37,041 nucleotides of DNA from Pirellulales bacterium (GTDB taxonomy: Bacteria; Planctomycetota; Planctomycetia; Pirellulales; JAICIG01), in assembly GCA_035533075.1 (NCBI GenBank), contig DATLUO010000296.1:1-37041 (forward strand), read 5' to 3'. Below the pieces are notes generated by a model. It was not told the DNA's origin. It ran no database searches and saw nothing but the letters and a program-made list of their open reading frames with translations. This document shows, in pieces, positions 1 through 37,041 of this stretch. The translations under genes and the position numbers were made by a program. Position 1 is the first letter of the stretch. Each line of letters begins with the position of its first letter.

Positions 1-36
1 CCGGCCAAGCAGTGCTCGGCGAAGCATTGCCAATAC

Positions 37-151
37 AAGCTTGCGAGCGCCGGCCCACCATGAAAACGACGTCGGTATCGGTGGGCCTGCGCTCGCAAGC
101 TCGCTGGTCCCACCCTACCGCTGCATCCATCAATCGACGAATGACAGAGCA
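37..151 (-). repeat. Dispersed planctomycete repeat, inverted copy upstream of nagB fusion
   Basis: Positions 37-60 and 81-103 are imperfect inverted arms (core GCTTGCGAGCGC) separated by about 20 bases, so the segment can fold into a long hairpin. The right arm continues to about 151 as the reverse complement of the sequence at 2158-2232, including the core GTAGGGTGGGACCAGCGAG. A further copy lies at 36996-37037. It is probably a REP-like intergenic repeat; it could also end transcription entering from the left. Confidence 0.75.
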
Positions 152-238
152 CTAGGTCGGATTTGTTTGCATGGATTTCCCAGCCGATTTTGGTCATACT
201 GACGGGCGGACCTTGTCTCCTGGCTTTTTCACGGTGGT

Positions 239-2158
239 ATGTCGCTCATCGAAGCAAGCTCGCAAACGCCGCGGCCGACCGTGCCGGCGGCGGCCGCCCG
301 GCGGGTGCCGGGCACGCACATTCCCTGCTACGTCTTCGAATCGGACCGCGACCTGGCGCGGCACGTCGCCGAGTCGCTGGCCGAGCTCATCCGCGAACGA
401 AACGCCTTCGGCCAAAAGGCCGTGCTCGGCCTGCCCACCGGCTCCACGCCCGTGGGCGTCTATCGCGAGCTGATTCGCCTGCACCGCGAGGAGGGCCTCG
501 ACTTTTCGGGCGTGGTCACCTTCAATCTCGACGAATACTACGGCCTGCACCCCGACCAATTGCAAAGCTACCATCGCTGGATGTTCGAGCACTTCTTCGA
601 CCATGTACACATCCCGCGGTCGCAGATTCACATTCCCGACGGCACCGTGCCGCCCGAACAGGTCGACGACTACTGCCGCCGTTACGAAGACGCCATCGAG
701 CAGGCCGGCGGCATCGACGTGCAACTGTTGGGCATCGGCCGCAACGGGCACATCGGTTTCAACGAGCCGTTCAGCATCCGCAACAGCCGCACCCGGCTGG
801 CCACGCTCGACCCGCTCACCCGCCAAGACGCCGGCAGCGACTTTTTCAGCGAGCAGAACGTGCCGCACCAGGCGATCACGATGGGCCTGGGCACGATCTT
901 CGACGCCCGCCGCGTGATCTTGATCGCCCTGGGCGAGCACAAGGCGTCGATCGTTCGCGAGGCGGCCGAGGGGCCGATCGGCGACCGCGTGCCGGCCAGC
1001 TTCCTTCGCGAGCACCCGGCCGCCAGCATCTTGCTCGACGAGGCGGCCGCCGGCGAGCTGACCGGCGTGGCCACGCCCTGGGTGTCGGGCAACGTCGCCT
1101 GGAGCGACCTCTTGATCAAACGGGCGGTGCTGTGGCTGTGCGAGAAGACCGGCAAGGCGCTGTTGAAGCTCGACGACAACGACTTCCGCGAACACAACCT
1201 GCACCAGTTGCTGCGGCATCACGGTCCGGCTCAGCGCGTGGCCCATCGCGTGTTTCGCTGGATGATGGACACCATCGAATACCACCCCGGCGGCCGCGAG
1301 CAGAAGCGGATCATCTGCTTCAGCCCGCACCCCGACGACGACGTGATCAGCATGGGCGGCACGCTCATTCGCCTGGTCGAAGACCAGCATGAGGTGCACG
1401 TCGCCTACATGACCAGCGGCAACATCGCCGTCTTCGACCACGATGCCCAGCGGGTGGCCGACCTGGTGGTCGAGTTCAATCGCCGCTTCAACATCGAGCA
1501 GGAGAAATCGCTGGAGGTCGAGCGGCAGGTGCAGGATTCGCTCGGCCGCAAGGCGCCGGGCGATCCCGACAGCGAGACGGTGCTGGCCATCAAGGCCCTC
1601 ATCCGTTGGAGCGAGGCCAAGGCGGGCGCCCTGGTCTGCGGTTGTCGCGAAGAGCATTTGCACTTTCTCGATCTCCCCTTTTATCGCACCGGCACGATCG
1701 CCAAAAAGCCGGTCGGCGAGGACGACGTGCGGATCATTCGCGAGCTGATCGACCGCGTGGCCCCGCGGCAGATTTATCTGGCCGGCGACTTGTCCGATCC
1801 GCACGGCACGCACCGCGTGTGTGCCGAAGCGATCTTGCTGGCCCTGAAAGAGATGGCGGCGACCGGGGCGGCGTTGCCCGAAGTGCTGCTCTATCGCGGC
1901 GCCTGGCAAGAGTGGGCGCCGCACGAGATCGAAGTTGCGGTGCCGCTCAGCCCCAGCGATCTGGAGCGGAAGCGAAAGGCCATCTTTCGGCATGAATCGC
2001 AAAAAGACACCGCGTTGTTTCCGGGCGTCGACGCGCGCGAGTTCTGGCAGCGGGCCGAGGACCGCAACCGCCATACGGCCGGCTGTTACAACCAACTCGG
2101 CCTGCCGGAGTATTTCGCTTTGGAAGGTTTTGTACGTTGGAAGGGCCAGGCCATTTAG
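239..2158 (+). CDS. nagB-like: Glucosamine-6-phosphate deaminase-like / PIG-L deacetylase fusion protein
   Basis: The 639-residue protein joins two sugar-metabolism domains. Residues ~30-320 are NagB-like (glucosamine-6-phosphate to fructose-6-phosphate and ammonia), with LPTGSTP at 65-71, NLDEYYGL at 96-103 and GIGRNGHIGFNEP at 165-177. Residues ~355-600 are a PIG-L/LmbE-type zinc deacetylase, with PHPDDD at 363-368 and a second histidine cluster DPHGTH at 520-525. The layout and length match the known family of long NagB-like proteins (PRK02122 type), so the fusion is real rather than a frame artefact. By family knowledge the deacetylase half may remove N-acetyl groups and the other half deaminate the product; this is inference. 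The usual catalytic Asp before GHI (E. coli Asp141) is Asn169 here, while His171 and Glu176 are kept. The protein is cytoplasmic, with no signal peptide. The ATG at 239 follows a weak GGTGG. No operon partner: repeats flank both sides. Confidence 0.93.
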   Translation: MSLIEASSQTPRPTVPAAAARRVPGTHIPCYVFESDRDLARHVAESLAELIRERNAFGQKAVLGLPTGSTPVGVYRELIRLHREEGLDFSGVVTFNLDEYYGLHPDQLQSYHRWMFEHFFDHVHIPRSQIHIPDGTVPPEQVDDYCRRYEDAIEQAGGIDVQLLGIGRNGHIGFNEPFSIRNSRTRLATLDPLTRQDAGSDFFSEQNVPHQAITMGLGTIFDARRVILIALGEHKASIVREAAEGPIGDRVPASFLREHPAASILLDEAAAGELTGVATPWVSGNVAWSDLLIKRAVLWLCEKTGKALLKLDDNDFREHNLHQLLRHHGPAQRVAHRVFRWMMDTIEYHPGGREQKRIICFSPHPDDDVISMGGTLIRLVEDQHEVHVAYMTSGNIAVFDHDAQRVADLVVEFNRRFNIEQEKSLEVERQVQDSLGRKAPGDPDSETVLAIKALIRWSEAKAGALVCGCREEHLHFLDLPFYRTGTIAKKPVGEDDVRIIRELIDRVAPRQIYLAGDLSDPHGTHRVCAEAILLALKEMAATGAALPEVLLYRGAWQEWAPHEIEVAVPLSPSDLERKRKAIFRHESQKDTALFPGVDAREFWQRAEDRNRHTAGCYNQLGLPEYFALEGFVRWKGQAI

Positions 2159-2232
2159 TGCTCCGTCCGTCGTCGATTGATGAATGCAGCGGTAGGGTGG
2201 GACCAGCGAGCTTGCGAGCGCCGGCCCACCAT
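2158..2232 (+). repeat. Dispersed planctomycete repeat, direct-orientation copy
   Basis: The copy starts at the last base of the nagB-fusion stop codon and runs through the core GTAGGGTGGGACCAGCGAG to CCGGCCCACCATG. It is the near-exact reverse complement of the upstream copy, so the gene lies between inverted repeats. A worn inverted partner at about 2331-2362 (GGCCGGCGTTCGCAGGCTCG) lets the copy fold into a large hairpin, which may act as a transcription end or mRNA-stabilising structure. Confidence 0.8.
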
Positions 2233-2238
2233 GTTTAA

Positions 2239-2323
2239 GGCGTTAGGCAATAGGCGTTGGGCGTTAGGGCACATGCGGAGTACCGCGCCCAAAGCCTAAC
2301 GCCCATCGCCCATCGCCTAACGC
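2239..2323. repeat. Inverted heptamer tandem repeats (GGCGTTA / GCCTAAC)
   Basis: Four seven-base units (GGCGTTA, GGCAATA, GGCGTTG, GGCGTTA) at 2239-2266 are followed, after about 27 bases, by four complementary units (GCCTAAC, GCCCATC, GCCCATC, GCCTAAC) at 2294-2321. The two arrays can pair as a hairpin of nearly 30 bp. The strict 7-base period recurs at several other loci in the window. Confidence 0.8.
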
Positions 2324-2362
2324 CTGTTTTGGCCGGCGTTCGCAGGCTCGCTGGTCCTACTG

Positions 2363-2700
2363 CGCGGCGGCTTTCACGGGTTATACTGAACGGGCCGCTG
2401 AAAGAGCAAGGTTCGAGAAAGGAGCGGAGCCCACGGCAAAGGGCGACAAGAGCAAAACGAAACGCGATGCAAGTCTGGAAGTGGAGTAGCAGGCTTCGTG
2501 AGAAGTCTGGCCGCTTGGGCAGGACGCCCGGAGTGTACACGAATTCTGTTAGGCGCAGAATTCTCGGCGAGTGGTCGTTCCGCTCGCGGCGATGCCCCGG
2601 CCGCCCGACCACCTGATGCGCTTGGTTCTTCGATTCATCGTCGCACGCTTCGGCGGCGTTCACTCGATATGATACGGGGCGCGTTGCACGGTCCGCCACC
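2363..2700. other. Intergenic stretch with no supported gene
   Basis: No reading frame here looks like protein on either strand. The only structure seen is a small perfect hairpin at 2541-2563 (GAATTCTG and CAGAATTC around a 7-base loop), with no T-tract after it. Confidence 0.5.
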
Positions 2701-2705
2701 CCCGA

Positions 2706-3323
2706 GCCGCTACTGCACCTTGGGCGCGGACGTACGCGGGGCGTTGCGGATGACTTTCCCGTCGGCAGTCATGGGCACACCGCCAGATAGTCGCTTTGGC
2801 TGTCGAGGCTTTTCAACCGCGCGCCCAGCGCGGCCCGCGACGAGTCGTCGTCCTCGACCGCGCTGCCCGTGCCGCGCACTGCTTCGACCGCTTGCGGTCC
2901 GGGCCCGTTGCCGCTATCGTGGCAAGCCGACCGCGGCGGCCAAGTCGCTCCCGTCGCGCACCAAGAGCCTCGCGCCGTCCGCGCCCCAATCGTTGAGCCG
3001 GATGGCAACGTCTCGGTAACCCTCCAAGCGCCAGTCGGCGCAATCGACGACATAGCCCAACACCTGGCCGATCGCGTCGGCGAAATTCCCCAGTAGCCGC
3101 GGTCGATTCGCGACCTCGTGGTGCGGGTGATTGTCGACCAGCGGTCCCGCAAGACCTTTTCGGGGTCGTGCCCGCCGCGCCGCAGGAACGGGTTCGCGGG
3201 AGCACTCTGTAGGGCATCTGGGCAGATAGCGGGAGAAGCGGAAAGCGTGCGCGCGGCAGACTTCGCGCGACAACGGGTTCTTATCCAGTTGTCCAGGTTG
3301 ACGCACGCATTTAGCCCCACCAC
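2706..3323 (-). pseudogene. Possible decayed minus-strand gene of unknown product
   Basis: Three overlapping minus-strand frames each contain one protein-like stretch and need frameshifts to join: NPFLRRGGHDPEKVLRDRW near 3200-3140, then LLGNFADAIGQVLGYVVDC with RDVAIRLNDWGADGARLLV near 3095-2945, then ALGARLKSLDSQSDYLAVC near 2830-2770, then a short MTADGKVIRNAPRTSAPKVQ ending near 2711. The order and spacing suit one gene of about 200 residues broken by small indels. I do not recognise the family. The alternative is chance coding-like sequence in GC-rich DNA, and confidence is low. Confidence 0.3.
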
Positions 3324-3426
3324 ACTGTCAGCTTGAATCCGGCCGCGCTTCCTTTGTTTGGGACTGAGCGGTGGCTTCGAGCGCCAACCTGTCTATGATT
3401 GAACCCTTAGCCCAAAGGCGGCGATT

Positions 3427-4167
3427 ATGCGGGACTACGTCTTGTCGTTCGTCTCCAAACGTCCCAAGCGCGAACACAAGAGGCAAGCTCCCCGACTTCG
3501 CACCGTTCGCGTGAAATCGCCGGCCGTTCGCCGACCGCGGGCGATCGTCGACCGAATCTTCGCGGGCAGCAGCATGGCGTGGAGTAATCGGGCCAACTGG
3601 AACACGCATTCGCTGCCTGGCGCGACGGATGACATCGTCATCCGTGTAACGGGCGACCCGACCGTCGTTCATGCCAGCGGCACTGGCGGAATTCGCGGTC
3701 TCTCTTCGGACAACACTGCGACGCTTTCGCGCACCGAACTCTCGGTCGCGACGACTGCAAAGGTCGACAACTCGTATCTGACCCGTGGCCTGCACGATTC
3801 GCAGGACCGTGGCTCGTCATTTATCCACCCTTGCCTAACACGCCGCTCACGCGGCGGCGGTATGTTCGACGCGTTACCACAGGGCTCCGTTGCACTTGGG
3901 CAAGGGCCTATTAAGGGCAATATCGGTAAAGCTGCACGCGTGCAGCTTTTGAGCGGGTCACTCAATTCCCCGGCAAAACAGGACCGGAAGACAATGCAAA
4001 CCGCGGCGCACGCTTTAACGAATGGACCGGCGATAGAAGACACGTCGCTGAACGACCCGCCGGCTTGGCTCGCTTCACCCTGCGGGTTGGAGAAGCGCAT
4101 CCCGGCGGCAAGCTCGAGTGAGGAACGTCTTGCCGGCCGATCGCCGAAGAAGCGAAAGCCGCGTTAA
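3427..4167 (+). CDS. Truncated or decayed paralogue of the giant surface protein's N-terminus
   Basis: The first ~40 residues (MRDYVLSFVSKRPKREHKRQ...) match the start of the next gene (MLDYLLSFFFWCPRREQRRQ...) in both protein and DNA. Residues ~49-120 (AWSNRANWNTHSLPGATDD onward) resemble the start of the beta-helix in the giant protein (EWSTPSNWSLGRAPSTGDD). After about residue 128 the sequence no longer looks like a surface protein: it is rich in Arg, Lys and Pro and crosses two strong DNA hairpins, at 3841-3856 and 3928-3949. The expected export motif (LE.R.LLS) has decayed to SPAVRRPRAIV. I infer a 5' fragment of a paralogue whose frame stays open by chance. AAAGGCGG lies a few bases before the ATG, so a short product could still be made. 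Confidence 0.45.
   Translation: MRDYVLSFVSKRPKREHKRQAPRLRTVRVKSPAVRRPRAIVDRIFAGSSMAWSNRANWNTHSLPGATDDIVIRVTGDPTVVHASGTGGIRGLSSDNTATLSRTELSVATTAKVDNSYLTRGLHDSQDRGSSFIHPCLTRRSRGGGMFDALPQGSVALGQGPIKGNIGKAARVQLLSGSLNSPAKQDRKTMQTAAHALTNGPAIEDTSLNDPPAWLASPCGLEKRIPAASSSEERLAGRSPKKRKPR
3928..3950 (+). terminator. Possible intrinsic terminator: 22-nt perfect palindrome with T-run
   Basis: Bases 3928-3949 form a perfect palindrome around GCTGCACGCGTGCAGC, with AAA before and TTTT after. It lies inside the poorly coding 3' half of the short open frame. It may be the original transcription end of the decayed paralogue, before the promoter of the giant gene. The T-run is short and the hairpin loop would be only CGCG, so the call is tentative. 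Confidence 0.35.
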
Positions 4168-4208
4168 TTGTACACGAACAAACTAATCTGCAATAAAGGG
4201 TGGCGACC

Positions 4209-7200
4209 ATGCTGGCCATGCTGGACTACTTATTGTCCTTTTTCTTCTGGTGCCCCAGGCGCGAGCAAAGGCGGCAGGTTCCCCAGCTTCGGATCGTGCG
4301 GGTCGAATCGCTCGAACATCGTCGCCTGCTCTCGATTGATTGGATTGGAACAGCCGGCGACCACCTGCCGGCAACACGGGGAAACTGGACGGCCGACGCG
4401 GCACCGAGCGCTCGGGACGGCGGCATGCACGCGACTGTCGCTAAACGCCCCGCGCATGATCGCGGCGCCTTTCATACGTCGCGACGACGGACGACCAGAT
4501 GTCGCCGCCGCTATACGAGACTGGAGATCCTCGAGGATCGGACCCTTTTGAGTTCGGACGCCTTTACAAACTCGGCTGGCGGCGAATGGAGCACGCCCTC
4601 GAATTGGAGCCTTGGACGTGCTCCGTCGACAGGCGATGATGTTAGCATATCTGGCCTTCTTCCTGGGAAAGCGGTCACATTAGATCCATTTGCGGACGTC
4701 GCAATTGATAATCTGACTTTGGATTCATCGTTGAATCTTCAAGGAGTGCTGACGGTCACAGGGGAAATATCGGGGAGCGGCTCCCTCAACCTTCAGGGTG
4801 AATTACTCGATGCCACCATTGACCAGGGCATCAGCGTTCGGGGGCAAGATGGCAGTACACTCGATGCGGTAACCCTCGACGGAAACATGGTAGTCGCCGG
4901 AGGGGGATTCGTTAGTACCGATTCCGTAATTGTGCTCGACGGCCTGACGCTCGGCGGCGCAATCACATTGGGGGGGGCGAACCTCTGGGGAGGGCTTGTC
5001 TTCGCGGGGACGCAGACACTCAGCGGCGACGGCTCTGTCAGTCTCGCGGCGACACTCTCCGGGGAGAGCCTGATTAAAGCGATCGCGTGGCCCACCCGAT
5101 CAGGGAGCACCCTGACCATCGGCCAGAATATCGTAATCGGCGGCCAAACGGCATTTTTTCTTGGTGACATAATCGACCAAGGTACCATTGGCTTCGATGG
5201 AAGTAGTCTTGGATTCGAGGTTCAAACTCTTTCGGTCGCGCCGTCTGGCAGTTTTTCTCTGACCAATGGGGCTAGCGCGACATTCGTCGATGACCTCGAC
5301 AACGCGGGCACGGTGTCGCTCAGCACCACAAGCAATCTTTACGTCGGGGGAAGCTATACCCAATCGGCGACGGGAACTCTTCAGCTTCAAATTGGCAGTG
5401 CGCCCTCTGCCAATCAGTTCCCGCGCGTTGATGTGTCATATACCGGTACGCTAGCTGGAACCTTACAGGCAACGTACGTAAATGGCTTTACACCTTCGGC
5501 AGGGCAGTCGTATTGGGTATCCGCTAATCAGCGATTGGTCGGCGCGTTCGACAATGTCTTTGGGGGCCAAGTCGCATACGTCGCCACGCAGGTCTATCTC
5601 AACATATCAAGCGCCCAGGTCCGCCCGACGCTATCTTTCGATCCGCAGGGCAACGGCGTCGATGTTGGCTACATTGTCGATGGCGCCTTACTTCCAGAGA
5701 CAACGACTGTCGATCTGTACTGGGCTTCCGGAAGTGCATTCGCAGACGTCATTGGCGAGGCGATCCCAGGTGCGAGCCAAGAGGTGGCGGAAGGAAGTCC
5801 CGTTGGCACATACGGGCCGTTTCACATTCATGCGACCACGCTCGGGTCCCGTCCTACCGGTGCCACTTACTTGCTTGCCGTCGCCGACCCCAAAAACCTT
5901 CTAGGGAACTTCTCGGAGGAAGAAAATGTTAAGGCCCTCCGACTTCTCCAACTGCCAGGTGTATTCGTAGCGAACGCCTCCACCACCGATTCCAAGAACT
6001 TGACCGTCAACTACACGGTCACGGGCAACGACAACCAGACGCCCTTCGACCTCCGCGTTTATCGCTCGAACCAGGCAACCTACGACCCGAACAACGACCA
6101 GCAAGTTCTCGTCGCACAGGTGCCGATCCAGGGGAGTGACGCCGCCGATGGCACGCACGAGATCGTGATCGGGCCGGCTGGACAAAACGCTTTCTCCGTC
6201 ACCCGATCACTAGCGCCCGACCCGACGCACGAATACGTGATTGCCACCGCGGATGACGACGGCTCATTGAACCCTGGGGATGCTAACAATACGCCCCAGG
6301 AGGAGTTCCGCATCCTTCTCGTCGCTGACGTCACCCACGGGCTGACACTGAACGGGATCGGCAATAAGCTTTCGATGGCACTGTTTAATAATGCCATCAC
6401 CTCACCGACGCAGGTGTGGGTGGACACGATGGCTGGCAACCTTGCCAATGACAACTACGATGCTGCCTTTGGCTTCCACTGGGAGCAAATCAGCAATAAA
6501 ACTTTGCCTGCCCCCGGTATCTTACCGCTCGGCGTCGGGGGCGACCTTGCCGAAATCGCGGGTTATGAAATGGCCAAGCAACTCATCACGGAAGTCAAAA
6601 GTTCAACGCCCATAAACGTCCCGGCATCTCTCTCTACCTACACGACGTCCACGAATGTCGACGGTACCCGCGACCCGAATTGGGAGCAGCCCGGTCCTAA
6701 CGACGTCGTCGACGTACAGTTCATCGGCCACAGTCGCGGTTCCGTCGTCATTAGCCAAGCATTAATGGATCTGAGCGACACTAATCCCGATACAACGTTC
6801 GATATTGCCAATGTGCCACGGTCTCTGTCCGCCGGCTTTGACATGATGACGATGCTTGACCCGCACCCCGCTAACCCTATCTATGGCGCATTGAGCGCGG
6901 CCGGCTTGGGCGGAGGCGTGGCCCCTGGCACCTCTATTCTCACGTCGTTGGCGAAGCGAGCCGGGTCTCTTGTGGCCGCCGCCGCTGTGGAGTCGTTCCA
7001 AGTTTCGGCCGACGATAAGAATGTGGTCATTCCCAGTAACGTCCAAGCCGTGGAGGAGTATTATCAACAGTCCCCGACGGCCTATTTCACTTCGGGTGAC
7101 GAGAGTTACGTGAACCTCTGGGGCGAATCGCCGGCGCCGGACCAAATCAAAAATGATTCGGGACTGCCGCTGACACCGAACGTAAATGTACGCAACGTGT

Positions 7201-10200
7201 CTGGGCCGGGCGTCGGGCATATGGAAATTCACCATTACTACGACAGCCAAGTTGTTGAGTTTCAAGGAGCGCCAAACGCACCGAACGACTTTCCCGCCAC
7301 CTTGACCAAGCTCGGCCTGAAACAATTTGGCTCAGCTTCGCAGTCGACGCCGGCGCTCAGCCTGTCCAGCCTGTCATTACTAAGTACGCCCGGAGCGGCC
7401 CCGCAGTTGATGGCCGTGAAGCCGTCGGGCAACGTCGTTGCTGGTGCGCCGTTCGGTCTCGATATTTATGCTTTGGATCCTGATGGGAATGTCGATTCGA
7501 CCTTCAACGGCAGCGTCACGCTTGGTTTGGGCAATGGCCCAAGTGGCAGCGCGCTGGGGGGTACGCTGGTAGCTTCGGCTGTCAACGGCGTAGCCGAGTT
7601 CTCCGGATTGACGCTTAACAAGCCGGGTGTTGCCTATACTTTGCAGGCGACAGCGAACGGCCTGACGTCCGGAGTGACGCTCCCATTCGACGTGACCGAC
7701 GACCAATTGGTAGTCACGAGCCAACCTCCCTCCAATGTGACTGCCGGAAGCGGTTTCGGCCTCGTCGTTTCCGCCGAGAATGCCGCGGGGAGCGTAGACA
7801 CCTCGTTCAATGGTCGGGTAGCTGTTGCTGTGAGCCTGGCCAGCACGAACAGCATTTTGGTCGGGACCATGATTGTAACGGCCGTGGACGGCGTTGCGAC
7901 CTTCTCCGGTTTGACGCTCGGCGGTCCGGGCTTCTACGAACTGGCACTGACCACCAACGGGGTCGGGAGCGCAACAGCAAACTTCTTCCAGGTCAACGCG
8001 GGGACGGCCACCCAGCTTGTGGTTACGGCCGAGCCGCCAAATGCCGTCAGCACCGGCGCCGGCTTTTCCTTGAGCGTCGCAGCGGAAGACGCTTACGGCA
8101 ACGTCGATCCAACTTACAACGGCCCCCTCACCCTTTCGCTCGCTGCCGATCCGAGCGGCGCGATGCTAGGAGGCACCACGACGACAATGGCCGTCAACGG
8201 CCTGGCTTCTTTTTCCGGACTGACGATCGGCAGTCCGGCCAACGGCTACACAATCGAGGCGGCCAGCACCGGACTGACCGCCGCAACGACGAACGCCTTC
8301 GACACGGCGCCGCTGGGCCAAGCAACGCAACTCGTGGTCACCACTCAGCCCGCGGGTAGTGTCGCCGCCGGGAGCGGCTTTGGGCTGGCAGTCACGGCCG
8401 AGGACAGCTTCGGCACGGTTGATGCCAACTTCAACGGCAGTGTGACGGCCGAGAATCCAAATGGAGGGAATCCGTTGGCCGTGGTCACGGCCGTGAACGG
8501 CGTGGCGACTTTTTCGGGCCTTACGTTGGACCAGGCAAGTCCGATCTATTCGTTGTCGGTCACCAGCAGCGGCCTGCTCGCTGCTTCGACCAACCCGTTC
8601 GAGGTGACCAGCGAGCCGGCTACCAAGCTGGTGCCGTTGGATCCGCTGCAAGTCAATCCAGGAGCAGAGTTCGACTTCCAAGTGGTTGCCGAGGATCCGC
8701 TGGGGAATGTCGATCCAACCTTCGACGGCCCAGTGACCGTCGCCTTGGGCAGCAATCCGCGCGGCGGCACCCTGGGCGGCACCCTCACTGTTATGGCCGT
8801 GAATGGCGTGGCGGATTTCCCTGACCTGACAATCAACAACGCGGGCAATGGCTATACGATCCAGGCTGGCAGCACCGGCCTGACAAGCGGCAGCACCGAT
8901 CCGTTCTTCGTGAGCGAAGATCAGTTCGTGGTGACGACCCAGTCACCCAGCGTCGTCACCATCGGTCAAAGCTTTGGCTTGACGGTCACGGCTGAGGATC
9001 TCGCCGGCAACACGGACAGCGCCTTTAGCGGCGCCGTCACGCTCAATCTGCTGAATTTCGGGGCTAACGCAGCCGTGCTCGGCGGGGCACTGACAGCCAA
9101 CGCCGTGAACGGCGTAGCGGCCTTCTCCGGCCTGACTATCGACCAACTGGGCACGTACGCCGTGTTTGCCGAAAGCAGCGGTCTCGGCGCAGCCGCCACG
9201 AACTCGTTCAGCGTCATAGCAAGTCCAGTTTCGTCAGTCGCCCCATTGCCAGCCACCGAAGCCTCCACGACGTTCGACGTTAATTGGTCTGGAAGCGACG
9301 TCGGTGGTCCGGGAATCGCCAGCTACGACGTTTACGTCTCCGACGACGGCGGTCGCTTCACTCTGTGGCAGACCGACACCACGGCGACCTCGGCCCAATT
9401 CGGCGGGCTCAACGCGCACACCTATAGCTTCTACAGCGTCGCCACCGATAACGTCGGCAACCAGCAAGCCGTGCCGAGCGCCGCCCAGGCCACGACCACG
9501 ATCGTTGCGACGCCCCCCGGCAACGTGTATGTGGCCAGTTCGTTTTACGATCAAACGACGGGCGTGATTACCGCCGCGCCGATCGTCGGCGACACGGTCA
9601 ACTGGCTGGCTAGTGGCCAGTACGCCGAGATCGATAATCTGACGTTTGGCGCAACCGCCTTCACGAGCGTGCAGACCGCAGTCGATGCCGTCGCCTTCGG
9701 GGGCACGGTTGACGTGGCCGCCGGAACCTATAGCGAGACCGTCAGCATCAGGCAGCCGTTGACGTTGCAAGGGGCGGAAAATGGTGCCGTCACCACGCTT
9801 CGGGATCCGACGACCGGAGCGGACACCGGTATCACGGTCAATACCGCAAGCGGCACGGTGGACATTCAGGGGTGTACCGTCACCGGCTTCATGACCGGCG
9901 TCTCGGTGACCGCGGGCACCGTGGAACTGAACGACGACACGATTTCGGGCAACAACAACCCCAACGGCGACGGTGGCGGGATCTACAACAATGGCACGTT
10001 GATGGTGGCCGGTAGCACGGTCTCCGGCAACTCCGCCGGCATCGGCGGCGGCATCTACAACAACGGCACGCTGACGGCCAGCCGCAGTACGGTCTCCGGC
10101 AACTCCACCGCCGTCGTCAGCGGCGGAAGCGGCGGCGGCATCTACAACCACGCGACGCTGACCCTGACCGATAGCACGATCTGCGATAACTTTGCGAGTA

Positions 10201-13142
10201 CCCTCGGCATCGGCGGCGGCATCGACAACGGCGGAGGAACGCTCAAGATTGAGCAGAGCACGATCTCCGGCAATTCGGCCTTCTCCGGCGGCGGCATCGT
10301 CAACTTCGCCACTCTCACGCTCGCCGATAGCACGCTCTCCGGCAATGCGGCGACGGTCGGCGCCGGTTTGGAGAACGATATGGGCACCGTCACCGTCACC
10401 AACAGCAGCATATCGCGCAATGCAGCCAGCGGCAGCTTCGCTCATGGCGGCGGCATCCTAAACGCCGGCACGCTCACGGTCACCAACAGCACCATTTCAG
10501 GCAATGCAGCCAACGCAAGTTACGGCACCGGCGGCGGCATCTACAACCTTGAAGGCTCGGCCACGCTGACAAATAGCACCATTTCGGGCAACTCTGCCAA
10601 CGGAAGCTACGCCAGCGGCGGAGGTGTTTTCAACGCCAGCACACTTACGCTCACCGACAGCACTCTCGCCGGCAACGCGGCAGATTATCAAGGCGGCGGC
10701 ATTTACAATCTCGAGGGCGCGGCCACGCTCGCCAGCAGCACGGTCTCCGGCAACTTGGCTGGTTCCGAGAGCAATGCAGGCGTCGGCGGCGGAATCTATT
10801 CCGTTTCGGCATACGGGGGCCAAGTGAATGTTGCCAACAGCGTCCTCGCAGGAAACACCGTTCTCGGGGCCGCCGGCAGCAATCCCGACGTAAGCGGACC
10901 TTTCGGTACGACCGATCAAGACTTGATTGGCGTGGTGGGCGACGCCACGGGATTCACGTCGGCCGGTGCCGCGATCAACGGCAACATTGTCGGCAGGAGC
11001 GCGGCGCCCGTCGATCCGTTGCTCGCACCGTTGGGCGATTATGGCGGCCCAACGCAGACCATGGCCCTGCTGCCCGGCAGCCCGGCGATTGACGCTGGCG
11101 ACAACAACCCGCCCTCGACATTTCCCAGCACGCCCAGCACCGACCAGCGCGGTTTCGCACGGACCGTGAACGGCACGATCGACATCGGGGCCTTCGAATC
11201 GAGCGGATTCACGCTCGTCAAGGGCATGGGAACAAATGGCGACAATCAGTCGGCGGACATCGGCGCGGCGTTCGCCAGCCCGCTGGTGGTCGCGGTTTAT
11301 GCCAATAACGCGAACGAGCCGGTCGACGGCGGTCAGATAACCTTCGCGGGCCCGGAGAGCGGCGCGTCGATTGATCCCAATCCCGTCACCACCGTCGTCA
11401 GCGGTGGTGTCGCCCAGGCCGTGCCGACTGCGAATGAAACTGTCGGCGGGCCGTATTCCGTCACCGCGTCCGCGGCCGGCGGCAAAGACACCGTTCTCTT
11501 CGCCCTCACCAACGTTGAACCACTGACGATCGTCAGTCTCGGTCCGATCGCCACCGACCCGCGCAACGTCTACATGGCCTCCGACGACGTGACGTTCTCC
11601 GAGCCAATCGACCTGACCAACTTCAACTACGGCGCCTTGTCGCTCACGCTCAACGGCAGCGCTAATCTCATCAATAGCGGCGTGACCATCTCGTTGGTCA
11701 GCGGCACGACCGACACCTATCGCATCGCAGGCCTGGCAAGCGTGACGACGACTGACGGCACCTATGTCCTCTCCGTCGACGCCAGCAAAGTGCAAGACTC
11801 CAACGGCAATTACGGCACCGGCACCGCCAACGTGACCTGGTTGATGGACACCACGCCGCCCACCAGCAAGGTCAATCCGTTGCCGGCAACGGAAACGTCG
11901 TATTCGTTCACGGTTTCCGTGACGGGCAGCGACCCGCCGCCTGCGTCCGAGCCGGGAATCGCCACCTCGGGCGTCGCTTCCTACGCGATCTACGTGGCCA
12001 TCGACAACGGCGCGTTCGCACTCTGGACCACCCTTCCCGCCAACAATCCTTCGGCCACCTACTACGGCGAGGCCCAGCACCACTACTATTTCCGCAGCGT
12101 GGCGACCGACGCGGCGGGCAACATCGAATCGAAGCAGGTGCTCATCGAAGCCGGCACCTACGTGCCCGACTTGACGCCTCCGGTCACGAAGGTTGCTTCC
12201 GAAAGCTTCAATACCACAACCGACCTGTTCACGTTGAACCTATCGGGCAGCGACGCCGGCGGCAGCGGCCTGGCCACGTTCGACGTTTTCGTGCAGGTCT
12301 ATACCGGCGGCATCGGCTCGACCGTGCAGCAGATCGCCACGGCGGCGGCCGGTTCGCCCGACGCCAACGGCAACTATTACGGCGTGGCCACCTATCAGGT
12401 GCCGAGCAACCTGCTCGACGGCAACCAACACACCTATCGCTTCTACAGCACGGGTATCGACGGGGCGGGCAACATCGAGGTGGCCCACGCCAGCCCCAAC
12501 GACGTTGAATCGACTCAAACCCTGTCACCTCCGCCCTCTTTGGCCGTGTCGAGCCTCGTCATCGAGAAGGGGTTGGTTGAGCGGTCGTTCATCCGCTACA
12601 TCGACATCGGCTTCAACGAGAGCGGGGCGGCGTTGCAAAGCCTGATCGACAACAACGACATCCGCCTGATTCAGCATCCGCTGAGCGGCGTGATTTCACC
12701 CAGCGACCCCACGGTGCCGCTGGCTGGCCTGCTCAAAGTGATCGACGACGCCAACGGGATCGCCGACATCATCGAAATCGACTTCGGTGCGCTGGCACTG
12801 GGCGGGGCCGCCGACACGCCCGGATTGGCCTTTAGCACCTATTGGTCCGAGTTGGCGGCGGGCGACGGCTATTACGAGCTCGACATCGACACCGGCGGCA
12901 GCAATCCCGCCAATTGGTCCACCGCCGCCCACGAGTTCTTTTATCGGCTGTTGGGCGACGTGAACGGCGACCATATCGTGAATGGCGCCGACTTGACCGC
13001 CATCACGGCGGCCTTGGGGCAAACCGGCCCCTACATCAACGCCGATGTCAACGGCGATGGCACGGTGAACACCATCGACAAGCTGCTCGCCCTGAAATCG
13101 CAAAATCGTGCTTTGAATGCCGGCCTGGAACTTGACGGCTAG
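4209..13142 (+). CDS. Giant exported surface protein with beta-helix, hydrolase-like, Ig-like, choice-of-anchor Q and dockerin domains
   Basis: About 2,977 residues. Residues ~30-44 (VESLEHRRLLS) and again ~102-118 (LEILEDRTLLS) are Planc_extracel-type N-terminal motifs, so the protein should be exported. In order: beta-sandwich/beta-helix (~120-460); an alpha/beta-hydrolase-like domain (~700-1030) with nucleophile elbow GHSRG (Ser842), Asp884 in MLDPHP and His1004 in GHMEIHH; six ~100-residue Ig-like repeats (~1063-1670, each with a VVT.QP start and AVNGVA.FSGLT core); a fibronectin-like segment; a right-handed beta-helix with many GGGIYN / STISGNSA units (~1914-2200); a choice-of-anchor Q region (~2209-2333, PAIDAGDN, DQRGFAR, DIGAFES); more Ig-like domains; and a C-terminal pair of dockerin calcium loops (DVNGDHIVNGADL at 2917, DVNGDGTVNTIDKL at 2946). 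The ATG at 4209 has AAAGGG eight bases upstream; GTG 4200 overlaps that site and ATG 4218 matches the paralogue's start. Substrate and partners are unknown. Confidence 0.9.
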   Translation: MLAMLDYLLSFFFWCPRREQRRQVPQLRIVRVESLEHRRLLSIDWIGTAGDHLPATRGNWTADAAPSARDGGMHATVAKRPAHDRGAFHTSRRRTTRCRRRYTRLEILEDRTLLSSDAFTNSAGGEWSTPSNWSLGRAPSTGDDVSISGLLPGKAVTLDPFADVAIDNLTLDSSLNLQGVLTVTGEISGSGSLNLQGELLDATIDQGISVRGQDGSTLDAVTLDGNMVVAGGGFVSTDSVIVLDGLTLGGAITLGGANLWGGLVFAGTQTLSGDGSVSLAATLSGESLIKAIAWPTRSGSTLTIGQNIVIGGQTAFFLGDIIDQGTIGFDGSSLGFEVQTLSVAPSGSFSLTNGASATFVDDLDNAGTVSLSTTSNLYVGGSYTQSATGTLQLQIGSAPSANQFPRVDVSYTGTLAGTLQATYVNGFTPSAGQSYWVSANQRLVGAFDNVFGGQVAYVATQVYLNISSAQVRPTLSFDPQGNGVDVGYIVDGALLPETTTVDLYWASGSAFADVIGEAIPGASQEVAEGSPVGTYGPFHIHATTLGSRPTGATYLLAVADPKNLLGNFSEEENVKALRLLQLPGVFVANASTTDSKNLTVNYTVTGNDNQTPFDLRVYRSNQATYDPNNDQQVLVAQVPIQGSDAADGTHEIVIGPAGQNAFSVTRSLAPDPTHEYVIATADDDGSLNPGDANNTPQEEFRILLVADVTHGLTLNGIGNKLSMALFNNAITSPTQVWVDTMAGNLANDNYDAAFGFHWEQISNKTLPAPGILPLGVGGDLAEIAGYEMAKQLITEVKSSTPINVPASLSTYTTSTNVDGTRDPNWEQPGPNDVVDVQFIGHSRGSVVISQALMDLSDTNPDTTFDIANVPRSLSAGFDMMTMLDPHPANPIYGALSAAGLGGGVAPGTSILTSLAKRAGSLVAAAAVESFQVSADDKNVVIPSNVQAVEEYYQQSPTAYFTSGDESYVNLWGESPAPDQIKNDSGLPLTPNVNVRNVSGPGVGHMEIHHYYDSQVVEFQGAPNAPNDFPATLTKLGLKQFGSASQSTPALSLSSLSLLSTPGAAPQLMAVKPSGNVVAGAPFGLDIYALDPDGNVDSTFNGSVTLGLGNGPSGSALGGTLVASAVNGVAEFSGLTLNKPGVAYTLQATANGLTSGVTLPFDVTDDQLVVTSQPPSNVTAGSGFGLVVSAENAAGSVDTSFNGRVAVAVSLASTNSILVGTMIVTAVDGVATFSGLTLGGPGFYELALTTNGVGSATANFFQVNAGTATQLVVTAEPPNAVSTGAGFSLSVAAEDAYGNVDPTYNGPLTLSLAADPSGAMLGGTTTTMAVNGLASFSGLTIGSPANGYTIEAASTGLTAATTNAFDTAPLGQATQLVVTTQPAGSVAAGSGFGLAVTAEDSFGTVDANFNGSVTAENPNGGNPLAVVTAVNGVATFSGLTLDQASPIYSLSVTSSGLLAASTNPFEVTSEPATKLVPLDPLQVNPGAEFDFQVVAEDPLGNVDPTFDGPVTVALGSNPRGGTLGGTLTVMAVNGVADFPDLTINNAGNGYTIQAGSTGLTSGSTDPFFVSEDQFVVTTQSPSVVTIGQSFGLTVTAEDLAGNTDSAFSGAVTLNLLNFGANAAVLGGALTANAVNGVAAFSGLTIDQLGTYAVFAESSGLGAAATNSFSVIASPVSSVAPLPATEASTTFDVNWSGSDVGGPGIASYDVYVSDDGGRFTLWQTDTTATSAQFGGLNAHTYSFYSVATDNVGNQQAVPSAAQATTTIVATPPGNVYVASSFYDQTTGVITAAPIVGDTVNWLASGQYAEIDNLTFGATAFTSVQTAVDAVAFGGTVDVAAGTYSETVSIRQPLTLQGAENGAVTTLRDPTTGADTGITVNTASGTVDIQGCTVTGFMTGVSVTAGTVELNDDTISGNNNPNGDGGGIYNNGTLMVAGSTVSGNSAGIGGGIYNNGTLTASRSTVSGNSTAVVSGGSGGGIYNHATLTLTDSTICDNFASTLGIGGGIDNGGGTLKIEQSTISGNSAFSGGGIVNFATLTLADSTLSGNAATVGAGLENDMGTVTVTNSSISRNAASGSFAHGGGILNAGTLTVTNSTISGNAANASYGTGGGIYNLEGSATLTNSTISGNSANGSYASGGGVFNASTLTLTDSTLAGNAADYQGGGIYNLEGAATLASSTVSGNLAGSESNAGVGGGIYSVSAYGGQVNVANSVLAGNTVLGAAGSNPDVSGPFGTTDQDLIGVVGDATGFTSAGAAINGNIVGRSAAPVDPLLAPLGDYGGPTQTMALLPGSPAIDAGDNNPPSTFPSTPSTDQRGFARTVNGTIDIGAFESSGFTLVKGMGTNGDNQSADIGAAFASPLVVAVYANNANEPVDGGQITFAGPESGASIDPNPVTTVVSGGVAQAVPTANETVGGPYSVTASAAGGKDTVLFALTNVEPLTIVSLGPIATDPRNVYMASDDVTFSEPIDLTNFNYGALSLTLNGSANLINSGVTISLVSGTTDTYRIAGLASVTTTDGTYVLSVDASKVQDSNGNYGTGTANVTWLMDTTPPTSKVNPLPATETSYSFTVSVTGSDPPPASEPGIATSGVASYAIYVAIDNGAFALWTTLPANNPSATYYGEAQHHYYFRSVATDAAGNIESKQVLIEAGTYVPDLTPPVTKVASESFNTTTDLFTLNLSGSDAGGSGLATFDVFVQVYTGGIGSTVQQIATAAAGSPDANGNYYGVATYQVPSNLLDGNQHTYRFYSTGIDGAGNIEVAHASPNDVESTQTLSPPPSLAVSSLVIEKGLVERSFIRYIDIGFNESGAALQSLIDNNDIRLIQHPLSGVISPSDPTVPLAGLLKVIDDANGIADIIEIDFGALALGGAADTPGLAFSTYWSELAAGDGYYELDIDTGGSNPANWSTAAHEFFYRLLGDVNGDHIVNGADLTAITAALGQTGPYINADVNGDGTVNTIDKLLALKSQNRALNAGLELDG

Positions 13143-13197
13143 GCGCCCCCGAGTGATTCTATATCTTGACCGATTGCTAACTTGAGGAGATCACGCC

Positions 13198-13908
13198 ATG
13201 TCGCGCGTTCCGTTGTTTGTGGCCTTCCTGTTGATTTTAGGCGCGGCCTCGGTTGCCTGCGCTGACGTGACCCTCGACCTCTCAGCCCCCGTATTCACGA
13301 GCGCCACAAACGGCTATGTGGACCTCGACGTTCAGGGAAGTTCGATTAGCATCTTTAATCTGACGCTTCAGATTACGACCGATCCGTCGAACACGCCGGC
13401 GTATATGCTGCAATTCGTGTCGGCTGGCGGATTATACACCGGCGACAGCACCTTCAACGATCCGAGCTACGTTTTTGGCCCAAATAGCGTCGCGTCCTAT
13501 AGCCTCGACTCGTTGGTCGGCGGCTTCGGCAATACTACCGCGGTAGGCGGCTACCAAACCACTCTCAACGTTGGTGATTCGGCACTCGACTCAAACTTCA
13601 ATCCCCAGGACGTGCCGATTACCAGCGCGAACAACCTTCTGGCACGCTTGGAATTCGAGCTGCCAGCAAATGCCGCGGCGGCCAAATTCGACCTGGGCCT
13701 CACGAGCGCGTCGTTCTTGTCGTCAACCAACGTCAGCATTCCGATTGACTCTAGCATCCCCATTTCAGAAACCCTTAGCGTGGGCACTCCAATTGCGAAC
13801 GTGGTGCCCGAACCGGGCACGTTCGGCATGCTGTTTATTGGCATGACGGGCCTGCTGTGCATGAAGCGAAAGCGGTTGTTCGTCCATGGCGAGCCAAGCA
13901 ATTCCTGA
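13198..13908 (+). CDS. PEP-CTERM anchored exported protein, cohesin-like body possible
   Basis: The 236-residue protein has a clear signal peptide (MSRVPLFVAFLLILGAASVA, likely cut after ACA at ~22) and a C-terminal PEP-CTERM sorting signal: VPEPGTF, a hydrophobic stretch GMLFIGMTGLLCM, then KRKR. It should pass the inner membrane and be processed by an exosortase. The body is beta-rich; NLLARLEFELPANAAAAKF followed by DLGLTSASF recalls the late strands of cohesin-type domains, but this is a by-eye resemblance only. GAGGAG lies about 10 bases before the ATG. The gene starts 55 bases after the dockerin-bearing giant gene in the same direction, so the two are probably co-transcribed and may act at the same surface. 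Confidence 0.88.
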   Translation: MSRVPLFVAFLLILGAASVACADVTLDLSAPVFTSATNGYVDLDVQGSSISIFNLTLQITTDPSNTPAYMLQFVSAGGLYTGDSTFNDPSYVFGPNSVASYSLDSLVGGFGNTTAVGGYQTTLNVGDSALDSNFNPQDVPITSANNLLARLEFELPANAAAAKFDLGLTSASFLSSTNVSIPIDSSIPISETLSVGTPIANVVPEPGTFGMLFIGMTGLLCMKRKRLFVHGEPSNS

Positions 13909-14208
13909 CTTTCCTCCCAGACCGTCAAGGATGCCTGCGGCGGCGCGCGCGGCCCCCTCCCCGATCAGAAAAACGGTCAGAATGGTTTAGGCCGGAAAAA
14001 GAGCCGAGCGACGTGACCAGATCCTCGATCTGGCGAGCGACGAAGTCGAACTCGTAGACATGGACGACGCCGCGAAGGGCGCGCGGGTTTCCCCTTTTCC
14101 GGGTCCCGCGTCCATGGCCGGCAACCCCCCTGAATTTTTTTCGGCGGGAGTGGAATTTGGGGCCGGTCCGCCGCGTATTGCTGGTAGACGGGAAAAACAA
14201 AGTGATTC

Positions 14209-14631
14209 GTGGTCAGTGGTTGGTGGTTGGCAGGGTGTCAGCCGTGCCTAAGGATTGAGCACCGGCCTAGCGCGACCGCCAAACGCCACTCGGCCGCGCA
14301 CGGCTGGCGCAAATTTGCGCCAGCCGATGAAACACGAGGTTTTTGCCCATCGGTTGACCTGACAGAGGGTTTTTTGGCGGCTGCTCAAATGATGTGCATG
14401 GTGGTCATCTGGATGCCTGTTATTTGAGCAATTCTTTTGTCCGTGCGGCGAAGCGGCCCGCCGGCGTTCGGCGAGGTGCGGTGAGAGGTCGAAAAAAAAT
14501 CGGTCCCAAGCCAACGGCGCGGTAGAACACAGGGAGCCACGCAGGCGGACGCCTGCAACCGATCCATCCCAAGCCAGTCGCGAGATAGAACACAAGAATG
14601 TTTTGGTTCCGAGCGGATGCCGCCGGCTTGC
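14209..14631 (+). repeat. Duplicated ~420-bp element, copy A
   Basis: Copy A matches copy B (14969-15380) along its length, through blocks such as CAGCCGTGCCTAA, GAAACACGAGGTTTTTGCCC, GAGCAATTCTTTTGT, GCCAACGGCGCGGTAGAACA and TGTTTTGGTTCCGAGCGGAT. It opens with three heptamers (GTGGTCA, GTGGTTG, GTGGTTG). Bases 14301-14326 are a perfect 26-nt palindrome around GGCGCAAATTTGCGCC. Other hairpins are TGCTCAAAT with ATTTGAGCA (14382-14430) and GCAGGCG with CGCCTGC near 14541. Toward the end, a unit of about 60 bases containing TAGAACA is repeated in tandem. It may be a structured RNA or a non-autonomous mobile repeat; neither is proven. Confidence 0.8.
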
Positions 14632-14716
14632 CAGGCGGAGGTGTACGTTGGCCGTCTACAGAACGACGCGCCCAACAACCGCTTCCGGCAGCGGGCCGCC
14701 GCTTCGCGGTCACCCT

Positions 14717-14765
14717 CCCGCTTGCGGAGCAAGCGGGCTACGTAGCCCGCTCGCTCCGCGAGCGG
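14717..14765. repeat. Three overlapping perfect hairpins
   Basis: Within 49 bases there are three perfect dyads: CCCGCTTGC/GCAAGCGGG around GGA (14717-14737), the palindrome GGGCTACGTAGCCC (14735-14748) and CCGCTCGC/GCGAGCGG around TCC (14747-14765). Their ends share bases, so only alternate folds can form at once. It lies between the two copies of the 420-bp element. Confidence 0.75.
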
Positions 14766-14968
14766 ATCGGCGGTCGGGAAGCGGCCCGCGTCGCCAGCGT
14801 CACCTTCAACGGAAAAAAGAGGATGGAAGAGCCTGCCGTGGAATTTTGGCGGGCTCCATGACGTATTGCTCGCAGAGGCGAAAAACAGCGGGCCGATGGC
14901 CGTCCATGCGCGCCCCGCGGCAAAGGAACGGGGAGGAACTTTTAGGGCGGAAGAGCGTCTAATTGTTA

Positions 14969-15380
14969 GTGGTCAGTGGTCAGTGGTTGGCAGAGTGCCA
15001 GCCGTGCCTAAAAATTGAGCAGTGGGCTGAGCGATGGGCGGTCGGTTCGCCCGCCGCGCACGGTGTAGGTAAATTTACCAACACCGGCGAAACACGAGGT
15101 TTTTGCCCATCGATTAACCTGACAGGAGGGTTTTCTGGCGGCTGCCTAAATGATGTGCATAGTGGTCGCCTGACTGCCTGCTCTTTGAGCAATTCTTTTG
15201 TGCGTGCGGCGAAGCAGCGTCGCAGCCGTTCGTCGAGCCGCGGTGAGAAGTCGCAAAGATCCGGTCCCGAGCCAACGGCGCGGTAGAACACAGGGAGCCA
15301 AGCAGGCGATGCCCGCAACCCATCCAACCCAAGCCAGTCGGGAGATAGAACACGGGAATGTTTTGGTTCCGAGCGGATGC
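14969..15380 (+). repeat. Duplicated ~420-bp element, copy B
   Basis: Copy B of the element at 14209, in the same orientation about 760 bases downstream. It opens with heptamers GTGGTCA, GTGGTCA, GTGGTTG. Its 26-nt palindrome at 15061-15086 has a different sequence (core AGGTAAATTTACC) but keeps 12 of 13 pairs, with five paired changes relative to copy A, while the flanking GAAACACGAGG is unchanged. Three TAGAACA-containing units of about 60 bases follow, near 15282, 15346 and 15405; the last lies just past the repeat end. Confidence 0.8.
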
Positions 15381-15434
15381 GAAACATCCCGAGCCAGTCG
15401 CCGAGTAGAACAGAGGAAATAGTCGCCACGATCG

Positions 15435-15497
15435 AAGACCCAAGACCAAAGACCAAAGTCGTGAATCCAAAATCCAGAATCCGCAATCCAAAATGCA
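15435..15497. repeat. Heptamer tandem array (AAGACCA / AATCCA type)
   Basis: Nine consecutive seven-base units: AAGACCC, AAGACCA, AAGACCA, AAGTCGT, GAATCCA, AAATCCA, GAATCCG, CAATCCA, AAATGCA. The unit drifts in sequence but the 7-base register is kept, as in the short tandem repeats of cyanobacteria. Confidence 0.75.
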
Positions 15498-15613
15498 CCA
15501 TACCCCCCAGATTTATCGTTGCGGCGCGAAAATGAGCCGCGCCGCCCCGTCGCCGCAAGGTCCGGTCGCCAAACCGTTTGCAGCGTGGGGAAAACGAACA
15601 CCCGTTTTGTTTT

Positions 15614-15647
15614 TGACAACGATAATTGTTTTCTGACAACGGTAATT
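15614..15647. promoter_or_regulatory. Two 14-bp direct repeats spaced 20 bp (possible protein-binding site)
   Basis: TGACAACGATAATT at 15614 and TGACAACGGTAATT at 15634 begin exactly 20 bases apart, close to two helical turns, in an AT-richer patch. A related TTGACAATTGAATTT occurs near 15736. The layout suits a regulator or iteron-type site, but no gene lies directly downstream. Confidence 0.35.
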
Positions 15648-15910
15648 CGGGGCCACCGAACCCTTGGCCGTCGTCAGTGGTCCGCTGTCAGATTGACGGT
15701 GGCAGACGACGCGAAAGCGTCGCTGATTGATCTTTGACAATTGAATTTGTGCCAGTCACAAGGCGGTTTCGCGCCCCGCGTTCGAAACCGCGGCCGATCG
15801 GTGCGCACCGCGTTGAAGTGGGGCGGCCTTCCCAGGCCGTCTGCGGCGACGAGCGCGGCATACGATACCTCATGCGGTCGAGAATGACGCATCCGCGCCC
15901 GACCGACTCT

Positions 15911-15999
15911 CTGTAGGGAACGCCCTCCGTGGCGTTCCGTCGCGCGGCGGCGACGCCATTTCGCGGATCACGGAACGCCACGGAGGGCGTTCCCTACAG
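15911..15999. repeat. 30-bp perfect inverted repeat with 29-nt loop
   Basis: The arms 15911-15940 (starting CTGTAGGGAACGCCCTCCGT) and 15970-15999 are exact reverse complements around a GC-rich 29-base loop. An intact 30-bp arm pair implies recent origin or upkeep. It resembles a REP or small MITE-like palindrome; there is no coding capacity and no clear target-site duplication. Confidence 0.85.
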
Positions 16000-16068
16000 A
16001 CGTCTCATTTCCGCCCGCGTGAAGTATCCCAACGAACGGAAACCGAGCGGGCTTAAAAGCTTTTATAA

Positions 16069-16242
16069 GCGAACGTTGATGCGTTCGCGCGTGGCTGTAA
16101 AGGCATGGCCGGATGGGTGTTACCGCTGGGCCATGACGCTGAATGCTTTTATTCTTCACAAGGGTTTTAGATCGCGATGATCTTCGCTGGGCTTGCCGGC
16201 GGGACGGGGAACACCCGATCAACTGTCAGAATCTGACAGTTG
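16069..16242. repeat. Hairpin GCGAACG/CGTTCGC and 23-nt palindrome
   Basis: Two structures: GCGAACG (16069-16075) pairs with CGTTCGC (16082-16088), and CAACTGTCAGA (16220-16230) is mirrored by TCTGACAGTTG (16232-16242) around a single A. The second is a strong operator-like dyad, but no intact gene starts beside it. Confidence 0.6.
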
Positions 16243-16475
16243 GCCAATGGTGGGGTTTACCACCGTGTTCTCGCCGAGCAATGCCTGCCAACGTTTGCAA
16301 TTAGTCGGTGTTGATCGCTCGCCTTCTACTTTGGCGCGAGTTGGCCATCTTCGAAATGCCCGGAAGGCGCCGTTGTAGAAACGGATGCCGACGCATTCCG
16401 TCGCGGAAGCGCAAAAGCTTTGGCGACAAGGATTTGCGACTTATCCGTTGGATGGGTGTCATCCGTCATCCTGCT

Positions 16476-16740
16476 CACTTTGGCAGCGTGCTGCCAAAGT
16501 GCCTGCGGCCCGTTCGTCTGCGGCGGCACGCCGCCGAGGCGACACGCGTGTCGCATGGGCGCGGAGTAAACGGCTTTCCTCTCGCTCCAGCGAAAGGGCT
16601 ACGGTCGGCAAATGCGCCGCGCGCGGCGCAAGTGAGGGCGGCCGGTTCGTCTCCGGCGGCACGCGCCCCGGCGGCACGCGTGTCGCATGGCGCGGAGCAA
16701 ACGGCTTTCCTCTTGCTCCAGCGAAAGGGCCACGGTCGGC
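16476..16740. repeat. 12-bp palindrome followed by a 104-bp direct repeat pair
   Basis: CACTTTGGCAGC (16476-16487) pairs exactly with GCTGCCAAAGTG (16490-16501). Next to it, 16506-16609 and about 16639-16740 are direct repeats sharing GCACGCGTGTCGCATGG-type and AACGGCTTTCCTC blocks, differing by scattered substitutions and small indels. Unit length and divergence do not fit a CRISPR array. Confidence 0.7.
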
Positions 16741-16860
16741 GTCGAATACGGCGTTTGCGTCCACCGCGAAGCCGTCGAGCAACTTTGAGCTGGCCGTCTG
16801 GGCGCGGCGGAACGTTCCCGCCTCGGCATACTTGCCGTCGTCGAGCGGCCTTCCATGCTA

Positions 16861-17607
16861 TGGAACGCTGGCCGATCGGTTGACGGCCGGCCGAATGTCG
16901 CCGCGCGAAGCCGCGCAGCTCTGTGTCACGATCGCCGAAGCCTTGCAACATGCTCACCAGGCCGGCGTGATCCACCGCGACTTGAAACCGTCGAACATCT
17001 GATTGACGAACAGTTGGTCGCTGAAAACGCCACCGTCGCCGATTATCAAAGGCTTCTCGCGCGCGTGTACGGCAACCTCGGCAGCTTGCAGGGTGATCCG
17101 GGCGAGCCGGAAACAACGGGCGCCGCTTGCCGGCGCGCGATCGAGATTATCGAGAAATAACCTACTTCTCGATCAGGGCGAGGTCGCGCCAGCTTTGGAT
17201 CGCTATGCGAGCGCCGTCGAAACGCTCGAACGCGTTCTCGGCAACCAGCCGCGGCAACGCGTTACCTGCGCAACTCCTGCTATGGCCGCGCTCGTGCATT
17301 GAGCGCCTCGGGCCGCTACGGCGAAGCGGCCGACGAGTGTAGCCGGGCCGCGGCACTCGACGACGGCGAGGCGCGAACCGATCTGCTAATCGGGCTCGCC
17401 GATGCCTTGGCACGCGCGGGCGATCATGCCCGCGCCGCCCGAGAGGCGGCCGAGCTGGCGGCCGCCGCGAATCCGTCTTTCGAGACGCTCTACCGCCTGG
17501 CGGGCGTGTTTTCGCTCTGCGCCGCGGCGGCCAAAGACAACGCCGCACTGGCTGAAGCATACGCCGCCCGCGCCGTCGAACTGTTGCAGCGATCTGGACT
17601 CTTTTAG
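16861..17607 (+). pseudogene. Remnant of a Ser/Thr protein kinase with TPR repeats
   Basis: One frame reads GTLADRLTAGRMSPREAAQL then AEALQHAHQAGVIHRDLKPS, the part of a kinase domain that ends at the catalytic loop; it stops at 17002. The ATP-binding lobe before it and the DFG and APE parts after it are absent. Other frames continue with TPR-like helices: YQRLLARVYGNLGSLQGD (to 17160), LDRYASAVETLERVLGNQ (to 17302) and YGEAADECSRAAALDDGEAR to the stop at 17607. This is the expected order of a planctomycete kinase-TPR protein with a large internal deletion and at least two frameshifts. It converges on the next minus-strand gene, which ends 21 bases away. No activity is expected. Confidence 0.75.
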
Positions 17608-17628
17608 TCGCGCGGAGAATAACGCCGC

Positions 17629-19917
17629 TCAGCGCTGCCTTTCGGCTGTCGCCGCTTGAACTGGCGCCGCGGGCTGGCCGGCTTGAAGGGGCAGCTCGAC
17701 CAGATAGACGCCGGCCCGAAAACTCCCCGCGGCAACGTAGCGGCCATCGGCGGAGAAGCTGCAACCTCGCGCCTTCTGCAGCTTGCCCTTCTTCGCGCGG
17801 TATATCTCCTCGCCCGACGTTAGATCGACCAAACGCACATCCGCTCCGTCGGAATTAACCACCAGCAGGCGATGACCGTCGGGGCTGAGGACCGCCTCGT
17901 TCCAGCCCGGCGGCATCATATCGGCGATCTTAATCTCCCGCACCGTCCGGCCCGTGGCAGCGTCGGATACGCGGAACGCCAGGTCTTTACCCCACGTTAA
18001 GACCTGTCGGCCGCCATCCAGCAACCAGGCGTGGCGGACCGCCTCCGGCCTCCCCTCGAAGGTTTGCAACGTCTTTGCCGTGCGGATGTCCCACACGCGG
18101 ACCTGGCCGTCGTCGCCCCACGACAGCACTTGTTTGCCGTCGGGCGAAAAGTCGCCGGCACACCCAGCGGTGTGCCCTTCCAGCGTTGCCGTGACCGACC
18201 CCGTTTTCACGTCCCGGATGCGGAGCGTTCGATCGGCGCCCGAGGTGAGAAGCAAACGGTCGTCGGGCGAGAAGACGACGCGGCCGATCTGTTCGCCCGG
18301 CACGTTTTGGGTCCAAACCTCTTGGCCCGTGCTCAGTTGCCATAAGCGCAGAGTATCGTCCTTGCCGCTGGAGGCCAAACGGTCGCCATCGTGAGAAACG
18401 ACCGCCGTCACGCCGTCGGCCGTATGACCATGAAATTCGCGGACGAGCTTGCCCGTGGCCACGTCCCAGAGATAGACGTTCTTGTCGCTGCTGTAGGCCG
18501 TGACAAGCTGCCGGCCGTTGGGCAGGAACGCGCCGTTGCTGTACCAGACGTCTTTGTCGGTGCGGAAGTCTTGCAGCGGCTTGCCGCTGGCCAGGTCAAA
18601 CAGTCGCACCACGCCGCGGGGGCCCGAGTCGCCGAAGGCCACGTACGTTCGCCCATCGGGTGAGAACGACGTGATCCAAAGATGCGCTTGCCATCCGCCT
18701 TGTTCCGGCACCGGCCAAGGCGACTTGCGCACGAACCCCGGCATGCCGAACGTCAAGCGAGTCTTCTTCTTGACGCTGCCGTCAAACTTCTCGTCGAGCA
18801 GTTTGCGGACGATGATTTCGAGCTTCTCGTGGTCCTGATAGCCCACCAGCTTGGCGCGGACTTCGCCGTAACGGTCGAAAAACATCGTCGTCGGAAAGGC
18901 GTTGAACGAAGGGATCTGCGAAAGCGTGTCGTCGTTGACCAGCGCACAGCGATAATTCATCCCGTTGTCCTTGCGGAAATCCTGTACCAGCTTCAGGGCT
19001 TGTTCTTGGCCCGGCGTCCGCTCGCGGTTGAGGCCGACGATCGCCAGCCCGGCTTCCGCAAAATTCTTTTGCAGGGCCACGAAATGCGGAACTTCCATGC
19101 GGCACGGCGGACACCACGTGCCCCACACGTCGACGATCAACACCTTGCCGGCGAAATCCGCCAGGGCGATCGCGTTTCCATCGGTATCCGTAAGCTCGAA
19201 ATCGAAATCAAAGGGATCGTTCTGTGCGAACAGGTCATCGACTTCTTTCACCATCCGGGCGCGGGCCGCCTCGGCCTGAGCGCGCAGCGTTTCTTCGGCC
19301 TTGGTTTTGAAGTCGGCATAGCCGGCCAGCGTGCGGACCGACTTCAAGTCGGCGTCGCGGTCCATCAGGGCGAGGTCTTTGAACCCGAATTCGACGGCTT
19401 CGCTCAGGCTCTTCAGGGCCTGCTCCGCCTGGTTGTCGAGCGCCAGGGCGCAGGCTTCGTTGTAATACATCGTGCCGGCCAGATTGCGCACCGGGGGGAT
19501 GCCGGCGAACGCCGCGTTCGCCTTCAGTGCCCGCCGCATGTACTCGGCGGCTTTTCGGTGTTTGGCATAATCGGGCTTTTGGGCGTCGGCCGACGCCAGC
19601 TTGGAGGTGAACTGCGCCAGCGACAGCAACAGGTTGACGTCGTCGGCATTAGCGGGCAGGGCCCGCTCGAGCACCCCAACCACGCCGGCCAGGTCGTTCT
19701 TCCGCAAAAGTTTTTGCGCTTCCGCAAACGCTTCTTGCGTGGTCAAGGGCGGTTTTTCTTTTGCCTCGTCTTCGGCCGCGGGCGGCGAAGCCGCCTTGGG
19801 CGCATCGCCCGGCGCGGCTTTTTTGGGCGCGCCGCCGTCCGCCGGCTCGACGGCTTTCGCCTCCTCGCACAAACCTATCGCCAGCAACACGCACAAAGGG
19901 AACAGATAGCAAGACAT
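17629..19917 (-). CDS. Exported thioredoxin-fold (TlpA-like) / WD40 beta-propeller protein
   Basis: With the ATG at 19917 the protein has 762 residues and begins with a signal peptide (MSCYLFPLCVLLAIGLC...AKA); the open frame extends upstream, but that part reads as non-protein and overlaps a repeat. After an Ala/Pro-rich linker come TPR-like helices (~60-220), then a TlpA/redoxin domain (~235-375) with active-site CPPC at 269-272 in WGTWCPPCR and the cis-Pro in FPTT at 341-344. Residues ~405-760 hold about seven WD40 blades (FSPDGR, VYLWDV, LRLWQL, VRVWDI). It should act outside the cytoplasmic membrane, as a thiol-disulphide reductase or redox-linked scaffold; the partner is unknown. It stands alone and converges with the kinase pseudogene. 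Confidence 0.9.
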   Translation of the reverse strand: MSCYLFPLCVLLAIGLCEEAKAVEPADGGAPKKAAPGDAPKAASPPAAEDEAKEKPPLTTQEAFAEAQKLLRKNDLAGVVGVLERALPANADDVNLLLSLAQFTSKLASADAQKPDYAKHRKAAEYMRRALKANAAFAGIPPVRNLAGTMYYNEACALALDNQAEQALKSLSEAVEFGFKDLALMDRDADLKSVRTLAGYADFKTKAEETLRAQAEAARARMVKEVDDLFAQNDPFDFDFELTDTDGNAIALADFAGKVLIVDVWGTWCPPCRMEVPHFVALQKNFAEAGLAIVGLNRERTPGQEQALKLVQDFRKDNGMNYRCALVNDDTLSQIPSFNAFPTTMFFDRYGEVRAKLVGYQDHEKLEIIVRKLLDEKFDGSVKKKTRLTFGMPGFVRKSPWPVPEQGGWQAHLWITSFSPDGRTYVAFGDSGPRGVVRLFDLASGKPLQDFRTDKDVWYSNGAFLPNGRQLVTAYSSDKNVYLWDVATGKLVREFHGHTADGVTAVVSHDGDRLASSGKDDTLRLWQLSTGQEVWTQNVPGEQIGRVVFSPDDRLLLTSGADRTLRIRDVKTGSVTATLEGHTAGCAGDFSPDGKQVLSWGDDGQVRVWDIRTAKTLQTFEGRPEAVRHAWLLDGGRQVLTWGKDLAFRVSDAATGRTVREIKIADMMPPGWNEAVLSPDGHRLLVVNSDGADVRLVDLTSGEEIYRAKKGKLQKARGCSFSADGRYVAAGSFRAGVYLVELPLQAGQPAAPVQAATAERQR

Positions 19918-20076
19918 GACGGCGCCTTTTGTTGGGAACAAGCCCACTTGCCACAACCGCGCCCTCAATAGAACGCTGCCAAGTCCCAATGGCAAGCTCT
20001 TAGGAAAAAAAATGACCGGAGAAGACCTGAACGGCCAGCGGGCGGTGGATGAGTTCCCGGCGGGCAGCTTCCGATC

Positions 20077-20328
20077 ATGCTTACGGCTGCGGAAACGGCT
20101 GTCGCGCACGCACGAGATCGCAGCGCGGCTGACAGTGGCCCGTCGGCCGACGTGGCGAGGCCGCCCGGACGGGGATAGAATGGGGGCGAGACACATTGCC
20201 AGAGGATTTTCGCATGGCGACCGTCGAAAAAAAAACTGTGCTTCACGGCGAACGTCGGATCGTGCTTTCGGGCATTTCGTGGGAACTGTATGAGCAATTG
20301 CGCGAGAACGAAGATAACTGGCACGTCC
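20077..20328 (+). repeat. 252-bp kinase-tail/Uma2-head repeat, copy A
   Basis: This block matches 26251-26502 at equal length (252 bases): the end of a kinase gene, the short spacer and the first ~38 codons of a Uma2 gene. Its last 176 bases (20153-20328) also match 23598-23772 with only about two differences. Homology stops at GCACGTCC, ending at 20328. It marks the left edge of the inserted FG-GAP segment. Confidence 0.85.
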
Positions 20329-20342
20329 TGGCCCCGCGGTGA
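20214..20342 (+). pseudogene. Uma2 nuclease 5' fragment (38 original codons)
   Basis: The frame [20 protein letters not shown] through NEDNWHV is identical to the start of the Uma2 gene at 23658, then runs into LAPR and a stop at 20342. All catalytic residues of the nuclease are missing. The ribosome site (AGAGGA) is kept, so a 42-residue peptide could be made, but it would have no nuclease function. It is the left partner of the direct repeat flanking the FG-GAP gene. Confidence 0.85.
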
Positions 20343-20537
20343 GCTGTCGTTCGCCTGCGACGACGGACTCTATGAGGCGGCTACTGACCGTTTTACCGGC
20401 TTACCTGCTATCCATGCGCATCCGTGGTTCCATTTCGCCGCCTGCTGAAAAACTTGCAGCCGCGCGACGAGCGGCAATAATGGCGGAAGCTGCGCCCATG
20501 TCCTGCGGCGACTTTCGGATGGGCGAAGCCGGTCGAG

Positions 20538-23500
20538 TTGCCGGCGCGCCCCGGACGCCCGGTGCAACTCGTCGATCTCGATCACGACGGGGAACCGGAA
20601 GTTGTCGGGGTCGAAGATGTCTTGCCCCATCATACGAATACGTCGCCAGCGAAGATCTTCGTTTGGTCGCGTAACAAGGACGCACTTCTCTGGCAAGAAC
20701 CGTTGGACGCGCTTTTTCCGCGGTTGGCCTGCTTGGGATTCGACGAGCCACAGTGGCCCCTGGTGGCGGATCTCAACGACGACGGCCGCTACGAGGTTCT
20801 TGTTCCCAACGGCACAAGCTCGCCGCGATGGTGGCGTGCAAATCCACCTCTGCAGGAGCAACTTCCTTGGGGATCTGTTCCAGACGGGTGGCTGGAAGCT
20901 CGAGACGCCGCCACTGGGCAAAAACTTTGGCACACAAAACTGCTGATGCTCGACCCGCAGGCCGACCATTTTCTGGTCGGCCCCGACATCGACGCTGACG
21001 GCTACCAGGATATTTTCGTCGCCAGCCTCTGGGGAGGCTATTGCGACCTGTACGTGGATGCACTTTCCGGCAAGGGCGGCCACCGGCTGTGGAGTACTTG
21101 GCGGCGGCAGCCCCGCTCCGGCGATGCCCCAAATCGTTATTTGAGGCGCCTCGGCTGGTGGTCAGAAGACCGTGATGGTTGGCCGCGGTTGCTTGTCAGC
21201 GTCGGAGCGGCAGTACGTAAGGGAGACGCTTCTTGGGCTGCTATTCGGCGTGACCACGTTTTTGACTTCCACGTCATAGCGCCAGAACGTAGGGAAGGCG
21301 CCTCGTCGCTCGTCGCCTTTTCAGCCGCCACCGGAAAGCTGGTGCATGAAGTGGAGCCGTTCGAGCAATTCGAACTGGCTGACCTCGATGGCGATCGCCG
21401 GCAGGAACTGCTGCGCTACTATCCCCAGGACGCGATGCAGTTCGACAAGGGCGGCACGCTCGATGCCTTCCGCGGCTCGACCGGCGAACGATGGCGCTGG
21501 TTGGGAGGCGACTGGCATCCCACGATCGACATCGACGGAGACGGGCTTCGCGACTTGATGTCGCTTTCCGACCAGGCTGGCCTTCGGGCCCTATCAGGAT
21601 CCACCGGAAGGATCCTGTGGGCAAACCACATCGACGGAGTCGGATTAGGCCAGATCACATCGTGCGAGGATCTCGATGGAGATTCGTCGGCTGACTTCCT
21701 GCTTTGGACCGGCACCAGGCGCGGCGCTCGCTTGCGCGCCCTGTCATCAAAGAATGGTCACGTCCTATGGACGGCAACCTTCGAAGACGTGAGAACCGAG
21801 CCGGCCGCGCGGCTCACTGCCGCCGACCTCGATGGGGATCGAAAACCCGAAGTTATCCTGGCGGCGGACATGGAGGGCTTTTGGCTGGCCGTTTTGTCCG
21901 GCGCAAATGGGTCCGTCCGCTGGAAGAAGCGGCACCTCTCCAATTCACACAACATAACAGGCCTTCATGAAACGAGGGATCCGATTGTGGCGGCCGACTT
22001 TTGGGACCTGAACGGTGATGGCACGCGAGACATTGTCGTGCTGGCACCTCCGGGCGGCGACGATACAAAACTCTCACTCTATGCGATTGATGGCGCGCGC
22101 GGCTCAGTTCTTTGGGAGCACCCCACACATGGTAGTCCTGCGCCGGTGGCCCTCGCGGCGGATCTCGACGGGAACGGCAAGCCGGAAGTTTATTTGCTGG
22201 AATGCGAGATCGTCACCGGACTACACGAGTGGCCAGAATCCGCAATCGCGCGCCTGGTGGCACTGAATGCCGGCGATGGTCAGACTCGCTGGACTTGGGA
22301 GACGTCGGGTAACTACGGCCCAGATGATTTTCTCGCGTATCCAAAGCCGCAAGTTTTGCGACGAGCCGGCGGCCAATCCTGGTTATGCTTGAACCTCTGG
22401 GGATTCTCGCGGCCGCGTAATGCCGGCGAGATCATCTGTCTCGACATGCACGGAAAGCTGCTGAACCGCATTCCAGTCACCAGCCGCTTGGAACGACGTG
22501 CCTTTCGGCTCTGGACCGACGATTTAACGGGCGACGGCGACGGAGATCTCCTGTTTATGAGCGGCGACAAATTGCGGGTTGCCCATCCGGAAGATGGCAC
22601 GTCAATTTGGGAATCAACGCTCCAGATCGACTCGGGCAACGAGGTACTGGGTGTCCTGTCATCTCCGCGTGGCCAGCCCGAGGTCGTGGTGCGCGAAGCG
22701 GTTCCACCGTGCAAGGTCTATGGACTCGACGGGGGCACCGCCGAGCTCCGCTGGTCTTGCGCTCTGCCGTCGACCAGTGGGGCCGTGTCTCCCGCCAACA
22801 CGGACCAATTGACAATTGGCGAAAGCAAGTTGTGGAGGGACGCGATAGCTCGCGATCTCTCCTCGGTTAACGTGCTCGATGTGGTGTCAGGCGACGAACC
22901 GCCGACGATCCAATACCGCTACGGCGAAACCACCATCGGTTGGCAGGCTCGGTTCGTCGAACAATCCGAAGCCGCGGGCCGGCCCGCCGCAATCGTCGAG
23001 CAGGTGGCCGCACGCGCCGATCCGCGGTTGGCACGACCATTGCCTTGGCGGCAGTTCGTGTCCGCCGCGGGCGGCTGGCGGGCGGCAGGCGGACTCGTTG
23101 CGTGGGCGATGCTTTATTGCCTCGGCCTGATATTACTCCCAGGCGCGGCCGGATGGTGGCTGGTAAGCCGCCGCCGCTGGGGTCTGCGGACCTTGGCGTT
23201 GCTGCATCTGGTAGCTGCCGTTTTTCTTTCGGCCTGGCTGCTTGACGGTCCCGATAACGAGCTGCTGTCGCGGCTCGGCAAATTCGGCAGTGGTGCGATG
23301 GCTTTGCCCGTCGTGTTGGCTCTGGTTTTCATCGGGCGCTGGGCCGTCGCGCGTCGTTGGCGAACGCTTCTCGCATGGCTGGTTATTTCCGTGATCTTGG
23401 CGGTGGCGATCGGAGCGCTGTGCCTCTGGGCGGATGGGAGTCAGCGGGCCGAGGATCAGTACTACTCGCTCGACGGTTGGTATGGGGTCTGGCTGCCGGC

Positions 23501-23594
23501 CGCCTACGCCACGGCCGTCATCGTGGCCCTGGCCGGCGTTGCCAGGTTAGCGTGGCGCTGGTACGGCCGGCGGCGTCGGTTGCGGAATGCCTGA
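20538..23594 (+). CDS. FG-GAP/VCBS-repeat membrane protein, 5'-truncated
   Basis: The open frame gives 1,018 residues from a TTG. Many FG-GAP calcium-loop motifs of the D.DGDG type (DLDHDGEPEVV, DLNDDGRYEVL, DIDADGYQDIF, DIDGDGLRDLM, DLNGDGTRDIV, DLDGNGKPEVY) alternate with PQQ-like blades (G..LW), indicating one or two extracytoplasmic beta-propellers (~5-830). Residues ~850-1010 hold about five membrane helices ending in WYGRRRRLRNA. No signal peptide or N-terminal membrane segment is present. Upstream, protein-like sequence continues past the start (AATFGWAKPVEL in frame back to a TAA at 20478, then LLKNLQPRDERQ, and LSFACDDGLYEAATDRFTG in another frame from ~20345), so the true 5' part is lost at the repeat junction 20328/20329 and interrupted by a stop and a frameshift. 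It may be a pseudogene or may use the internal start. The function is unknown. Confidence 0.75.
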   Translation: MPARPGRPVQLVDLDHDGEPEVVGVEDVLPHHTNTSPAKIFVWSRNKDALLWQEPLDALFPRLACLGFDEPQWPLVADLNDDGRYEVLVPNGTSSPRWWRANPPLQEQLPWGSVPDGWLEARDAATGQKLWHTKLLMLDPQADHFLVGPDIDADGYQDIFVASLWGGYCDLYVDALSGKGGHRLWSTWRRQPRSGDAPNRYLRRLGWWSEDRDGWPRLLVSVGAAVRKGDASWAAIRRDHVFDFHVIAPERREGASSLVAFSAATGKLVHEVEPFEQFELADLDGDRRQELLRYYPQDAMQFDKGGTLDAFRGSTGERWRWLGGDWHPTIDIDGDGLRDLMSLSDQAGLRALSGSTGRILWANHIDGVGLGQITSCEDLDGDSSADFLLWTGTRRGARLRALSSKNGHVLWTATFEDVRTEPAARLTAADLDGDRKPEVILAADMEGFWLAVLSGANGSVRWKKRHLSNSHNITGLHETRDPIVAADFWDLNGDGTRDIVVLAPPGGDDTKLSLYAIDGARGSVLWEHPTHGSPAPVALAADLDGNGKPEVYLLECEIVTGLHEWPESAIARLVALNAGDGQTRWTWETSGNYGPDDFLAYPKPQVLRRAGGQSWLCLNLWGFSRPRNAGEIICLDMHGKLLNRIPVTSRLERRAFRLWTDDLTGDGDGDLLFMSGDKLRVAHPEDGTSIWESTLQIDSGNEVLGVLSSPRGQPEVVVREAVPPCKVYGLDGGTAELRWSCALPSTSGAVSPANTDQLTIGESKLWRDAIARDLSSVNVLDVVSGDEPPTIQYRYGETTIGWQARFVEQSEAAGRPAAIVEQVAARADPRLARPLPWRQFVSAAGGWRAAGGLVAWAMLYCLGLILLPGAAGWWLVSRRRWGLRTLALLHLVAAVFLSAWLLDGPDNELLSRLGKFGSGAMALPVVLALVFIGRWAVARRWRTLLAWLVISVILAVAIGALCLWADGSQRAEDQYYSLDGWYGVWLPAAYATAVIVALAGVARLAWRWYGRRRRLRNA

Positions 23595-23597
23595 ATA

Positions 23598-23772
23598 TGG
23601 CGAGGCCGCCCGGACGGGGATAGAATGGGGCGAGACACATTGCCAGAGGATTTTCGCATGGCGACCGTCGAAAAAAAAACTGTGCTTCACGGCGAACGTC
23701 GGATCGTGCTTTCGGGCATTTCGTGGGAACTGTATGAGCAATTGCGCGAGAACGAAGACAACTGGCACGTCC
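23598..23772 (+). repeat. Uma2-head repeat, copy B
   Basis: It begins three bases after the FG-GAP stop codon and is almost identical to 20153-20328: one G missing in a G-run, and GAAGAC for GAAGAT. It covers the spacer, ribosome site and first ~38 codons of the intact Uma2 gene. Together with copy A it forms 175-bp direct repeats around a 3.27-kb segment. Confidence 0.85.
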
Positions 23773-24308
23773 GGATGGCCTACGACGACGGAAGGCTCGA
23801 ACTGATGAGTCCCTCGCCCAGCCACGAAGCGGTTGCAAAATGGATCGCCCGAATGATCGAAGCGTTCATGGAGGAAACGGGCGTGTCGCACCGAAGTCTG
23901 CGCTCGACGACGTGGAAGCGTCGCGAGCTAGGCAAGGGATGCGAAGCCGACGAATGTTATTACATTCTCAATCACCATCGCGTGTGCCGCCGCCTTGATG
24001 TCGATCTGACCGTTGACCCGCCCCCGGACTTGGTCATCGAGACCGAAGTCAGCCGTAGCGCTGTGTCGAAATTGGGTATCTACTCGGCGCTTGGCGTTCC
24101 GGAAATCTGGCGCTGGCGGAAAAAAGGGTTGGCGGCATATTCGCTCGACGCTGACGGCAAGTACGTCGAACGCGAATTCAGCCTGAACCTGCCCATCTTG
24201 CGTGTGAAAGACCTGGAGCAGTTTATCGACTTCGAGATGGCCGCCGACGAACTTGCCTGGATTCGCAGGTTCCGCTCCTGGGTGCGCGAGCGGTTCGTTG
24301 CAACCTAA
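23658..24308 (+). CDS. Uma2 family (DUF820) endonuclease-like protein, copy 1
   Basis: The 216-residue protein belongs to the Uma2/DUF820 group with a PD-(D/E)XK-like fold. Visible signatures are [16 protein letters not shown] (~45-60), [10 protein letters not shown] (~100-109), [12 protein letters not shown] (the acidic core of the nuclease motif) and [10 protein letters not shown]. The start at 23658 is supported by AGAGGA 8 bases upstream and by identity with both related copies. The usual lysine of the ExK element is not obvious after IETEVS, though Lys follows in AVSKLGIY. Family members are numerous in planctomycetes and cyanobacteria; their substrates are mostly unknown. The stop codon TAA overlaps an ATG (TAATG), so the next frame is translationally coupled. 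Confidence 0.88.
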
Positions 24309-24480
24309 TGATGATTGAACTTCGACGATGTCCCGATTGCGGCGCTGACCTGGCCGTCGATGCGCCGAGCGGGCTGTGCTCGGCCTGCCGCTCGAAACCG
24401 CGTCCCGAAAGCCGCTCGCCGGGCAATCTGGCGGAGACCTCGCCCTTGGGCTCGCGCTTCGCCGCCCGAAGAACTGGCCC
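24308..24480 (+). pseudogene. Out-of-frame zinc-ribbon leader of the downstream kinase
   Basis: Starting in the overlap with the Uma2 stop, this frame reads [20 protein letters not shown] then GLCSAC, a four-cysteine ribbon typical of the N-terminus of planctomycete kinases. The kinase domain continues in a different frame, and an intermediate frame holds PPEELARR. The leader is therefore separated from the kinase by one or two indels. The frame itself stays open to 24868 but is not coding beyond this point. Confidence 0.6.
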
Positions 24481-26352
24481 GGCGCCTTCCCGCAACTCGA
24501 AATCATTGAGTTGCTCGGGCAGGGCGGCATGGGCGCCGTTTATAAGGCCAAACAGCCAACGCTCGACCGGCTGGTGGCCGTCAAAATCCTGCCCACGGAA
24601 ATCGCCGCCGACCCGACGTTCGCCGAACGGTTCACGCGCGAGGCTCGGGCACTTGCCCGCCTCAATCATCCGAACATCGTGGGCATCTACGACTTCGGAC
24701 AGGCCGATGGGCTTTATTACTTCATCATGGAATATGTGGACGGCGCCAGCCTGCGCCAGCTCATCGGAAATCGCCAGCTCGCGCCGCAACAGGCACTGGC
24801 CGTCGTTCCACAAATCTGCGAAGCGCTGCAATTCGCTCACGACGAAGGGATCGTCCACCGCGACGTGAAGCCCGAAAACATCCTCATCGACAAGCGAGGC
24901 CGCGTGAAGGTCGCCGACTTCGGGCTGGCGAAGCTCTTGGGCCTTTCGGCCGATCAGGCGACCCTGACGCGCGTCGAACAGGTGATGGGCACACCGCTTT
25001 ACATGGCGCCCGAGCAAGTGCAAGGCTCGCACGCCGTCGACCACCGGGCCGACATTTACTCCTTGGGCGTCGTATTCTACGAGATGCTCACCGGCGACCT
25101 GCCGTTGGGCCGCTTTGCTCCCCCTTCGCAAAAAGTTGACGTTGACGTGCGGCTCGACGAAGTCGTGCTCCGCGCGCTGGAGCGCGAACCGGAGCGGCGC
25201 TACCAGAACGCCAGCGACGTGAAGACGGACGTTGACGCGATCGTCGCGCGGCCGGCACACACGCTGGCGGCATCGGCCACGAGCGATGCGAAGAACACCT
25301 GCGCGACCAAGGTTCGCCGAGCGGCGATCGGCCTATTCATTTTAGGCGTCGTCGGTTGCATCGCCTCGTTCGTCTATTTGATCGCGCTGGTGTCGTTAGT
25401 GCAAAACACGTCCGCGCACGGGCAAAAGGCCTACCACAATGCATACGACTTGATCGTCGTCTTCGCCGTCACGCTCGCATTGAGCGTGCTCACGATGTTT
25501 GCTGCTTGGAAGATGCTTCGCTTCCAGGGGTACGCTCTCGCGGTGATCGTGAGCGCGCTGGCGATCACTTCGTTGTCCATCGTGGGTCTTCGCGGACTTT
25601 GGACTTTGGACTCTCGTGCAGCTCCGGCGATTGTCACCGATTCGTTGTCCATCGTGATTCTTCTGTTATTCATCGTGAGTCCTCCCGTCGGCGTCTGGGC
25701 CCTGGTGGTACTATTGCGACGCGATGTCAGGTCCGAATTCTCGGCCGTGCGGAAGGCACGGCAGGATGCTCGCCGGCCCGAGCGCGAGATGGGACGTCAC
25801 AGGAATGTGGTACCGCTCGTGACGGTGCTGACGGCGTTGGTATGCCTTTTGGGCATGGGAACCGCGTTTCTCCCGTGGGCCGAGATCTCGATGGCGACGT
25901 TCGGCAAACCGCCCGCGAGCGCCATTGGTTTCATGTGGTGGCAAGGAATGTTTGTTGGCTTCGCCTTCGTGGCCATGGCAGCCTTGTTGATGGCGACCGT
26001 GAGCATGGCTCGAATGCCGGCCTGGCGACCTGTGGTGGTTGGCACGGGCGCGCTGGCGGTCATCGCCGCGGCCGCACATTTTCTCGCCGAATTCAGCCGC
26101 GGCGACCTGCCGGTCGAGCCGCTTCTTACGGCCGCGCACCACAGAATCCACATTAACGGGAAAACGCCCAGCACGATCCGGGAGGCGAACCTCACCGCGA
26201 CACGCCGCAATGGCGCCTATCTCGCCATGCTTGTTGCCGCGGGCGTGCTGATGCTTACGGTTGTGGAAACGGCCGTCGCGCACGCACCAGATCGCAGCCC
26301 GGCTGACGGTGGCCCGTCGGCCGACGTGGCGGGGCCGCCCGGACGGGGATAG
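24376..26352 (+). CDS. Membrane Ser/Thr protein kinase (Hanks type)
   Basis: Residues ~42-290 form a complete kinase domain: [13 protein letters not shown] (48-59), VAVK with Lys70, HRDVKPEN with Asp163, DFG at 181-183 and APE at 211-213. Residues ~315-645 contain about eight hydrophobic segments, so the protein should sit in the membrane with the kinase in the cytoplasm; no extracellular sensor domain is obvious. The frame begins at a GTG inside the zinc-ribbon leader, and no better start precedes the P-loop in this frame, so the native product probably started at 24308 before a frameshift. The last ~34 residues ([20 protein letters not shown]...) lie in the 252-bp repeat shared with 20077-20328. 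Three heptamers (GGACTTT, GGACTTT, GGACTCT) at 25594-25614 lie in a linker. It sits between two Uma2 genes, likely in one operon. Confidence 0.85.
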
Positions 26353-26387
26353 AATGGGGGCGAGACACATTGCCCGAGGATTTTCGC

Positions 26388-27038
26388 ATGGCGACCGTCG
26401 AAAACAAAACTGTGCTTCACGCCGAACGCCGGATCGTGCTGTCGGGCATCTCCTGGCAACTCTATGAAGAGTTGCGCGAGAATGAAGACAACTGGCACGT
26501 CCGGATGGCCTACGACAACGGAAGGCTCGAACTCATGAGTCCCTCGCCCAGTCGCGAAGTCATCAAGAGGCTAATCGGCCGGATGATTGAAGCGTTTACG
26601 GCGGAACTGGCCATTCCCTTGCGTAGCCTGGGGTCGACGACCTGGAAGCGTCGCGAGCTTGGCAAGGGATGTGAGGCCGACGAATGTTATTACATTCTCA
26701 ATCACCACCGGGTCCGGAGCCGCCTGGACGTCGACCTGTCGATCGATCCTCCGCCGGACCTGGTCGTCGAGACGGAAATCAGCCGCAGCGCCGTCCGACG
26801 GATGCGCATTTATGCGGCGCTCGGCGTTCCAGAGATTTGGCGCTGGCGTAAGAACGCGCTCACCGCGTACTCGCTTGGTGCGGATGGAAAGTATGTCGAA
26901 TGCGAATTCAGCCTCGATCTGCCGATGTTGCGTGTGAAAGACTTGGAGCCATTCCTCGATTTTAATTTGTCGGCCGATGAAAGCGCATGGATTCGCACGT
27001 TTCAAGCCTGGGTGCGGGACCGATTCTTGGCGAGTTAG
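26388..27038 (+). CDS. Uma2 family (DUF820) endonuclease-like protein, copy 2
   Basis: The 216-residue paralogue matches copy 1 along its whole length ([73 protein letters not shown]). It differs mostly at 60-90 and near the end. GAGGATTTTCGC precedes the ATG, identical in layout to the other copies. It starts 35 bases after the kinase stop, so Uma2-kinase-Uma2 reads as one transcription unit. Divergence from copy 1 is well above that between copy 1 and the 5' fragment, so this is the older duplicate. The substrate is unknown. Confidence 0.88.
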
Positions 27039-27059
27039 ACGGTGATGTTCCCACATTCG

Positions 27060-27835
27060 TCACTCGTCGCGCAATTCGACAATGGAGCCGTCGCGCAGGC
27101 CGGCGCGCAGGCGGTGGCCGTCGCTGGTCCACGCCAGGGCGATGATGGGGCTATTGTCGCTTTCCGATAGATTGGCGCGCGGAAGCGTGACGATCTCTTG
27201 GTCCGTGAGCACATCCCAAAGCTTGATCTCGCGGCCTGCAGCCGTGGCCCGCAGCTTTCCATTGGGACTGAATGTCAGCGCATTGAAGATGGCCCTCGCT
27301 TCCCTCGGGTCAAGCTCGCGCTGCCGTCTGCCGGTCTCGACGTCCCAGGATTGGACGGCATTCGCCGCCGCCGAAATCACCGTCTTACCATCGAAACTGA
27401 AGGCCAAAGCGTTGATGGCGATGGTATGCCCGGCGAGCTTGAAGAGCTCGGTGCCGCTTGACGCGTCCCACACATGAATCGGAACTGGTATCTCTGGGAT
27501 GGGTCCACGGCGCGCCCTCATGCGTGCCGCGATCTCCTTAGGCTGGTGGGCCGAAGCGACGATGCGGCCATCCGGACTGATTGCCAGGGCTTCGATCCGG
27601 CCGTCATGCCCGCGATAGGTGCAGACTTCGGCCCAACGACTGAGGTCCCATACCTTCACGTCGCCATGCACACCGCCGCTCGCCAGCCGCGTGCGATTTT
27701 CGCGTTCGGCCGCCGCCCGTGCAAGTTCCTTTTCGTCTGTTTCGCGGATGGCCGATGCGCGCGCCTACTCCTTCTCGTCGCGCTCTTGCTCGGCCAGAGC
27801 ACGCTGGTCGGCTTCGCGCTCCAAGGCATGACTTG
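27060..27835 (-). pseudogene. WD40 protein remnant with coiled-coil linker and nonsense codon
   Basis: Reading leftward from ~27835, one frame gives ALEREADQRALAEQERDEKE, a TAG at 27765-27767, then ARASAIRETDEKELARAAAE and RENRTRLASGG, and without a break the blades VKVWDLSRW, IHVWDASSG, VQSWDVETG and IKLWDVLTD, ending at 27060. The helical linker is typical of the region between kinase and WD40 parts in planctomycete proteins. A single AAG-to-TAG change would explain the stop. The apparent start, GTG at 27671, lies inside a blade, so it is unlikely to be native. The kinase part is missing. The 203-residue 3' part might still be expressed, but only about four blades remain. Confidence 0.7.
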
Positions 27836-28090
27836 CCCTGACGAAACCGAGCGCCGCGCCGCCGATCAAGCCCGCAAAGAGGCGGAGCGATCGCTGTACT
27901 TTAATCGGATCAATCTCGCGCAGCAGTATTGGGTCGGCGACAACCTGCCGCAGTCCCGTAGGATGCTCGATGCCTGTCCGGCGGAGCTGCGCGGCTGGGA
28001 GTGGCGCTATCTCGATCGGCTGCACCACGGCGACCTGCTCACCCTGCCCGGCAATGGACAGTTCACCAGGTCGCTCTCGTTCAGCCTTTT
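27836..28090 (+). pseudogene. WD40/kinase linker fragment in opposite orientation
   Basis: The plus strand reads ETERRAADQARKEAERSLYF, NRINLAQQYWVGDNLPQSRR and MLDACPAELRGWEWRYLDRL, then HHGDLLTLPGNGQFTRSLSF, the conserved passage that leads into the first WD40 blade in planctomycete kinase-WD40 proteins. After about 28090 the similarity ends. Because the neighbouring minus-strand remnant lacks exactly this passage, the two look like pieces of one or two such genes joined head to head by an inversion near 27830. Confidence 0.65.
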
Positions 28091-28371
28091 GCACGTGCGC
28101 GCTGCGGATCTTCGTGAAAACGCGGACTTCTTGAACGCCGGAAGTGCGCCGCGATCTGGTGCAACGTTGCACCATCCGACCCACCAAAGGTTTAGGGTTC
28201 AGGCAAATCGTGGCAGCCTTCGAACTGCGTTGGCAGCCTTCGAAAAAACGCAAAACAAACGCGGTCGTCTTGGCGAAACGGTTGGCCGCCTTCCAATTTG
28301 GCCGGTCAGGTTCGCGGCGGGCAACGGTCGAAGATGGCCTAATCCGACGAACGCCTCGTCAGGCGGAACCG
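28091..28371. other. Intergenic stretch, no supported gene
   Basis: No maintained frame is seen. TGGCAGCCTTCGAA occurs twice about 21 bases apart near 28210-28245. The next gene, on the minus strand, ends at 28372. Confidence 0.5.
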
Positions 28372-31300
28372 CTACGCGGGCGCCGGCGTCCGCTTCGGCT
28401 TGGCCACCGGCTTCTTGCGCTCGGCACGCGGCGCGCGCGCGCCCTTCGTCTTCGCCATAGGCTTGTCGGCCAGCGCGCCTGCCTCGTCGTTTTCCGGCGG
28501 TGCGGCGACCTTCGGTTTGTCGGGCATCGCGGCCCCTGCGGCAACGCTTTGTTTCTGGTCGGCCTTGGGGGCGTCAGCGGCGGCCTGCCCTGGTTGCTGG
28601 CCGCCCGCGTCGCCTTTGGCGGCGTCGCCCGGCTTGGCCTCGGGGACCACCTCGATCGGCTTGGCAAGCTCCGCTGCCAAAACCCGTTCGGCTGCCTCCT
28701 CTTCTTCGTCGCTCATGGGCAGCGCGCCGGTGTCGGCCAACAAATAACCGGCCCAAAAGAACGGGTGCTCCGCGAGGGGCGCGTGTTGCTGCGGCGTGAG
28801 CTTCAACCGGGGCTCGGCCGCCACATTGACCTCGCTTCTGGAAACGATCTGCACGCTGCGCTGCCAGGCGTCGGAAGCCGTGGTGTGCGGCAGCTCTTGG
28901 GCGAATTCACGCACCAGATCGACGCTGGTTTGCCCGCCCGTCCGCCAGCGGCTGATCAGCACCGTCCGCGCGCCGCTGCCCATCAGCCCGCAGAGCGTAA
29001 AGAAAATATCGCTGCCAGAGGCGTCTTTCGCTCCCGCCTTCATCGACCGTTCGGCCGCGGTGCGGAACGCGGGCAAGATGACTTGCTCGGGGCCGTGGAA
29101 GGGCAGGGCCATCCATTCGAGCAGCGTGCTGCCCGGCGCCTTCGCGTCGACCTGTACCGGCGACCAGCCGTAGCCGGGCGCCGCGGGGGCGACCTCGCTG
29201 AGCACGATCAGGCGGTCGAAGAGCGAGGCGTACAGCGCCCCCGGAGCGGGCGGTTTGTCGCGGATGGCCACCGCATCGGGAATGGCACGCGCGATGTCGT
29301 CGAAGGCCGCGTCGGTGAGTTCGGCGTCGTCGCGGGGAAACAGCCGGCCCAAGGCCACCACCATGTTGCCGCGCGTCTTTCGCCGCTGCGTATCGCCGAT
29401 GGCCAGCCCCACCGTGGGCGCGTAGCGGACGCGCGTGTGATGGATGAGCGGCTCCGAATGCTCGCCCACCATCACCGGCAGGGCCTCAAAGGGAATGTAC
29501 CAGAGCTGTCCGTCGGGCACGATCACCAATTCGTTGAGCGTTCTTGCGGAACTGTTTTTGGCGCGCGTGCCCGCGCGGGGCATCAACACGTTCAACACCT
29601 CCTGCGCCGGCCTGCGCCAGGCGTCGGAAAGGTCGTCGAGCTTCATCACCTTGTTCTGCTCGAAGTTGCCCCACTTCTGCATCATGCTGGTGACGTTCAT
29701 CGGGAAGCGTTTGTTCGCTTTGAACTCCCAGTAGTCGTACTTCTCTTTCTCCAGATAAAAGGCGTAGGTGTAGCGGCTGGTGGTGAAATAGACCAAAAGC
29801 CCTTGGCCTTCGACGAGCGATTCTTGCACGCTCTTGAACGACCGCACGGGCGGAAAGACCAGGCTGGCCGGCTCCCGTCGCAGCGCGATTTGCCGCAAGA
29901 TCAACTCCTGGTCGCCGGTGAGCTTGTAAAAGTCGGCCAGCATCTGCGACTGCTGCGACGCCACTTCCTTGTCTTCGGGCGCCAAGGGCAGCTTCTGCAA
30001 ATCGGCGCGCAGCTTCTTGGCCTGGCGCGATTTCTGCTCGTAGACCGGATACCGCGCCAGGATGCTGTGCCGCTGCAAGCGCGCGACCTCGTCGAGCGCC
30101 GACTCGGGCCCTTCCAACAGCCAACGCAAATTGAGCAACCGCCCCCCCACTTCGGTCGTCGAGAGAAAGAGATGGCGACGGGCCAAGTCGGCGATTTCCA
30201 TCGCCCGTTCGTGCTCTTTGTTTTTTCTCACCAGCGCCGCCTCGAACCAATTCTGGAAGGACGGGAGGTGCGGCACGGTCAACACCGATAGAGACTCCAA
30301 CGGGTCCATCATCCAATCGACGGGCGTGGGCTCGCGCAGCATGTGGGCGTAGAGATCCATCGCCACCCGCTCGGTAACGAGCTCCGTGGTCCAAAGATTG
30401 TCGACGAGGTTGATCTGATAGAGCCACAGCGAACCGACGGTCTGAAACGCCATCGCGGCGGTCAGCGCGACGTTGCCGGCGTCGACCAGGCCGAGGTCGT
30501 AGGAGGCGATGGCCTTGAGGTGGTTCATGCGGGCGCCGATCTTGCCCGCCGGCATGCTGGTGTGCAAGGTGAGCGCGGTCGCCTGAGTCAACGACGCCGA
30601 CGCAAGTGGCGGCGCGCCCATCAGCAACTGGTTTTCGGCCGTCGACAGCAACAGCGAGGCGTTCAATTGCGTCAAGCCTTGCGCCGTGGCCCAACCGATG
30701 GCCGGCAGCAACGGCACATAGGGCAGCTTGGGGTTCGACAGGAAATGGACCAACGCTCCGTAGCGCAGCGCCTCTTCGACGATGCCGTAATTCGAGAACT
30801 GGGCGGCAGACCACGACGCTTCCAGAAAGTGGGTCTGCGCCGCTTTGTAATTGCCGGCCACCATATCGAGCCGCCCGAGCTCGAGATGTACGACACAGGT
30901 GAAGGGATGGTCGAACGCGCCCGCTACGAGTTCGGCCTTCTCCAGCACTTTGCGGGCCTGGGTGTCTTTGCCCGCCGCGGCATAAGCCAATCCGAGCTGC
31001 ACGTCGACCCAGGCCTCCGACCAATGGTTGGGCCAGGCCGGCCGCTGCCCCAGCGTCTGCACCAGCAGCCGGGTGGTTTCCATGTGGGGACAGGCCGGTC
31101 CCAGCAGCTCGCGCCACCGGTTAATGGCCAGGCAGCTACAGCGCACGATCTCTTGGACGTTGATCGGCATCAGCACGGCCGGCTGCACGATGCCGCCGTT
31201 GAACACCGCCGCGTTGTTGTTGATGTTGCCCTGCTGAATGTTGATCGTGGGCGGGTAACTGCCCACGGCGGTCACGCGCTGGGTCGCATACCAGGGCACA

Positions 31301-31752
31301 ACCACAAGTTGCTGCGGCGAGGCCGGCACGATGACGGGCGGAAACTGGACCGACAACATCCAGGTGTTGAAGCGGATCAACAACAGCAGCGCATTTTCAT
31401 AGTGAAAACGGGCCAGGGTATGGTTGCCCATCTGGTAGGCGCATTCGCCGTGCATCGTCTCGTAACAGATCGAATCGATCCACAGCCCGCCGGCCGCCGG
31501 GTTCTTGATGGCGTTCTGCGAGAAGATGTTCAAGGCCTGGTCGGTGGCCACGTAATTGCCGTCGTAGTAGCCGGCGAACGTCAGGAAGTACGCCGGCGGC
31601 GGCTGCGACTGGGCTCCCTGCTGCAGAGATTGGGCTCCTCCCTGCGCCAGCGCGCTTTGGGCAGCCGTGGCCCAAACCACCAACATCAAGATCGTGACGG
31701 CGCCGCAACGGCGGTCGCGGGGCGGCAAACAAACTCGCAGGGGAGTATTCAT
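28372..31752 (-). CDS. Large exported TPR-like protein with a CHAT-type domain, probably catalytically degenerate
   Basis: From the ATG at 31752 (GGAG six bases upstream) the protein has 1,126 residues with a signal peptide (MNTPLRVCLPPRDRRCGAVT... ending ATAAQSALA). The longer frame from 31791 adds 13 residues ahead of the signal. The middle (~80-620) is helical and TPR-like (AWVDVQLGLAYAAAGKDTQA). Residues ~640-1030 resemble CHAT, a caspase-like domain: ELVIVPDGQLWYIPFEALPV and later GARTVLISRW. In the positions of the usual HG and SACETG motifs I read LIVLSEV and LPAFRTA (Phe896), so the catalytic His and Cys appear lost. The tail (~1030-1126) is rich in Ala, Lys and Pro. I infer a non-proteolytic exported scaffold. 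No operon partner is visible. Confidence 0.85.
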   Translation of the reverse strand: MNTPLRVCLPPRDRRCGAVTILMLVVWATAAQSALAQGGAQSLQQGAQSQPPPAYFLTFAGYYDGNYVATDQALNIFSQNAIKNPAAGGLWIDSICYETMHGECAYQMGNHTLARFHYENALLLLIRFNTWMLSVQFPPVIVPASPQQLVVVPWYATQRVTAVGSYPPTINIQQGNINNNAAVFNGGIVQPAVLMPINVQEIVRCSCLAINRWRELLGPACPHMETTRLLVQTLGQRPAWPNHWSEAWVDVQLGLAYAAAGKDTQARKVLEKAELVAGAFDHPFTCVVHLELGRLDMVAGNYKAAQTHFLEASWSAAQFSNYGIVEEALRYGALVHFLSNPKLPYVPLLPAIGWATAQGLTQLNASLLLSTAENQLLMGAPPLASASLTQATALTLHTSMPAGKIGARMNHLKAIASYDLGLVDAGNVALTAAMAFQTVGSLWLYQINLVDNLWTTELVTERVAMDLYAHMLREPTPVDWMMDPLESLSVLTVPHLPSFQNWFEAALVRKNKEHERAMEIADLARRHLFLSTTEVGGRLLNLRWLLEGPESALDEVARLQRHSILARYPVYEQKSRQAKKLRADLQKLPLAPEDKEVASQQSQMLADFYKLTGDQELILRQIALRREPASLVFPPVRSFKSVQESLVEGQGLLVYFTTSRYTYAFYLEKEKYDYWEFKANKRFPMNVTSMMQKWGNFEQNKVMKLDDLSDAWRRPAQEVLNVLMPRAGTRAKNSSARTLNELVIVPDGQLWYIPFEALPVMVGEHSEPLIHHTRVRYAPTVGLAIGDTQRRKTRGNMVVALGRLFPRDDAELTDAAFDDIARAIPDAVAIRDKPPAPGALYASLFDRLIVLSEVAPAAPGYGWSPVQVDAKAPGSTLLEWMALPFHGPEQVILPAFRTAAERSMKAGAKDASGSDIFFTLCGLMGSGARTVLISRWRTGGQTSVDLVREFAQELPHTTASDAWQRSVQIVSRSEVNVAAEPRLKLTPQQHAPLAEHPFFWAGYLLADTGALPMSDEEEEAAERVLAAELAKPIEVVPEAKPGDAAKGDAGGQQPGQAAADAPKADQKQSVAAGAAMPDKPKVAAPPENDEAGALADKPMAKTKGARAPRAERKKPVAKPKRTPAPA

Positions 31753-31826
31753 GGCCGGCTCCAGAAGAAGGCGGGGATTCACTATCAGCATACCGTCTGG
31801 CGTCGGATGTGGGAACTACCTGGCGA

Positions 31827-32068
31827 GGGTTCGGGGTTCGGGGTTCGGGGTTCGGGGTTCGGGGTTCGGGGTTCGGGGTTCAGGGTTCGGGGTTCAGGGT
31901 TCGGGGTTCAGGGTTCAGGGTTTCGAGGTCTTGGTCTTAGCGATTCGAGTACCGATCCCGCGAAGCGTTGCCTCATCCCTCATCCCTCATCCCTCATCCC
32001 TCATCCCTCATCCCTCATCTGAATCCTGAACCCTGAACCCTGAACCCTGAACCCTGAACCCCGAACCC
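31827..32068. repeat. Three heptamer tandem arrays, two mutually complementary
   Basis: Thirteen units of GGGTTCG or GGGTTCA run from 31827 to about 31918; six CATCCCT units occupy 31974-32015; seven units of mainly TGAACCC occupy 32020-32068. The first and third arrays are reverse complements and could form a stem near 49 bp with the CATCCCT array in the loop. The arrays lie upstream of both the minus-strand CHAT-type gene and the plus-strand lipoprotein gene, where promoters are expected. Confidence 0.9.
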
Positions 32069-32207
32069 TCTTCCGCTAAAGTCCCCCGCACATTCGGGCC
32101 GATAAGGTGCTTGTCGATTGTACCGCTTTTGCGGACGAGGCGTTTTCGGTTGATTTTGCGATAAGCCGGGCGGTTCGCGCACAGCACGGCGCTTTGGAGA
32201 ACTGGCG

Positions 32208-32513
32208 ATGTGGTTGTCATCGAATCCTGGATCCACCAGGCGGCGTCTGCTTGGCAGCTTCGGCCTGGCGGCGGCGCTGGGACTAAGCGGCTGCCAGTCG
32301 GACATTGGCGGCCAGACGCTTCCCAGCCCCTACTGGCAGACCGACGATGTGCAGTATTTTCCGCCCGGACCTGAGTTCAAACTCTCCCGCGAGGCGGCGG
32401 CCATGAAGGCCTTCAAGCAAGACGCGGCGCGTGCGGGCCAGCCCGTGCAACCGGCCGCGCCGGCCCCGGCCCCGGCCGAGGCCGGACCCGCGCCCGCCGA
32501 CGCCGGTCCGTAA
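32208..32513 (+). CDS. Small lipoprotein of unknown function
   Basis: The 101-residue protein has a lipoprotein signal: RRRLLGSFGLAAALG then the lipobox LSGC with Cys29. An Arg-rich start (STRRRLLGSFGL) might suit Tat export, but a full twin-arginine motif is not present. The mature part carries GGQTLPSPYWQTDDVQYFPP and then EFKLSREAAAMKAFKQD, and ends in a Pro/Ala-rich tail. I do not recognise a named family. The ATG follows GGAGAACTGGCG. Confidence 0.75.
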   Translation: MWLSSNPGSTRRRLLGSFGLAAALGLSGCQSDIGGQTLPSPYWQTDDVQYFPPGPEFKLSREAAAMKAFKQDAARAGQPVQPAAPAPAPAEAGPAPADAGP

Positions 32514-32755
32514 CGTCAAGTCAAGCGGCGGCGGTCGGCCTGGCCAAGCATGCCTTCACCGGCCGCCGCTCACAGGTTTCGTCGGGTGACGATCGCGTTG
32601 GCCAGCCAGACGCCATCTGGGCGGCAGGTCTGACGGGCGATTCATCGTTGCCAAGGGGGGACGGCGCCCGTCGCTGCCTGGCGTCCTCGGTTGGCTTGCC
32701 AACAGGCCTTCCTGGGACGCCAGGCGAGCGCGGGTCTTTTGGAGGAGGACCTTGC
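32514..32755. other. Intergenic stretch, no supported gene
   Basis: About 240 bases without a convincing frame; a small inverted match (GGCGGCGGTCGGCC and GGCCGCCGCTC) lies near 32525-32570. The missing 5' part of the following DUF4058 gene would be expected here but is not found. Confidence 0.45.
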
Positions 32756-33187
32756 GCGCCAGCATCAAACAAACTGCCTGGCGAGGGACAACGGCTCTAC
32801 CGGCCAAAGCAACAGGAATTGAACGAGGGCGGCGCCAGCTTGGTCGAGATCGACTTGCTGCGCGCCGGCGAGCACGTGCTCAACGTGCCAAGCAGTCGCA
32901 TTCCACGCGCGTATCGGACTCCTTACCGCGTGTGCGTGCGGCGCGGTTGGCGTCCGCGGCGGGTCGAGCGTTACCGCGCTCCGCTCGAAAAACGTTTGCC
33001 GAAGATTCAGATACCCCTGCTCGAAACGGATCAGGATGTGACGCTTGACCTGCAATCTCTGATTGAACTATGCTATCGCAATGGCCGGTACGATCGGATC
33101 GATTACACCGTCGATCCCGGTTCTCCGTTTGATCCCCCAACCGCCGCTTGGGCGAATGAACTGCTGAAGGCGAAGGGGCTGCGGTAG
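32648..33187 (+). pseudogene. Truncated DUF4058 family gene (C-terminal half)
   Basis: From about 32756 the frame reads SNKLPGEGQRLYRPKQQEL then SLVEIDLLRAGEHVL and further to WANELLKAKGLR, which I recognise as the C-terminal part of DUF4058 proteins. Family members normally begin with an FPGMDPYLE-type segment about 100 residues earlier; nothing like it precedes here, and the first ~36 residues of this frame look random. The usual ASNK.PG junction marks the break. The function of the family is unknown. It could be translated from an internal start, but a fold missing half its length is unlikely to work. Confidence 0.6.
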
Positions 33188-33201
33188 TACCGGAGACCGA
33201 G

Positions 33202-33426
33202 ATGATCCACTGCAAGCGATGCGGCGGTGAAGTGGTCCAAAAGCCGGTCGCGCGTCTCATGCTGGTCGGCGTCGCCATGCTCGCGGGCGCCGGCTTGGGC
33301 GCCGGGTCGCCGATGCTTTGGGTTCCGGCCGCGGTTCTTGGCCTGACGGGAATCTATCTCCTCATCTGGGCGCTCGCCGGTCGGGGGCGATGGTGCCGGG
33401 GTTGCAAGCGATTCGACCGCGTGTAA
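33202..33426 (+). CDS. Small two-helix membrane protein with split zinc ribbon
   Basis: The 74-residue protein has CKRC at 4-7 and CRGC at 65-68, with two hydrophobic segments (~17-34 and ~39-59) between them. Both cysteine pairs would face the cytoplasm and could bind one zinc ion. A GGAG lies upstream of the ATG. It follows the DUF4058 remnant by 14 bases. The function is unknown; the pattern is too regular for a chance frame. Confidence 0.65.
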   Translation: MIHCKRCGGEVVQKPVARLMLVGVAMLAGAGLGAGSPMLWVPAAVLGLTGIYLLIWALAGRGRWCRGCKRFDRV

Positions 33427-33610
33427 GCGGTAGCTGAGCTGAACTGCTGTTGCCATCGCCGATTCAGGTGGAAAGATGGGCGACGAGCCGGTCGCCGGCC
33501 CAGGCCAGCACGCGGCCGTTTGTCTTAATCTTCCTCTCAAGCGTCGTCATCCTCGCGGTCGATAGCTCCGATACGACCCGTACTTTCGACCCGCGACCGA
33601 GGTCCCGCTC

Positions 33611-36019
33611 ATGCGAGTTTCTTTCCGCCAAATCGCCAAAGGCGTTTACGGCGGCCACCTGCCGCGCGATGTCGCCGCGGCGGTGGCGCTGGGAGTTTTG
33701 CTGGGCGCCGTCACCGGCGGAAATGTCTCCTGGATTGCCCTGCTGCTGGCGGCCATCCTGTTGAACGTTCACACCCGGCTGTTCTTGGCGGCCTGGCTGG
33801 CAAGTCTGTTGCTGGCCTGGTTGGCCCGCGGCAGCCTGGACCGACTCGGCCGCCTGATGCTCGACGGCACGCCGCTGGGACACGCGATTGGACAACTGGG
33901 CGACGGCGTTTTCGTTGCTCTGCTGGGCTGGGACCAATACGCGTTCGCCGGCGGAGTCGCGGCGGGCTCCGTGCTGGCGGCGGCCGGCGCGCTGGCGGCC
34001 TACCGGTTGACTCGCTACCTCTGGCTGTCGCAACGTCCACACGATCCTGATTTGCCTCCCAGCCCGATCGCATTCGACGTGCCCGCGACGCCAGTGCATA
34101 CCGGGCAGGCGGCGCTCACCGAGGCGCCTGCCAACGCGGGGCCACTCGTGCGGATCTGGCTCGGACCATCCCAACGCGAGCGATCGTTGCGTCGCACGAT
34201 GCAGCCCCGGCGGCTGCGGCGCCACGGTGCGCCGATGGCAGTCGCGGCATCGCTCGCTCTCGTGGCGGCATGCTGGTGGCTCGCCGGCTCGATGGCCCGG
34301 CAAGAGCTTTTGCGTACGCTGTCGGCTTGCAACGGCGCCGAGGTGTCGGCCGGCGGCCTCGACTTGTCGATGGCCAGCGGCGACTTTACCATCCGCGATC
34401 TGCGCGTCGCCGATCCCCAACGGGCCGGTCGCGATCGTCTTTGCGTCGGCCTGGTCCAAGGAAAGTTGTCGCCCGGCCTGCTCCTGCGTGGTCACCTCGA
34501 CGTGGAGCGGTTGGCGTTGAGCCAGATCCGGACCGATCTTCGTCGGGCAGGACACGCCGCTTCGTCCCCGGCCTGGTCCGGTTTCTCAGAGACGGGTGAG
34601 GAATCCGTCCCATCGTCGTCTTCGTGCGATACCGCTCTCGACGCCTCCTTACCTTGCTGGAAAAATGTCTGCCGGCAGCTTCGCGCTTTGCAACGACTGG
34701 TCGTGGCCGTCGAAGGGCTGGCTGGGGCCGAAAGTGCCGGGCCGGACAGCGGCACGACGCAGCGTCGGAGCGAGTTGGGCGTCCGTCGGCCGCGGCTACG
34801 AGTGCGGCAGGCGCGTGTTGCTGATCTGGCGAACTGTTCGGGCCTGGGCCGCAAATCGCTGTTGCAACTGACGGAGCTGACCAGCAATTCGGCGATCTCA
34901 TCCTGCCCGGCCGAGTTGAAGGTCGTGGTTCCCCGGTTCGGCGCCGAGTTGCGGCTGATCTTCTCGCAGAAAGGCCCTGGCTCGAAGCATAGGCTCGAAT
35001 GCTCGGCCTACGATCTCGACCTGCCGTCGCTATTCGGCGAGGGCCACGTGGGCCGCGTGCGCGTGGCCTCCGGGCGAGCTCGACTGTCGGGCGAAGGTTC
35101 GCTCGATCGCCGCTCGCTCGATGTCCGCTTGACCGTCGAAGCAGAATCGCTGGCCGCCGAGGTCGTCGGCCGGCGGCGGTTGGCCGGCATCGAACCCGAT
35201 CTCTGGAACCGCGGCGTCGAGCGGTTGGATGCCTTCAAGACCGATCTCGTGTTGGCGGGCGACTTCGCTTGCCCGACGCTGGGTCTGGAAAGCCAGCTTC
35301 TCGTCGAGCAATTCCAACAACATCTACGTGCGGTGGGCGAATATGCACTGGTCGATACGCTCCATCACCAACTTGCTCGAAAGCAGCGCCCCGAGGTCGA
35401 GTCGGCGGTAATGCAAGCCAGCGCCGTCGAACCGCAATTGAATCCTACTCGACCGGGCTGGGCGGAGTTCACCCAGGACGCCCAGGCGGCCGGACTTGCC
35501 CATCCGGAACCGCCGGCCGCATCCGCGGTCATCGCCTCCGATGAGGCGGTCCAACAACCCGTCAACTATCCCGCGACGGCCCATCCTTTCGACGATTCAC
35601 CGCCGGGACCAACCGTTCCGCCAACCGCAACGGCACAAGCGGCGGAGGAGGATCCGGGGTTCAGCGATCCAAACTCGGAACCGCCGGTTCCGCCAGGGGC
35701 CACGGCGCCGGAGTCCGCGCCAACCGCGCGCCGGCTGCCCGGTCCTGTCAACATGGTTGTCGGGCACGATCCGATGGCCTCGATTCCGGCGTCCTTCGAC
35801 AGTGTCGGCACGACGGCGCCGGAAACGGGCCGGCCGCCGCGTGCGAGCTTGCTGTCGCGCTGGGCCGCCGGTTTGCGTCAGCGGTTCGCTCCCGCGTCTA
35901 CAACGCCGGATACGGAAGTCCGCACGGAAGCGCCGCCCGACGACGCACAGACCGGACCACCGGAGCGCGTCATCCCGGCGGCCGCCAGCGAAGCCTGGTA
36001 CCATCGCCGCTGGCGCTGA
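33611..36019 (+). CDS. Fusion of TIGR03546-like membrane domain and TIGR03545/AsmA-like domain
   Basis: Residues ~15-140 are hydrophobic with AAAVALGVLLGAVTGGNVSW and LLLAAILLNVHTRLFLAAWL, resembling the ~150-residue TIGR03546 family. A second membrane anchor at ~209-227 (MAVAASLALVAACWWLAGSM) opens an AsmA-like part: LLRTLSACNGAEVSAGGLDL, then FTIRDLRVADPQRAGRDRL and GLLLRGHLDVERLALSQIRT, as in TIGR03545. In many bacteria these two families are encoded by adjacent genes. By analogy it may act in envelope lipid transport or assembly, which is inference. The last ~160 residues are Pro/Ala-rich and probably disordered. The TIGR03545-like part is shorter than I would expect. The ATG follows GAGGT. 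It converges with the minus-strand deaminase three bases away. Confidence 0.8.
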   Translation: MRVSFRQIAKGVYGGHLPRDVAAAVALGVLLGAVTGGNVSWIALLLAAILLNVHTRLFLAAWLASLLLAWLARGSLDRLGRLMLDGTPLGHAIGQLGDGVFVALLGWDQYAFAGGVAAGSVLAAAGALAAYRLTRYLWLSQRPHDPDLPPSPIAFDVPATPVHTGQAALTEAPANAGPLVRIWLGPSQRERSLRRTMQPRRLRRHGAPMAVAASLALVAACWWLAGSMARQELLRTLSACNGAEVSAGGLDLSMASGDFTIRDLRVADPQRAGRDRLCVGLVQGKLSPGLLLRGHLDVERLALSQIRTDLRRAGHAASSPAWSGFSETGEESVPSSSSCDTALDASLPCWKNVCRQLRALQRLVVAVEGLAGAESAGPDSGTTQRRSELGVRRPRLRVRQARVADLANCSGLGRKSLLQLTELTSNSAISSCPAELKVVVPRFGAELRLIFSQKGPGSKHRLECSAYDLDLPSLFGEGHVGRVRVASGRARLSGEGSLDRRSLDVRLTVEAESLAAEVVGRRRLAGIEPDLWNRGVERLDAFKTDLVLAGDFACPTLGLESQLLVEQFQQHLRAVGEYALVDTLHHQLARKQRPEVESAVMQASAVEPQLNPTRPGWAEFTQDAQAAGLAHPEPPAASAVIASDEAVQQPVNYPATAHPFDDSPPGPTVPPTATAQAAEEDPGFSDPNSEPPVPPGATAPESAPTARRLPGPVNMVVGHDPMASIPASFDSVGTTAPETGRPPRASLLSRWAAGLRQRFAPASTTPDTEVRTEAPPDDAQTGPPERVIPAAASEAWYHRRWR

Positions 36020-36022
36020 GCG

Positions 36023-36499
36023 TCAATACGTGCGCGGATCGGGCGACCGCTGTTTCCACTCCAGGAACAATTGCCGGCACTCCTCCGGCAGCACTCCTGA
36101 AGCCAGCACCAGCCGGCTGCCGCTGAGCCGGACCAGCTCGTGACACGACAGCCGCAGCTCGTTGAAGCCGGCCGACGTGGCATCGTCGATCGTGGCGCCG
36201 TACACCACCTTGCCCGCGCGGGCCCAGTGCAAGGCCGCCGTACACATCGGGCACGGCTCGCAAGTCGTCGCGACCAGCGCGTCGGGAAAATGGATTCGGC
36301 CCTCCGCGCGGCAGGCCTCACGCAGTGCGGCGATTTCGGCGTGGGCCGTAATGTCGTTCGTGGAAAGAACGACGTTGTGGCTGAGCGCCACCAGGCGGTC
36401 GCCGACGGCGATGGCACAGCCGAACGGGCTTTCGCCGCGCTCGATGCCGGCGCGGCACTGGTCGATGGCCAGCCGCATCAAGTCTTCCGGTTCGATCAT
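36023..36499 (-). CDS. Nucleoside/guanine deaminase family protein (CDA fold)
   Basis: The 158-residue protein has the zinc and proton-shuttle motifs of cytidine-deaminase-like enzymes: HAE at 53-55 and PCPMC with Cys83 and Cys86. SPFGCAIAVGDRLVALSHN and GKVVYGATIDDATSAGFNEL recall the guanine deaminase (GuaD) group more than tRNA adenosine deaminases, since the TadA RK..GA pattern is absent. It likely deaminates a purine base or nucleoside in the cytoplasm; the substrate cannot be fixed from sequence. Its ATG overlaps the stop of the upstream response regulator (ATGA at 36496-36499), so the two are translationally coupled. Confidence 0.88.
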   Translation of the reverse strand: MIEPEDLMRLAIDQCRAGIERGESPFGCAIAVGDRLVALSHNVVLSTNDITAHAEIAALREACRAEGRIHFPDALVATTCEPCPMCTAALHWARAGKVVYGATIDDATSAGFNELRLSCHELVRLSGSRLVLASGVLPEECRQLFLEWKQRSPDPRTY

Positions 36500-36960
36500 T
36501 CGTCTTGCGGCCCGGCGGAGTCTTCCATGCCCTCGATGTAACGCCGCAACCGCTCCAGCTCATCGGTCATGTGCCGCAGCTTGAGCATGTTCTCCACGCG
36601 TTTGAGCAATTCCAGCTTGTTTACGGGCTTGCTCAGGAAGTCGTCGGTGCCGGCGTTCACGGCCCGTTCGATGTCGCCCAGCTCGTTGAGCGCCGTGACC
36701 ATCAGCACCATGATGCCCCGCGTGGCCGGGTTGCTCTTGAGCTGCTTGCAGACCTCGAAGCCGCTCAGCTTGGGCATCATCACGTCGAGCAAGATCAAGT
36801 CGGGCCGGAAGCTCTCGACCTTCTTGAGCGCGTCTTGCCCGTCGACGGCCACCGCGGTCGTGCAATCGATGTCGCTTAGATAGACCTCCAGCAACTCGAC
36901 GTTCGTCGCGTTGTCGTCGGCGATCAGGATGCGGTTCTGGTCGGCTGGTTTGTCGGGCAT
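36496..36960 (-). CDS. Stand-alone response regulator receiver protein (CheY/PleD type)
   Basis: The 154-residue protein is one receiver domain: acidic pair Asp15-Asp16 in IADDN, phospho-acceptor Asp59 in LLDVMMP, Thr89 in VTA and Lys111 in SKP. All key residues are intact. A short helical tail (~118-154, NMLKLRHMTDELERLRRYIE) follows; there is no DNA-binding or enzymatic output domain. It should pass a phosphate signal through a partner; no histidine kinase is in the window. The deaminase gene follows with a 4-base overlap. Confidence 0.92.
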   Translation of the reverse strand: MPDKPADQNRILIADDNATNVELLEVYLSDIDCTTAVAVDGQDALKKVESFRPDLILLDVMMPKLSGFEVCKQLKSNPATRGIMVLMVTALNELGDIERAVNAGTDDFLSKPVNKLELLKRVENMLKLRHMTDELERLRRYIEGMEDSAGPQDE

Positions 36961-36995
36961 GGCAGTTAGTTTGTTCCCTCTCCCTCCGGGAGATT

Positions 36996-37037
36996 CGTAG
37001 GGTGGGACCAGCGAGCTTGCGAGCGCCGGCCCACCAT
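36996..37037 (+). repeat. Dispersed planctomycete repeat, copy at window end
   Basis: CGTAGGGTGGGACCAGCGAG followed by CTTGCGAGCGCCGGCCCACC matches the copy at 2188-2232 exactly over the core. It lies upstream of the response regulator start. A partner arm, if present, is outside the window. Confidence 0.8.
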
Positions 37038-37041
37038 CGTT

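Follow-up and report, generated by a model that had tools for sequence, protein, structure and literature searches.

A window of 37,041 nt from a Pirellulales bacterium (the whole stretch of DNA that was analysed) contains two direct copies of a sequence of about 420 bp, each with a 26-bp palindrome whose arms differ between the copies and still pair. Which molecule reads this palindrome, and in what kind of sequence does it lie? The initial annotation took the repeat for a noncoding element of its own, with a dyad selected either as an RNA stem or as a dimer-binding site. The two copies align with 82% identity and carry the palindrome at the matching place:

14209-14620, plus strand: copy A, a decayed ParB-like gene fragment (coding strand: minus) with 82% identity to copy B
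14969-15380, plus strand: copy B, a decayed ParB-like gene fragment with its coding sense on the minus strand
14301-14326, no strand: dyad A, 26 bp, 13/13 paired, probable relic of a cognate ParB-like site; 80 bits with covariance model R1
15061-15086, no strand: dyad B, 26 bp, 12/13 paired, probable relic of a cognate ParB-like site; 72.8 bits with covariance model R1
14327-14346, plus strand: conserved flank NNGAAACACGNNGTTTTTGC of copy A, 89% identity over 31 distinct relics
15087-15106, plus strand: conserved flank of copy B, on the same basis (31 distinct relics)
14541-14556, no strand: second small hairpin of copy A, GCAGGCGGACGCCTGC, seen in the sequence
15302-15316, no strand: second small hairpin of copy B, with one mismatch, seen in the sequence

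Dyad A reads CGGCTGGCGCAAA/TTTGCGCCAGCCG and its R1 score is the best in the genome; dyad B reads CGGTGTAGGTAAA/TTTACCAACACCG. Reinspection of both arms gave the same 13 and 12 pairs as the initial annotation, and the positions of the copies and palindromes were confirmed. The five positions per arm that were said to differ and still pair are there, although six differ in all, the sixth being the mismatch in copy B. The block beside the palindrome (GAAACACGAGG) shows no difference between A and B, and the second hairpin is roughly kept, both as noted before. Several other features lie close by. The short repeat AAGCCAGTCGCGAGATAGAACACAAG occurs five times within 14497-15418 (two in each copy and one past copy B, spaced by ~60 nt) and is also present at many other relic loci. 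An inverted repeat of 44 nt with zero spacer and 80% complementarity lies between the copies at 14698-14785, and a perfect 31-bp inverted repeat with a 29-nt spacer (TCTGTAGGGAACGCCCTCCGTGGCGTTCCGT) is found at 15910-16000, with variants beside many relics (L092-L098). An ORF of 2980 aa with a dockerin type I domain (4200-13142) adjoins a PEP-CTERM protein gene (13198-13908).

With copy B as query, BLAST gave 49 matches in the source genome (8.5 Mb, 296 contigs), and a covariance model of palindrome plus flank gave 79, about 50 of them strong; we put the number of palindrome copies in this genome at ~50. There are 45 distinct arm pairs in 68 copies. Among 27 distinct copies 91% of cells pair, both sides change in 7 of 10 pairs, and the covariation score, a check suggested by the initial annotation, was 0.515 vs. 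0.204 in shuffles, with none of 500 shuffles as high. The copies sit in long intergenic regions and have no consistent orientation relative to the neighboring genes, on which ground a cis-regulatory leader or 3' element was rejected. The search of other genomes, also proposed at the outset, turned up one further genome with the site in numbers, Pirellulales bacterium GZL_HY_2_bin.141 (G001; another genus of the same family), with 19 covariance-model matches. Here the site lies within compact ~165-bp units with inverted ends (AATCGCCGTAAGT), which are absent from the window copies. At the G001 loci L032, L034, L079, and L081 (~1470-1620) these units are MITE-like: the ends AATCGCCGTAAGTGCC..GGCACTTACGTCGATT are inverted, and T-runs come after a CCCCGCTGTAGCGGGG hairpin. 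The covariance model found one weak match over 194 genomes from other families of the order, and a GTDB pattern scan gave only G001 and one isolated match in Actinopolyspora, probably by chance. A DNA-pattern scan of IMG/VR for the site and a blastn search of plasmids for the repeat gave none. The arms are too variable for searches at the DNA level, and a protein search was required.

The repeat is a multicopy relic of a ParB-like gene that encodes a ParB N-terminal domain, a disordered linker, and a helix-turn-helix (HTH), and the window copies are non-coding relics that retained the dyad. Four remnants of the protein can be read in the window:

15055-15237, minus strand: ParB-like remnant of copy B, 61 residues; matched in the window at E 2e-5 (33% identity) by tblastn with intact C271
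14268-14369, minus strand: ParB-like remnant of copy A (..DGQKPRVSSAGANLRQPCA..), 34 residues; tblastn in the window, E 0.018
14241-14261, minus strand: probable HTH remnant of copy A (TGCTCAAT..TAGGCACG, compare LLNVSAR), from reading against the intact gene
15001-15021, minus strand: probable HTH remnant of copy B, from reading against the intact gene

The remnant of copy B runs from LDERLRRCFAARTKELLKEQ to VNLPTPCA, the latter being coded by the palindrome; the HTH reading frame is destroyed in the window copies. An independent noncoding element, as first described, is not consistent with these 61 residues on the minus strand. The source genome (G000) also has intact genes. Three repeat copies overlap ORFs. 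In C271, an intact ORF of 381 aa, the palindrome codes for TVGANLHPPCA, and the HTH (LLNVSARSIATASKVL) follows directly. With the C271 protein as query, its own genome proved to have another intact gene, C107 (333 aa), as well as relics at palindrome loci that contain in-frame stops; these relics read LLKE*AVRRPLCTSF..DGQKPRVSPVSANLPTPCA, in agreement with the intact gene. C271, C107, and C132 of G001 each have a perfect 13/13 palindrome of 26 bp in the same codons, with different arms. Residues 321-377 of a 381-aa ORF (L101, 798-1943) gave a weak C-terminal match to the Acb2/Tad1 hairpin domain at E 0.011, below the cut-off. The initial annotation had counted derivation from a protein gene against its proposal. 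The repeat does derive from one, now decayed; the dyad nonetheless exists, and in the intact genes it is under selection.

The protein has the architecture of the ParB superfamily: its N-terminal domain has the ParB fold, and an HTH comes next. Spo0J, Noc, ParB, and KorB were the best Foldseek matches in the PDB (probability about 1.0). A profile match to Noc/ParB was found at E 0.002 and PHROG ParB-like families were also matched, while Pfam HTH_ParB was matched below the cut-off only. A conserved DGRNRxRAC motif stands in place of the GERR motif of ParB. The AlphaFold model has a pLDDT of 84; its sole segment under 50 is residues 157-163, into which part of the dyad-coded linker falls, and the recognition helix (183-195) is the second helix of the HTH.

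The dyad lies in the linker codons directly upstream of the HTH, is 22-26 bp long, and has zero spacer. Relatives from other families of the order also have palindromes at this position, of unrelated sequence (TATTGGTGGAAAC/GTTTCCACCAATA in L148 is one), and the 80 viral relatives mostly have a palindrome of unrelated sequence at the same gene position. We took as linker window the 55-100 codons after DGR, chosen after a first look at set 1 and left unchanged for set 2. Set 1 comprised 85 non-redundant and mostly viral ORFs; the highest-scoring palindrome of the entire gene fell in the linker in 69 (11.7 expected by length) and outside it in 16. Scores of at least 12/13 were reached by 26 linkers vs. 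0 sites outside, and by 0.17 after synonymous codon shuffling of the 85 ORFs. The held-out viral set 2 was gathered with an alignment query, two single-protein viral searches having given few new loci; here the best palindrome was in the linker in 40/43 (5.3 expected). Two or three phage relatives have no dyad, and neither do three plasmid relatives encoded next to or near MvaT/H-NS genes. The plasmid ParB-like proteins L418, L421, and L422 (Azotobacter, Stutzerimonas, Pseudomonas), encoded upstream of H-NS/MvaT-type genes and free of a linker dyad, form a natural contrast group. Within 10 kb in the phages, further copies of the own site, which might have served as operators, were no more frequent than by chance (6 seen, 4.9 expected), and for this reason we call the site single. 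On viral contig L267 the site recurs ~3.7 kb past the gene start (21/22 bases), possibly in a paralogous gene. The ParA-like Walker motif KGGxGK[ST] was absent from the 80 viral loci (up to 20 kb each); with neither further site copies nor a candidate partner ATPase, a role in classical ParABS partition is not indicated, and the genes were not classed as ParABS.

Among 60 sites, 44-59 are paired at each of arm positions 4-13, where 15-40 would be expected if the arms were independent, and position 14 pairs in 23/60; as the 60 sites were picked by score these counts are inflated, and the proof is carried by the shuffled and positional controls. All or nearly all of the four pair types are used at positions 4-13. 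The dyad is read in three phases (39/16/5), so that one GCAAATTTGC core yields ANL, QIC, or KF, and there are several centres. Because the arms differ by gene, all four pair types occur, and three frames are used, we conclude that the constraint acts on the DNA rather than on the protein.

We next asked which protein residues go along with the arm bases (residue numbering is that of the C107 protein). In a scan of 222 protein columns, with the dyad-coded columns set aside, HTH residues 184, 187, and 183 had the highest mutual information with arm positions 5 and 6 (R184 for base 5; F187 and E183 for base 6). The base-6 rule was fixed on set 1 (A or F gives T6; D or R gives G6; Q gives C6) and was right for 26 held-out proteins and wrong for none; permutations gave a mean of 8.5 and a maximum of 20, and 0 of 100,000 were as good. 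Also in the held-out set, R184 occurred with G5 in 25/25 and a residue other than R184 with a base other than G5 in 11/13 (Fisher p 6e-8). Over the combined 98 sites the pairings were R184-G5 in 66/66, A187-T6 in 17/17, R187-G6 in 17/17, K187-G6 in 5/5, D187-G6 in 8/9, and Q187-C6 in 16/18. Protein pairs with ~40% identical N-domains share base 6 in 81% of cases if residue 187 agrees and in 31% if it does not. Codon overlap is not the cause of this code, since the dyad and the HTH residues are ~50 nt apart. The recognition helix of Caulobacter ParB inserts into the major groove, and changes at R173, T179, A184, and G201 switch specificity (PMC7383237). Between the two roles first offered for the dyad, the 26/26 held-out predictions from HTH residues support the dimer-binding site, strongly in the intact relatives, and the RNA stem is not supported.

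We consider it very probable (roughly 0.85) that the repeat has a ParB-like origin and that the linker dyad is the cognate, parS-like site of the gene's own protein, with relics of it in the window. The residue-base code points to physical binding of the dyad by that protein. At bases 5 and 6, each half-site would be read by recognition-helix residues 184 and 187, and a change in either residue would be accompanied by a change in both half-sites. In the manner of ParB at parS, the dimer would dock on one private site, located within the gene that encodes it. From the analogous ParB-parS, Noc-NBS, and KorB systems we infer that the docked dimer could load onto the DNA of its carrier element (phage, plasmid, or island), where it might serve in partition, silencing, autoregulation, or self-recognition.

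For the relics only, an explanation compatible with the ParB-like origin has a real chance of being correct, if a somewhat less than even one: template switching between the arms (quasipalindrome correction) may keep them symmetric without selection. Template switching is established for near-perfect palindromes. It would fit with the 31 distinct relics, which keep 92% of pairs although arm positions 4-10 are just 52-55% identical (89% in the flank), and with the frequent C6 or G6 in relic arms of this genome, where the intact proteins predict T6. It cannot account for the residue-base code or for the constant position of the dyad in intact viral genes. The symmetric diversification of the relics could come from such correction or from descent from many extinct genes.

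A second possibility, that the copies are mobile hairpins of REP/RAYT or MITE type and the palindrome a transposition signal inserted into ParB-like genes, appears unlikely. Many copies are intergenic, some pairs are inverted, the ~165-bp units of G001 have inverted ends, and one of 12 Y1 transposase matches is near a copy; the palindrome is absent from the other 11, however, and a REP/RAYT assignment was rejected as the copies do not generally flank Y1 transposase genes. In addition, ParB-like sequence lies on both sides of the dyad in the relics, and one mobile repeat cannot explain unrelated sequences at the same dyad place in viral genes. Transposition may have taken part in the spread of the relics themselves. 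That the dyad is an RNA stem of the ParB-like mRNA or of a relic transcript, held by compensatory change, is very improbable despite the strong covariation, an AAATTT centre that could form a loop, and T-runs after the hairpin in some copies, because the zero-spacer symmetry reaches the innermost bases, which change in pairs (CCC/GGG, CAC/GTG, AAC/GTT) and would be unable to pair in a hairpin, G.T mismatches on the coding strand are not above A.C (11 vs. 22; 4 vs. 25; base composition may account for the A.C excess), the arm bases track HTH residues, the relics have no preferred orientation to neighbor genes, and the Rfam search was without a match, so that a structured RNA family was rejected.

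If the dyad is the parS-like site of its own protein, the linker codons of a widespread gene class, present in many phages and some bacteria, double as the putative DNA target of the encoded protein. About 100 naturally matched pairs of protein and site come with this class, together with a readable code by which two recognition-helix residues correspond to two bases; the gene sequence alone could then reveal the target of these ParB-like proteins. The case also shows how a gene origin can be found for a repeat that had been labelled noncoding. A further proposal is tentative, and we hold it to be rather doubtful: site and reader may form one linked specificity cassette (dyad plus HTH, ~60 bp) that is swapped jointly by recombination, the private site marking the DNA of the element as self and conflict between related elements driving diversification. 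Were this true, recombination could exchange specificity as a unit.

Among known systems, ParB-parS and Noc-NBS are similar in the ParB-type N-domain and HTH, with structure matches, and in the read-out of a palindrome by the recognition helices of a dimer, which is predicted here from the sequence code. The parS site also occurs inside the parB/spo0J gene of Bacillus subtilis. The differences are that parS, with 16 bp, is conserved among bacteria and occurs in multiple copies, whereas each gene here has a private site of 22-26 bp that lies in the linker codons of that gene and has diversified together with the HTH; the viral loci have no ParA-like motif. ParB/Noc specificity is set by a few residues of the HTH region (PMC7383237), a likeness to the present proteins. 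KorB of plasmid RK2 shares the ParB-family fold and an HTH that binds a dyad (predicted here). It has many operators across its plasmid; here no second site copy was found within 10 kb. The prophage self-immunity system BstA-aba is alike in that a short DNA-based cognate element lies in its own locus and each variant has its own element, but aba is 63 bp at the gene start with terminal direct repeats, and BstA is not presented as a ParB-family protein (PMC8585504). REP, ERIC, and MITE sequences likewise have tens of intergenic copies with a hairpin, while the copies here originate from a protein gene and have no tie to a Y1 transposase. The open-access literature yielded intragenic parS, work on ParB/Noc specificity, and the aba element, and no earlier report of a self-site in linker codons. 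Relative to known ParB systems, what is new is a ParB-type self-site, as predicted here, that lies in linker codons and diversifies with its reader.
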